Of a DNA stretch of 64,000 bases, positions 1 through 64,000 are shown piece by piece (the stretch's first letter is position 1; every line of letters starts with the position of its first letter). Below the pieces are notes generated by a model. The model was not told where the DNA came from. It ran no database searches and saw only the letters and a list, made by a program, of their open reading frames with translations. Both the position numbers and the translations under genes were made by a program. Source of the stretch: Ustilago trichophora (Eukaryota > Basidiomycota > Ustilaginomycetes > Ustilaginales > Ustilaginaceae); assembly GCA_900323505.1 (NCBI GenBank), contig OOIN01000011.1:620001-684000 (forward strand), in the 5' to 3' direction.

Positions 1-703
1 AAGCGTCCTCCCTCTTTCGAATCTGGAAGACAACCTTCCGCATGAGCGCATCGCAAAGCTTATGGACAGACGTGGGCGGGAGAGTGAGCTGCGAGAAGTC
101 TCCTGTTAGCGCCACACGTTTTAGCTTCGGCAAAAAGAAAATGTTCAGGGTGCAGCTCGATAGCCGCCTTGCCTCGCTTGATACCGACCCTTTCCCTTTC
201 CCCCTCGGTTATGGAACCGTACGCTGATTGTCCAACGTGTTACGCCAAGCCAGGCGACACTCACTACAGGTGACTTGTCTTCTGCAAAGCATCGCTCACG
301 TTGTTGTCACGAAGCGAAGCAGCTAGCGTCCGGCACAAAGCGTTCCGTGTCCACGACGCGCAACCGTCAAGATAAGCTCTCTTTGAGGTCTCCATTGCGC
401 CCGCGATGGACAGGAACGTGCGGATGATGCACCAAGCGAAGTGTTCATAGGTGTGGGGGGGATTCGGAGGATGTTCGGAAGTGCTAAAAAGTGTCGCTTA
501 GATTGTTGTCCTTTGCTCGGCTCAATCTCACAACATCGCCGGGCACGCTCTATATGGTGTGGACTTATGTTCTGCCTCTCAGGAGGATCATCCCGCTGAT
601 TCATAGGTTGGAACGCTCTCAAGCATGGTCACGTTGAAGATGTATGTGTTTAGATTGCTGCGAAGCCTACTAAAGGAAAGAGTTTGCGCCCCCACCATTG
701 GCA
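1..703. other. Left-edge stretch without a supported gene
   Basis: The reading frames here are short, overlap one another on both strands and match no family that I recognise. The right-hand part probably carries the 3' untranslated region of the minus-strand polymerase subunit gene that ends at 704. A gene cut by the window edge cannot be excluded. Confidence 0.5.
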
Positions 704-2925
704 TCAGTTCATCGGAAGCTCACTGTGGTGCAGAAGAAAGAAGGGAAGAAGAACGAGTCAGCATGGTTACTACAGGGCGCAATCGAGCCGAAATGGGGAG
801 TTGCTTACCTTGGTTCAGTGCGACGAGTGGCCGGATAGTAGGTGGTCCAAGCAAAAGTGTTTCCTGATCTGAAAGAGCCCGGGTTGACCACATGACATCC
901 TTCGTAGGTCAGTTCGTACCGGTCATATGCGTCTGCAAGCACCAGCTGTGAAGAGTGAATTCACGTTCATCGAAACACCAAAGGAAAACTGGGTCAGTAA
1001 AAGCGCTCCGCAAGAGATGATCAAGTAGTTGGCACTCACAGCAGTGGGCATAGGATACAAGCTCAACGAATGATCATGATCCCAAAGCACCGGTCTGATC
1101 CTCTGTGCCAACGGCACAAGATGTGCTTGATCCAGTACGGTTGACACCAAGAACTTCTTCAAGTCTCTTTCCTGCTGTTCTCGTTCTTCTCGTTCCTGTT
1201 CTTGCGTCTCGTCTTTGATTCGAACCGTGTTGCGGAGGAATCGCGTCATGGTGTCGTCGCGGTAGATGACGATCTGCTGAGAGAAGTACGAGATGCGACA
1301 TGGATTCGAGGCGAGATGGATGGTGGCGTGCAAAGGGGTGAGTTTGGAAAGCAGCGGTTGGACTAGAAGTTGCGGAAGTGGCGGACGTGGGACAAGGGAG
1401 GTGTTGAATGGATCTGACGGGCCTGGCACGAGGATGATGTGGCTGGTACGGACCACAGAAGGGAATGCAGAGAGGGTCTCGGCGAGAGTGGCGAAACCGG
1501 CTTTTGGAACCGCGTGTAAGACCATTTACGAAAGAACACGTGGATAGAGATGTCAGCGCACCAAACCGCCAGCACGGAAGCCCTGAAAGTGAAGACAAAC
1601 TTACCTTTGTACTTGTCGACCATGTCCGCGGACGAATACTGCTGACTTGCAAAGTTGCCGCACAATACCAAGGCGAACGGAATGAAATCGGCGTCCACAT
1701 AACCCTGCAAGACAGTTGCGAACGCCGACATGGTCTTTTGATGATCCAGATGAAGATCAGAAAAGATGACGAAGCAGAGATCGGAGTGATTTGCCTCGTG
1801 CACTTGGAACGCAGCCTCATCCTTGACCGAGATTGCTCCTCTCCACTGTGCCGTAGCAGCTGCCCGACTTGCCGCTGAAGAAGCCGAAGCAACTGTCGGA
1901 TGCTGTGGTGCACCCAGAAAGTCGGTATGCGCATGAATCGACCTTGCCTGCGCCCGGGTTTCACTGGGTGGATGGCCAATTGCAAACACACGAATGCGCT
2001 CTTCCACTGTATACTCGCCTTCGACGAGGATCAGACTTCCTTCGGTGAAAATGCCTTCTCCCGGAATTGCATTCTGCAAATCCAGGCCTACGGTGCCATC
2101 GGCATCTTCAAGCTCGTACCTGCCATCGGAGGAGGTGCTGAGCATTCCAAAGAGCAAGAAACGATGTCCCTGTCGGCCAAGCAGATTCTTGGTCGAGGTG
2201 AGCTTCATGAATCCGTCAGCTCCCTGGTTGCGCGAAGACGACGATGCGGTTGGGATCGCAAGCGGCGGACAGAAGTTTTCATTTCTCGAGATGACACTCT
2301 TGAGGATATGATAGCGTTGACGTGGGAATGTCGAGCGGGCGGATGCGGTTGGCAAGACGGTTGCTGGCAATGATGCTGGCTCGAACACCTTGCGAATGGG
2401 ATCGAAGGCGAGTTTGGGCTGTGTGAATGCTGAGTGGACCCCAAAGTAGCGATGCGGGTCGGGCAGCTCTCCGTCCGTCAGCTCGTGAGGATGTCGATGT
2501 GCGCCATTTGCAGCTATTGACGAGCCAGCGATAGCACCTTGACTAGTATGCGCGGCTGAGTCGGCGACGACGAGTCTCGAGTAGACTTTCTCTAGCTCAG
2601 CTGCTGTGACGACGTCTGATGGTCCCGATTCATCATCTTCGCCCTGCCCGAGGGCACCGTTGCGAACTGACGAGAGTCCTCCTCGAGATGTAGATGGAGC
2701 GGCAGGATCAACATCAGCTTGACCCTCGACAACGCCTTGTGCGAGCGCATCGATGGCTTCCTCCCATTCTAGCGGTTGTTCCAATAGGCCATGTTCCGCC
2801 AGTGTCGATGTGATGAATGCGATGGCGGAGGAGTGTAGCTGGAGTGAGTGCTTTGTGGTGAATACACGGAGGATGGTCCTCCGTAGCTCTGGCGGTGGTA
2901 CCACTGCTGTTGCTGCGTTGGCCAT
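704..2925 (-). CDS. DPB2: DNA polymerase epsilon subunit B (Dpb2/POLE2 family), four exons
   Basis: Non-catalytic B subunit of the leading-strand replicase Pol epsilon; in the family it links the polymerase to the CMG helicase. My model is complement(join(704..722, 809..945, 1040..1500, 1605..2925)), 645 residues. All three introns are GT-AG (GTAAGT at 1604, GTGAGT at 1039, GTAAGC at 808), and the splices join family-like text: [10 protein letters not shown] across intron 1 and [14 protein letters not shown] across intron 2. The inactive calcineurin-like phosphoesterase core is visible ([28 protein letters not shown]), and the C terminus carries the NPGSF motif. The first ATG is at 2925; a longer open frame begins with TTG and was not used. 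Skipping the last intron would stop after TEPR instead of TEPSELPMN. The strong pyrimidine tract and branch site favour splicing. The family is clear; the last exon is the least certain part. Confidence 0.9.
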
Positions 2926-3413
2926 CGTTGTGATCAAGAGGTGTGGTAGGTAGGTAGGAGAAGAGCGAGCAAAATGTCGAACAAGACAAGAAGGTGTTGG
3001 TCTTTGTCAGTTTTGGCACGACACGCGCCCATTCAATTTACGCGACTGTCCGATCCAAATCTGGCGCAATCGGATTCCCGATTATGGGATCATTCGCAAT
3101 TACGCTCAAGGGGACAGCACATGTGGAGGCCGAACCGCAATATTTAGCAGCTCTCGGTCAAGGTGTCTGTCGAACGACATTCATCATCGAACAGAGGGTC
3201 GTTCTTGCAGCAGCCGTGCAATCCGACAATGCAGCGAAACTGCCGGAGATGTAGCGGCTGCGCTCGAGTCCTCGCTCCGTCAACGGACGGGAAGACATCA
3301 CTCTCTAAGGGTTTCCAACACAGCTCCTCGTCGTACCACCATCACTGCGGATTGCAACTCTCTCATTCTACAACAAGGTGACGCTTCTTGTCAATACACC
3401 ACACCTTTTCGCC
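2926..3413. promoter_or_regulatory. Divergent intergenic region between DPB2 and the alcohol dehydrogenase gene
   Basis: About 490 bp separate the two start codons, so this stretch must hold both promoters and both 5' untranslated regions. I see no clear TATA box or named binding site, and no coding signal. Confidence 0.45.
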
Positions 3414-4583
3414 ATGACAACCTCGAATAAACCAGCCACAGCGGCATCCAACGTGCCCAAGGTTATGAAAGCACTCCGCATCGAAGAATTCAACGCCGAC
3501 CCGCCCTATGTTTTGCGCCACGATGTCCCCGTTCCCGAAGTTGGCCCCAACGATGTGCTCATGCGAATTGCCACTGCCGGCTACTGCCACACCGAAATGA
3601 TGGTTGCTCGTGGTGACTTTGCCCCCAAGTCACGCAACCCTCTTCCTCTAATTCCCTCGCACGAGCCTACTGGAATCGTCGTGGCACTCGGCTCCAATGC
3701 CGCTTCCCAGCCAGCAGGCGGCAAAGCCAGCAACGATGACAAAACTACTTGCGTCCCTCTGAAGCTTGGCGATCGCGTGGGCTGCGTCACCTTTCGCGAC
3801 TACTGTGGCACGTGCGACGAGTGCAAGCGCGGCACACCCAAGTACTGCACCAACCAAGACATGGTTGGCGTCACTGCCGACGGCGCTTTCGCGGAATACA
3901 TGCGTGCTGACTATCGATCTTGCGTTGTGCTTCCCCAATCGCTCGATTTCGACTCTGCCGCTCCACTCTTTTGTGCCGGTGCAACCATCTACACGGCCAT
4001 CGTAAACTGTCGACTCGAACCAGGTCAGACGCTCGCCATCATCGGCGCAGGAGCACTTGGCCATCTCGGTGTGCAGTTTGCCAAGTGTCTCGGCTATAAG
4101 GTCTGGCTCTTTGACGCACGCAATGCTCCATTGGAGATGTGCAGGTCGCTTCCCTACCCTCCAGACAAGACGGTCAATTCGGGCAAGATCGATGGCCACG
4201 ACGAAGCCGCCGTGGAGAAGCTGGTCAAGGAGCAGCTCGACGGCAGCAGAGCGGACGCGACCATCATGGCGACAGACGTGATTTCAGCGCACGAGTTTGG
4301 TCTCGCCATCACAAAGAACCACGGTCTCTTCATGGTCGTCGGACAGCCCAATGACCCTATTCCAATCCACTACAATCACTTTATCTTCAGAGACATCACA
4401 GTCAAGGGCAGCTTGCTCGGCGATCCAAAGACAACGCGCGAGATGTGCGAGCTCGTAGCCAAACACAGGATTCAGGTCAAGACCATCGCATACCCTCTCG
4501 AGGATGTCGACAAGATGCGTGCCGACTACGCAAAGCCCAATCATCAGGGTAAGATGGTCATTCGTGTCAATGCTGATCTTTAG
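3414..4583 (+). CDS. Zinc-dependent alcohol dehydrogenase (MDR superfamily)
   Basis: Medium-chain dehydrogenase of 389 residues, predicted to oxidise or reduce an alcohol/aldehyde pair with NAD(P). Visible features in order: catalytic-zinc cysteine and neighbouring His in GYCHTE (about residue 56), the SHEPTGIV segment, a structural-zinc cluster of four Cys in DYCGTCDECKRGTPKYC, and a Rossmann loop GAGALGHLG (about residue 215) with an acidic residue at the end of the next strand (FDAR), which suggests NAD preference. The frame is open from a GTG at 3378, but the first ATG is at 3414 and I use it. There are no introns. It resembles fungal AdhP/Adh1-type enzymes, but the ELGA-like insert AASQPAGGKASNDD near residue 95 is not typical. 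The true substrate cannot be told from sequence. It converges with the GH18 gene, with 169 bp between the stop codons. Confidence 0.92.
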   Translation: MTTSNKPATAASNVPKVMKALRIEEFNADPPYVLRHDVPVPEVGPNDVLMRIATAGYCHTEMMVARGDFAPKSRNPLPLIPSHEPTGIVVALGSNAASQPAGGKASNDDKTTCVPLKLGDRVGCVTFRDYCGTCDECKRGTPKYCTNQDMVGVTADGAFAEYMRADYRSCVVLPQSLDFDSAAPLFCAGATIYTAIVNCRLEPGQTLAIIGAGALGHLGVQFAKCLGYKVWLFDARNAPLEMCRSLPYPPDKTVNSGKIDGHDEAAVEKLVKEQLDGSRADATIMATDVISAHEFGLAITKNHGLFMVVGQPNDPIPIHYNHFIFRDITVKGSLLGDPKTTREMCELVAKHRIQVKTIAYPLEDVDKMRADYAKPNHQGKMVIRVNADL

Positions 4584-4752
4584 TTTGCACAAGACAATGG
4601 TTGTTTCCTCAAGCAATGGTCACGGTCTTTGCGCGCGCACACATTTGGTTGGCGTAATTTGGTATCATAACTCAATTGTCCGTGATCAAGAGGGGTCATT
4701 ACAGAGGTCGTGGGTGAAATAAGGATGGGTATCGGAGGAGTCATAGAATCAA

Positions 4753-5904
4753 TCAGCTGAGGCCAGCGGCGTCGGTGATGACACTGAGACGGTGAGGGGT
4801 CATGTGAGGGTATTCCCAGAACATGGCACCGCCCTTCCAACCGTTCTGGACACCTACGTTGAGGCAACCACCGAGAACGGAAGGGCGCATGAATCCATTG
4901 TCGGCATCGCTCTCAATGGCCGGCTTTCCAACGACCAGCTTTTCGAGGGGTACGCCAGCATACTTGTTGATCTCGAAAATACTTGTCAGGGGGAAGTCGT
5001 CGCAGGAGTTCCAAATCAGGCCATCGCACGTCGTGTAACAGTTTGAACCCTGGTTATAGAATTGGACGTTGTAGAAGTCGATCAGATTTCCTACTTGGTC
5101 GTTGATCATCTTGTAGCCTTGAGGGTATTGTGCCTCAGAGAACCAGGGTGCGACCGGTGCGTGGGTGATGATGTAGTCCGGGCTGGGGAGCTCGGCACGG
5201 AGACTCTTGGTGAGAGAGATGAGCCAGTTGGCCGATTTTCCCTGGGCGAAGAGGTCCATCTCTTCATAGTCGACGTCGACACCGTCGAGACCGTGCTTCT
5301 TGACGAAAGCGGCGATGGTCTTGCCGAGCTGGACGGGGTCCTTGCCCATGCTCTGGGGAGTGTCGGTGGCACCAAAGACCGAGACCATCAACTTCATGCC
5401 TGCACCTGCGTAGCGGGACTTGAACCACTTCTTGTCGCCGTCGCTCTTGGCAGCCCACTTGGCAGCGTTGTCGGCAACGCCAAACTTGACGGTCCAGAAG
5501 GCGAGGTTGAAGACGTTGAAGCCAGTGATGTTCCAGTAAGGAGGAGCACCGTAGGACTGGGAAGCGACGTCCTGGTCACCGTAGAGGACGAATCGGGGAG
5601 CAGCTACGCTGTCAATGTCGGCAGTGGGGTAGCCCGAGTCGAGGATCTTGACACCAGGTGCGTTCTTGATGACTTGGACAGGATTGTGCGACTGGCCAAA
5701 CAACGAAGTGAGGGTGGACCAAACACCGTGCGTGACGCGAGCGGGGATGCTGTCGTCGTAAAACTCGGCGGAGGGACCGGCGAGACCGTTGTAGCCGTTG
5801 TAGAGGCTCTGCTGATGAGGAACGGCGGAGACAACGGGGAGGTTGGCAATGGCTGCAGCGGCGGCGGCGACCGCAACGACGGGGGCGGTGGATCCAACGC
5901 GCAT
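4753..5904 (-). CDS. Secreted glycoside hydrolase family 18 protein (chitinase-like)
   Basis: A 383-residue GH18 TIM-barrel protein. Its N terminus (MRVGSTAPVVAVAAAAAAI) is a typical secretion signal, with likely cleavage after the VSA near residue 28. The GH18 catalytic signature DxxDxDxE is present intact as DGVDVDYEE near residue 210, with the last Glu as the acid/base, and barrel-end motifs follow (VQFYNQ, GGAMFWEY). The family hydrolyses beta-1,4-GlcNAc bonds of chitin or the chitobiose core of N-glycans; which of these applies here is undecided. The protein lacks a visible chitin-binding module or GPI signal, so it is probably soluble and extracellular. One unbroken exon; the ATG at 5904 is the only good start. 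A TATAA-like string lies about 237 bp upstream (minus strand, 6141-6145) but is unproven. Confidence 0.92.
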   Translation of the reverse strand: MRVGSTAPVVAVAAAAAAIANLPVVSAVPHQQSLYNGYNGLAGPSAEFYDDSIPARVTHGVWSTLTSLFGQSHNPVQVIKNAPGVKILDSGYPTADIDSVAAPRFVLYGDQDVASQSYGAPPYWNITGFNVFNLAFWTVKFGVADNAAKWAAKSDGDKKWFKSRYAGAGMKLMVSVFGATDTPQSMGKDPVQLGKTIAAFVKKHGLDGVDVDYEEMDLFAQGKSANWLISLTKSLRAELPSPDYIITHAPVAPWFSEAQYPQGYKMINDQVGNLIDFYNVQFYNQGSNCYTTCDGLIWNSCDDFPLTSIFEINKYAGVPLEKLVVGKPAIESDADNGFMRPSVLGGCLNVGVQNGWKGGAMFWEYPHMTPHRLSVITDAAGLS

Positions 5905-8183
5905 TTTGGTGTCAAGGCTTTTAAGATGTAGTCTATTTGTATACTGGCTAGTGGTGGACTATTCCGTAGATGGAGAAGGTGGCGAAGGCCGCTGTTCTTG
6001 GAGAGGAGGTGACTGGGGAAAGGTAGAGTGATGGAAAGGGGATGGAGCAATTGTGTAGGAGAGGAGTGGAGTGGAGTGAGCGAAGCTCGATGAGGAAAGA
6101 GAGGAAAGAAGGACGAAGGATCGTTCCTAACCTCGGCCTCTTATACGCTCTTGCCGGTACGTGGCAGCATGTAGGGTGACCGTGTAGCAACCATCATCTG
6201 TTTGGTAGCACAGCGTGAATAGAGTGAAATTCACAGACCAGCTGGCACTGGAGCCGAGGTTGCTGCCCCTCAGCGACCGCAACTCCGCAAGGTTCGGAAG
6301 ATGGAGTTGAAGAGGGCGGCATAAGCATGGCACCTGGACGGCCCACTGCGAGCCCATGGATTCAACTCCACGACGCATCTTGACAGGAGCAAAGTGCGGC
6401 AAGGAGGCGAATCAACGGGCTCATGCTCATACAAAGGGTCCACATTGCGCATGGCGTCAAGCAGGAACACGAGGGCGAAGCCAAGTTGGGCAGGTAGAAG
6501 CTCTATGCGGAGTTTTAAAAAAAGACTGTCATGGCACATTGTCCTCTTTTATTCGTGCCGAAGGTTTAGGCGGTAACTAGGTAGCATGTTGCAATAGATA
6601 CTGCTTAAGCGCTGCTCATGACACTCAGTTGAGCCAAGACGTTGGTACTCGTCGGTTGTTCCCACGGTATGATCGGAGTGCATTGTCGAGATCTTGCAAG
6701 AGAGCATTGATCGGATGCGCTGCTTGTCAGGAGATGTGGGAATACTTGCTGGGTAAAAACGATCTCGTTGAGCTACCTTTTGACATCAAGCAAATGTACA
6801 GCGGCAACAGAGGCAAAGTTTGAGCATGCGAAAGAAAGCATCCGATGTGTGAGCATCAGCGTGGACGAGGGGTATAGCCGAACCGTCGAACTGTAATCTG
6901 ACGATCGCGAATCGAAGAGCTTCGAATCCGAGAATCTCTACAACCAGAGCGTTCGCCTCTCTGTCCGCGTGCTGCACTGCTGATGATCAGCGAGGTCTGG
7001 TTCCAACGATATGCAATTTATTTGCGGGCCTCCTTGCCGGATCTTGCGGCAGTGCTGTTCGAGATGTTGAACTGAAGGACAGGAGTTTGTGGCATTCCCA
7101 CATCTCGGGATAGTCGGGAATTGAGGCGTGCGAACCATGCCTTGTGAGTGGAAGTTGAACGTCAGCAACCTTGTGGTAGGCCAAACGCCACGAAAAGAAG
7201 GTTGGCAGAGGTTAAGCGCCAGGCGAGACAGGGGTCCTTTCTCGTGGCAGCACTTGCGTATGCTGTAACGAACGCAATGTAGATCTCGACTCGACCCTTT
7301 GTTGCATGAGACCCAAATTCCGTCGGAGGTTGAAACTGTTCCATCAATTGGCCTTTGACGACGTCAGAACCTCATCCTCAAGCTCTTCACACTTTGCATC
7401 TCTGGTCTGAACCATATGGTTGTTGATGATAAAACACCATCGAGCGTCACGGGATGGAGCAACTGCAATGCAAACAGCCCCTCTGCAAAAGGCCCGCAAA
7501 CAAGCAAGGAATTGTGTGCGTGAGTGAACCCGTGTCAAGCAGCTCGAAGCCATCTGCAAGGCAGCAGGACATGGCAAGCATGCAGCCTGCTTTTCAAATG
7601 TGCAACCTAGCTCTTCAATGACGAGCTTACTCCATCAACCGATTCCCACGGATGTTCACCTTCCTAATCAAGCGTCGCTAGAAGCTGCCTTCATGCATGA
7701 TTCAAAGATGCCGGCGTTTCCAGCGTGGTGCCTTTTTTAAAAAATAAAATAAAAAGGCCTGCCAAATTTGGACTTTTGTTGAACCAACTTCTCCTGTCCA
7801 ACATGGCATCGCCCGATTTTCCATGTTTCGGAAAATTCCATCGGCCAAGCGGAGAGGTGCTTATACAGCCAGCACCTGTCGATTTGGGCGATCCCACCCG
7901 AGAATGTAAATGTAGCCAGAAGACGATGTGTAAGCTGACAGATAGAGAAAGCTCGGGACGATGAGAACAGGGCTCTTCAAGATTGGGCTCCAGCTGCCTT
8001 TCGCAGACATTCTACGCCGACCTTGTCTCGTTCACTGCAGCTGTCCTAGCTACGTGAACGGTAGAGATCCTTTGCTGCCTCCTTAGACGACAGAGCTCGT
8101 ACGGTCTCAATGACGGTGCTCAATCGGAATTACATTGGTAGCCGTGCAAGCAGTCACAGGCAAAATACGCACACATACCAAAA
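5905..8183. other. Intergenic stretch between the GH18 gene and the retrotransposon
   Basis: About 2.3 kb with only short frames, none with recognisable motifs. The left 300 bp are purine-rich on the minus strand and probably contain the GH18 promoter and leader. A 13-nt inverted pair (6731-6743 and 7091-7103) has no extended similarity around it. No RNA gene was seen. Confidence 0.5.
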
Positions 8184-8287
8184 ATCACTCTCAAGAGAGC
8201 ACAGTCAGGTACACATGTCAGGAGAACGAAGTGAGTGAGAAAAAATTTGATTGCCTAACTCGGGAGAGTCGCTTGCGAGCTCCCAGC
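8184..8287 (-). repeat. Split direct repeat B2 (3' terminal copy)
   Basis: This 104-bp segment is repeated at 8582-8685 without any mismatch that I can find; similarity fades after CCCAGC. It is the outer 3' end of the element on the minus strand. Confidence 0.88.
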
Positions 8288-8412
8288 CGTGGCCGTAAGG
8301 GGCACGGATGGTCGAGCGTCGCGTGAAAGCGGGGCGAAAAGCGCGTGAGACCTAACAGACATGACAATCATGCAACTAACATGCAAAGCGTGAACAGGGA
8401 CGGGAGAGGCGG
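8288..8412 (-). other. Unique 125-bp spacer between A2 and B2
   Basis: This stretch separates A2 from B2. In the textbook Ngaro layout these two are adjacent, so the spacer is either part of a longer terminal unit or an insertion. It does not resemble the sequence next to A1. Confidence 0.7.
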
Positions 8413-8582
8413 GTGAGACGAAAAAAGAGCTGTCGACGACGTCGAGCAGCGAATGAGTGATGATGGTGAGAGAAGGAAGAGTGTCGAGTGCGACAACTCT
8501 GAAAAGACAAAGGACACACGTGTACACCGATCCCGTGCTCTCGGCCGAGTGAAGCTAGCGTCTGTTTCACATACGCTCTACA
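8413..8582 (-). repeat. Split direct repeat A2 (internal copy)
   Basis: A 170-bp segment identical over its full length to A1 at 14505-14674. It abuts B1, sharing base 8582, and so forms the internal junction that can template the ends during replication of a circular intermediate. Confidence 0.9.
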
Positions 8583-8685
8583 TCACTCTCAAGAGAGCAC
8601 AGTCAGGTACACATGTCAGGAGAACGAAGTGAGTGAGAAAAAATTTGATTGCCTAACTCGGGAGAGTCGCTTGCGAGCTCCCAGC
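8582..8685 (-). repeat. Split direct repeat B1 (internal copy)
   Basis: A 104-bp copy of B2, lying 94 bp downstream (minus strand) of the recombinase stop codon and directly against A2. Confidence 0.88.
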
Positions 8686-8779
8686 TGTGGCCACATGGTG
8701 TGCGAGTGGCGTACCGCATGGTGTAACGGTCATGAGCTGAGGCTGGAGAGCAAGGACAGGCAATCCCAGAGAAAGGTAA

Positions 8780-9796
8780 TCAGATATCGCGCCAGGCGAC
8801 GGTGTCGAGTGACAAGGGGGCTGTGGCATTGGTGTAGAGCGCCGCCTTGGTGGTGGCGGCGCGATCGGCAGCAGACTTGTCGATGTATCGACGGAAACAG
8901 TCACTTCGCCAACGGCCAAGTCCGCGAATGGTGTCATTGTCGACGCCGTTGGAGGCAGCCCACGTCGCGGCCCCTCGGCGGAAGGAGTGGCCCGAGTAGG
9001 CCAAGGGGTCGATTCCAGAGGCCGCGAGGCACCTGCACAAGGTGTCAACGAAACAAGACCTGTCGAAGGGCTTGCTGTCCTCGAGGATGAAGAGGGGTGC
9101 TGAAGACGGGCGTGACCGGCACACCACATCGAGAGCAGTGACGGCGCAAGTGCTGAGCAGGACGGCTGGTGCCGTGAGCGTGGCCCCCTGCCGGAAGGGA
9201 TCCGTCTTGCTGGCCGGGATGGTGATGGTCGCGAAGGACCTGTCGCTGGCAAAGCAGACCGAACCGACTGTGAGCATATTGTCGGTGTTTTGCGCTTTCC
9301 AAGTGAGCTCTCCTGAGCGGAGGAAGCAAGCAAAGGCGAGGCAAAAGGCGGCACGGAACATCCGACGGTTGTGTGGTGAGGGGCAGACTGTCGGCAGGGC
9401 ACGGAGGAGTTGGCGCAGAAGGGGAAGGGTGATGGCGAGCTTGGCGACAGGGAGCGGAGCACCAACGACTCGCTTGAGGCCTCGAACGACTCTGGCCAGG
9501 CGTTCGGAGTCGAAAACAACTGTGGAGAGGCCAAGGTCGAGGTGCCAAGACTTGATGATGGCGAGGTCACGCTTGACTGTGCTGTAAGTCTTGTTGGCCA
9601 GGTGTTGGGCGGCCACCCATTCGATGAGGAGTGTCTCTGAGGACGGGAAGGGGTGGCAACGTCGTGAAGCGGCGAAGGAGGCGAAGTCGAAGCACACCGT
9701 TGTGGAACGTGCGCGTGTGCTGGAGGCGAGTCCGTTCCAGAGGAGGAAGGCTGCTGGCGACGAGAGGCCTGAGGCCGAGACAAAGGGGGCGGGGGG
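8780..9796 (-). CDS. Tyrosine recombinase domain of the Ngaro-type element
   Basis: This is the phage-integrase-like recombinase that would insert the circular DNA copy without a target duplication. The SAM-like N-terminal part starts with FLLWNGLASSTRA (about 9760). Catalytic residues follow in order: Arg in FLRSGELTW, the beta-hairpin Lys in ASKTDPF, HxxR in HSFRRGAA, Trp in GLGRW, and the nucleophile Tyr in RRYIDKS. All expected positions are filled. The frame is open far upstream of 9697 but has no ATG, and it lies in the -1 frame relative to the RT-RNase H frame. I infer that it is made by a -1 shift near the C-runs at 9785-9796 (coding strand), or that an indel broke a single pol frame there. 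The start given is therefore approximate, but the stop codon at 8780-8782 is firm. Confidence 0.85.
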   Translation of the reverse strand, partial: PPAPFVSASGLSSPAAFLLWNGLASSTRARSTTVCFDFASFAASRRCHPFPSSETLLIEWVAAQHLANKTYSTVKRDLAIIKSWHLDLGLSTVVFDSERLARVVRGLKRVVGAPLPVAKLAITLPLLRQLLRALPTVCPSPHNRRMFRAAFCLAFACFLRSGELTWKAQNTDNMLTVGSVCFASDRSFATITIPASKTDPFRQGATLTAPAVLLSTCAVTALDVVCRSRPSSAPLFILEDSKPFDRSCFVDTLCRCLAASGIDPLAYSGHSFRRGAATWAASNGVDNDTIRGLGRWRSDCFRRYIDKSAADRAATTKAALYTNATAPLSLDTVAWRDI

Positions 9797-11946
9797 CTGG
9801 GAGCCGTATTGGACGCGTTGAACCGCAGGAGAGCGTACGCTCGAGGATAGTGTTGCTGGACGAAGGCAAAACGGCGGCGAGAGAGAGCGTCAGCAAGAAT
9901 GTTAGCTTCGGAGCTAACTCTAATCGGAACCAGGTCGATATGCTGCCGCAGGCAAAGGGCAAAGATCTCTCGAAAGAGTGCCTGGGTCTGAGGGTCGCGT
10001 ATGGAGCCTTTGCGAAGGCCATACTCGACATTCTCGTTGTCAACGTGTATGACCACCCGCCGAGGGCCAGACCAGAGGGGGGCAAAGATGCGAAGAGCCT
10101 CGAGGACGGCGAGGGCTTCCAGAAAGCGGATGTCTTTCTGTCGGTGGCGACGGGAGAGCTCCTTAGAGAAGGCGGCAGATGGAGAGGCCATGCTGCCTAA
10201 GTGTCCTCCGATGCTGCGTTTGGAGGCATCGGTCCAGACATGCTCGATGATGAGCGGCGATGGCTGAAGAAGGGACATGCCGTCCCAGGCCTGCAGTGTG
10301 TCGATCCACCACAGCAGTTCGGCACGGGTTGCTTTGCTGATCCGCCTGCCAAAGGGAGCCTTGTAGTGTGAGCGTATTGCGTCGTAGAGACGACGGAGGA
10401 AAGCTCGACCATGTGGGGCCACTCGTGTGACAAACTGTAAGTGACCGGCTACCTGTTGAAGTTCGAGCAGGGAGGCTCGACCACGTTCGACAATACGTGA
10501 GCACAGCTGTAAGATGCGCTGGCGGCGTTGCTGAGTGATAGAAGCAGTCTGGGCCACCGAATCGAGTTCAATTCCAAGTATCTCAAGCTTGGTGGTGTCC
10601 CAGACCGTCTTCTTGTGGCTGAGCTTGAAACCAAGCGCAGCAGCAGAGAGGCTAAGCACTTGGATCGGCGTGGCGGCGGCGGCGGTGGTGTCGGAAGCAC
10701 CAAAGAAGTCGTCGAGATAGTGCGACACGTCGGAATGTGACGTCGACGACGGTGACACAGCCTGCAAGGCGAAGGAAGCTAGCCAATGCAGGAACTCGGC
10801 GAATAGGTTGAAAAGGAATGGCGACGAGCGTCCTCCAAACGCAAGTGCGCATTCCTGGAAATACTGACCGTCAAAGTGGATGCCCATGAGTCTTGCATCA
10901 GACTCGGCCACGATGACGTGTCGGAAAGCATCTTCCAAGTCTGCTTTCCACAGAGAGGCGCTGGGATGTTCCCGGATGAAGTCCATGATCGCGTCCAAAC
11001 TCTCGTAGTGGATGGTGACAAAGGAAGTGTTGATACCGTCGTTGATCGACGGTAGGCGGGGACCCGGCTTGCGAGGATGAGAGAGGTGGTAAATGGTCCT
11101 CCTCTTGTCGCTATGGGGCTTGGGGACGACACCGACTGGCGAGCAGACTAACTGGATGCTGGCAGGGTCGGTGACGTGGCAGAGGCGGCCTTCTGCCAGG
11201 CGAGCCTCAATCTCTCGACGAAGATGGTGTACATCGTCGGAGTCCATGGGTAAGTTGGTGACGTCTAGACGCGCATTATGGCGTAGAGGACCGTCGTATC
11301 CAAGCTTGACGCCATGTTGCAAAGCACCTCGCAGTTGAGAGGCGAAGGCTTGGTCGGGGTAAAGGTCTAGGAAGTTAGACCAGTGGCTAAGTTGGAGCGT
11401 ACCAATCGTCGCTGGGACGTCGGCAGCCTCGAAGATTGGTTGCTCGCACAAGGTATTGGGCCTTGGCGGCGGGGGGGATTGACCTGCAATCAGGGAAAGG
11501 AGTATTGGCGAGGCGAGGTCAGGCGACATGTCGACGATGCCAGAAGAGAGGGAGTCCAAGGTTGGACGAGGCGAAGGTGCTGCATTGTGAGCAGACCTAT
11601 AAGGTACGATTGTACGCTGACCAGGCGAAGGTGGTGCTGTTGTACGCTGACCAGGCAATGTTGAAGGTTCGAAGAGTATCTCCGACCTGTGAAGTGTGGG
11701 TTGTGGCGCCACAGACCAAGTTGGTTTGGTTGAGTGCTGACCAGGCAGAGGACGAGGTGCTGAGAGGAGCTCAGACCTGTGTGGTGCATTATGAGGCCGA
11801 CCAGGCAGGAACGAAGGTGCAGAGAGAGTCTCTGACCTGTGAGGCGCTGCGTAGAGCAAGCCGCCTGAGTGAGAAGGCGTACTCACCATTAGGTTGCCTT
11901 CTTGAGGGGAGGGTTGGTGGCCGACTTGCTGGCAAGCATCGGACAT
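9785..11946 (-). CDS. Reverse transcriptase-RNase H of the Ngaro-type element
   Basis: This is the pol protein that copies the element RNA. The first ATG is at 11946, overlapping the end of gag by 58 bp in the -1 frame; the open frame itself extends to 11982 with a GTG. The N-terminal 150 residues are proline-rich with repeats built on HRSE...LPGQ. Reverse transcriptase follows, with the first catalytic Asp in LWKADLEDAFRH, then ALAFGGRSSPFLFN and the YLDD box (SHYLDDFFGA, 10704-10720). RNase H comes next, with TDAS, the LEAL Glu, the HVDNEN Asp and ILADALSR. RT and RNase H look intact. The frame stays open to 8653, but past about 9790 the translation is low-complexity Ser/Pro shadow of the recombinase frame, so I end the functional part at the C-run. 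Confidence 0.85.
11500..11880 (-). repeat. Imperfect tandem repeats inside pol
   Basis: Units of roughly 60-80 bp share the strings CTGGTCGGC/CTGGTCAGC and AGGTC(T/A)GA on the minus strand and encode repeated LPGQ/LPGR and HRSE peptides. They make up the Pro/Ser-rich leader of the pol product and probably form a flexible linker. Confidence 0.6.
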
Positions 11947-13154
11947 TGTGTCAACGGATGCTTGTGCTGGCAGTGCAAGCACGCTTGGTGGCGGCTGCAG
12001 CCAGGGCAGGGTTGGCCGGCGTTGTAACGGCGGCAGGGGTCGAAAGAGCCTGCGGCAGCGATGGCGCGAGTCACGCGATTCTGAGGTCGCGATGACGAGG
12101 AGGTTGGCTGACGAGAGCTAGAGCTCGTCTCGCCGCGGTTGGTGAAGTTGCCAGTCTTGATCCGAGGGTACAAGATCTGGCTGCTGAGTTCTTGGTCGTA
12201 GGAAGACCACTCGTGAACAGCGCCAGTGCCAAACCGTCGTCGACAGACTGCCAAATGATAGTCGGCGACGGCTTGCCACTGGTAGAGGTGGTCGCACTCA
12301 AGGAGGTGCTCGAGATAAGCGAGTAAGGCCTCGTTGAGCGCGAGGGAACCAGTGTGGCGGACTCTGATGGCAATGTATACCAACCAGATATGAGCCAGCG
12401 CGGCAATGTTGGGGATGGCCTTGACGAACGTGGAGACACGTGTCTCGGCGGATTCCTGGGTGTAGGTAAGGGCGCCACCGTCACCGATTGTGACCGGTGT
12501 TGCCTGAGGAGGCTCCTTAGAGACTCGAGACTCCGGGTTGCGAAGCTTGACCAGCTGCTCTGGTTTGAGCTGGTCTCATTCGACGAGGGCGACGACCTCT
12601 TGTGGGACCCAGGCGAAGCAGCGAGAGAGGGAGAGCGGAGGCAACTCACCTGTGGTACCAGAAGGTTGACCAGCAGAGGGGAGTGCCAACGCAACTGCTG
12701 GTGGTGCTTGAGGTCGAGGAGGGGGTGGTGGCAGAGTCTGCACAGAGGAAGGCGGGACTGGCGAGGGGGCTGGGGGCGGCGAGGCTGGAGAGGCAGCCTG
12801 CTGCGAAGCTCGTATGGTGTGGAGGAGCTCGCCGAGTTGAGAGTCCAGCCGTTGTTCCAGACGGCCAAAACGCTCCTCAAGTGCTGCAACCGACGATGCA
12901 GAGGCGTAACCACCAGGATCGCGGTTTGCACGGGTGGAGAGGGGGGAGGCGCTAGCGGAAGGGGGAGAACTCGAGCGTCGACGCGAGAGAGATCGGACGC
13001 TCGGTGTGCCTACTGGCGTTTGAGTCGCTCGAGCAGCCGTCTTATGTGCGCTGCGACAGGTAGAGCAGCGCTTGACAGGTCTGCCACGAGCACCGACAAA
13101 GGCGGAGGGCGGGTAACTGTGCTTGCAGCGAGGGCAAGGCAGTAACCTCGTCAT
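11889..13154 (-). pseudogene. gag-like ORF of the Ngaro-type element, interrupted by one TGA
   Basis: A 421-codon frame from the ATG at 13154 to the stop at 11889, interrupted only by TGA at 12576-12578; the frame is the same on both sides. The N-terminal part has a CxxC...CxxC zinc-ribbon-like motif (CPRCKHSYPPSAF ... CSTCR), then an Arg/Ser-rich stretch, a short coiled-coil-like helix (LEERFGRLEQRLDSQLGELL) and a Pro-rich region. The C-terminal part has a Cys/His-rich cluster (CRRYNAGQPCPGC, HQACLHCQHKHPLTQC) like the nucleic-acid-binding tail of other YR-element gag proteins. The stop reads as CGA changed to TGA. Either the copy is inactive for gag, or the codon is bypassed; mutation is more likely. 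Confidence 0.75.
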
Positions 13155-14504
13155 GGAGAAAGAAGAGACTCTGGAGAGCGTGTGTGACGGTGTGCCAGAC
13201 CTATCAACACAGGGTCGCAGAGTGGGAAAGGTATAAGGACTGTGGAGAGCTCAAGAGGGCTTGCCAGGCCACTACGAGAGATGCACAGCCCGTCGGCAAT
13301 GACGTTGAACAAAGCCCGCTTGTCGAGCCAATGCTTGCCTCCACTGAGCTACGTGGAGATGGCGTTACACCGTATGCAGTTGACGGTGCCTGTCGCTATC
13401 AACGTCGTCCTGTTGATAGATGAATCGAACGTGTTTGAGCACGTCGAGCCCCCTTAAGGTTATCTCTTGAATTGCTTCGGGCCCAGCGAGAGATGTTCAC
13501 CACCGTCGTCAGTGGTGCTTGTCGATGTGGGATACCTCCCTCGCGAGGCGCCACACTGGTCGAATGTGAGGGCTGACCTCACGACAGAACCCGCGAGAAC
13601 ACTGTGCGCCGACAGCGAACCACCACACGAGGGTGTTCCTCCAGTCGACGAGCTGGGGGGGGCGATACTCTGGGTGACCAGAGCCTGTTGGACACCAATC
13701 GTGTCAACCGTGGTGAGCTGCAGGAGATCAACACAGCTGAGGGCGGTCAACCCACCCAGCGCAGCTATGATTGACTGGGGCACTACTCCCAGGGTCGCGT
13801 GTCGGCAGTATTTCAAGCAGCTCGCTAGGCCACTAGACTGCGATACTCTCTTAGTGTCGAAGAGAGCCTGTTGGAATCCCCTGGACTAAAGGGGGATGTG
13901 GGCAGCGGTCGCAGAAAGGAAGGGGAAGGGGGAAAGGAGGAAAGGAGAGGGGGTCGTACGACGCAGAGAGCGCGAAGACGGGCCAAGGCGAGTCGTGGTG
14001 TGGGTAGACTCACGGACGACGAGGAGAGCGAAGAGTGAGGCGACGAAGGCCAGGGGGCAGACGCCGAGTCACCAAGGAGTCGTACGACGCTCGTGGAGCG
14101 AAGACGGGGGAGGGGAAGCTTGTCGTGGTGGGGAAGGGAGACAGCCACGACGGGACAACGGGCCGGAACCGCTTGGGGAAGTGGCAGGAAGCCACGGGAA
14201 AGGAAGGGAGGATCTTGAGGCCGCCCAAAGAGAGTGTCGAGTGGCTGCGGCCACGAGGTAGGTCTTGAGGAACGAAAGGGCGCGTACGACGGCTGGAGCA
14301 AGTCGCAGAGGCTGTCTCGAGTCTTGAGGAGGGGGGAGGAGTGTGCAGAGGCGTACAACAACAGCGTGGAGTGTGGCTGAGTCGCAGAGGCCGGCGAGGA
14401 CGAGGGTTGGTCCGCAACGGACCAGGCGAAGTGTGTCGAGCAGCGGCGTGCAACTGCTTGTTGGATGGGCTGCGGCGTGGCTTGTCACGACCAGAGGTGT
14501 CAAA
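13155..14504 (-). other. Long untranslated leader of the Ngaro-type element
   Basis: About 1.35 kb between A1 and the gag ATG. It contains purine-biased imperfect repeats, for example GTCGTACGACGC followed by GCGAAGACGG at about 13950 and again at about 14088, and GAGCCTGTTGGA at about 13680 and 13865. I find no convincing protein here; it may hold the promoter and packaging signals. Confidence 0.55.
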
Positions 14505-14674
14505 GTGAGACGAAAAAAGAGCTGTCGACGACGTCGAGCAGCGAATGAGTGATGATGGTGAGAGAAGGAAGAGTGTCGAGTGCGACAACTCTGAAAAGAC
14601 AAAGGACACACGTGTACACCGATCCCGTGCTCTCGGCCGAGTGAAGCTAGCGTCTGTTTCACATACGCTCTACA
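14505..14674 (-). repeat. Split direct repeat A1 (5' terminal copy)
   Basis: This is 170 bp identical to A2. It forms the 5' end of the element on the minus strand and lies 72 bp from the stop codon of the Zn2Cys6 gene. Confidence 0.9.
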
Positions 14675-14746
14675 GACTTTCCAAAAAAACAGCAACTCCA
14701 TTAGAGATGCATGACAATTAATTTATTTCTCTTCTTTCAAGCAATT

Positions 14747-17707
14747 TTACTGCTGACGCTGGCCATTGAGGAACCCACTGCTCGTGCTGCCATCGTCGTA
14801 GCTCGTGGAGAGTCCGACGGTTAGCGAGGCGTCGAGATTGCTTGTCGAGTTAAGAGAAGACGGGGCAAAGGGATGTTGAGTGTCTGCGCTGCTGTGATCA
14901 TTGTTGCTATAGGACTGCTGAGTGGCGGTCTCGTTCCTCGCCAGTGGATAGGGACCGTGGTGGTTGGCAGAGGATGCTACGACTTGACCGCTGGGTAGGA
15001 CTGCTTCGTTGCCGAACATGCCCGAAAGGGCGTCTGAGGGATACGAATGCGTGCTGTTGAGCAGTTGCGTCGCTGGATAGCTGCGTGTACCCTGGGTGTG
15101 GTCTGGGTGAGAAGGAAGCATGGTGCTCGGTCCAGCGGCGAGGGGAAGGGATGGGGTGGACGAAGAGGAAGGTGGCTGAGTGTAGCTATATGCTCCACTG
15201 CTTACGTGGTCCAAGCCCAGATCGAGATGGTCTGGAAGAGCGGATGCGGAGACCGAGAATACGGCGGAAGACGCCGATGCCGGAGGGGAGATCGATGAAG
15301 CCATGGCCATATTGGACAAGGCTCCTTCGGAGGTTGGAGTCCAAGGGCCACTCCCAGCAGCAACAGAGGAGGCGGCGGCGGCGGCGGCGGCGTTGGCAGC
15401 GGTGACTGACATGCCCAACAACGAAGGAGGCCAATGAGGCTCACCAAGACTAGCTTCGATGCTTATACTCGCCGTATCCTCCGAGCCTGAGACGTAGCCA
15501 CTGCTTCCTCCCATTCCTCCTCCACTAGTCCACCTGTCTCCCGTCAGATGCGGAGACCATTCGGAGCCACCACGTTCTGATCCAGCCGACTCTGACAAGG
15601 CTCCGGCGCTTCGACCTCCGACGCTGCCCAGTTCGACCCTCACAAGAGAACCATTGGAAGTGCGTCGTCGCTGCTTTCTGTTCTGCCCATCGCTCCAGTC
15701 CTGGCTGCCGGAGCCTGTGCTTCTACTCTGAGATCCCATCTGATAGGATGTATACGTGTTGCTCTGGTCTTGCGTCTCGCGCGCTCGCTTGGGACTTGTA
15801 CCAGAGCTGGGAGAGATGAGCACAGCACCATCTCCGACGAGCGAACGAAGCGCTTGGTCCAGCTGTCCAGTGATCTCGTTGGTCGTCGGTACGCGGTTGC
15901 CATCGGGGTAGAACTGTGGTTGGGCTAGCAGGCGGATGACCTTGCTGACACGCTCTCGGGCACGTTCGGTCGTCGAAAGGTGATGTCGAATCGCCCGTTG
16001 CTGATCTTGCGACTCGATGGGCAAGAGCCATCTTGCAGCGGTCAGACAGCCCGAAGCCATGTACTGCGGGCTGAATCGAAGCATCGAAGAAGACGTAGCG
16101 TCCTGGTCGAGGATCTTGGTCGAGAACGTTTGGAGCACCTTGAAAGCTAGCTCTGTCGCCGCTGTGAACCAGCGCTCCTCCAACTGCGAGGGGGTGTTAG
16201 AGACTCCGCCAAAGCTTTGCACATTGCCACACTGGCTAGACTGTCTCGCAGCAGCCGCTGCGGTGGTATGCAGCTGTACCGCCCTTGCAAAGCGGTACAG
16301 GAGCAGAAAGTAGCCCGCCTCGGCGTTGCTATACCTATCCATACCGTAGCGTGCGACATACTCGTCTCCGTACATGTTGTACCAAGTCGAAAAGCAATCG
16401 CGCTCTTGCATCATCAGGGCCTCGATGGATCGGCTCAGCTCGCTTTCCTCCGTCTGAGCAGAAGTCGCAAGCCGGTTGAAGCTTCGCTGCGAGAGTGCAA
16501 AGTCGAGCTGGTAAGCGAGTCGCGTGTCGTAGGCTGACATGGTCGAGTTGTTGAGCTCGTACCAAACGCGAACATTTGGAAAATCGGCTTGCGCAATCAG
16601 CTCTGGTCGCTTCTGCATCGACGTACGCCTCGAATCGCTCTGCTGGCTCAGCTCGAGAAGACACAGTTGGATCCAGGTGCGCTGCTGCATGCGTAGCATG
16701 GTGGTCTGGTGGCCTCCGTGTAGGAGGTGGATGGGGAGTGGCGGAGTGTACGGCTTGGTGGCAGAGCTCACGGCTACACCAGCCTCAAAGCAGAATGGCA
16801 GGCCGAGTTCGTATGCGTATGCGATAGCGGCAGAGAGTGTCTCGGATCGGGTAGCATCACCGGGTAGCGCCCAGATGGCAGAAACGATGAGCGCCTGGAT
16901 GTGATCGATGCTGCACAGCTGGCGGGCAGAGGCGAACTTGAGGATGGATGCTGCTGCTGTCTGACATTGAAGATGCAGGTCTGGGCGGAAGAAGCGGCTA
17001 GAGATGCCAAGGATGGTGGAGAAGAGAATCGGCGACTGCTCCCGCGTATATTGCACTGTGTGCAACCCAGGCTCCAGCAGCGCGACAATCGGGTTGAGCT
17101 GAGTAGAGAAGAGGCTGAAGAGGTAGCAAGCGTCTGTCCAGCTGCATGCGTTCATGCGAACAACATCATCGTACGCGCTCGAAGCCATCCCAACGGGGCT
17201 GGGCAAGCTTGAGGATGCCAACCCTGTTACACCGTAGGTCTGCGCGGCGAAAGAGCCCGAGTATGATGCAGACATGTTGTTGGACGGCATGGCGAGTTGT
17301 GCTGCGTCTTCGGCATTGTCTGTGATCGCTACAGACGCCATGTCGAGGTTGAGGGGGTAGCTGCTGCATCGCAGCATGTTGAGGCGTGCACGGCGGAGCA
17401 TGTTAGGAGAGAGGACGACATTACGGTTCTCGTCGGCAATCACTTTTTCGAGCTTTTTGCCACGGTGGTGCTCGCGGAACTCGCAGAAGAGGTCGAGTCG
17501 GTTGCATCGTGCACAACGAGGGTCATTCGGGTTGCTCTTCCAGCACTTGACCTTGATGGCGCGGCACTTGAGGCAGGCAAGATTCGAGCCTCGCTTGGCC
17601 GGTGTGGCAGTACTCTGACCAGCGGCGTTAGCGCCGCAATTTGAGCCGGTCAAGGCTGCAATGTCGCCGCTCGCCTGCGAGTTGGTGAGACGATGTGGGT
17701 GTTGCTG

Positions 17708-17740
<33 letters not shown>

Positions 17741-17977
17741 TGGTACTTGCTGCTGATAGTGCGCTTGACGCTGGTAGTCGTCGTGATAGTGCTGCTGCAT
17801 CAGTGGAACACCTCGAGCCTGGTACGACTCGGCATACTGGTGATAGTCGTGGCGGTTCGAAGGTCTCGAGCCGCTCGAGTAGGACGAGGCTGCCGTCGCA
17901 GCCGAATCGGATGCTTCCGAGAAGAAGCCAAAATCGTCCATGCTCATGACGCTTACTGGACCAGTTGAAAATCCCAT
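14747..17977 (-). CDS. Zn(II)2Cys6 fungal-type transcription factor
   Basis: A 1076-residue nuclear regulator. The binuclear zinc cluster sits at about residues 132-162 with six cysteines in the order CxxC (ACLKCRAIKVKC), C after a short loop (DPRC), CxxC (ARCNRLDLFC), followed by a basic linker (REHHRGKKLEK). A glutamine run (residues about 78-91, CTG/TTG repeats at about 17701-17742) precedes it. The middle region (about 270-650) is alpha-helical and resembles the fungal middle homology region; the C-terminal 400 residues are Ser/Gly/Ala-rich and probably activating. One exon from the ATG at 17977; ATGs at 17947 and 17941 are alternatives. Target genes cannot be inferred. The Ngaro-type element sits just beyond its 3' end in the same orientation. 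Confidence 0.88.
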
Positions 17978-20900
17978 GAGAGATACCTTCGCAGGTGGGT
18001 ACGTTCACGCTTGTTGGAAAACTGGTCGGCAAAGCAAGCCCTTTGTCTACGTCTTGTTCGCCCTGAACGCCAGTCTTTCGGGAGCTTGGCAAGTGCACAG
18101 AAGATTCTATCCTGCCTGGTGTCAGAAGGCGACCGGATGGAAGGTTGATGATCACGTCCAAGGAGGCGATGTCGAGTGGAAGGCGAAGGGTGTAGGTGAG
18201 AGGGAAGCAGAGTGGCGAGGTTGGTATGGTATACAGAGTCTGCAGCTTATGAGGAATGGTCGAATGAACGAAAGAATGATTGGGTGTGCAAGATCGTCTG
18301 ACAAACGCTAGCTGTCTTCACGAGAGGAAAGCTGGGGTTTGCATGAACCGTGGGTGACACGCAAAAGATAGGAGCATTGTCAGGAACTTGATGGTAGTTT
18401 CGGAAGTGTGTGTAGATTCTGCGCGGGTCCCTGCAGCGCCAACGATCTTTTGGGTGTCTATGTGTGTGGGTGGCGGCCAGGAACCATGGGAACGATCGGA
18501 GATGGAGATAGCTAGGCAGTCGTAGAGCCGCCAAACGAAGGAGGTCTTGATCTCGGTGTGAAAGATGGAAGGAAAGGCAACAAGGTTGGGCAAGGGGCAC
18601 AAAGGGCTCAACTCTTTGCGCAAGGCACAGTTGTCACACCTACCAACGGGACACTGAGGAATGCATCCGAACCCACAAACGAGGAAAGAGGGAGGAAGAA
18701 GATTCGAGCGCTGACATCAGTGCAAAGTGCAACAGAGCAAATCTCAGGACCGGGTCTGCGGAAACTGGCGGAGATGAATGGGGTTCGGGTTCTTGCTGCA
18801 CTGTGAGTTAAAAGCGATGCACCCACAATCAAATGTCGACCATGACACCCAGATGGTTGTCATGGTCTCATCACTAGGCTTTGACTAGTGGCCAGTGACC
18901 AGCTGGGCAACACCGACCGAATTGGGGTCCGGACTCATGCACCATCGCACCGACGAGGGCGAGCTGCTGCTGTTGCTAAGGACAAGCTGTTCGACTATCG
19001 TGCGTGGCGTCGGAAGACGAAAGGAGGACAAGGGTTTGAACCGCAAATTGTGAGCCGCAAGGGCATCATTCATCTGAGTCGGCTTGGGAAGATGGTCACA
19101 AAGAGAAGGCAGAGGTGTGCTTATGCTGCATAGATTGGTTGGTTCTACAGGACACAAATGGCAGTGTTCTGTGCACAAGCAAGATGGCTATGTTCTGCAT
19201 GAGAGTCGCCAGGAGCTACGGTGCATTTTGCTTAGCTGTCCATTTTTTTTCTCTTTTCTTTTTTTGGTTCCACGCCATTCCGCTCTCCTCTCCTCTGCCT
19301 TTGTCATCTGCCCCGTCCCTTTCTGAATCAGTCGAAGCTACAGGATCTTAGGAGTCGTCGACTTGCGACTATCTCATTGTGCTCATTCGATAGGAAGGCA
19401 GAGAAAGGCACTCGCTGTTGAGGCGGTATTCGTCGGGAGGGGCTCTTTTCAAAAAGATGTAAAAAAAAAAAGAAAAAGAAAAAGGAGTCGCTGTCACTCT
19501 TTGAGACATTTTGGCATTGCGTGCAGCAGCCCAGTGGGCGGGGTTATCGAGTTATTTAGGGAAGTTCTCTTTTGCGGTTCTTTCCGCACACCTAGTCGTG
19601 TCAGGTTCGGTCCGGTCGGGATCCTTTGGCGCCACTCGTTGGTCTGAGTACATTTTGATCAGTCGGTCTGTGTATCACCGTTCTCGGGTGTTGACAGAAC
19701 TCGCTTAGCTTTGGATTGGCGCCTCGGAGTCGAAATCTCGTCCATTTTCCGAGACCAAAGAGCTCGAATGAGATCAGCTTTCATGTACCTAGATTGGAAC
19801 ATGGGATTCGTAAGATCACACGACGAGCCCTGCCCCAGCAGAAAGGTACGTGCTCTTACACTGCGAAGCACAGTATCTGGGGAGAGGCCAGCAGCCAGGG
19901 CAGGAGTAATGTGTCGGAGTTGGCCTTTCCTTTTTTGGCAATATTGCTTATTTTGTCGACGTACGACTCACATGCTTCTCTCGGGTAGGGCTTGTGAGTG
20001 GAGGAGGTTCTTCGAGAGATGATGGGCAAGAGCGGTAGACACGAGAGGCTTATTGAGGACAGACTCTGGACCAGGAACATCGCCGGTCAGGTGGAACAGT
20101 CTACAGATGCTTTGCCAAATCATGCAGCCTAAATAAAGGCAGTCTGTCAGTGTCTGTCAGAGACCACCCGACCGAACCACCACCGAATGTCAAAAGGAAA
20201 AGAAAAGAAATGTTGGCAATTTTGCTGTCGGAGCCCGAAATGATTTCCTCTGTCGATGAGAGAAGGCAGATCGTCAGCGAGCATTCTCTCCCTGTTGAGA
20301 CATTGTCAATGAAACGTGGCCGGAAAAGGAGGGCAAGGACTGTGCATACTTGGCCCGGCATGTGTCCATGAAGACAACGTGACTGACTGCCTGTGTCCAG
20401 CTGAACAGCCAGCTGCCGCCCTTCTTTGTGCCGCTGGACATTTTCATGCCGAGCTACAGTAGCAGAGACGTTCTTTGTCGTGAGACTTGATTCTGCGGGG
20501 TATTATGTGGTTGAGTGGCGAGTGGCGAGAGAGCTGCCGAGCTACGATGCAATTCGTTGTGTTCGTGCTTGAGATGCAGAACGACAAATGATCTGGCTTG
20601 GAGTCCTTGCGGTCCATGACGGTCCGGTCGTTGAAGGGATTGTTGTCTTCGGACTTGAATGATCTGACGACAACAACTAGCAAAGGCGAGGGCAAAAGGG
20701 TGTTTGAACAGCATCATGCACGAATTCAAACGCCGGCCGCATCAGTACCAGTAACTTACGAGCCCACTGCACGCGGGCCGTGGTCGGCCGATGGACCACT
20801 CACGAGCCATCGCTGCTGGCTGAGAGATGTAAAGTACTGTACAGTAGCTCGATATCGCACTGGTACAGACATGCAGTCAGACCCTTTTATGATCCAATCG

Positions 20901-23900
20901 CATGAATTCTCCTCGTCCCCGATAGGTGGCTCTTTTCACTGTTCCCGCTTCCCATTCCGCGCTATATTGTTTGAACCACGAATCTGCGGTCCTCCGCTTT
21001 GGCGATTCTTCCTGGGCACCATTTGCTCGACTCGCTTTGGACAGAGAAGTACGAAGTGGAGCGGTCTTCGAGAACCCAAGCCGCTGTTTAGACTGATTTA
21101 CCGGTCAAGACGACGGCGACGTCAGGAGGAACACCAGGTTCGGAGCATCTGCCTCCGAAATTTTATACACAGCAAATTCCACGAGCGGAGCAACGGCACA
21201 GAAGAAAATTTACAGGACCCTTTGCGGAAGGTTTACGGCGGTTGCATGTGTAACACGTTCCTGCCTGCTAGGTGTTGCGTGAGCATGCGCATCTCAGGAC
21301 GACCCATCCTTCTGGTTGATGAAAGGTCGAGAGTCGCACAGAGCAACGCATCATGCCCAAGCAAGATGATCTCAATGAAGGAGCAAGGCTGTAAATTTCC
21401 TGCATCGGTATCGGCGTCGGGACGAAAATGCACACTGCTTCGAATTATTGTCTGTCGCAGCTGCCTTGTGCGAGGATCCATTCTTCTGTCAGCTGTCTTG
21501 CGCGCGCGACACTCTCACAAACAACGGATATATGTTAGGTATCATGGCGAAGGGACGCGAGGCTGCAAGCTGCAAGTATGTAAGCGAACGACTAGAAGGT
21601 AGACGTGCCGAGATCGCCTTCTGTCGCTTGTCGCTGGCAGGTTCTCAAAACGATCAAGTCAAGTCTGATGGGCCCCTCCAGAGTTGCAACCAATAAGCAA
21701 CGAGCTGACCAAGTGAGGGCTAAGAGTATGCATGATCCACTCGGTGGAACTCGAAAAGCACGAGGTCGATTGCAATGCTTCGGCCAAACAGCGTCGTCTT
21801 GTGTCTGCACGATGCCCAAAGCAGCTCCACTCCTGGTGAAAGTGCGCATGACTGACCCCTGAAGCGTATCCGGAATCGACGCTCGACGCTGACATCCAAT
21901 GCCAACCAATCTCCGCTTCGTAGCGCTCTCAACTGCCGCAATCGCCATTTTTGCCCCCTATCCCAATAACGTTGCATGAAAAGCTACGCTATCCGTTCCG
22001 GATTCCGCACAGCTGAGCTGGAATCTCTCCTACGACTTCTAGACCTTTGTGTGCATGGACTGGTGCGCTCAACACGTTTACTGCCGATCAGACAATCATG
22101 TCTTCAGACAATAAGGTGCAAGCTGTGATGGTCACTCGTTTGCGTTGGTGCTGTTGGCCCCTTCTGGCGGGTCGCGGTGCTGCCGGCAGCGAGGGCTCAG
22201 GGCACTCACTGTCTGTGCGCAGCAATCTCGTTGTCATTCGACATCATTTCATGACCAGTCCAGATTCAGGCTTCGTATAGGGTCCATCGACCGCGAACCT
22301 GGTGACAGTCACTACAACGCTGTGTGACGAGAGAGGAGGACGAGGAGTGGAGACGGGCTATGCTCGGTGCGGAGCGGACCCGTGGCTAGTGCAAAAGCGC
22401 ATCGTGAGCTTTGGAGACACGCGAGTCGTGTCCACTGTCCCAGGGTGCCACACTGTGAACGGTACCGGTTGCTGGTGTAACGGGAGCATCTCGATTGGCA
22501 GGTGAATCCCGCGTGGGTCTCGGTCTGGTCGGTGCTTTAAGAGACCGATAAACTCTTCGGCGGAAAGGTCCATAGATTCGCCTCTTTTCTTCTATCTTTT
22601 TTTTTTTTTTTAAAGTAATTTCATCGAAAATGCCTTCTTCTCGATTTGCCAAATCCGACGGGCAAAGCCAGAGAGGTCCCTAAAGCCGAAATTGTGGCTG
22701 GATGTTGTCGGACTCCAATTCCAGTGCTCTGTGACAGCAGCAGCTACTATCTGCCCAATATAGCAGCACCTAGGAACCGTACAACGCTACTGTTGGTTCG
22801 TGACAATATCAACCTGGCTTGAAAGCTCATTGGCGTTATCTCGCTTCGTGAGATTCAGTAGTAGACGCAGGTAGTTGTTAAGAATCGTGAGGCTGATGTG
22901 TCCTGCGCGATGAAGCGGCAGTACTATCAAGCGAGCAAAGGACGCCAGGCTGCGGCTCTCGAAGGATAGCGTTGTCGACAGTGCCTTGCAAGGTGTCCTT
23001 CGGATGGTCGTGCTGCCAGCTGCATAACGTGTCGATCTGATCACAGAGGATTGCCGGACCGCAATCTATGCTTCCTCAAGGAGACCACAAAGACGATCGA
23101 GGCCCACTATGCACCTCACACTGAAGCGACGACATTTGGCCATGAATCCGTTCACTTTCGTGCATGCATGTGAACAGCTTTCGAGGAGCGATCGTACAGC
23201 GTTAGTCTAGGGCTGGCTACCATGCCGAGTTGCGGACATCTCTCCTGTGAGCGGGTGTTGTTCGGATTGCTCTCGTAATCTCTCCGACACCTCTCAAACA
23301 CCGGACGGAGTCCGCTGTGATTATGACAACACCCTCGACCCAGCGTGCCAAATCCGGATACCGTAAAGAGTCATCCTATGCCACAAGCACACCCGTATTA
23401 CCATGTAAAGCTCTCGAACGCAAGCTCTCCGAACCATTATGAGGGTTGATCGTGAACCTAGACCGAAACGCAGCAGACAAGCTACCGCGGAGCTTCAGCC
23501 GCACATTGCTCGCATCAAAGTGATCTCCTCCCGCGTGAAAATCTCAGCAAGTTGCAGCATCGTCCACATCCGACTTTTACCCTCCTTCCGATGAGAACGA
23601 AAGCGGATTCCATTTCTGATCCAGGTCTTCAGATGCCGCTCACAGCTGTTTGTCGGAGCCGCTAGTGTTGATTGGTACTGCAGTCCGGAAAGCTGAGTTA
23701 TGCTAGCAGAATCGATTATGATTGGTCTCTGTCGAATGATCAAGGTATGCGTTTCATGCTGATCAGTTGTCGTTGCATGCATCATTCTATAGCAACAATG
23801 CGATTGACTGACATCAAGAAAGCTATGTAGTCTCATCAGATCGATGAACAGGGCCGGACGGACCGGTGCGGGCGAAAAGCGCAGGTGCATGCTGCGAGTT

Positions 23901-24011
23901 TGGCGCAAATGTGAAGTGCGTGATAATGACATTGCATTGCTGGGACATGTTGCCGATATGGGGCTGATGGAAGGATGTCATCGACGTGGACAATCAGAGA
24001 CTTGCACGGAC
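17978..24011. other. Six-kilobase stretch without a supported gene
   Basis: Only scattered frames occur here and none shows a domain, a signal peptide or biased composition. The left part probably includes the promoter and leader of the Zn2Cys6 factor. The longest frame (20616-21602, plus, 328 codons) is Arg/Ser/Cys-rich and looks non-coding. A T run lies at 22592-22611. No tRNA, no terminal repeats and no transposase fragments were seen. Old decayed repeats or non-coding RNA genes could be present unseen. Confidence 0.45.
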
Positions 24012-27000
24012 TCATGCTGTGAGCGCGGGGCCAGACACCGCTGGCTCGCTCTCTGTGAGATTCGCGGTGAAAGGCAGGCTGGTCCTTTGACCTGCGATCG
24101 GCGTCATCGCGGTCTGATCGTCTTCAAATCGGGCCTGTGTTGCAGAGGCGCTGTCGGCCGCTGTCAACGAGGACTGTGTCTGTTCCACTGCAGGCGTTGA
24201 AGGTGTTTCGGGAGGACCTGGTGTTGAAATGGCTGGAGAGCCTGCTGGGGATCGAAGAGATGTCAGGTACTCGTCCTCTGTCATGTCGGCGCCGAAGCGA
24301 GGTCCGAGCGGATCTCGGAAGTTGTTCAAATGGCTCGGGCGTGACAAGAAGGATCTTGAAGGAGCGTTGCCGAACCCGTCTGAACTCGTCTGTGTCGGAT
24401 GTGGGATACCGCTACCGCCGACGTTGCCAAACGCGCTGCCGGATCCGCAGGGTGCTGTGCTCTTACTAGAATCGGTTTCGAGACCAAGCGCAGCACCATG
24501 TTTGCGAGCCTTCTGCGCCATCCAGCCTCTGCGATTGTTCTTCTGTGTGGGAGACGTAGAGCGAGCACCTGGACCTTCTCCAGCGGCACGACTGCGCCCG
24601 GCTGAGGCGCTCTTGGAGCCTAGTCGCAAGGCACGGAGCAAGTTGTCCATGGCATCCTGCGCCTCGTCTTCGCTGAGGATGCTAGCCAGGACGCTAGTCA
24701 TTTGCAAGAGGCGGAGAGAGACTTGCTTGATACCATCGTCGCCGCCGCCAGAGCTTGCATCCTCGGCAGCTGAGAAGGCTGGATCGAGCTCCGAGAGGTG
24801 AGCAAAAAGATAAAAGAGCCTTTCATATATGGGCATGAGAACCTGATCCCTGAACACAACGAGCAGGATCTTGCGAACATCGATGCGTTGCAAGTCCAGG
24901 CCAGCTGCTCCAGAGAGGATGAGAGCCGCACCAGACTGAGTAAGATTGGCATTGCTGCTGAATGGACCGACGTTGGAGCTGTTGCCTGCGCCAGATGCAA
25001 CGCCGCTTGTCCCGCCATACGACGCCGAAGAAGCGATGAGACCGCGCAGCGTCGGATCAGTCTGGAAGGGAAGGAAGCAGCCCTCACAATAAGGAAGCAC
25101 CTGGCCGAGGAAGAAGGTCCAGACCTCTACCAGGCGAAGCAGAAGGCGCGTGTCTTCGAGACCTTGAAGCTTGGAGTTGAGCGTCAAGGTTCCCGTCGAT
25201 GCCAGCGATATGAGATCGAGCGTGAGGGATTCGATGGCATGAGCCTGGCTGCGTTCGAGCGTCTTGCGCACATGCAGACTGACCATCTCGTTGAGCTCTT
25301 CGATGCTAGTGCGCAGCGCCTCGCCATTGAAAAGAGGCAAGACTCGGATGCAGATCATCTGCCATGTGTCGGATGACGACCCGGGACCGACTGGAAAACT
25401 CAATCCGGCAGGGTTCGGAGAAGTAGCTCCAGACAAAGCTGATGATGTCGTCTGGGGATAAGTGCCAAACAGAGAAGCTGGAGTTGTTGATGAGCCTGAC
25501 TGAGAGCCGGCAGGATGAGATGTATTCAAAGTACTGCCGACTGCTGGCGATGCGACAAAACCGCTCCTATCGAGACTTACACCACCGCTTTGGTTGCCAG
25601 AGGCGCCAGTAAGACCCGCTGTAGAGCCTTGTCTTTCGCCTGAAAGGGTCGAGGACGAGCTCGACGAAGGGTAATAACTGGAAGCCGTGCTACCAGCTGC
25701 ACCCGCCTCTGAACCTGCCAACATGGAAGCAGCACCTGCACGTTCGAGTTCGCGTGCCATGATCCTAGCATCATAAGAGACCAGGCTACGAGCCGAAGCA
25801 GGCGTGGCAGTCGAGTTCTTGGATGTGCCATTCGCGGATAGAGAAGCACCGGGCGCCGGTGTGGACGGCGTCATGGAGTTGTTGGTGTGGGAATTGGAGC
25901 TGGTGGCGCTGGAAGCGATGGAAGCTAGAGTTGCTGAAGGTGGTAGCCCAACGGCTGCAGCAGCAGTAGCAGCTGAGGAAGACTGATGCGATGCTCCTGG
26001 TGCAGGACTGTTGCCAGCTGATGGTTTGGACGCACCTCCCCCGGCTAGATGAGCGACCGCCTTGGCAGCAGAGTTCGCAGACGATTGTTGCAGGTTGAAG
26101 CTGCGCAGATGGTCGGTCTGGTTCTGACAGAGGATGCGAACGTAGATCGGACGCGCTCCCGACTCGGATGATGGTGCGATGGAGCGACTGGCGTTCCCAG
26201 ATGTTGCTGATGACGACGAGGGCAAATCCTCTTTCCTCGCACTATCGGCGGGTCCTTCGACCAAATCTGTTTGAACCTCTCCAAAGTCGGTGTAAGCGGG
26301 CTGCGCTCCAGGTCGGGTTGACGCTGTGGCTGTGCCATCGGTAGGTCCGTTGGTGGCACCACTTGCTTTGTGGGTGGACTCGAAGGTGGGCTCCTCATCT
26401 CCCTGAAAAGGTACAGCTAGCTCGAGGCGCGACCATCCCGTGTTCTCGAGACGCACTCGCTGATAAGAGGCCTTTGGATCTGACCAGGGACTGGAGGCTG
26501 AGTCGTCATGTAGTGCCATAAAGACACGCAAGAGTTCGGCGATGGCGATACCGTGGGCGACGATGCAAATATGACCGACATCGACAGCCGCTGCGACTTG
26601 AGCTGGAGGCTTTTTCCGCAGAGCTTCAACGCGTGGGAGGATGAACTGGCGCACTGCCTTTGCTATCCTGGCGTTGACCTCTTCCAAACATTCGCCTTCA
26701 GGAAAGCGAAAGTTACGCGCATCTTCCCCGCTCGAGCCTTGCATCCATTCAGCGCTGGCATAGTCTCGACCCTCGGCTTGTCCGAAATTGATCTCTCGCA
26801 GCGACTTGGACTGGACCAATGGAGGTGGTGGAATGGATCGATTCGATTTGAGAATCTCGTCTGCTGTCATAGCCGCACGCTTGAGGTCACTGCAGTAGAT
26901 GGCTGTCAGCGGCACATTGGCGAATGACTGACCGAGGGCTCTGGCCTGGTTGACGCCATTGTTGGTGAGCGGTGTGTCCCTGAATCCAGCCCAGATGCCC

Positions 27001-27062
27001 TGCTGATTGTCTTGTGACTCCCCATGACGGACGAGCGTCACAAGGAGACGATTCAACGGCAT
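24012..27062 (-). CDS. Fusion of a histidine phosphatase (PGM-like) and an HbrB/Bit61-type TORC2 domain
   Basis: One unbroken frame of 1016 residues from the ATG at 27062; an upstream TTG extension to 27110 was not used. Residues about 5-330 form a histidine-phosphatase domain: the catalytic RHG is in VTLVRHGESQ, the second Arg in SDLKRAAMTA, an acidic region follows at REINFGQAEG, and the second His is in CIVAHG, ending with RILCQNQTDHLRSFN. A 220-residue Ser/Ala/Gly-rich linker follows. Residues about 560-810 match HbrB/Bit61/PRR5-like proteins: WQMICIRVLPLFNGE, SIEELNEMVSLHV, LLRLVEVWTFFLGQVLPY, DVRKILLVVFRDQVLMPIY. HbrB-like proteins are accessory TORC2 subunits acting at the plasma membrane; the phosphatase substrate is unknown. 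Both domains look complete. An unnoticed intron would not separate them, as no stop lies between. Confidence 0.8.
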   Translation of the reverse strand: MPLNRLLVTLVRHGESQDNQQGIWAGFRDTPLTNNGVNQARALGQSFANVPLTAIYCSDLKRAAMTADEILKSNRSIPPPPLVQSKSLREINFGQAEGRDYASAEWMQGSSGEDARNFRFPEGECLEEVNARIAKAVRQFILPRVEALRKKPPAQVAAAVDVGHICIVAHGIAIAELLRVFMALHDDSASSPWSDPKASYQRVRLENTGWSRLELAVPFQGDEEPTFESTHKASGATNGPTDGTATASTRPGAQPAYTDFGEVQTDLVEGPADSARKEDLPSSSSATSGNASRSIAPSSESGARPIYVRILCQNQTDHLRSFNLQQSSANSAAKAVAHLAGGGASKPSAGNSPAPGASHQSSSAATAAAAVGLPPSATLASIASSATSSNSHTNNSMTPSTPAPGASLSANGTSKNSTATPASARSLVSYDARIMARELERAGAASMLAGSEAGAAGSTASSYYPSSSSSSTLSGERQGSTAGLTGASGNQSGGVSLDRSGFVASPAVGSTLNTSHPAGSQSGSSTTPASLFGTYPQTTSSALSGATSPNPAGLSFPVGPGSSSDTWQMICIRVLPLFNGEALRTSIEELNEMVSLHVRKTLERSQAHAIESLTLDLISLASTGTLTLNSKLQGLEDTRLLLRLVEVWTFFLGQVLPYCEGCFLPFQTDPTLRGLIASSASYGGTSGVASGAGNSSNVGPFSSNANLTQSGAALILSGAAGLDLQRIDVRKILLVVFRDQVLMPIYERLFYLFAHLSELDPAFSAAEDASSGGGDDGIKQVSLRLLQMTSVLASILSEDEAQDAMDNLLRALRLGSKSASAGRSRAAGEGPGARSTSPTQKNNRRGWMAQKARKHGAALGLETDSSKSTAPCGSGSAFGNVGGSGIPHPTQTSSDGFGNAPSRSFLSRPSHLNNFRDPLGPRFGADMTEDEYLTSLRSPAGSPAISTPGPPETPSTPAVEQTQSSLTAADSASATQARFEDDQTAMTPIAGQRTSLPFTANLTESEPAVSGPALTA

Positions 27063-28286
27063 GGCAATGGACGGCTCAGTCAATGAACAATGTGGCCGTT
27101 TGGAATCCAATTTATCGGAAGTGTCCGAGGCCTTGGAGGCACTTGGCGTCCCCTATGTTGTTTGCAGTAAGTCCGGCTCCTCGCTGTCAGACGTCGCGCC
27201 GACGAGTCAGGTAGGCCGAGCAGTGCCGTTGGACTATGATCTGCTTTGGGTGATGTAGCCTTGAGATGTATTTCAGAGGGACGGTGGGAGGTGATGGATG
27301 GACACATCATCGCTTGACGACACGCAAAGTCCTGTCCAGGGTCCGTGCAGCAGCTTTGGCACACCTTTTTCTTTTTTTGTCCGTGGCAACCTTCCTTTCA
27401 CGCACGCAGACCCTGAGAAGGTAGTGAATGCATCACGCTGTCACCAAATCACGAAATTGCGCTTCATACCTTGCAATCACTCCATCAGGCTGACACAACA
27501 CGAAGGGGCCAAACGGTGCTCTGAAGAAAGAGAATGTCTCTGGCAGACGTTTCCTATATCATACAATGCTGGTAATGTCCGTGACCATCACCACCACAAC
27601 CGCCATGATTTGTCAAGCAAGCACAAGCGTGGACCCTGATGAAATCGGGAACTATCGGGAGTGATGCTACCCGATCATCAGAGGGCTGACGGTGATGCTC
27701 CTTGACGTCGTTGTTCGCGGAAGCTGGCCACACTCGCACGAGCACCTCTCTGGTCTGAGAAGACCGCCAAGGCCTACCCATTATACAAGGCGGACCCAAT
27801 CAAAAGTGGGGTGATGGTGACGACTCGCTGCACGATGCACCAAGTCTGAGGATTGAGAGCAAGTCGTTGTGTGATGGGATCAACGGTTCTAGGGACAGAG
27901 GCTCTGTTTCTAAGTTTAGCAACCCTTGCTGCCGACATGCCAAGGTCGTCCGCCGTTCTGATAGGTGGCCTGTTCGCAGGTCAAGGCTTTCTCAGTACTC
28001 GGAGAAATAAAGCTCGGCAATCCAACCAGCCCCGCGTTCCGGGTGTTGCGCTGCTCCAATCATGGCAGATGCCAGAGTGAGCCGTGTGTGGTGGCACAGA
28101 GGTCGCCGCGCAGCGGTGGCACCGCATCGATTCGCCGAGGCTCCACGCCCAGTTCTTCTTCTAGCGGCAGCGTACGTTCATTACTCGAAGATAATCTCGT
28201 GTACACCCTGCCATTCCTCCCTTCCCACTCGCACCTCCTACTTCATCTTTTCACAAATCTCCCGTCCTAACCTCAAATCCATCAAG
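27063..28286. promoter_or_regulatory. Divergent intergenic region between the phosphatase-HbrB and Ran-like genes
   Basis: About 1.2 kb between two opposed start codons, presumably holding both promoters. The frames here are short and unrecognised. No clear element can be named, though the last 90 bp before 28287 are pyrimidine-rich as in many fungal leaders. Confidence 0.4.
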
Positions 28287-28775
28287 ATGGCAATGGCAAC
28301 CGGTAACGAATTCAAGGTCGTTCTGGCCGGTCGGTTCGGCACGGGCAAGACTTCGTTTGCCACTCGCATCAAGGCGGCCAAGGCCGACTCCAAGGAGATC
28401 AAGGCGCTGAAAACTACCCAGTATCCCGTCAAGCTGCAGACCTCGGCTGGACAGGTGACGCTCAACCTCTTCGACACCAACCTTCACGCCAAGGGCGGTC
28501 TTCCAGATGACGGCTTCTTCCGCACCGCTGACGCTGCTATCGTCTTCTTTGACCTTACCAGCGAGGATAGCTACTCGGCTATGGAGGAGTGGTACGATGC
28601 TGTGATCAAGGCGAACGGCCGTAAGGGCAGCGAACCTCTTCCCATCGTTGTCGTAGGAACCAAGGCGGATGACATCAAGGTAAGTAACTTTTCTCCGTGG
28701 CGGCCTTGCTGAACATTTTGAAGTTGAAGCTAGGGCTGGCCCCGGCACGTTCACGGAGGCTGGTCGCTGACATTC

Positions 28776-28817
<42 letters not shown>

Positions 28818-29329
28818 GTTTGCTTTGCACAGGGCCGAGAGCTCAAGCCAGAAGCGATCGAGTTCCCCCGCAAGAAGGAGCACCCATACCGCGAGATCTC
28901 TGCACAGGCCAAGTGAGTCATGCTTCGCTGCAGCCTGATTCTAATATAGGGAGTGATAAGTTGCTGACAGTTGAATTCGTTCCATCACCGTGACCGCCTC
29001 CTCTGTATACGCGGCTGCTTCTACTCCTCTCGCTTGCAACAGCTACGGTGTCAAGGAGCTGCTTCTTGACGTTTGCAAGGCCCTGCTCGGCGACTCTGTC
29101 CAGCTTACTGACGAGGTCGATTTGGAGAAGGCCAAGATTGACAAGGTGAGCTCATGCGTATATCGAAGATCACATGCTTCGTCCCTCGACCACGCGCTGA
29201 CGTTGTCTGACCTGTTTCCTCCTCTTTTCTCTCATTCCCGGCCGAATTTCCACCTTCGATCGCCTCCAGATAGACGAGGAGCAGCTCGAGAAGCTCTTCA
29301 GCGAGTACGAGAAGGCCGCTTCCTCCTAA
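28287..29329 (+). CDS. Divergent Ran-like small GTPase, four exons
   Basis: Model join(28287..28679, 28833..28912, 29043..29145, 29270..29329), 211 residues; all introns are GT-AG and the frame is kept throughout. The fold follows Ran/Gsp1: P-loop GRFGTGKTSF (residues about 13-22), the Ran-like segments DAAIVFFDLTS and IEFPRKKEHPYREISAQANYGVKE, a guanine-recognition motif written as GTKADD instead of NKxD, and a G5-like ISAQAN. The switch-II motif DTAGQ is replaced by DTNLHAKGG, so the catalytic Gln is absent, and the acidic Ran tail (DEDDDL) is missing. It is therefore probably a Ran paralogue with altered or no GTP hydrolysis, not the nuclear transport Ran itself. The function is unknown. 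The first intron contains an uninterrupted (CT)18 run. Confidence 0.85.
28779..28814 (+). repeat. (CT)18 microsatellite in intron 1 of the Ran-like gene
   Basis: Eighteen perfect CT units lie 18 bp upstream of the 3' splice site and extend its pyrimidine tract. Confidence 0.95.
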
Positions 29330-30222
29330 ACAGGACCAAACTTCCGCAAGCACAAGATCGTTGTGTCTATTTCTCGTCTGAAATTCTAGGTTTGACCCAG
29401 CATTTTGGCGTGCTGCGTGTGATGATGAATGATCGCATCAGAGCGTGTACCGGCTGTGAAGGGACTGGTAAGTGAGTAGCGGCAGAGTTCAAGTTGACCA
29501 GTTGCAGCTCTTTCGGGTGACACGCGTGAACCATGCGACGGGCTGGCCTAGAAAGCCGAAAGTCACCTCGTTACAGGAAAGACCCTGGACTGGGGTAGAA
29601 TAGAAACAGTCTTCTCGAAAGGAGGTTCAGGTGATTCAGGACGGCCCGATGGATACAAGGCTCTTTTGGCAGTCATTGTACTGCTCATCACACAATGTTG
29701 AGGTTGATTCGGCAAGGAGGCCGCAGCAATTCGAACGCGGTTGATCCTTGTACCGCCAAAATCGAACGTGTCAATAGCTGATTCATGCCTGCATTTCCGA
29801 ACGTGACGCAGCTGTGAGAGAGCTTCGAATAGCACCACAATCGAGGGTTGACAACGACACATGATCAATGCACACGTTGTGTGGCTTCGCAAGAAAGGCT
29901 GGGAGTCTGCTCCTTTGCGTGTGAATCAAGAGCTGTGGTTTTGTCAGCCAGATCTTCGGAAGCTCGCCGAAGTGGCTGACACAGCTGCTTGCTCTTTCCT
30001 TATCGCTCTCCTCAGGCTTGCTCTCGCTGGCTAGCCGATGCATCAGGCAAAGCATCTTGAGACCCCTCTGCGCTCTTACCTGTGACAGATTGCTCTCTTG
30101 TCGCTCCTCTGTGTCGTTGTTGCCATCTTGTCTCTTGATCATCATATCAGCACTCTGCTTTTCACTATACGCCTCACATCCACCTCCATTCGTGTTCGAA
30201 TCAACACTGCAACTTACACAAC
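29330..30222. other. Intergenic stretch between the Ran-like and caleosin genes
   Basis: About 0.9 kb holding the 3' untranslated region of the first gene and the promoter and leader of the second. No coding or RNA signal is recognised. Confidence 0.45.
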
Positions 30223-31187
30223 ATGCTCGTCAACGGAAAACGAGAGACCTCTCGCCAGGTCGATGTTGATCCGTACTTTGACAACACCAAGCTCATGCTC
30301 GGGGAAGCGGGCAGCAAGGTACCCTACACCCCGCAAAACACATACAAGGATCCTAACGGTGACCGTCAGGACTACCTGGAGCGCACCAAGGGCATGACAA
30401 CCATGCAAAAGGTAAGTTTATTCAACGCTCACGTGTTGAGACACTTCCAAGTTGCTCCTCTTACTGACACATCTTCCTGAGCTGGTTCATACCTTGCATG
30501 GTCGAAATTGTGCAATAACAGCACGTTGCGTTCTTCGATGGCGACTGCGATGGCATTATCTGGCCAACCGACACCTTCTTTGCCTTTCTCTCGCTGGGGT
30601 TTGGCTTTGTGCTGTCAGCGCTGTCCGTACTCATCGTTCACGGGCCCTTCTCCTACCCAACTCTGCCGAAAAAGGGCAACAGGCTGAGGGACTGGCTTCC
30701 CGATCCCTTCATGCGAATCTACGTTGCCAACATTCATCGTTGCAAGCATGGATCGGACTCGGAGTCGTACGATCGACGCGGACACTTCCGACAGACTCAA
30801 TTTGAAAGCATTTTGGAGGACTACTCGACCCGACACAACAAGGATGCGCTGTCCTTCTCGGATGCAATGGCAATGATTCGAGAACGCCGAGACCTGATGG
30901 ATCTGTTCGGATGGTTTGCTTTTATGTTTGAATGGGGTAGCACATATATGCTTCTCTGGCCTGCCGATGGTGAGTGCGTAGCGATACACTACCAGCAGGG
31001 AAGCAAGTCTGTCACTGACCTTGGACGTAGCGATTGCTGACCCTTCCTACTCCTTTTGTCGTTCTATGCAGGCTACATGAGCAAGGACGACATCATGGGG
31101 ATCTTTGATGGATCTGTGTTTGTAGTGCTGGCTCACCGTCACAAAAGTGGACGAGGAGGTGGCGCTTTCAAGCCCAAGAAGGCGTGA
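30223..31187 (+). CDS. Caleosin-family protein (lipid-droplet peroxygenase), three exons
   Basis: Model join(30223..30411, 30522..30969, 31072..31187), 250 residues, two GT-AG introns. The caleosin signature is clear: heme-binding His followed by one Ca-binding EF-hand (HVAFFDGDCDGIIWPTDT, about residues 64-81), a hydrophobic segment with a proline turn (LGFGFVLSALSVLIVHGPFSYPTLP) that anchors the protein in lipid droplets or ER membrane, then LPDPFMRIYVANIHRCKHGSDS, the second conserved His region. The expected second heme-related His is in NIHRCKHGSD. Caleosins bind heme and calcium and use hydroperoxides to oxidise unsaturated fatty acids. The length is typical of fungal members. The last exon has an Arg/Gly/Lys tail (SGRGGGAFKPKKA). 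Splice sites agree with family alignment on both sides. Confidence 0.93.
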
Positions 31188-33624
31188 AGGAACTTGACTT
31201 CCGACAACTGTCCTGCCGCGTCTGAATCACGGTTGTTTGTATCTTGCATCAAAGCGTGCTAAGTATCATGGTGATTTGCCCTGATGCTACGTGTGTTAGC
31301 TATGGAGAGCCTTGGATCGAGCAGCTGTGCTGTCGTGAGACAAACCTTTTGATGCTCAATCTTGCCTTAGCGTTGGACCTCGAATGTCGCGTGTCGGCAA
31401 AGCCGACACTAGTCATTGTTCAGGCACGGTAAGACTGCGATGTGAAAGCAGCTTGGATCGTCTCGCCGTCACAGTGTTGGTCATTGTTCAAGCAGTGCGA
31501 ACCAAGCACGATAGTGGTGAATGTTTAGCGTTGTGATGGTGAAGCGGCAAGTAGTCAGGCGTCAAGCGTAGCTGTTGGGCGGAAGAGCCGAAATGGTGGG
31601 TGGCGGAGTGCATGTGCATGCATGTGTGGCTTCTTTTTTTTTTTTGAGTCTTCTTGGTCTTCGAAAAGTCTGGCCGTGCTGACCTGCGTGTCAAAAGTGT
31701 TGGTCTCAGAGTGTTGCTCTCTTTTTCCGAAGGTGCAGGAACGAGGCTGTCACACTTTTTTGTGACTTCTCACGCTTCCCTTTGTGCGCCTATTGGCACA
31801 TTCTGCGATTGCAGGCTGTTGCGACGCGATGCGAGTCAATTCGATCCGAACGACGCTTACTGCGGGTAGAAAGGAGAAAGGACAACGCACGCATGCACAA
31901 TCTAGCCAAAGGGCGGCGTGAGATCCGTGCGAACGATGACTTTTTGCGGACACGGATAGTCGACTGTCAATCTCTCAAAGTGCTAGCGGTGGGTCTCCTT
32001 CTGCAGTGTATGCTCAAGCCGATGCCATTCAAAGCCTCTTGCCTAGCTTTGAGCGGGAGCTCCGCTTTGGCGCCCATCGGATGCAGTAACCTACAACAAT
32101 TCGAATCAGCTTCCTGCTTCTGAGATCAGACCGTGACAGCTGTGCAAGCCTTCCGGTGTTGGTCATGAATGGTCAGAGTTGGCCCCCTTCTGACCTGTAT
32201 TATTTGTAAAGACGCCGAATCTGATCATATTCGGCTCACTCAGACTAACCCTGACTGAAATTATCCGGCCAACTCCTCCTCGTTCCGCCTTCTCCATCTT
32301 CGGAACACAGAGCCTTGTGTGGTTCCTCCTACGACATCTCCCCAACTGACACTCTTCCTTCTTCCCGATCCGTTGTCGTTCGGTCCATGCTGACAGCTGT
32401 CTTCTTCGTCTTCCGATATACCCATTCAGTGGCTTCGAACGAACGCCTTCTCTTCTTTTTTTGCCACTCTCCCCCTGCCTGCGCTTGGACCTCTACCTCA
32501 AGCCGCTTCGCTTCCCATTTCTCGCTCCCAAGTCACTGATCTGCATCGTGTGCACGCTCCTCTCAACGCCAGCGTCTTCTCTAACTCATCCCAACTCGAC
32601 CGTACCCACTCTCGTCACGAAAGGCGTGACTTCGACCCTCTCTCTCCTCTCTCTCTCTCTCACACACACAACTTGTTAGCCCGTCTCATTTGACCATTCA
32701 AGCCGAGGCTGTTAAAAGCCGTATCTCTCTCTGGCTGGCATGGCCTCTTCATTTGGCTGGGGCCGATACGCTTTCTGCATCCATCTCCTCTCGTAACACA
32801 CAATCACAACAAAAGGCGACCGTACCCTTTCGCCCTTTCGCCCCTCAGCATCCTTGGTCTCCACCGCCGCTCCCACTTTTCGTTCAGAGAAAGCCGGGCC
32901 CCGCCCCTCTGCACAATCAAGCACAGTTCCGCCCGGCCTCTCGACCACCGCATTTAGCCTCTGAAACTCCCCTTCTGCACGGCTAGCATCCCATCTCCAC
33001 CTTGTTCATTGCAGCTCATCCTCCTCTTTGGATACTTAGACTAACCCCCATTCAGACGCCTGTCAGCACTGTTCCCTCGCTTCCCCCCGAAACGGCTAGC
33101 TGGCAAGTGACTAGACATACTCGGTCACAAGGCGCTCCTCTCCCCACCGATGCCACTAGCAACCCACCCACCAGTAGCCGTATCAGCGGGCTGATCCTCT
33201 TAAGGATCTTTTAGTGCAGCATTTGCCCCTCCTTCATTACCTCGGTGCCTCCTAAACAATCGCATTTCTCATGCTTTTCACCACCCTTGACACACACACC
33301 GCCACGGTTTCGCTCCCACTACACTTCATCTCTTGAAAGCCCTGCTGGCATCTTGACCGAGTCCACCGTGCGCTTCAAACCAGTCCCACACCGCCCTTCA
33401 TCTACCGCTGCAACATCCACCTCAGCCGCAACACTATATCTAGTAGCTCGACAAGGGCGGGCCAACGCTTGACCCAACCTTTCGTCTCTCTTTTTACTTT
33501 TTTCTCCTTTAACCGTTCTCGAGGCTGTCTCTGGCAGCTTGAAAATACTCACTTCCGGCTGTGCGACTTTGACCACCACTGTGACGCTCTCCCTTGTCGC
33601 AAATCAGCACTTCCATCTACCAAT
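31188..33624. other. Intergenic stretch and long pyrimidine-rich leader before the kinase gene
   Basis: About 2.4 kb. The part from about 32260 to 33620 is rich in C and T with many CCTC/CTCT strings, as in a long untranslated leader, and short upstream frames occur. A (CT) and (CA) run lies at about 32637-32669. No protein or RNA gene is recognised. Confidence 0.45.
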
Positions 33625-36600
33625 ATGCCAGCAACCTTGGGTGACGCAACAGAGGCGGCCTCGTCCTCAAATGGTCAACAGGGCCCACCCGCCATCATCG
33701 AGTTTGCACTTGGCGGAAAGCGCATGGTCCGCTACCATCGAATGGCTCGCAGCGGTGATGCAGATGCAGCCGTGCTAGGCAAAGGCGGTTTCGGTTGCGT
33801 CTACCGCTATGCAATCGACACGTCATTCACTCCTCCCTCCTCCATGGACCTCGCGCTGAATCTGCACTATGCATCTGCGCATCGTCACGCGTCTGCTCTC
33901 GACTCTTCACCTCCCGTAGGCTTGCACAAGCGACGTGCTGAACTGGTCGAGGACGTCGCTGCAACCAATCCTGGAATCAAGCCACCATCGCTGGTCGCCG
34001 TCAAGCTCTGCCGCACGCCTTGTTCTGGCTCCTTTGACGAGCTGCAAAAGACTAGTCTCATCGATAAGAAGACACGGCGAGCCGAGATGCAAGACGATAG
34101 CAAGACTCATGTACGGATCGTCAGAGGTGAGGGCCGCATCTTTCAATATCTTCAAGCTGCTCGTCAAGCGTCCAGTCGTACAAGCGACCCTCCGCTCGTC
34201 AAGCTGCTTGCCAATCTGTCTCCTGCTGGAACCAGAAGGGAAGCGCAGCTCGATGCCATGGACGTGTCGTTGGACGAAGAGGATGGACCCCCGACGAGAC
34301 TTTTAGTCTTTGAAAAGCTCATCGAGCTAGACGCAGAGCGCACCCCTCAAGGATGGACCAAGTCCAAGAGGACATGGACCCACGAGCGAGTCGAAAAGGT
34401 CTCATTCGAAGTCATGCAAGGTCTACAGTTCCTTCACGAACATAATGTGACGCATGGCGACCTCAAACCTTCCAATCTCATGCTCGATCCGCGCACAGGC
34501 GTCGTCAAGATCATCGACCTCGGTGCCAGCCGGCGCTTCGTACATCTCTCCAACAAGGAGCGCAACAACCGATGTGCAGTCGAAGAGCAAGATCGCCATG
34601 CGTTGGCGTGCAACAAGTCTCCAATGCGACTGGCTCCCGAACTCTGCGAGGGTTTGGGCTCGCTCACAGGCTCACCCTATTACATGGCTCCCGAAATCCT
34701 GCTTCAGGCCACTCGATACGTCGATGTGTCAGGCCGAGGTAGGTCGGTGTTGGAAGACTACGAGTTTGATTATCCTTCTTTTCTACCTCGGGAGCAGTGG
34801 CCCATGTATCAGATTGGTCTTAGTGATTTGAGAAGGGGCTGGGGCATTCGAGCTGATATTTGGAGCTGGGCTTGCACCGTACAGGCACTTCTGCTCAAAA
34901 CGGTCGAAGAAGACCAACGTCCGAGCAGCAGCACCATCTCGCCGTACGACTTTTCGTTTTCACGCCATCGCGACGAGATGATCGAACCACTCTACGAAAA
35001 GTCTCCAGGCGAGGATGACGTTCCTCGATTCCACCAGTGGTGCCGAGTGCTTCCTCTGCTCATTGTTCGCATCGCCTTGGAGCCTGTGCCTTTGATTGCC
35101 CAAGCTGATGGCTGCTCACCGGGATTGCGATCGGCGCTCAAGGCGTCACTACGACATCAAGATCTTCGCCCCACGGCAGACGACCTCCTGGAAGCGCTTG
35201 AAGCCTCGAGACCCTCTTCGGCTCGCATGAGTGGTCGACGCTCGCACACGCCCAACCACATGAGCCCGCGTGCTACGAGCCACGACAAGGCTCAACGACA
35301 TTCTCAGCATGTAGCCATCGGCGACGTCACTACATCTCCACAAACGAGTGGCTCGGAGTTGGAAAGTTCGAGGTACGCGACACCGCCTCTTTCGCAAGGA
35401 GCTTCCAGCGTTAGCACTCCTCAGCACACCTGCGAGACGGCGAGCAAGAGCTGCGTGGAGAGGACCCCGGATCGCGATCGCAAAGTGCGTTTTGAGACGA
35501 GCTCGTCTGAATCAGCTTTCTTCCCGGCACCTACCCTGGAGAGTCACCTAAGTGCAGAGGCGGAACGAGGAGCCAATGATCCAGTTCCGCAGGGTTTTGA
35601 GTTGGTCAGTCCGAATCGGCCACCAAAGCTACGATCCACTACCTTTGGCGATGCGCCTCGGCCTGCTACAGCGAACGCGACCATGCAATCTCTGGGAGGC
35701 ACGTTTGGAAGCGCACGCTCACTGCGTCCAGAGATGTCTAGCGGAAGCAGGTGGTCTCGATCGCATCCTTCGACGCCCAGTAGCACGGTTGGAGAAGCGA
35801 TGCAGTCGCGACCGAGAACGAGTCCAAGGCTCACTGCAAGGGACCTTGGCCAGGAATATCAGAACTTGGAGGCATCGCAGCAGATCAGCGCGAGCGCTCA
35901 GATGAAGGCCGAATGTCTTTCTGGCGCATGCCCACCAGTTTCGGAAGGACTGGGAATCAGTTGGCCACTGGAGGGCATGCGCAGTCTGCAGCTTAATAGT
36001 CCGAGACCCGGCTATCAGAGACAGTCTGTCATTGGGAGTGTTCCGTCGAGCCCCATGGCACACAGTCGAGGAGCATCAGTGCCCTTGTTCGGAACTACGG
36101 AGAAGCGAGGAGGGCCAGTTCGAATGCCGCAACCTGTGGCACTGCCTTCGCGACCTGATGGACAGGATATCGGAGGATCGCCGAGATGCACTGTGGGAGA
36201 GAGCAAGAGTCTGAGGCAAAGCAGTCTTATGGCGACACTCAAGGAGAAGCAGGTGCGTCTGAAGCAGAGCTCTCGAAAGCTGATGGCGAGGCGCGGAAGC
36301 GGTATTCGCATGGGCCAGGAGAGCGGCGCGGGACATGGAGATGATCATGTGATGGAGATGAGCGAGGCACTTTCGCATACGGGAATGTATGCTGGCGAGG
36401 CTAGACCGTTTACGGAGAGCAATGTGGACAACTCGGTGATGGCGTCGCCCGAATTTTCGTCAAGGTACACTTCGAAATCTTGTTCGAGCGGGCGACATGG
36501 CGGAAGTTCGAGCCGACGGTCGAGCAACAGGACAGGAGATGAGGGCTCGCCGTCCAAGCCTCTACTGCGACGACTGTTGACGTGGAGCACCAATTCGTGA
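33625..36600 (+). CDS. Atypical serine/threonine protein kinase with a long low-complexity tail
   Basis: A 991-residue protein from the first ATG at 33625; the frame runs upstream to a TTG at 33469. The kinase domain covers about residues 45-535 and is enlarged by inserts. Motifs: Gly-loop GKGGFGCVY (about 52), Lys in SLVAVKLC (about 128), catalytic loop THGDLKPSNLM (HGD in place of HRD, about 275), metal-binding DLG in IIDLGAS (in place of DFG), GSPYYMAPEILL (about 347), and RADIWSWACT. The catalytic Asp, Lys and Asn are all present, so it is likely active. The C-terminal 450 residues are Ser/Arg-rich and disordered. I cannot assign it to a named kinase subfamily; the Ste/NEK-like GSPYYMAPE suggests a regulatory role. 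No introns. Confidence 0.88.
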   Translation: MPATLGDATEAASSSNGQQGPPAIIEFALGGKRMVRYHRMARSGDADAAVLGKGGFGCVYRYAIDTSFTPPSSMDLALNLHYASAHRHASALDSSPPVGLHKRRAELVEDVAATNPGIKPPSLVAVKLCRTPCSGSFDELQKTSLIDKKTRRAEMQDDSKTHVRIVRGEGRIFQYLQAARQASSRTSDPPLVKLLANLSPAGTRREAQLDAMDVSLDEEDGPPTRLLVFEKLIELDAERTPQGWTKSKRTWTHERVEKVSFEVMQGLQFLHEHNVTHGDLKPSNLMLDPRTGVVKIIDLGASRRFVHLSNKERNNRCAVEEQDRHALACNKSPMRLAPELCEGLGSLTGSPYYMAPEILLQATRYVDVSGRGRSVLEDYEFDYPSFLPREQWPMYQIGLSDLRRGWGIRADIWSWACTVQALLLKTVEEDQRPSSSTISPYDFSFSRHRDEMIEPLYEKSPGEDDVPRFHQWCRVLPLLIVRIALEPVPLIAQADGCSPGLRSALKASLRHQDLRPTADDLLEALEASRPSSARMSGRRSHTPNHMSPRATSHDKAQRHSQHVAIGDVTTSPQTSGSELESSRYATPPLSQGASSVSTPQHTCETASKSCVERTPDRDRKVRFETSSSESAFFPAPTLESHLSAEAERGANDPVPQGFELVSPNRPPKLRSTTFGDAPRPATANATMQSLGGTFGSARSLRPEMSSGSRWSRSHPSTPSSTVGEAMQSRPRTSPRLTARDLGQEYQNLEASQQISASAQMKAECLSGACPPVSEGLGISWPLEGMRSLQLNSPRPGYQRQSVIGSVPSSPMAHSRGASVPLFGTTEKRGGPVRMPQPVALPSRPDGQDIGGSPRCTVGESKSLRQSSLMATLKEKQVRLKQSSRKLMARRGSGIRMGQESGAGHGDDHVMEMSEALSHTGMYAGEARPFTESNVDNSVMASPEFSSRYTSKSCSSGRHGGSSSRRSSNRTGDEGSPSKPLLRRLLTWSTNS

Positions 36601-37232
36601 AGCGAGTATATTTCATCACCAATGCCGTGAGGACTTGTGGTCACCAGCAACATCATATGCCGAGTATACCCCTTTAGCATTGCAATCTTGATCCGATCTG
36701 TTTTATGGTGTATGTGCAAATGTTGAGAAGCGACAACCATTGAAGGAATAGGTATATGAGTTCATGATACAAGGCCGTTACATGAGTGAACACTTGGCTG
36801 CGAAGGAATGGAGTGATTCTCGAATCGATGACGAGAGAGCTTAGCTAGGCGCCAAACAATAAGCCCGCGTGAAAGCGCAGTTGAACCAAAAAGTTTAAAC
36901 TTTTTTTTGGAGAGCGCGACTCAGACGAAACCCTGAGATCTTTGCAAATCTCTTGCCTCAGTGAGATAACGGCGAAGAAAGTCAGCCGAAAGTCTCCGAT
37001 AGACCACCAGACTGCCCTAACACATCCCTTTTCACCTGACACACTCATCGTTGGCTTCCGAGTCCGACGTGGAACCTGCACAGTGGATGTCGAGAAGAGA
37101 ATTTGGCGTAGAGTTGATGGCGTCGATACCAAACCTGGCACGCGGGCACCAAAGATTGTGCTGTCTCAGAGACCTCTTCTATCACGCGCTGCTGCTGAAA
37201 TTTACTTTAAATTTAAGAAATTAAAATAACAA
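36601..37232. other. Intergenic stretch left of the Tc1-like element
   Basis: About 630 bp with the 3' end of the kinase transcript and nothing else recognisable. AT-rich just before the insertion site. Confidence 0.5.
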
Positions 37233-37234
37233 TA

Positions 37235-37262
37235 CACCTTTTTGCAACCATGTTCGACAACA
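37235..37262 (+). repeat. Left terminal inverted repeat of the Tc1-like element
   Basis: 28 bp, matching the reverse complement of 38734-38761 with one difference (G against A at position 22). Confidence 0.9.
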
Positions 37263-37452
37263 CCCCTCGCTCAAGTTCAATAGCATGTTCAACAACTCCA
37301 ATGTTGTTTGACATGGTTGCTCAACAACATCAAGGTTGTTCAACAGCCCAAGACTCATTGTTCAATAGCTCAACCTTTGTTGTTCGATAGCCTGCATCGA
37401 TCAACAACCAAGCATGGCGACTACAATTGCAAGTGTGATGGTACAGTACAGG

Positions 37453-38514
37453 CTAGAGATTGAAACGTTGGATGGAAGTAGCAGCATCATGATCGTGACC
37501 AAGAGGGTGGCCGGCCTCAGCAACAACAAGCCAACGAGTAGCTTCACGGATCCATCCATCACAGTCAGCGGGTGTGACGGTTTGGAGAGTGTGCTCGATG
37601 ATGTTGACCAAGCTACCATGGTCTGTGAGCTCCTGCCGCGTCACAACAGGTTTGATCTTTCCAAACACATTCTCAGCAATGTTCAGCCAAGGCGAGTATG
37701 GCGGAAGGAACTCAACACGATGGCCATGCTGTGCGACAACATTGAGGAAGGCCGGGTTGTGATGGAACCGGGCATTATCCATGACAAAGGTTGCATGCTG
37801 ACCGTCATGGAACAGCGGAAAGATGTGCTCATTGAAGAAGTCGATGAGCTTCGAAGAGTTCCAGGCACCGATGATGGTTTTGTGTGCCCGGATACCAGTG
37901 TTGTCGACGGCAACCAAGAGTGATACATTGCGTTGTCGATTAGTAGGACGCTCCTGCTGTCAAGCTCGCTCTCCAACTGGTGCCCGTCCACAAGACCTTG
38001 TCATATGGAGGTTGAAGCCTGCTTCGTCGAAGAAGATGACATCGGAGTACGATCTTCCTTCAAGACGGAAGTGGTGGGCGTAGTCCTGACGGGCTCTGAT
38101 GGTGGCCTCGCTGTTGTGGCGGTCATGTTCGATGTGCAGACGCTTCAGTGTCATGTGAGCACGCTCTTCAAGAGCACGACCAAGTGTTGACAGTGAAACA
38201 GTGACATTGTCCGCTCCAAAATGTAGTTCGAGCTCAGCCTTGAGCTCCTCAAGCGTAGCACCTGGCTGTCGAGCAAGGAAGCCTACCAGATGCTCAAGGT
38301 GCTCGTCCTGAAGTGATGGTGCTCGACGTGCACCGCCTCGTTGTCCAGCAGCAACATCTCCGATCTCTTCATACCGCTTCCAGACCGAGTAAACCGTTGA
38401 GTAAGGGAACTGGAATCTCTTGGCTATGCCGTTAATGCTCTCCCCTCGCAGTACCACATCAACGATCTTCTGGCAAAACTCCGGCGGAACAGGCTGATGG
38501 TGGCAGCTTGGCAT
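37453..38514 (-). pseudogene. Tc1-like DD34E transposase with one in-frame stop
   Basis: A 353-codon frame starting at the ATG at 38514. It is broken once by TGA at 37960-37962 and resumes in the same frame. The N terminus has a helix-turn-helix of the paired/IS630 type (GESINGIAKRFQFPYSTVYSVWKRY). The DDE_3 core has the first Asp in VIFFDEAGFNLH, the second in FVMDNARFHH and Glu in SPWLNIAENVFG; 34 residues separate the second Asp and the Glu, which is the DD34E spacing of Tc1 elements. The stop lies shortly after the first Asp, in GERA-TGA-QQERP, where family members have a run of basic/polar residues, and it is compatible with CGA to TGA. The copy is therefore probably inactive unless supplied in trans. 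Confidence 0.88.
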
Positions 38515-38733
38515 TGTGGGTGGTCAGGATGGTCAGGAAGGTGGATGGCGGGTGATGATGACGGCAGTGTGGCAAACAGTTGCTGTGCACGGACCTTGAG
38601 CTTGGTAATCGAAGTTGGAAGGCAGGGTTGACAAGCAATGCTGACTCAGTTATCAGTCAGCATCGATGTTGTTGATCTACAGCCTCAAACTGGTGTGTGT
38701 GCTATCGAACAAGGTGTCGAACTTGATGAGTGA

Positions 38734-38761
38734 TGTTGTTGAACATGGTTGCAAAAAGGTG
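38734..38761 (-). repeat. Right terminal inverted repeat of the Tc1-like element
   Basis: 28 bp, pairing with 37235-37262. It is followed by TA and an A-run. Confidence 0.9.
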
Positions 38762-38763
38762 TA

Positions 38764-39444
38764 AAAAAAAAAAATTTTGTGTCTGTGCCGGTAACCGTGA
38801 TTTTTTTGCATGAGATAGGAGCAAAGAAAAAGTGTAGATAATGCATTGGAGCGGCGTCCCATCAGGGGAGTGGAAACGTGCCTGTCTGTACTGTAGAGTG
38901 GGGATCTGCAAGCGAGATGAAATTTGTGGCTCGGTTTGTTTTTTGGTTGCAGCTGCAGACCCTCTCTCTCGCTCTCGCTCTCTCACACACAAACATTGCC
39001 GGATCAAATTGGGATCCGATTTCACGCCGATCCTGCATCGTGTCGAATTGGTGGTGGAGGCAGAGATGCTCTTAATCCTCCTCCTCTTTGAAAGGGACGC
39101 TTGCTCACCATCCATCCTTGCTGACGTCGACCATCTATCTCTACCATCTGGCAAAGCGGCATTCGCTCCTTCCGTACAATCATTCAATCAGCGCACGTTA
39201 TCGGATTCCTGGTTCGAGTCCATTCAGCTTTATCGGTGAATAGCCGACCAGTTGCCCCTTCTTCAATTCTGGCTAAACAACATAATGGCTTGCCTATAGC
39301 TCTCTCCTCGACGATCTGCCACTCACTCTGACTCAGCCCACCCTCTCACTGGTGTTGGCGCTTGGACCCACTCGCATTTCATCGATCGCTACTTTTTAGA
39401 AGTCACATCACATCTCTCGCGGATATACTCGAGCTCAGCTCACC
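38764..39444. other. Intergenic stretch right of the Tc1-like element
   Basis: About 680 bp that should contain the promoter and leader of the gene at 39445. An A-run follows the insertion site and a CTCTCGCTCTCGCTCTCTCACACACA string lies near 38962. No gene is recognised. Confidence 0.5.
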
Positions 39445-42396
39445 ATGTCATCACACCCTCCTTCCGGCTTCACCGCCGACGAAAACGCGGTCCACACAAC
39501 TGCTATGGCCAAGGACGACAACAACAACACCACCGCTACCGCTACCATGACATCGGCCGCGCCCAAAAAGGGTCATCACAGGCGCACCTCCTCACTGCTA
39601 CCCAGCCTCAACTCGCTCGGATCGTTTCTCGCTAGCGCAGGAGGTCTGGCTAGCGAAGGGTCCACATCCTCTTCCATCCCGCAATCCAACTCGGGAGGCT
39701 TGAGCACAGATGCCGAGCTCATGATCTCCCACCCAACTCCGACTGAATGGGCAGACGAAATGAGCCCTGTCAAAGCACGTTCTGGCTGGGGTTCGACAAG
39801 AGCCTCTTCTCGCCCTACACAAGCTCAGGATCGAGCCACGCTTCGCAACTTGAGCGAGGAAGTGCGTTTCCGAGGTCAGACAGACCGGGCGTCCAACAGC
39901 AAAACCAGCAGCAACCAGTCGTTTATCGCGTTTCCTTCTCCTACTTCGCCAACCATGACCGAAGCTCAACATTTGGAACACCCAGTCAAAAGACCGTTGG
40001 GGTCAAGAACTTCTTCGGCTGCAAGCACCGCTCTCGATTCAGACAGACTCATTCACAGTCCAGAACCGTCGACCAGCACCGTCTCTTCATCTGCGGATAC
40101 TCCTGCCACTTCAGTTCGATACTCTCCAACTTCGACTCCCAAGGAGATGCCAGAACGCTCTCCGTTGCTTTCTCCTTCGTCACCGCCGCCCTCGGAGACG
40201 ACTGTCAAAGCGGATACCCCTCACCCTTCCTCCTCGGCTCACTATCAGACTTTGCCCCGTTCGTTCGCCGCTTCTCGCTCCCCAGCTTCTTATGCCAAGG
40301 GACCGGCTCAAGAGACAGGTGCACGCGGCGGCACTCATGGCAGGACATCGTCTCTGAGCGCCGCTACAGGACGACGCACTTCAACCCGCTTGGACGATGC
40401 TCTTTCCAGTGAAGAAAAGAGCGTCCAGAGGCAAAGTGGCTTCCGGGCTCGATCCATCAACTCGATCCGCGGTCTAGCAGCTGCTTGGGTTCCCGCTCGC
40501 TTTGCTCCCACCTCGCAGCCATCCAGCTCGGCTTCTTCGTCTTCGTCCAATGACGATAGCTCTTCGCTCGGTGCCACAAGCCCCCGACGCAGGGACGGAC
40601 TGGCCCTGGCACCCATGTCTAGCACCCAATCCAAAGATGTGGTGCGTCACGGGGCGATCGATGTCAAGCGCCCGGTTAAGCTCGATCGAAGGCGTTTGGA
40701 CAAGGCCGTCAGTCTGGCTGTTGAGGCTGCTCAGGCGGCCGAAGAGGATGAAAGGTTATGGGAGGAGAAGCGTGCTAAGAAGGCGGCGCAACAGGCTGCC
40801 AGCCCAAATACCTCGGCTCGTCCCATGCTCAAAGCAGCTTGGTCTTCTTCGAGCCGCAGCAGCAATGAAGATAGTCGACAGCTGACTCGCTTCGCAGAAC
40901 ATTCTGGTGTTGATGCTGGCTTGATTTCGGAGGATGAGCACGACGATCAAGAGGATGACGATCTGGGCTTCTCACTGGATCTTTACATCTCTTCGCTCGG
41001 ATATCTCATCTCTGCCATCTCGGACAAGGAGGCACCTGGACTCAGCAGCAAGCAGAGGCAAGACATTCGACAGCGTCTCGAACAGGGAATGTCAAAGCTG
41101 GGCTTTGATGCCAAGGCTGAGCTCGAGAAAGCGGAAGCCATGAAGCGCGAGCTAGAGCTTGAACGCGAAAAGCTTCTACTTCAACGACAGCATAACGAAG
41201 CGTCACCTACCGCAAACGTCATCCACCACCACTATCACACAGCCGTACCTGCCAATAGCTCCATCTTTGGCGATGGCAACTTTTCGCGCGCTCATGCCGC
41301 TGCGAAAGCCTCGTCTCGCGGCTCTTCGTCTTTGGCTGGTAAGATCAGTTCTTCGGTGCTCGACATTGGACTGCATATCGGTGCTGGTGCGCTGTCGGCG
41401 TTGTCGGCCAATCTCTCGGCGATCGCACCAAGGGCTGTTCGAAGGGCATCTTCTGGGTCCGTCTCATCGTCGAAGGACAAGGAGATGGACGACCCGAGGA
41501 TTACCGATTTGGACAATGAGGAGGATCTTCAGAGTATACCCGCAATTGATGCTTCGCCTCGTCTCTCTTCATCGCAGCCTGGCAGTGGTGCTGCCACCCC
41601 GCGAACTGCTTGGACAAGGGCGATCAGTCAGAATAACAAGCAGTGGGAACTTGCGGTTGCCTTTGCTAGCACTGCTGCTTCGGCACTGGCGAGCAGTCTC
41701 GGCGCTGTTGCGAGGAGCGAAGCTGCAAGCGACGCACAGTCGACCACTGTTACCTCGAACACCGGAACTGGCCCTCTGACACAGGAACAGCAACTGCATC
41801 TCGCACGCTATGGTCATCCTAAAGGCAGCACGAACGGCGCCCAAGGAGCAGAGTCTGCCGAAGACCGTCTAATCCTCCTATCAGCCTCCCTCGCTCGAGC
41901 ACTTAAACGCTCCCCACTTCCAACCCAGCTGTATCAGCTACTCCGACAAATGGTCTCGATTTTAGCTGCCATCGATTCCAAATACAGCCTCTCACAAAAG
42001 GGCACGCAATTGGCCGTCCGCGAAACGAGCCGTGCTATGCGCTTCGTCCGTCGTCACGACTTGCATGTCAAAGCGGTGCGAGTCGCCTGGGCTGCAGCAG
42101 AGGCCGCAGTTGCCGCTTTGGAGGCCTACCGCGACGAAAAGGGCTGGAACGAGCTACAGCAACAGCAGCAGGGAAGGATCGATGCTGGTGACAGTACTCC
42201 CACCGGAAGCTTTTCGCCCTTCACAGCTAGAATGGGGGGCAATACGCCGATGTACAGCGGTTCCCCTCCAAAGGAGGGCAAGATGCAGGCTGCAATTGAG
42301 GATAAGCGATCGCTCGAAGCCAAGATCGATGATGCCGAGGCACAGATACTTGCCGCTGCAAAGGGCAAAACGCAACGTACCGGTCAACGGGCTTAA
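39445..42396 (+). CDS. Protein of unknown function with disordered N-half and helical C-half
   Basis: A 983-residue single exon; the ATG is in good context (CACCATG). I recognise no named family. Residues 1-400 are Ser/Thr/Pro-rich and probably disordered. Around residues 420-450 lies an Ala/Glu/Lys-rich helix (LDKAVSLAVEAAQAAEEDERLWEEKRAKKAAQQ). An acidic patch (EDEHDDQEDDDLGFSLDLYISSLGYLI) precedes a strong coiled-coil candidate (AELEKAEAMKRELELEREKLLLQRQ, about residue 560). Moderately hydrophobic Ala/Ser/Leu helices follow (LHIGAGALSALSANLSAI; WELAVAFASTAASALASSL), then a C-terminal helix-rich block (TSRAMRFVRRHDLHVKAVRVAWAAAEAAVAALEAY). The regular structure in the C-half and the Lys/Arg spacing indicate a real gene, possibly membrane-associated. 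I give no function. Confidence 0.8.
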   Translation: MSSHPPSGFTADENAVHTTAMAKDDNNNTTATATMTSAAPKKGHHRRTSSLLPSLNSLGSFLASAGGLASEGSTSSSIPQSNSGGLSTDAELMISHPTPTEWADEMSPVKARSGWGSTRASSRPTQAQDRATLRNLSEEVRFRGQTDRASNSKTSSNQSFIAFPSPTSPTMTEAQHLEHPVKRPLGSRTSSAASTALDSDRLIHSPEPSTSTVSSSADTPATSVRYSPTSTPKEMPERSPLLSPSSPPPSETTVKADTPHPSSSAHYQTLPRSFAASRSPASYAKGPAQETGARGGTHGRTSSLSAATGRRTSTRLDDALSSEEKSVQRQSGFRARSINSIRGLAAAWVPARFAPTSQPSSSASSSSSNDDSSSLGATSPRRRDGLALAPMSSTQSKDVVRHGAIDVKRPVKLDRRRLDKAVSLAVEAAQAAEEDERLWEEKRAKKAAQQAASPNTSARPMLKAAWSSSSRSSNEDSRQLTRFAEHSGVDAGLISEDEHDDQEDDDLGFSLDLYISSLGYLISAISDKEAPGLSSKQRQDIRQRLEQGMSKLGFDAKAELEKAEAMKRELELEREKLLLQRQHNEASPTANVIHHHYHTAVPANSSIFGDGNFSRAHAAAKASSRGSSSLAGKISSSVLDIGLHIGAGALSALSANLSAIAPRAVRRASSGSVSSSKDKEMDDPRITDLDNEEDLQSIPAIDASPRLSSSQPGSGAATPRTAWTRAISQNNKQWELAVAFASTAASALASSLGAVARSEAASDAQSTTVTSNTGTGPLTQEQQLHLARYGHPKGSTNGAQGAESAEDRLILLSASLARALKRSPLPTQLYQLLRQMVSILAAIDSKYSLSQKGTQLAVRETSRAMRFVRRHDLHVKAVRVAWAAAEAAVAALEAYRDEKGWNELQQQQQGRIDAGDSTPTGSFSPFTARMGGNTPMYSGSPPKEGKMQAAIEDKRSLEAKIDDAEAQILAAAKGKTQRTGQRA

Positions 42397-43197
42397 GCAT
42401 CACTATTCGGTCTGCATCGCACTCATGGTCATCCTATCTCTCACTGTTGAGCCTTCAACCTTTCCGTTTGATTGCGAATGATCGGTCTCTAGCACCCCAC
42501 GATTCGATGCTCCACCACGACTTTTTTGGTCTTTCTTTCCCACACGCACTCTCTTTTTATATACCCATCGCCAATCAGGACGGCTGAAGAGCTTTTCCTT
42601 TGGCACTTCTTTGATACCACCACCTCCACCACTGCTGCAATGCAGTGTTGCGATCGAATATAACGGTTGCATTCCGTGTTCGGCATGAAAGCCTGTGTGT
42701 CAATTTGTGTTGGAAGTGTCTGTAACCCATGTTCTTGAACTTGGCTCACAAATTTCACCAAAACTTGACCGCTGGAGCACAAGCATACAACCTCCATGGC
42801 TACGAGATGAAAGGGGGAAAGCGTGGAGTAAATGATGCCTCAGGGGAGGTCTCTGTTGCGCCTTGTTATTATACATACGAGTCGCTCAAACTTGACTTAT
42901 CCAGCGAGGTGGCTTCTATTGTGGCTCCGTGGCGGAGTTTTGCTCCGAATGTTGGCGTCTCCTTCTCCTCGTCTTCGTCCTCAACCTCGTCCTTTTGTAC
43001 GGTTTCGTTGACTCGGTCACATCTGTTAGAGATCTACCACACCGGAGACTTGTTGATCTGACGGCCTGTTCGGAGTGTCTGCGTTGCATTGTGTGCAATT
43101 TCCTTTGGAAGAATGTGTGTGTGTGTGTGTGTGATTAGATTCGACAAACGATATACAAAAGCCCAAGTTGAGGCGGTAGTGAAGGGGTGTTGATGGT
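42397..43197. other. Intergenic stretch between convergent genes
   Basis: About 0.8 kb that must contain the 3' untranslated regions of the unknown gene and the inositol monophosphatase gene. A GT microsatellite lies near its right end. Small frames here show no domain. Confidence 0.5.
43114..43133 (+). repeat. (GT)10 microsatellite
   Basis: Ten perfect GT units in the 3' flank of the inositol monophosphatase gene. Confidence 0.9.
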
Positions 43198-44178
43198 TTA
43201 TGGATCCCATTCGTCGACGCATTGATAAAAGTCCTTCAAGATCTTTTTCTGGGCCATCCTGTTCTCTTGATCCTTGTCACCATTGATCGCTCGAACTACG
43301 ACGTATTTCCTCCCCGTCAACAATTCCGGTGTAACCTTGTTGAACTCGGCATCATCTTGTTCAACAACTTGCTTTGCGTGGGCCTGACTACCCACCACAG
43401 CAGCTCCCGCTTCTTGCGCAATCACGATACCTGCACAAACGTCCCAAGCCCAACAACCTATCTCCCAGTATAGATCCAAACTTCCACTAGCCACTGCGCA
43501 AAAGTTCAAAGCAGCACTACCAATGCTTCGTACACCTTGGGCCATTTTTCCGCCCACCACGCCTCCAGATGCGTCTCCGGTGATCTTGGCGAATGATGAG
43601 AGCTTTTTGCTCAAGATTTCGCTACGACGATCCGAACCCCATTCGAAGGCTACCAATGCTTGATTGAGGTCGGTTAAAGGTTGTGGATTTGCCAAAGGCA
43701 AACGACGCGGGGTCTGATGGTGTGGACTAGAAATGTACGATCCTTTGCCAAGACAACCGTGATAGAGGGTATCCATGAAAGGCGCATATACAACGCCAAT
43801 ATGAGGCTTTTGATCCACAACCACGCCGATACTAATGCACGTATACGGAAATCCATGCACAAAGTTGGTAGTTCCATCAATAGGATCCACGATCCAAGTC
43901 ACCTCGTTACCTATCACATTCTCCTCCCCGGCTGCCCAAGATTCCTCGCCGATAAAAGTATGGTTCGGAAAACGAGAAGAGATTTCGCTCTTCACCAGCG
44001 CTTCCACAGCTTGATCCGTCTCAGTGACCAGATCGGCAGTGTTTTTCTTCTGATCGAATCCGGCAGATGACGAAAAGCGACGCGAGGATCCATCGACGAT
44101 AGCACGTCCAGCTTTGCGAGACAGGTCGATGGCAAAGGTGTAGATCTCTTGAATGTCTGCCTCCGACAGCGTAGACAT
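43198..44178 (-). CDS. Inositol-1-monophosphatase family enzyme
   Basis: A 326-residue single exon. The enzyme family removes phosphate from myo-inositol 1-phosphate (Mg-dependent, lithium-sensitive), the last step of inositol synthesis and recycling. The metal-binding motifs are all visible: GEES (about residue 74), DPIDGTTNFVHGFP (about 94-107) and, near the C terminus, WAWDVCAG. A frame extends upstream to 44472, but that extension is hydrophobic, unlike the family and overlaps the neighbouring tRNA gene, so the ATG at 44178 (MSTLSEADIQEIYTFA) is the start I choose. A QutG-like quinate-pathway phosphatase is a less likely alternative, as no quinate genes are near. Confidence 0.93.
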   Translation of the reverse strand: MSTLSEADIQEIYTFAIDLSRKAGRAIVDGSSRRFSSSAGFDQKKNTADLVTETDQAVEALVKSEISSRFPNHTFIGEESWAAGEENVIGNEVTWIVDPIDGTTNFVHGFPYTCISIGVVVDQKPHIGVVYAPFMDTLYHGCLGKGSYISSPHHQTPRRLPLANPQPLTDLNQALVAFEWGSDRRSEILSKKLSSFAKITGDASGGVVGGKMAQGVRSIGSAALNFCAVASGSLDLYWEIGCWAWDVCAGIVIAQEAGAAVVGSQAHAKQVVEQDDAEFNKVTPELLTGRKYVVVRAINGDKDQENRMAQKKILKDFYQCVDEWDP

Positions 44179-44434
44179 GTTGGACAGAAGTTCTTTGGCC
44201 CAGAGTGAAAGAGTAAAAGACAAAAGGATGAGGAGATGATGAAGAAGAACGAAGATTGCGAAGCCGATGAAAAGAACCAAAACCTCACTTCTGCCCCGTG
44301 CACAGAGATCGACCATGCCTTCCACCGTCATCCCAAAACGTGCTGCTTTCACGCCAAGACCAAGCCTACTTATGCAACAACAAAAGCAGACAGTGCTAGT
44401 TATGTACGGCTCACAAAGGGTTGAGAATATCAAA

Positions 44435-44553
44435 TCCCAGTTAGTACAATGGTTAGTATAGGGCACTCTCAAAATTAAACATTGTGCTAACCGAGCAATC
44501 GGTTAGTCAGTGGGTGATCTGCTCAGATCAGGGTTCGATTCCCTGGCCGGGAA
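44435..44553 (+). tRNA. tRNA-Glu (anticodon CTC) with a 47-nt intron
   Basis: The cloverleaf folds as follows: acceptor TCCCAGT/GCCGGGA (one A-C mismatch at the fifth pair and one G-T), D-arm GTAC/GTAT with GG in the loop, anticodon stem GGGCA/TGCTC around loop CTCTCA-C with anticodon CTC at 44468-44470, and T-arm CAGGG-TTCGATT-CCCTG. The intron runs from 44472 to 44518, directly after position 37, as in nuclear tRNA genes. The A box (TAGTACAATGG) and B box (GGTTCGATTCC) fit the consensus, and a TTTTTT Pol III terminator follows at 44557-44562. Without the intron it is 72 nt including the discriminator A. The D-arm resembles tRNA-Asp, but the anticodon decides for Glu. Confidence 0.87.
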
Positions 44554-44961
44554 TGATTTTTTGTCTCTACCTTTTTGGCGTCTGAAACCATTTTTCTTTT
44601 TTTTTTTTGGCCTGATTTTTCGCTGCATTTTTTTGCTCTCCTTTTTTTTTTTTTTTTTTTCCTCCTCCAGAAAGGTTGTCGAATGGAGCTGAAACCTGTG
44701 GTACGGTGAAGGCAGTACCAGCTCGACTAGAAGCATCCCATCAATTAGTTATGAACCCAAAGCGCACTCTAACACCGATTCAGCTCACGATCGCACTTGA
44801 AACATGTCATATTATGATAGGTCAATGCATTGCCATAGATTGATAAAAAGTGGCTCGAGGATGGTTAGGACATTGTTCATTGAAGTTGATTTTGCAAGAT
44901 GCGACAGCCCAGATAGGCGGCGCACTACCTAGAATTCGAAGGATGTGGGTGGTCGAGGAGT
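44554..44961. other. Intergenic stretch with T-runs between the tRNA and bHLH genes
   Basis: About 400 bp with several long T-runs (44596-44607 and about 44642-44660). It probably includes the 3' untranslated region of the bHLH gene. No further gene is seen. Confidence 0.5.
44557..44562 (+). terminator. Pol III terminator of the tRNA gene
   Basis: A run of six T three bases after the tRNA 3' end. Confidence 0.75.
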
Positions 44962-47736
44962 CTATGCAGTTTGATCCATCTCCAGCTTGCCACCTTCCGG
45001 GCTAACCGCTTCACTATGCAACCCCGACCCAGGATCCGTACCCATATTCAATTCATACGCCATCATACTCTCATCCGTCCATCCCAGCGGTGCTCCCCTC
45101 CCCGTGATACTAGGATCATCCGACATGGGAAGACCCAACTTCTCCCTCAACTGTTCAATCTCCTTTCTGCACACCAACAGTGCCTGGTCTCTTCTCTCCA
45201 GTCTCTTCTTGAGACGCACCAGATACTCGTTGCTGTGTCGTAAGAGTGCCACCTTGCTAATGGCTTTATTGGCCGAACGGGCCATTTCCGGATCACCCAC
45301 TTCAGAAGGCTCAAAGTGCTCCGCCTCCCGATCCTCTTCCACTCCATCCGGTCCCAAAAGCGAGCCGTTGGGTGCATCTTCATCGAGTGTGATGGCAGGA
45401 AGAAGACCGCGAAGTTCGTCAAAGCAGAATTTGAGAGAGTCGCGACGCTTCTGTTCTGCGGCTTTGTGAGATGTTCGCCGAGATTCAAGTCCGCCTGCTG
45501 ACTTGTACGACATCCAGGCATCCCGATCGGCTTGCGAAAGTCCGCCTGGTTGGATCGGCATCCCTCCCATCTGGGGAGGAAGATTGAATGTCACTTTGGG
45601 CCCAGTGGTGGAGGAAGGGAAGGGAGCAATGTTGGGATACATTTGGTGTGGGGGTGCTTGCTGGGTTGGCATTCCCATTGATGGCTGTTGCTGTTGCGGT
45701 TGCTGCATCATGATCTGCTGCTGCTGCTGCTGCTGCTGGAAATCATCGCGGTTCTTGCCTTTGAGTGCGGAGGAGATGGCAGCGCCAACACCGGTACCGC
45801 GGTTATTGGGGGAATTTGCTGAGCGCTGATCAAGTGATGTACCACTTGAAGGGCTGGAGCGAATACCCATGATGGAACTGGGCGTCAAAATCTTATTCGT
45901 CGGGCCCGAAGGAGGAGGCATAGCCCCACCACCCGACAAGTCGATCGGCGAAGGCGTCGAAGAAGTACCTTCGCTCTGTCCTGCTTCCGTTGACTGATGC
46001 CTCGAGTGTGAACCTACTCCAGCATCGGGAGCAGCCGTGATGGAAGCCCTACGCGAGCTTGGACCTGAAGATCCACCATTGGCCAACCCATTGCCGTTCG
46101 CCAAAGGCGTTGCTGTGCTGGGCGATGCGAGGCTGGCTGCATCCTTCTTCTTCTTGATGGAAGGACCGGGCACGGGCTTGATTAAGGGCGAGGGTCGAAC
46201 CTTGTTGGCACGCGCTTCGGCGGTGGTGCTTCGGTTCTTGCGAATCTTGGAGGAACCCTTTGCGATCAAGGCAAGTGGCGAAGCGGTGGGGGTGAAGTTG
46301 CTGTTGACTGCGTTGATGGCCGGTGAACCGTGCATGGCGGCTTGCTGCGACTGTTGGTGGTGCTGCAGCTGGGCTGGAGGCAGCATCATCTCGCCCAGAC
46401 TTGGTGGCTGAGGACCTAGCGCTGGCGAGGTAAGCGGTGAAAAGAGCTCAGACATGACAATGCCAGTGCTACCCGTCGAGAACACGCTGGCCGGTGTCAC
46501 GGCTGGCGACTCAAGAGGAGTATAGCTGCCCAAGTAGTCATGACCTGGCCTGTGCTCCACACCGACACTACCAGGCTGCGAGTTGGGCTGAATGGTGAGG
46601 GGGGACATAAAGTTGGCCGAACCGGGTGGGCATGCGGAGCTGTTGAAAGGTCCAGAGCCCATAGGTGTGATGAGACCGTACTGAGCCAATACGTTGGACT
46701 GGTCGCCCTGCGCACCAGCTTGGCCCTGAACACCGTTCATCTGTGCTTGTTGCTGCTGCCATGCGTTTTGACCTTGAGCGTGCTGTTGCTGATGCGGCTG
46801 GTATTGCGCAGCTTGAAGCACGTTGTTGTGTGCACTGGGGTTGTTGCCGGCAGCGAAAGCGTTCTGCAAAGCCATCAGGAGACTCTGCTGCTGACCAGGC
46901 GAGAGCTGCCCTGCGGATCCGGACAGATTGAGTTGCAGATTGGAGGAAGGACCGGCACCCTGCATATGCTGCTGAGGCTGCTGATGTTGTTGTGGCTGCT
47001 GAGGCTGCTGCTGTTGCCGATGTTGTTGCTGCTGCTGTTGCTGCTGATGCAAGCGCGAAAGTTGATCCAATTGCTGCTTGAGAAGAGCGGTCTGCATGTT
47101 CTGAATGCGTTCGGTCCTCTCACGCTCGAGAAGCATCTGCTGTAAGTCTGAGATGGAAAGCTGAGGCACCTGAGCATCCTGCTCATTGGACTGCGATTGT
47201 GTCGAATGCGACGCCTGCATCGAAGGCGCAGCGTGGTTCGAGTCAGCAAAATTGGAGCCGGCAAAGTTCATGTCGGACGGTGCCGCAGATGGCGGGCGTC
47301 TGTGACTGTGCTCGTTGGATGTAGGATTGTTGCTGGCGCTGGCTTGTGGGCTGGCCGACGAGGTGTTGTCGAAGCGGTTACGCGAGAAGCCCAGCGGAGA
47401 GCTGGCGTGCGAGGAGCTGTTCAAGTAAATGCCTGCAGTGTGACTGTTGGATGGAGGGTGGGATTGGGTGTTCGAGTCTGATGAAGCAGCAGTGGCCACG
47501 TGGCCAAAGTTGGCGGAAGGGCTTGGATGATGACTGACGGGAGCTGAACCTGCTTCGGACTGTGCGTTGTGCGTAGAAGAAGGTGCAGTATTGCTGCTGG
47601 GGAAGATGTTGAGATCTTCGATACCCGAGTTGGCGGTAGAGAAATCGGGGTTGCCAAAGTCGAACGTGTCCATAAAGGAGTTTGGCGTTGATGACGATGG
47701 GAAGGGGTTATAGGACGAGGCTGGACTGTTCTGCAT
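44962..47736 (-). CDS. Glutamine-rich basic helix-loop-helix transcription factor
   Basis: A 924-residue protein from the ATG at 47736; an upstream GTG at 47754 was not used. The bHLH lies at about residues 750-850: the basic region SHKAAEQKRRDSLK has His, Glu and Arg at the spacing that recognises CACGTG E-boxes, helix 1 is FCFDELRGLLP, helix 2 is NKAISKVALLRHSNEYLVRLKKRLERRD, and a leucine-zipper-like coil follows (ALLVCRKEIEQLREKLGL). The loop is unusually long (about 50 residues, acidic). The N-terminal half carries glutamine-rich tracts, probably activating, and a second run near 45710. There is no intron in the frame. It might belong to the SREBP/Mlx-like branch, but I cannot assign it further. 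Confidence 0.9.
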   Translation of the reverse strand: MQNSPASSYNPFPSSSTPNSFMDTFDFGNPDFSTANSGIEDLNIFPSSNTAPSSTHNAQSEAGSAPVSHHPSPSANFGHVATAASSDSNTQSHPPSNSHTAGIYLNSSSHASSPLGFSRNRFDNTSSASPQASASNNPTSNEHSHRRPPSAAPSDMNFAGSNFADSNHAAPSMQASHSTQSQSNEQDAQVPQLSISDLQQMLLERERTERIQNMQTALLKQQLDQLSRLHQQQQQQQQHRQQQQPQQPQQHQQPQQHMQGAGPSSNLQLNLSGSAGQLSPGQQQSLLMALQNAFAAGNNPSAHNNVLQAAQYQPHQQQHAQGQNAWQQQQAQMNGVQGQAGAQGDQSNVLAQYGLITPMGSGPFNSSACPPGSANFMSPLTIQPNSQPGSVGVEHRPGHDYLGSYTPLESPAVTPASVFSTGSTGIVMSELFSPLTSPALGPQPPSLGEMMLPPAQLQHHQQSQQAAMHGSPAINAVNSNFTPTASPLALIAKGSSKIRKNRSTTAEARANKVRPSPLIKPVPGPSIKKKKDAASLASPSTATPLANGNGLANGGSSGPSSRRASITAAPDAGVGSHSRHQSTEAGQSEGTSSTPSPIDLSGGGAMPPPSGPTNKILTPSSIMGIRSSPSSGTSLDQRSANSPNNRGTGVGAAISSALKGKNRDDFQQQQQQQQIMMQQPQQQQPSMGMPTQQAPPHQMYPNIAPFPSSTTGPKVTFNLPPQMGGMPIQPGGLSQADRDAWMSYKSAGGLESRRTSHKAAEQKRRDSLKFCFDELRGLLPAITLDEDAPNGSLLGPDGVEEDREAEHFEPSEVGDPEMARSANKAISKVALLRHSNEYLVRLKKRLERRDQALLVCRKEIEQLREKLGLPMSDDPSITGRGAPLGWTDESMMAYELNMGTDPGSGLHSEAVSPEGGKLEMDQTA

Positions 47737-50700
47737 GGTATACAAGATTGGCACAGGAGGGTGGGTGGATGCAGTTGGTCCTCTGGAATGATGCGCCTCT
47801 CAGCAATGAAGGAACCAAATCGTCTAGGTCGGGTGGGTCGGAAGGGCCGAACCGTTGTCGCTGCGTCGGAACAGGTCCGTGCTTGGCAACTGTGTCGATA
47901 GGATGTCCGATCGAGCTGGATCGACTATGTGAAGAAAAGGATGTCCGCTGAGACAGGAGGGAGCCTTCCGAACGAGGTAGGTGCGGGTCAGCTGGAGGAG
48001 TATGAGGGTTGAACTCCGTGTCTGCGCTTGGATGGATGGGCGGCGTAGCGACGTTTCAAGCAATGCAAGCTTGATAGCGAACGACGAGAGGGCGAATGTA
48101 CAATGAGCGTAGGAGGATGGCAGAGATGAGATGGCGATGATGAAGAGGGGGAGGGTTAGGCGAAGATGACCGATAGTGAAGGCCAAAAAGAGAATGGCGA
48201 ATGCTGCACACAGTATCGACAACCAGATCAGGATCAAGATCGCAGTCAGGACAGCGCAGTGCACAGTCTTGCTGCTTGTGCTTGTGCTTGTGCTGCCGTG
48301 TGCAGTGTAATTGGAAATGAACACCAGAAAAAAAAAAAAAGTTGGAAGCTTCACATCCAGGGCGGAGGAACGGCAAACAAGACCAAAGACAAGGGGCAAC
48401 TCGGGCAAAGTGTGAGCTAGAGGGAAAGAGCCGTGATGTGCCTGCGAAGATGCGCATAGATTATCAAAAATGGCAGCACCGCGGCAGCCATCGGAGGGCG
48501 AGCGAGCGAGCAGAAGAGCAGCAAAAGCAGCAGCGGGTCACTGTACGAAGCGAAATCCAAGAGCGCGTCCGGTGGGCGCAGCAACAGAGTTGTGCATGTT
48601 CCAACAGCACTGTGAGAGAGACAGAGAGAGGGAGGAAAAGAACAGCTTTCACCCTTCGTGACCGTGAGACCCACCTTTTCACTGACACTCTGTTTCTCCG
48701 CCTTGTCTCTCCACTTGAAGCTACGGTGTAGCCGTCAGGTGCCCCAACTTTGGATTTCTTTTCTCTCTTTCTTGTTGCAATTTTTGGATTTTCGAAAAAA
48801 TTTCGAGAAAAAACATGCTCTTTCACAATGTGACAGGTTTAGTGGCGGGCGCCCTTCTCGCATGACCCTTGCTTGCTTTGCTTTGCTTCCTTGTTTCCAC
48901 CGAATTGAGAAGATTGAATTTGCAGTCGTGAGAGAGTGTAATTTTGGGTGATTAAGAAACATGGTTGCAGCAGCACAGAGCACCTTCTTCTTGAAAGCGT
49001 GCTACTGCAACTTTGGTCTCAGTCGCAACACTGCATCAAGACGGGAGATCCGCTGATCGTCCGACATCTGCAAACAAACAAGGGAGCCGATACGTTATAC
49101 CATACAACACAAGAAGTGTGAATGCAATACAAGGACATGGTATAGGCGCGCCTGTCGCGCGAGCTGCATCGACGAGCCATAACTACAACGACGCAGTTCC
49201 GCCATTAACCGGTAATATGCATTTGCACCACTTCTGTCAGAGAAGCAAGGACACTTCGTGAGATGCTCAGACGACCACGACGACTGCGGAAGCCACCTCG
49301 CCGGATGCACGCAAGCCACCTAGTTTGTACGTGCTGTACAGTTTCTGTTTCCAACCTTGTCTTGCAGTGCGGCTTTCTCTCGTTCATGCTCCGATATTCA
49401 GGTCCGGCTTGTCCGGTTGCCCTTCCTCTGGCCTGCCGTCGTGTCCTCCTCGATCATTTTCCATGAAAAAGGACCGGCTTGTTGATCATCATGCCATGAG
49501 AGCAATGAGAGAATTGAAAGAGAAAGACAGAGAGCGAGATTGGGCAGACAAACAATTTCTTTGTGTTAAAACGAGAGTCAGCTCTGCCGGTCAGTCCGTC
49601 GGTCGAACTGCGAGATTGCCCATCTCGCAAACATCTGTTTCCTCAAAGAGTGGCGCTGGGCGGTGCTGCAAAACAAAGCCCTGTTACGCCGCCGCGACTG
49701 CCGGTCCGCGAATGTGTGACAAGAGCGTCGGTATTCTTCTCACCGCCCGATACATTTCTTCTTTGAAAGAAGAATGGAAACATCCCTATTTTCTAAAGCT
49801 GGACAAACACCATGCACGCATCTCAAGACCATCAACAAAGTGCCGCATCTGACACTCACGCCACACATATGGCACAGGATGCACCATCTCGTGCGATGAG
49901 CAACAAAGTTGTCCGTCCTTGTTCGCTCGCCAAAGTCTGCAGCCGAGAAGCATACATAGAAGGTCACATTCTCTCTGTTCTTTTGCACACCGCTGTTGGA
50001 AAGGCTTTCTCGGCAATGTTTGGTCCAAACTCTCTCTCTCTACTGAGATCTACGAGACTTGACCGTCTCTCCGGGACTTGATTTGGGTTTTTTGTGCCTG
50101 CGTTAGAAGAGAGAGCCAAATGACTTTTAAGACTCGTTTGCCCCTGCACAGAGAGGTAAAGTTGACCGGTATCCGTGGTTAAGCGCTTCCTTTCCATAGT
50201 CCCCGCTCGCACTGTTCTCTCATCCCAATATTTTTGATGTGGGTTGATCCCGTTAAGCAGCCAAGCACGGCCAACTTACAACCTTACGCTGTCTCGTTTG
50301 AGCAAACACTGTAGAGCACTTCTCCAGGATGGAACCTGTCAAGACCGACAACGCTTAGATTCCAGTATTTGCAAATCTAGGATTGGTCAGTACCAAACCG
50401 TCGGTCTAACCGCCCCCCCGTTCACCCTCTGCCGCGCCCAAGCTTTCCACTGTACTTGCAGCACAAATTGCACCAATCGGAATCATCACCGAGAGAGCGT
50501 GCACAGCTGTTTCGCGGAGCGTGTCGCAGATGTCGCAGATGTCGCAGATGTGTGCAGAAGTGTGCAGTTGCGATTTTTCTTCTGATTGGTTGTCGAATTC
50601 GTAATTCCCTCCCGCCGGACAGCACTCTCAGAGAGGTCATATTGTATGGTCGACATTGGTGTTCCTGAAGAAAACACTACCATCAGCATAAGCGGACAAG

Positions 50701-51165
50701 GCTGCTGTGGACTCCGATCCCTCGCTTAAAGTGATTCTCCCAACGGTACAACAAAAAACCATGATCACACGAGCAAAACCACCACACAAAAGCATGGTTC
50801 TCGGAGAGTTTGTCCTTCCCAATCGAAGCAATGCCATAAGAGAACCACAGGGAGAGAATCTCCGACAAAGTCCAGAAGCATGAAACCAATTCTCTCTGCA
50901 CAAATCGTACTGCTCCTCGAAAACCTCTACAAATTTGCAAGGTGCAGTATCGTTCTTAGGAACAGAATCCGAACCCCGTCTTCCTCTGGCTTTACGGACC
51001 TAACGGTGATCCTTGAACTTGTCGTCTTTCTGTCTTGGCAATGCGTCGGACTCTGCAGGAAGGATATAGTAATACAAGCTGAGAATTGAGATATAGTGTA
51101 CATACAAACAAATAGACGCTCGAGTCATCATTGTTGCGCTCGGACCTACCATAAAGACGACATCT
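47737..51165. other. 3.4 kb stretch without a supported gene
   Basis: The part next to 47736 should hold the promoter and leader of the bHLH gene. The remainder has short, unconvincing frames on both strands. A short tandem repeat of a 9-mer (three to four units of ATGTCGCAG) lies at about 50520-50550. No tRNA or transposon sequence was seen. Confidence 0.45.
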
Positions 51166-54100
51166 TTAAGCGCTGGGACACTCGCTCGACCAATGACCTT
51201 GCTTGCCGCATCGGAAGCAGCCGTCGTCCTTTCCACCGCTTTTCGACGATGCGCCTCTGCCTCGTCCGCGCTTGCTGCTGCTGCTGCTGCCTCCTCTTCG
51301 TGTGCCGGTCGAGGAGCCTCGGCTCATGTTGCCGTTGTTAGACTGCATCTGGTTGGGAGGGTTGGGACAGTCGGATGCCCAGTGGCCGGGCTGCCCGCAT
51401 CGATAGCAGGATCCACCTCCTCCAGCGCCGCCGCCGCCACCAACATTACTGCTTCCACCTCCAGAGCCGCCTCCACCGTACCGAGGAGCGCCCTTAAACT
51501 CAGCATCGTTCCCGCCTCCATGAGCTGAACTACCATCATCGTTCCATTTGAAATACTTGCATCGTAGACGCACCGCTTCACGAGCACACGACCAGAACGA
51601 CCGTCCGCAGTTCGGCCCAGCTTTGGAAACCGTCTTGAGCTCGGCTTGCAGGTCGCAGTGGCATCGTCGAGTTCCAGAGGTTGAAGAGGTGTTGCTGCGC
51701 ATGCTGGACGACCAGCCGTCCATGTCGTTGTCCGGAGGAACGGGTCGCTTGGCTGGCACCGTCCGAGTGGTCGTAGTGTTGTTGCTCGAGAAGCTGTTGC
51801 TACCATTGTTGTTGGTTGGCGGGTCAGCCCAGTCGAAAAAGTCGCACCTCCCTGAGTCACTCATGGATTTGGCACATGCATAGAAGCGACGCCCTTGATT
51901 CGGGCCTGGTTTGTTGGTGGTTCGTTCTGCTGCCGTGTCGCCACACATGCATGTCTTGGGTCCACCGCCACCACCGCTGCCGGTGCTGCTGCCGGCGGAT
52001 GGGCCACCGAATGAGCGTGGTGCAGGAGCGGGGGGAGCACGTGTCGCGTTTACACAAGGAGTTGGCGGCGCGACAAAGTCGTCATCGTTGTCATCATCTG
52101 GTGGACGTCGTGGAGCTCGGGTTGCCGTGGCGCCACCTCGACCATCACGCCCGCCTCTTGTGCTGGCCGCTCCTCGTCCGCGACCGTTTGCAGCCCGGCG
52201 ACGTGGAGCTGCTCGACCGTTGCCGCCATTTCCAAAGTCGTCATCTCCGGCACCGTCACTGTCGTCGTCAAACCCATCATCATCGTCTTCGTCTCTCTCC
52301 AGAAGCTCGACCGCACGCGCCTCTTGTCCAGCATTTGGGTCAGTCAGATACTGCAGCACCGTCTCGGCGATACGATCGAATTGTCGGTTGGTGAGCGCAA
52401 AGACTTGGCGGTACTCGTCGATGCTCTCCGCAATGGTATCGGCTTTGGATCGCTGGCCGGCACAGATGAGGGACATGCGGAACTCGGTCTCTCTGCGCAA
52501 AAGCGGCTTGCAGAGCGACTTTTCGAGATTCAGCTGATTGTATCCTTCCACGAGCCCAATGCCTAACGTTGAGGGAACCAGGTAGGTCGTTTTGCCTTCC
52601 TTGACCTGCATGACATAGCGACGCTCGATGACTTTGGCAATGTGCTCGGCGATGGTGGCGTCTGTGCCAATACCATTCTTATCCATGAGGTTGACCAAGT
52701 CGGCTTCGGTGAGTAGCTTGGGCGGGGAGGTCGAGCCTTCCTTCATCTCGAAGCGCGTCGGCTGGAACGTTTCGCCTTGGACAAAGGGCGGGAGCAGGTT
52801 GCCTTCCCATTTGTCGTAGGTGAAGACTTCGAGATAGTTGCGTTGGAGGATGACGAGCCCAGAAGCATGAAACTTTTCTCCGGCAATGTTGATCGAGACG
52901 GTCGTCTGATTGCCAATTCCATCGCTCCAGCAACTGGCGAGGAAGCGGCGGGTGACATAGTCGTAGACACGCTTGTCATCTCCCGTCAGTCCGTTGGCGT
53001 GCGAAGTCGGATGGATCGGTGGATGCGCCTTATCGTTGTTCTTGCCGTTGCGAGGACGTTCGAACGCTCCATTGAGCAACCGCTGGGCAATGCCTCCCCA
53101 CGCACCATCAGCGGTCTGCTTGGCGATCAGGCTGTTGAAATCAAATTCCTTGTCGTACTGATCGGTCTCTGTTCTTGGATAGGAGAGGAACCCCTTCTGG
53201 TAGAGTGACTCGGCGACATCGAGGATGCGCTTGGGTGTGAGACGCAAAAGGCGGGATCCAGATTTCTGAAGTTCGACAGTGGTGAGCGGATAAGGTTTCC
53301 ACTTTTTGGTCTGCTTATTGGTGACATTCTCGACGGTGGCCTCTGGGTCGGCGCGACAGAGATCGCGGAAGATCTGGACGACATTCTTGTCAAATAGATG
53401 GACACGATCCCAGTTGAAAACGACCTTGCGAATCTCATCTGGCGGGTCATCCGGCGAAGGATTGCCGCCCGACATACTGCGGGTCTTGTGGACTTGCAAA
53501 AGCCAGAATGGCTCCGGAACGAATTGAGTCACCTTGTTGTATCTGTCGACAACGAATCCGAGGGTAGGGAATTGACACGGTCCATAGCTGATGACTTGGC
53601 GTTGTTCGTTGAGAGCCGGGATGCGATTTTGCAAAGCTAGCGTCTGCATACGGGAGAAGGCGGCGCCGATGCGAAGATCCAGCTGGATGCGCGATTCGAC
53701 TGCGTCGGCGGCTCTCCAATCGAGATCGACAGTGTTCTGGCAGGCAGCGTGGATCTGCGAGTCAATGATGGCAGAGAAGCGGGCACGCATGACACGAATG
53801 TTGCGACGAACCTTGCGCACCTCTGCGACGATCTCGCTGCCAATGTGCTCGCCTTCTCGATCGCAATCGGTCCAGATCATGACGGCGTCGGCGTTTCGTG
53901 CCTCCATGCGTAGATTCATCCCGATCGATTTGGCATCATCACTGAGGTCGGAGGTTATGGGTGCTTCAAAGAGGTCCCCTGGCGAGCAAGAGTGCCAGCC
54001 TTTGAATTGAGGTCCAAAGTCGGCGCTCGTCAGATGGCCACGTACCGAAGTCATGGTCATGTCGACCATACCTTGTACGCCCGGCATTCTATATTGAAAG

Positions 54101-54216
54101 TCATAGTTGCGACAGAACTTGTCCTTGCCAGGACGGTTGGAAGCGTGGCCGCGTGCGAGGATGGAGGCGATGCTCTTGGCTATAGAGGGCTTCTCGGCCA
54201 CACATAGGATCCTCAT
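51166..54216 (-). CDS. TOP3: DNA topoisomerase III (type IA) with two GRF and two CCHC zinc motifs
   Basis: A 1016-residue type IA topoisomerase that acts with a RecQ helicase and Rmi1 to dissolve recombination intermediates. The TOPRIM domain at the N terminus starts RILCVAEKPSIAKSIA and includes the DxDxE motif as WTDCDREGEHIG. The catalytic Tyr is in GFLSYPRTETDQYD (about residue 350). The core ends near residue 650, followed by an acidic stretch and an Arg/Gly-rich region. The C terminus has two GRF zinc fingers (CMCGDTAAE...RFYAC...CDFFDW and CHCDLQAEL...SFWSC...CKYFKW), then two CCHC knuckles (CYRCGQPGHWASDC and CFRCGKQGHWSSEC). This is the domain order of animal TOP3A rather than yeast Top3. 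The first ATG is at 54216; a further 5' exon is possible but not needed. Start certainty is moderate; identity is certain. Confidence 0.95.
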   Translation of the reverse strand: MRILCVAEKPSIAKSIASILARGHASNRPGKDKFCRNYDFQYRMPGVQGMVDMTMTSVRGHLTSADFGPQFKGWHSCSPGDLFEAPITSDLSDDAKSIGMNLRMEARNADAVMIWTDCDREGEHIGSEIVAEVRKVRRNIRVMRARFSAIIDSQIHAACQNTVDLDWRAADAVESRIQLDLRIGAAFSRMQTLALQNRIPALNEQRQVISYGPCQFPTLGFVVDRYNKVTQFVPEPFWLLQVHKTRSMSGGNPSPDDPPDEIRKVVFNWDRVHLFDKNVVQIFRDLCRADPEATVENVTNKQTKKWKPYPLTTVELQKSGSRLLRLTPKRILDVAESLYQKGFLSYPRTETDQYDKEFDFNSLIAKQTADGAWGGIAQRLLNGAFERPRNGKNNDKAHPPIHPTSHANGLTGDDKRVYDYVTRRFLASCWSDGIGNQTTVSINIAGEKFHASGLVILQRNYLEVFTYDKWEGNLLPPFVQGETFQPTRFEMKEGSTSPPKLLTEADLVNLMDKNGIGTDATIAEHIAKVIERRYVMQVKEGKTTYLVPSTLGIGLVEGYNQLNLEKSLCKPLLRRETEFRMSLICAGQRSKADTIAESIDEYRQVFALTNRQFDRIAETVLQYLTDPNAGQEARAVELLERDEDDDDGFDDDSDGAGDDDFGNGGNGRAAPRRRAANGRGRGAASTRGGRDGRGGATATRAPRRPPDDDNDDDFVAPPTPCVNATRAPPAPAPRSFGGPSAGSSTGSGGGGGPKTCMCGDTAAERTTNKPGPNQGRRFYACAKSMSDSGRCDFFDWADPPTNNNGSNSFSSNNTTTTRTVPAKRPVPPDNDMDGWSSSMRSNTSSTSGTRRCHCDLQAELKTVSKAGPNCGRSFWSCAREAVRLRCKYFKWNDDGSSAHGGGNDAEFKGAPRYGGGGSGGGSSNVGGGGGAGGGGSCYRCGQPGHWASDCPNPPNQMQSNNGNMSRGSSTGTRRGGSSSSSKRGRGRGASSKSGGKDDGCFRCGKQGHWSSECPSA

Positions 54217-54759
54217 GCCTTGTGTGGGCACAGGATCTGGCCTACTTGTGGATGAGGCTTCGGAAGACTGGGTCGTAAGTGTCCTTTGACCTACCGTACC
54301 GGGAAGCGGATTAGCGGGGAACTTTGCCGTTGTTCGTGTTTGGCTGCGAGGGCGTACGGCGTATTGTGAGGGCTGTGCTGAAGTCGGACGAGGTGAGATG
54401 TTCGTGCATAGCAGCGGTGTCGAGAGATGGCAGCGACACTGGGATCATACCGTCTCAGCGCCAGCGAGGGGATCGAGAGCATGCGATAGTCCGTCTGGAT
54501 GGTCCTTGGCCTTGTTCAAGGATGCGCAGCGAGCACAGCCAGGGTGGAGAGCATGTGGAGGATACTCTCCCTCAGGATCTGCTGCGTTTCTTTCTCTCGG
54601 AGCGCTTTCCTTCGCGATCAGCGCCAAGATGACCAAAGCTCCAGAATAGAGCTGAAATGCGGCTGAGGTGCATGAGCACCATCGAATGGCAAGGAGAAGA
54701 AGAAAAGTGCGCCGCTTCACAAAACTGACGCCAAGTAACAGGAACGCGTTCTTGTGTGA

Positions 54760-54843
<84 letters not shown>

Positions 54844-55151
54844 CTCTTCGGGCGAAACGCGTCAGAGAGACCAACACTTTACGCAAAACTCAGCTCGGCG
54901 TCTTTAGCCAGACGCACCATGTCGACGCTGTCGGCTTCATTCCACTGACAGTGTCTTCCAAGGCTAACACGGTCACTCTGTGCATGACTTCCACCATCTC
55001 TATCGTCATCTTTGCCAAACACACGATCAGGATCCTAAGCAGTCAACGTAGATTGCAGCATGGTATAAGGACGACTCGGCGACCCTTTCTCAGCGCCACA
55101 ATCGATCCGTGAGGTTCCTTTCCTAGATAACACTATGTCCTTTGGAATGAT
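54217..55151. other. Intergenic stretch between the Topo III 5' end and the OPT gene 3' end
   Basis: About 0.9 kb containing the Topo III promoter and leader and, at its centre, an 82-bp T homopolymer. Frames here are translations of that homopolymer or short shadows. Confidence 0.5.
54762..54843 (+). repeat. 82-bp uninterrupted T homopolymer
   Basis: A T run from 54762 to 54843 without a single interruption. Read on the minus strand it is a poly(A) tract. It could be a decayed retroposon tail, slippage expansion or an assembly artefact. No poly(A) signal or target duplication is obvious next to it. Confidence 0.9.
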
Positions 55152-57410
55152 CTATGAGCAACCACCAGCGCAGCCGCCACGGCAGCCAGCACATGTCCAA
55201 GCTTGCGCGCCATTCTGCTTGAGCAACAGCGTCACGATGCTCGCTGCTCCTTCTCCGAGGACAAATCCACTAGCCACGATAATGATCCCAATGCCCGCGA
55301 GAGCCGCTGGCGCCTTGGACGAAGACGATGTTCTGGAAATTTGTTGACGCGAATAGTACCAGTGAGCTGTGAAGCCACCCACGAACCTTGCCAACGAAAA
55401 GTTGGGCGTGTTGAGCATCCCGACGGCAAAAGCGATTCCACTCGGCACCATCTTGACGATCTTGGCTGCAGCGCTCGTTCCCACCTGTCCCTCTTCATGA
55501 AGCGCCTTGCTACGGGCAAGCGTCTTGATCAGCCCTGTCACGGCGAAGACCGCTCCGAATACGATCATAAAGATGCTGACCTTATCGGGCAGATGTCCGT
55601 GGTTCACCAGCCTTGCCAAGTTGAGCCACACCGCCGCCGTAGGTGCCGGAAACTGCGGACCGGGAATCTCGTATGCGTTGGTGTACAATTTGTAGGCGAA
55701 GCTGCTCACCAAGATGCCGAGCGTGCTCCCGATCAGCTGGCCTTTGAATTGCGATCTGGGCGAAGCGCCGACGAGATGTCCGGTCTTGTAGTCTTGCATC
55801 AGATCGCCGGCTTGCATCGCACCCGCTTCCGAGATGCCTCCTGCGATCAGGTTGGCGACCACATTACCGGGCTGAACGAGGGCAAAAATGAGCTGCGAGA
55901 TCTTGCCAATGCCGGAAACGGGGTTCAGATCCGTCTCGCCAAGCGCGCGCACGCCGAGGATGGCGAACAGGGATGCCAGGATGATGCCGAGCAAGGTTGC
56001 CCACGGTGAGATGCCCTCCACCCCGAACGCCGTGTAGATCAGCACAACTGCGACCAGCGTCGATCCGACCAAGCCGCTGATCACCCACGTCTTTGGCGTC
56101 TGTCGATGCGGTGGCTCGTGGTCGGCGTCACCGTCCTCTTCTTCGACAGAGCTCTCCCTGACATGCTCTCCGTCCCCATCATCTTCTTGACGCCTCTTCT
56201 TCTTGTTTGCTAAGCTCTTCAGATCGCGAATGCCGTTGCTAGCGACCAGCGCTGCAAGACCAACGATACTCTCTGAGCACATGATGGCCAAACTGATCCA
56301 CAGGATCCAGCCTTTGCTCCCATTCTCCGAATCCAATGGGTGGCCTGGCGCCCATCCCTTGTAATAAGCTAGTGGGCTTAGCACCGCCCAACCTACAATC
56401 GCGCCAGCTGTCATGCTCACCGTTGTCGGCAGACCCATGATGATACCTTGGCCGATGTAGTTGAGCGAAGGGGTGAACCAGAACCCCCACATCGAGGCCA
56501 GATTGTGCGGTGGGAGAAAGTCGAACAGCGGCATGGCGTACAGTACGGGGATGTAGTACGATAGAATCGTGAAAGCTGCCGAGCCAGAGAAGGACCACGC
56601 GAGCGCCTTCCAGCCCTTTGTGCTATCCGCCGTCTCCTTGTTACCGTCTTCATCGTCAAGATCAGTGTGCCCGCGGTCGTGCCCGCTCAACAGAGCAGTC
56701 CGTTCGGTGTCTTCACGTGCTTCGGCGTCATCCGAGTGTCCTCTTCTGCGTCGCACCTCGCTGCCACTTGCAGGTGATGCTGTCGAGCCTTGCTGCCCAA
56801 TCAGCGGCTTGTTATGCAGCACTCCAATCAACTGCGCCGTCGCCGTTCCACTCGGAAACGTCAACTTCTCCTTGACAATCATCGGCTCCCTCAACGGCGA
56901 AGCGAAGAAGACGCCAAAGTAAGCCAGCGCAAAGCACCACCCTAGCAGCTGCAGAAAGTCTAAATCAATCGGCGCGCTCCCATCCTTCTCCCACGTCAGC
57001 TTCTTCAATGCTGGAATCACGCCAACGAGTCCCGCGGACAGCGGCATCACGCCGACTGCCGCTGCCGTAGTTTGCACCAGCACGTTCTCCTGGGGCGTAA
57101 AAGGGCTCGACATGAGTACGAATTGTCGCCCTGCCAAATTGATGTGGCGTGGGATGATGCGGAAGAGTGCAAAGCCGAGTAGAGAGCTCTGAAGGGACAT
57201 CATACTGATCCAGCCCGATTGTAGGCCCAAGTAGAGGTTGGTGAATGCGAGCAGGCAGCCGATTAGGAGGCCTGCGAGGACGGCACGGATGGTGAAATCA
57301 TCGTCGCTGTGAGGCATCGTTGCGAGGATGTCGTCCGATGCATTGGCGGTGGTTGATGGATGCCTCGAACTGGAGGCCGCAGCTTGCGGTTCTATCGACG
57401 GTGGCGGCAT
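55152..57410 (-). CDS. OPT-family oligopeptide/metal-chelate transporter
   Basis: A 752-residue polytopic membrane protein of the OPT superfamily, which moves small peptides or metal-chelate complexes with protons. Family-like segments are FTIRAVLAGLLIGCLLAFTNLYLGLQ at the first membrane span, PFTPQENVLVQTTAAAVGVMPL, LREPMIVKEKLTFPSGTATAQLI, NYIGQGIIMGLPTTVSMTAGAIVGWAVLSPLAYY, LNPVSGIGKISQLIFALVQPGNVVANLIAGGISEAGAMQAGDLMQDYKTGHLVGASPR and several more spans to the C terminus. A charged insert with acidic and His-rich stretches lies near residue 230 (RRRRGHSDDAEARED). The NPVSG...GDLMQDYKTG pattern is closer to the YSL/YGL114W branch than to Opt1. No introns. The ATG at 57410 lies in a good context. 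Confidence 0.94.
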   Translation of the reverse strand: MPPPSIEPQAAASSSRHPSTTANASDDILATMPHSDDDFTIRAVLAGLLIGCLLAFTNLYLGLQSGWISMMSLQSSLLGFALFRIIPRHINLAGRQFVLMSSPFTPQENVLVQTTAAAVGVMPLSAGLVGVIPALKKLTWEKDGSAPIDLDFLQLLGWCFALAYFGVFFASPLREPMIVKEKLTFPSGTATAQLIGVLHNKPLIGQQGSTASPASGSEVRRRRGHSDDAEAREDTERTALLSGHDRGHTDLDDEDGNKETADSTKGWKALAWSFSGSAAFTILSYYIPVLYAMPLFDFLPPHNLASMWGFWFTPSLNYIGQGIIMGLPTTVSMTAGAIVGWAVLSPLAYYKGWAPGHPLDSENGSKGWILWISLAIMCSESIVGLAALVASNGIRDLKSLANKKKRRQEDDGDGEHVRESSVEEEDGDADHEPPHRQTPKTWVISGLVGSTLVAVVLIYTAFGVEGISPWATLLGIILASLFAILGVRALGETDLNPVSGIGKISQLIFALVQPGNVVANLIAGGISEAGAMQAGDLMQDYKTGHLVGASPRSQFKGQLIGSTLGILVSSFAYKLYTNAYEIPGPQFPAPTAAVWLNLARLVNHGHLPDKVSIFMIVFGAVFAVTGLIKTLARSKALHEEGQVGTSAAAKIVKMVPSGIAFAVGMLNTPNFSLARFVGGFTAHWYYSRQQISRTSSSSKAPAALAGIGIIIVASGFVLGEGAASIVTLLLKQNGAQAWTCAGCRGGCAGGCS

Positions 57411-58173
57411 GGTTGTTGCTGGTAGTGTATGGTGGGGATGGGGCGGTCTAGGCTTGGCTGTAAGCTGAGGCAGTGGTGGTCTCTGTACCTAGCTTCCAGA
57501 TTGAGTGGCTCCTCGTCGTTGTAGTCTATCGTGACCTCGAGCGCCGGTCCCTGAACCTAGAAGGAGCAACTAGTGTCTTCCTCGATGCACAGTTTCGCCC
57601 GTGCGGACCTCGTTTACTTTGAGCTACTGTAGTATCTAGCTTTCACGATGTTGGACCGCTGATCCTTTGCCTTCTATATGCCGACATTTATAGCCTTTCC
57701 TTGATATCGATGGTTCGCGTACAATGCCGTTGTCGTGACAACAACAACAACATCAACAACCACATCGCCTTTGCTTTGTGTCAGGGGTCCTTGCCGCTCT
57801 TTTGTCGCTCTGGCCTGGTCCCGGCTGTACATCCATATGTGCGTGGATTCTGGCCAAGACGGCATCACGTCCAGACGCGGCAATCTTTTTTTCCCTCTCT
57901 CGTTTATCGAAGAGGGAATGGCGTCACTGTACAACCGCATTCGATTTTCGAAAAACTGTTATGTCGACAGGGGTGACAACGGCCCGGGGAAAAATCGACT
58001 CGGCTCTTCGGATACGGAAACGGAGATGTGTTCCGACATGCCGAGATGTGCTTCTGGAAGCGCGGGGTTGCAAGGTCTAAGCGCTCTACATACTTAAGAC
58101 ATGGCCATTCAGCTTTCTTCTCTCCCTTCCATACAGACCTTCAACCACCACGTTGTCGCCTCGCATTGTCACC
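57411..58173. promoter_or_regulatory. Divergent intergenic region between the OPT and PhyH-type genes
   Basis: About 760 bp between the two start codons, presumably containing both promoters. No TATA box or named site can be supported. Confidence 0.45.
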
Positions 58174-59196
58174 ATGTCATCGTCTTCCAACACCGCCGCT
58201 GCTGAGCGTGGCATCCTCACCCCCGATCAAGTCGCCCAATTTCACCGCGACGGCTACCTTCTCCTCCCCTCCTTCTTCGACCCCGCCCCGCTCCTCGCCC
58301 ACTCCAAACAACTCATCTCCAACTTTGACCTGACCAACCACCCCTTGACCGCCTTCACCACTTCTGACAACGAGCGTGGCGATGAGGCGCACGTTGGCGA
58401 TCGATACTTTCTCGACTCTGGCGACAAGATCCACTATTTCTTCGAGGAAGGTGCCCTCGATCCTACCACAAAGGAGCTCGTCGTACCCAAAGAGCGCGCG
58501 ATCAACAAGTGCGGACATGGTCTCCACATGCTCGATGACAAATTTAGGCAGTTTTCCTTCAGCCAAGAACTTCAAAATGTAGCCAGGAGCTTGGGAGTTC
58601 ACAAAGATCCGAAAGTGCTTCAGAGTATGATTATTTGCAAGCAACCTAGTATCGGAGGGGCTGTGCCGAGTCATAACGATTCGACGTTTTTGTACACCGA
58701 TCCGCCGAGTGCTGTAGGCTTCTGGTTCGCGCTGGAGGACTGTACACTTAGCAACGGGTGTTTGTCTTTCCTCCCTGGATCTCATCGTTTCCCGAAGGAC
58801 TCCACTCCACCACCCGCCGCCTCAGCCACATCCCGCCCCATCGACGAGCACAATGAGAAGCTCGGAACAGCCCGCGGAGTCAACAAGCGTTTCGTCCGCA
58901 AACAACCTCACAATCCCGATGCCGGTACAACCTTCCTCCAACTCTCTGAACAAGAAGAAACGAGCTGGAGCGAAAAAGACGCCCAGGTGGCAGAGTGCAA
59001 AGCAGGCACACTGGTCTTGATCCACGGATCGGTGCTGCACAAGAGTGAAAAGAATCTGAGCGATAAGAGTCGCTTCATCTACACCTTCCACATGATCGAG
59101 GGCGACGAGACAAGGGCAAAGTACGACGAGAAGAATTGGTTGCAGCCCAGCGAGAAGTATCCTTTCCCAAGCTTGTTCAAAGGTCAGGCTAACTAA
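58174..59196 (+). CDS. Phytanoyl-CoA dioxygenase (PhyH) family protein
   Basis: A 340-residue Fe(II)/2-oxoglutarate-dependent dioxygenase resembling human PHYHD1. The start is the ATG at 58174 (ACCATGTCA); a longer frame begins with TTG. The N-terminal FHRDGYLLLPSFF is a family hallmark. The Fe-binding HxD is written as SHNDSTFLYT (about residue 167), and the second Fe-binding His should be in LVLIHGSVLHKSEKNLS, with the 2-oxoglutarate-binding Arg in SRFIYTFHMIEG. All metal and cofactor positions appear present. The substrate is unknown; related fungal enzymes act on long-chain acyl-CoA or other hydrophobic compounds. It converges with the NDR kinase gene. Confidence 0.92.
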   Translation: MSSSSNTAAAERGILTPDQVAQFHRDGYLLLPSFFDPAPLLAHSKQLISNFDLTNHPLTAFTTSDNERGDEAHVGDRYFLDSGDKIHYFFEEGALDPTTKELVVPKERAINKCGHGLHMLDDKFRQFSFSQELQNVARSLGVHKDPKVLQSMIICKQPSIGGAVPSHNDSTFLYTDPPSAVGFWFALEDCTLSNGCLSFLPGSHRFPKDSTPPPAASATSRPIDEHNEKLGTARGVNKRFVRKQPHNPDAGTTFLQLSEQEETSWSEKDAQVAECKAGTLVLIHGSVLHKSEKNLSDKSRFIYTFHMIEGDETRAKYDEKNWLQPSEKYPFPSLFKGQAN

Positions 59197-59563
59197 ATCT
59201 CCAGAGGCAATCCAAAACATGGTCACAGCACAGCAGAGTGTGCGAAGCACAAGACGAGAAAAGTGATATGTGGTTGCGTATAAGACTGAGGCCAAACAAT
59301 GCAAAACAAGGGTAAAATTGCCGGAGAGCATCTCCAAAAGCACATACGGTAGCTACAAGACGTCGGGTCTGAATGGAACAATGACGGCATGAGCATTAAT
59401 CAAGAAGCATGTTTCAAAACAAGAAATCCATAAGGTAAAAGGTAAAAGTTGGGAAGCAAAACAATCTGGTATAAAAGTGCAAGTGTGTAAACGAAGTCGA
59501 TGAAAAGAGAAATGGAAAAAGGGGCTTGCTGTGTGCAGCGAGCACCGGTCCAGGCAAGAGTGT
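59197..59563. other. Convergent intergenic spacer between the PhyH-type and NDR kinase genes
   Basis: About 370 bp between the two stop codons, A-rich on the plus strand, holding both 3' untranslated regions. No gene is seen. Confidence 0.55.
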
Positions 59564-62500
59564 CTACATCGACATGCTCCTAATCCGACTTCCCATCTCA
59601 GTCGGCTCCCTACTCCTGCCCCTCGCTGGCGTCATCCCCGCGGCCCTCTCTGCTGCGATAACATTCCTCTCGTCCTGCAGCTGCTCTCGCGGATCAAACG
59701 CCTTGGGGCTCTTGAAAGTATATCCAACAAAGGCGAGCTGCTTCCTCATCTCTAGCAGTTTGGGACCCTGTTCTCGATCCCTCAACATGGGATCTCTGGG
59801 TTGATCAGCGTTGGGATTATCCGCCGCGCCGGGTGCAGGCAAAGGTGCATCTTCGATATCGTCTTCAAAGTGCTTGGTGTCTCCTGGATGGCTCAGGGCC
59901 GGTCGGAAAGGTGGACGAGTCTTGTGCAAGTTGTCCCAGTCGATTCCTCGGAACCAAGGGTGCGACATGAGCTCCTCCACACCATCCTGCAACCCGCTTC
60001 CACCACCGCTACCTTGCTGCTGCTGGTTGTTGAATCCGGAACGCCTGGCACTTTGCAGGTAGCTGTTGGGCCGACTAACCGACGCCGAAGCAGTGCTACC
60101 CAACCTATCCTCTCGCTCGCAAACCAGACGAGCAATGAAATCCTGCCCCTCCCTCGAGATGCGAGGCTTGGGCGGGAAACGGAGTGTCTGTTTCCAGTTG
60201 AGAATCTTTTGCCTCGTCAAGTGTCTCGATTTCGAAACAAACGGAGGATAGCCATAGAGCATCTCAAAGACGATCACTCCCAACGACCACCAGTCGCACG
60301 CCTGGTCGTAACCCAACCCGCGCAACACCTCGGGTGCCATGTAGTTGTTGGTACCCACGACAGAGTAGGCGATCTTTTTCTTGTTCTTCTCGCGCCACGT
60401 GAGGACGTGGGTCATCGGTGTACCGTCCGGATTGCGATCCGACATGATCTCGATGAGCTCTTTGTCGGTCAATCCGGCCCCGGCTTGGCCAGGTGCTCCA
60501 CCGCCACGTCCAGTAGCTTGTGCGCGGCGTCGCATACCGGCAGCAGCGTGCGAGTCGTCCAGATCGATACCGTGCTTCTTGAGCAGGTTCTTGCGCTGTT
60601 GGTCGTAGTACGCTCCGTCGTGGGCCCAGTGGAATGATTGGCACAGGCCGAAATCGGCGAGCTTAATGTGCCCATCGGAAGTGTAGAGGAAGTTGTCGGG
60701 CTTGATATCGCGATGAATGTAGCCAAACGAGTGGGCCTCGTGAATGGCAAGAATCATCTCGGCCACGTAGAAGCGAGCAAAGTCTTCCTCAAAGATGTCC
60801 TTCTCAATCAGCAGATTGAGCAAGTCTCCACCGCCCATAAACTCCATGATCAGATACAGATGATCGACGTCCTGGAACGAGTAGACGAGCTTGACGATCC
60901 ACTTGGCGGACGCGCTTGCACTTGCAGACGTCATCAGATCTCGTTCGGCGCGTACATGTCCTTCTTGACCCTTTCGAAGCATGTCGGCCTTCCGCAGCTG
61001 CTTCATCGCATACAACTGACCCGATTGACGCTCCTTGCACAGAGCGACCACACCAAACGCGCCGTGTCCGATGGTCTTGAGCTTGAGGAAAGAGTTGACG
61101 TTGACGCGGGCGCGAAGATCTCGAAGGTAGCGGGTTTCGTTGGCCATCCATGCCTCGCGGATCTGCTCTTTGCTCCTCTCCGGGATACGGAGGGATGCGA
61201 GCTCGGCTTCGAGACCTGCACGTCGAGTGTCGCGCGCCTTGGGCTTCTTGAGGATGCCATAGTAGAGGTTCTCAAAGTAGATCTTGGCGGCGACGCTCTT
61301 TTCGACGGTTTCGAGCGATGGTCGAACGGCTGCACCGATGGGTTGAGAGAAATCAGCAAGGGCAGTCATACCAGCAGTGTCGATCGAACGAAGACTGTCG
61401 AGAATGACCATCGAGTTGGGACGTTCCGAGGTGGGGGATGCAGTGTAGCCGCTGTTGGGAGCTTGAAGCGCATTCGTGGCGGTAGGTGCCTCGAACATGG
61501 CGTTGATCGCATGAGGAGTACCAGAAGGAAGTCCATCGATGTTGCGGCTGTTGCGATTGGACGCACCAGGTGTACCAGCGTTGGGCGAAGGAGGGCGGTA
61601 CATCATGTAGTCGGGCGCACGAGCGTTGCCATCGCGAGCGACGGGTGGCGAAGGATTGACGAGTAGAGTGCCAGCGGTGTTGGTGCGGAGGGTGGGAGGT
61701 TTGAAGACGGGCTTGGTGAGCTGGAGCTGAGCGTTGATAGCGGCTTCGAGCTCAGCATCTGTGCCAGCGTGAGGCTCTTCAGCAATGTCAGCAAACGCTT
61801 TGTACTCGCGAGCGGGCGACAAGGCGGGGGCGTTGGCGCCGCCAGCACGGATGGTAGTGTTGGAGAGCGTGCTATGGCCCGCGGTCGCGGTGGTGGTGGT
61901 GAGCATCGAGATCTGGCTCGGTGCGCCATTGACAATGTGGAGCTGACGAGGATTCTCGTGGATGAGGCTGTCCTGGTGCATGGCAGCCTGGACCTGAGCA
62001 ATGGCTTCAGCCTGATTCCTAGCAGCTTGAAGTCGCAGTGCCTCCTTGATGGGCTCGACCCACGAAGGATCGGCCACCTTGCCCACGCCATCGCGACTCC
62101 ATCTGTTGAGAATGACTTCGGCCTGCTCGGCGTCACTGGCATGGGCAGCATGGACGAAGGTCTGAGTCTGAGGCGAACCGACCATATCGACGCTGATTCG
62201 CTTCTTTTGTGCTCTGGGACCCATGACGGCAGGAGCAAAGAAGTTCATAGCGGTACTGATGGCTGATGCATTGGCAGCGTGCGTGGAAGGAGAAGCGAAC
62301 GCGGGACGAGGGTAGGCGCCAGGCACAGCAGCGGAGGAGCCATCCTTGAGCGGCGAACTAGGAGCTCGAGGCGAAGCATTGCCGCTAGGAGAGTAGGCAG
62401 AAGCGCCGTATTCGGGACCGGCTTGGAAGTTGTCCTGAGTATTCTTGCGCAGAGCACCGGTCGCCTTGCTCAGAGTAGAACGCAGCTTTCCAGGAGACGA

Positions 62501-62762
62501 GGGACGCTGCGACGAAGCAGGAGGCGCGAGACGGTTAGGCGAAGGACCTTGGTTGTTGACAAGGGACATGATATCCCAGAATCCCTTGTGCATGAATGCA
62601 CTGCCCTTGACGGTGGAACGAGGCAGGTCCTCCGAGTCGCGATAGGAAGGGTTGTTGGCAAAGCGAGAGGGGGCACTATTGAGGTGAGGGTTTGCGTATT
62701 TGGCAGAAGGAGAGGGAGGTGGTCTGGAGGAAGGTTGTGCGGCTTGAGCGTATCGCTGCTGT

Positions 62763-62794
<32 letters not shown>

Positions 62795-63232
62795 CTGTGG
62801 GGTATATTGAGGTTGGTATGGAGCTTGCTGCAGTGTCATAGGAGGTGGATAAGGCGGAGAAGCTCGCTGAGCGGGTGCTTGCTGGTATGCTTGTGGTTGT
62901 TGGGAATAAGGATGAGCATATGTTGGGTGCTGCTGGGGCGCGGCGTAGACGTTGTTGGCGTAAGCGGATGGGCTAACGGGAGGTTGAGCTCTTGTGGTGT
63001 AAGGCTGGTTGTATTGAGTAGAGAGGCCAAGAGGCTGAGGCGGAGGCTGTTGAATGTAGGACGGACGCATGCGCTCTTCGTGTTCGTACCACGCAGCTTC
63101 CTTGGCAGGAGCAGCAAAGGCACCAGCACCTCCGTAGTAAGTTATGGCACCACCACCGCCTCCGCTTCCACCGGAGCCCGAGGAAGAAGGCATGGGTCTA
63201 GCGCCCTGAGGTCTTGCTGTAGCCGCAGCCAT
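59564..63232 (-). CDS. ukc1: NDR/LATS-family protein kinase, Cbk1 type (Ukc1-like)
   Basis: A 1222-residue kinase. The N-terminal half is Pro/Gln/Ser-rich with a polyglutamine run (62757-62795). Before the kinase core lies the helical Mob-binding region (about residues 640-710, with KIYFENLYYGILK). The kinase core starts at FLKLKTIGHGAFGVV (about 715), with AMKQL (Lys), YIHRDIKPDNFLY, ADFGLCQSFHW, and then a long NDR-type insert of about 80 residues. The activation segment YSVVGTNNYMAPEVL and DWWSLGVIVFEML follow. The hydrophobic motif FVGYTFKS is present at about 1170 and carries the Ser/Thr phosphorylated by Ste20/GCK-type kinases. In the RAM network these kinases, with Mob2, control polarity, cell separation and morphogenesis; in U. 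maydis Ukc1 is required for normal morphology and virulence. Single exon. Confidence 0.93.
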
Positions 63233-64000
63233 GTCGAAGAGGAACGAAGTCTCGTTCGTGGTCGTTGGATCGCAATGGTCTCCGGGGATAGCCGTACAGC
63301 GAGTTCGATGAGGCGAATGCTCGGATGAGCTCGATGATTGGAAGGGAAAGGATGACGTGAATAGGAAGAGCGAACGGGATCAAAATGGTGTAACGAGGAG
63401 AGTCGGCACGAGTGGCTTGACGTTGAAGGCGGAAGTGTGATTGAGAGCGTGAGTGTTGATTGAACGGCGAGAGAGAGGAGGGAGGAGGGAGGAGGGACAA
63501 GAGGATTGGCAGCAAGAAAGAAAGAGAGAATAGGAGACTCTGGATGCTCATGTTGCAGCCCAAGCTGCAGTGTGGAATACAAACATGCTGCACTTTCATT
63601 TTGACGGCAATCCACAGGTTGTAAGCAACAAATACAAAAGTGGGCAGATGAGACCCTTGTTGGAGTGTTGCAGTTGCCCCTTTTTTCCCTTCTTTTTCTT
63701 TTTGTGGCCAAAAATGGCAGGAGAGTGGTGTGTGTGGAGAGCTGAGACCAACACTTTTTTTGTTGACAAGATGCACGTCCACGCGTATTCTACACAAACA
63801 CCGACACACCATACACTAAGCTTTTGTTTTCGAGTCGTACGACCGCTCTTTCAAGGTGACAAGCAGCAGACAATCTATTGCAAGATAGTATCGAAGCTTT
63901 GAGTGGCTTTAGCCTATCATTTCTGGTTCGACTGCTATAGTATCATCAACGGATGCGGCTCGAAAGCGGTGTTGAGCCATGTCTAATGTCTAGAGCTGCC
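63233..64000. promoter_or_regulatory. Upstream region of the NDR kinase gene to the window edge
   Basis: The promoter and leader of the minus-strand kinase gene should lie here. Short frames on either strand show no domain. The region next to the ATG is purine-rich on the plus strand, hence pyrimidine-rich in the transcript. Confidence 0.4.

What the first reader, a model, noticed from the sequence alone, without database searches (positions are those of the whole stretch)
8184..14674. Near-intact Ngaro-type tyrosine-recombinase retrotransposon with complete split-repeat architecture
The sequence shows A1, internal B1-A2 and terminal B2 repeats, and gag-, RT-RNase H- and YR-coding frames. All YR catalytic residues (R, K, HxxR, W, Y) and the YLDD box are present. 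The A copies are identical over 170 bp. YR retrotransposons are rare compared with gypsy/copia elements and are patchily distributed in basidiomycetes; I am not aware of a well-described family from smut fungi. It may be an undescribed Ngaro lineage.
Basis: partly seen in the sequence, partly recalled or inferred. Interest (0 to 1): 0.85.

Follow-up and report, generated by a model that had tools for sequence, protein, structure and literature searches.

The report
Ngaro retrotransposon in a smut fungus
A jumping gene that copies itself through RNA but probably inserts with a Cre-like recombinase instead of the usual integrase sits, recently and cleanly inserted, in a smut fungus, in a fungal group where a published survey had found none.

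Summary
The window copy is not intact: gag has a private stop. It is one of 10 copies in two subfamilies plus a solo A-B, among 48 YR matches. The subfamilies share repeats (93-96%) and YR (93%), but gag is 54% identical and most of the leader does not align; AU tests support module exchange between lineages.
By structure this is Ngaro. A 2013 survey (PMC3783388) reported Ngaro absent from Ustilaginomycetes; named relatives now occur in at least four smut genera. Placement against curated Ngaro/DIRS references could not be tested, and the main U. hordei transposon paper is not held. New member of a known kind.

The parts
8185..14674 (-). whole element, 6,490 bp, T-GTAGAG...GAGTGA in element sense; the ends may be read one base lower (8184-14673) because one A/T base is shared with the target
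   Evidence: repeats; junctions; empty site
14505..14674 (-). A1 (5' terminal repeat), 170 bp
   Evidence: 100% identical to A2
11889..13154 (-). gag-like ORF, 421 codons, with a CxxC...CxxC stretch near the N terminus and a Cys/His-rich stretch near the C terminus (read by eye); broken by one in-frame stop at 12576-12578
   Evidence: no Pfam match above cut-off, so the gag label rests on place and Cys/His stretches
8653..12117 (-). RT-RNase H reading frame (1,154 codons open; RT and RNase H end near 9770, after which the frame merely stays open across YR)
10564..10968 (-). reverse transcriptase domain (RVT_1 match) with YLDD at 10708-10719
10006..10239 (-). RNase H domain (RT_RNaseH match)
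8780..9889 (-). tyrosine recombinase ORF, 369 codons, -1 frame to RT-RNase H, no ATG before codon 177; R191, K228, H301, R304, W327, Y335
   Evidence: AlphaFold model; Cre fold
8582..8692 (-). B1 (internal repeat, abuts A2), 111 bp
8413..8582 (-). A2 (internal copy of A), 170 bp; shares base 8582 with B1
8295..8412 (-). 118-bp spacer between A2 and B2
   Evidence: coordinates
8184..8294 (-). B2 (3' terminal repeat), 111 bp, 1 mismatch to B1
14747..18004 (-). host Zn2Cys6 transcription-factor reading frame; the element starts 72 bp after its stop codon, in the same direction
   Evidence: the homeologous region on contig C11 lacks the element

Best explanation
This is a young, multicopy Ngaro-type YR retrotransposon of a smut fungus. 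Shown by sequence: A1-gag/RT-RH/YR-B1A2-B2 architecture, a predicted Cre-fold recombinase with all catalytic residues, and an insertion into an otherwise unbroken homeologous sequence with no duplication or loss. Inferred: the RNA is reverse transcribed, the B1A2 junction serves as the template that rejoins the ends so that a circle with a B-A junction (TGA^TG) forms, and YR recombines that junction with a chromosomal site, usually one that offers the same central T. Also inferred: each cycle rewrites A1 from A2, which explains why A1 follows A2 rather than its own neighbour sequence in mosaic subfamilies. The window copy cannot make full-length Gag and could move only with Gag from other copies.
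Against: No circle, cDNA or transcript was observed. Copy L013 has AAGGAG on both sides, a 6-bp match expected by chance in about 0.002 of such sets, which conservative recombination does not predict. The left flank next to the window's insertion aligns to C11 only with gaps: the search matched it to about 390 bp from the insertion, the rest was aligned by script. Empty-site alignments for L014, L013 and C8 are too diverged to be exact. The T preference was seen before it was tested, with the end set at GA by eye. How YR is translated is unresolved.
Confidence: 0.92

Rival explanations
1. A PAT/DIRS-group element that has lost its methyltransferase and so only looks like Ngaro.
For: PMC4157794 (passages) describes such a form in Caenorhabditis briggsae; PAT elements also carry split direct repeats. 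No curated Ngaro or DIRS sequence could be put in the tree.
Against: No methyltransferase match in the ORFs scanned. PMC3783388 found DIRS only in early-branching fungi and Ngaro in Basidiomycota. The smut RTs are homologous over RT-RH to those of Lyophyllum and coral proteins that carry a YR-like C-terminus by eye, which does not by itself tell Ngaro from PAT.
Confidence: 0.06
2. The difference between subfamilies s1 and s2 is not exchange of modules but fast evolution of leader, gag and the RT N-terminus on one shared history.
For: gag and the RT N-terminal linker diverge faster than RT in all eleven comparisons.
Against: gag rejects s1+s2 as one clade (AU p 0.018) and s1+s2+L024 (p 9.5e-5), whereas YR holds s1+s2 together (SH-aLRT 98) and rejects L024 with L026/L031/L032 (p 2.9e-5), the group that gag favours. 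The clades were named after the quick trees were seen, gag branches are long, and that gag group has support 80/99 only in the careful tree.
Confidence: 0.15
3. The empty homeolog is a site from which the element was precisely lost, not a site never filled.
For: YR could in principle excise a circle.
Against: A1/A2 identity 169/169 and 99% identity to three copies elsewhere indicate a recent insertion, while the homeologous flanks differ by 15-25% where they align.
Confidence: 0.04

Closest known systems
Ngaro elements of Basidiomycota (groups 1-4 of PMC3783388: Agaricomycotina, Puccinia, Melampsora)
   Same: A-pol-B-A-B order, gag, RT-RH and YR frames, YR may be frameshifted, no methyltransferase
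   Different: host subphylum: that survey found none in Ustilaginomycetes; whether the smut elements fall in one of groups 1-4 was not testable here
Ngaro elements of Cafeteria burkhardae (PMC8547959, passages) and Xenopus (PMC9210276, passages)
   Same: A1-[ORFs]-B1A2B2, about 6 kb, solo AB repeats (Cafeteria); Xenopus A 236 bp and B 152 bp
   Different: here A 170 and B 111 bp; no SGNH hydrolase match in the ORFs scanned, unlike Xenopus
DIRS1-like / PAT elements
   Same: RT-RH plus tyrosine recombinase; PAT also has split direct repeats
   Different: no methyltransferase match and no inverted repeat of 30 bp or more
Cre recombinase (fold of the YR protein)
   Different: 17% identity; no loxP-like inverted arms were shown for the element ends

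Membership tests
Ngaro | split direct repeats A1-[ORFs]-B1A2-B2 | tested here: met
   same order in seven of ten diverged copies checked
Ngaro | RT-RNase H followed by a tyrosine recombinase | tested here: met
   Pfam; Cre fold; catalytic residues
Ngaro | gag-like first ORF | tested here: inconclusive
   ORF in the right place with Cys/His stretches and conserved in copies; no Pfam match above cut-off
Ngaro | no methyltransferase domain | tested here: met
   no such match in the four element ORF stretches or the nine further window ORFs and one sister gag; not every short frame was scanned
Ngaro | no DDE integrase and no aspartic protease | tested here: met
   no such match in the same stretches
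Ngaro | integration without target-site duplication (recalled for YR elements) | tested here: met
   empty site; 9 of 10 junction pairs with 0-1 bp match, C9 none; exception L013 with 6 bp
Ngaro | RT and YR cluster with curated Ngaro references | tested here: inconclusive
   tree has agaric and coral RTs but no curated Ngaro or DIRS row
DIRS1-like | inverted terminal repeats with internal complementary region | tested here: not met
   no inverted repeat of 30 bp or more in 7000-16000
DIRS/PAT | methyltransferase domain | tested here: not met
   no match in the stretches scanned
Crypton | tyrosine recombinase without reverse transcriptase (recalled) | tested here: not met
   RT and RNase H present
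VIPER | kinetoplastid lineage of YR retrotransposons | not tested
   no VIPER sequence was compared

The most novel reading that the evidence does not exclude
Smut fungi hold an old, diverse Ngaro lineage whose members trade a 5' module (leader-gag-RT N-terminus) against a 3' module (RH-YR-B1A2B2) by template switching, while A1 is rewritten from A2 at each cycle; their YR inserts circles at chromosomal sites that share a central T. If so, Ngaro did not enter Basidiomycota only after the smuts split off, and a smut assembly with two homeologous subgenomes becomes a natural assay for YR-retrotransposon integration.
Probability: 0.55. Interest if true: 0.6.

Novelty: new member of a known kind. 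Interest (0 to 1): 0.42.

Why it matters
It fills a gap that a fungal-kingdom survey read as an absence and used to discuss when Ngaro entered Basidiomycota. Copies with empty homeologous sites and mosaic relatives give testable evidence on how YR retrotransposons rejoin their ends and choose insertion sites, a step that, as far as I recall, rests mostly on models. It also shows that many 'uncharacterized' smut proteins in the databases are transposon products, some with doubtful gene models.

Tried and rejected
Long RT-RH frame as a real extended protein: the frame is open through YR in 13 of 16 copies with a usable YR frame (5 of 21 rows were unusable because the YR start was misplaced or the frame is broken). 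Synonymous shuffles give P of 0.001-0.04 in those 13, but near-copies are not independent and the third frame is also short of stops; substitutions follow YR codons (18/9/50). Treated as a side effect of composition, not a protein.

YR expression by a conserved -1 slippery heptamer or an intron: in the alignment of 21 copies I saw no canonical heptamer and no GT...AG pair conserved (by eye); the database models that splice RT-RH to YR cut at different places in P0001 and P0004. Left open.

YR against solved structures by sequence gave nothing useful with one sequence and only weak Cre rows (E 0.18 and worse) with a profile; the fold comparison settled it.

I saw no protein labelled Ngaro or DIRS in the rows shown (120 of 129, 153 and 224 hits; names cut short), so assignment to groups 1-4 was dropped. 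Left out of trees: L023 (no gag row), L018, L025, L033. The RT tree used 39 of 148 listed RT proteins, chosen by hand, plus 4 of the copies; five rows have odd composition and P0117 is a long branch. Diverged families with 42-48% YR identity are represented by one fetched copy (L034). Paper search is uninformative: 10 of 229 papers were shown, none of them with the word Ngaro. One search showed 20 of 26.

Full report

STATE OF THE COPY. gag carries one in-frame stop at 12576-12578. Among 20 copies with a gag match (some partial), only the window's match holds a stop. Of the 10 copies of the two nearest subfamilies, 6 show neither stop nor frame break within the gag, RT-RH and YR segments compared; one of these lacks A2-B2, one is split by an insert and one has a one-base shift between segments. 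Changes private to one of the four nearest copies fall mostly on CpG: 14 of 17 in the window copy and 49 of 68 in all, while CpG holds 16% of the bases. That looks like deamination of methylated CpG or a RIP-like process; RIP-like signatures in some smut genomes are mentioned in PMC12210899 (passage).

HOST. The assembly holds 38.8 Mb in 45 contigs. Database proteins named UTRI (Ustilago trichophora) lie on contigs of 1,928,903, 744,227, 682,140, 883,677, 933,033, 471,450, 1,539,439, 686,962, 1,134,607 and 2,214,801 bases, the lengths of C4, C21, C26, C13, C16, C38, C7, C27, C11 and C3. Five other UTRI lengths (1,222,527; 692,910; 457,654; 2,679,685; 622,504) equal none of the 16 contig lengths that I saw of the 45. 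I take the host as U. trichophora.

EMPTY SITE. The right flank matches contig C11 at 85% from its third base on. The left flank matches at 75% as far as about 390 bp from the insertion and from there on only in a gapped alignment. A stretch 30 kb further on matches the same contig in order at 90%. C11 runs through the insertion point without the element: window flanks joined CCAAAAAGACTTTCC, C11 CGAAAAAGTCTTTCC. Apart from substitutions between the homeologs, filled and empty sites differ near the insertion by the element alone, with one A/T base common to both ends, the target and the internal B1-A2 junction. A second copy (L022, C4) has a homeolog on C8 that reads without duplication; whether its target base was A or a T with a neighbouring indel is ambiguous. 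For L014 and C8 the homeologs are too diverged for an exact reading. L013 shows AAGGAG on both sides, which I cannot explain.

INSERTION SITES. In element sense the 5' end is T-GTAGAG in 11 of 11 insertions of the two nearest subfamilies, solo included. The first base after the 3' end is T in 13 of 18 insertions across all families with a readable end, A in 3, C in 2 (p 3e-5 against 0.25). The end was set by eye and the test made afterwards. In diverged families the shared stretch can be longer (AT in L030 and L031, TGAT in L026, similar in L032). This fits recombination of a circle junction TGA^TG with a target sharing its central T. It is inference from sequence; no circle was seen.

FAMILY. 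YR gives 48 matches and RT 57 in the assembly, pieces included. Subfamily s1 is the window copy, L013, L014, L022 (99% identical). s2 is L015-L017 and L019-L021; the A1 of the L017 copy lies on L018, behind a large insert. All 20 A matches are accounted for by these 10 copies and a solo A-B on C2. The C9 copy (L015) ends directly after one B. Of ten diverged copies checked, seven (L026, L027, L028, L030, L031, L032, L034) have their own A (174-264 bp) and B (113-123 bp) in the same order; L023 has only B, and L024 and L029 showed no such pair.

MOSAICS. Window against s2 (L016): gag 54%, RT N-terminal part 38%, RT 84%, RH 88%, YR 94%; against L030: 59, 49, 84, 81, 70%. A and B are 93-96% identical between s1 and L016, yet of the 1,350-bp leader next to A1 only about 450 bp align, none of it within the first 565 bp. 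gag and YR trees disagree. AU tests: YR rejects L024+L026+L031+L032 (p 2.9e-5); gag rejects s1+s2+L024 (p 9.5e-5) and s1+s2 (p 0.018). The clades were chosen after seeing the quick trees. I read this as exchange of 5' and 3' modules, with A1 rewritten from A2.

YR FRAME. YR lies in the -1 frame to RT-RH in 20 of 21 copies aligned (L022 differs by one base); in those 20 the YR frame is bounded upstream by a stop within the codons of the ADALSR motif or its equivalent. The window's YR frame has no ATG before codon 177. Frameshift or splicing must supply the N terminus; which one is open. [quoted passage not shown]

RELATIVES AND LITERATURE. The 120 listed of 129 RT-RH hits include named proteins of U. 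trichophora, U. hordei, U. bromivora, U. nuda, U. tritici, U. esculenta, two Ustilago sp., Sporisorium scitamineum, Melanopsichium pennsylvanicum and Pseudozyma flocculosa; I saw no U. maydis in the rows shown. In a tree of 43 RTs the 17 smut rows form one clade (SH-aLRT 99, with 2 unnamed rows), four agaric rows another (99, with 3 unnamed rows), and the coral row lies with other unnamed rows (quick search). Of these agaric and coral proteins I looked at Lyophyllum and coral, which carry a YR-like C-terminus by eye. The smut clade splits into two deep lineages, each with several species, which suggests age rather than one recent entry; transfer is not excluded.

PMC3783388 (parts 1-4 of 5 read) states that Ngaro is absent from Ustilaginomycetes and proposes entry after Ustilaginomycotina diverged, while allowing loss or unsampled taxa; its genomes were downloaded before November 2011 and I did not see its genome list. 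Searches with Ngaro and ustilag, Ngaro and smut, and retrotransposon with Ustilaginomycotina and tyrosine recombinase (6, 3 and 1 papers) listed no report of Ngaro from Ustilaginomycotina; of these I opened PMC3783388, PMC7181583, PMC5977194, PMC554778 and PMC12210899 at the passages, the rest as listing only. Against a wide reading of 'smut': Microbotryum, an anther smut of Pucciniomycotina, has 57 DIRS-order copies (PMC4469406, passages). A Tilletia caries paper lists 'Gypsy/DIRS1', which I take as a RepeatMasker class line (PMC10684912, passages). Laurie et al. 2012 on U. hordei transposons is not held, so an earlier mention there cannot be excluded. Also seen as passages: PMC4157794, PMC8547959, PMC9210276, PMC8951962, PMC5897528.

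VERDICT. The observation and its main reading hold. It is an ordinary member of Ngaro by design, in a fungal group where it was reported missing, with good evidence for clean insertion and for mosaic descent.

Noticed in passing
window (C10:620001-684000) and contig C11:249123-278631: The 38.8-Mb assembly seems to hold two syntenic subgenomes 75-90% identical, while U. trichophora NBRC 100157 (PMC8951962, passage) and RK089 (PMC4966473, listing) are about 20.7 Mb: a hybrid, a diploid or a mixed culture.
   Followed up: partly
L013 (C42), flanks of the element: AAGGAG stands on both sides of the element, a 6-bp target-duplication-like match unlike the other ten junction pairs.
   Followed up: partly
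C4:1554731 and C8:1015402: Two Ngaro copies of different subfamilies sit in homeologous stretches, roughly 250 bp apart and in opposite orientation: a possible insertion hot region.
   Followed up: no
window 8185-14674 and L013, L014, L022: Private changes are mostly transitions at CpG (49 of 68 at CpG), a methylation or RIP-like signature.
   Followed up: partly
L017/L018 (C8:1014000-1030897): A copy whose A1 and B2 ends lie about 14 kb apart, so roughly 8 kb of other DNA is inserted in it; the insert was not identified.
   Followed up: no
window 46967-47050: A stretch of about 80 bp with 60 further matches of 73-89% identity listed across the assembly, apparently a widespread coding or simple repeat.
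   Followed up: no
database proteins P0001, P0004 (UTRI): Gene models splice RT-RH to YR at different places and drop the end of RNase H, probably annotation artefacts.
   Followed up: partly
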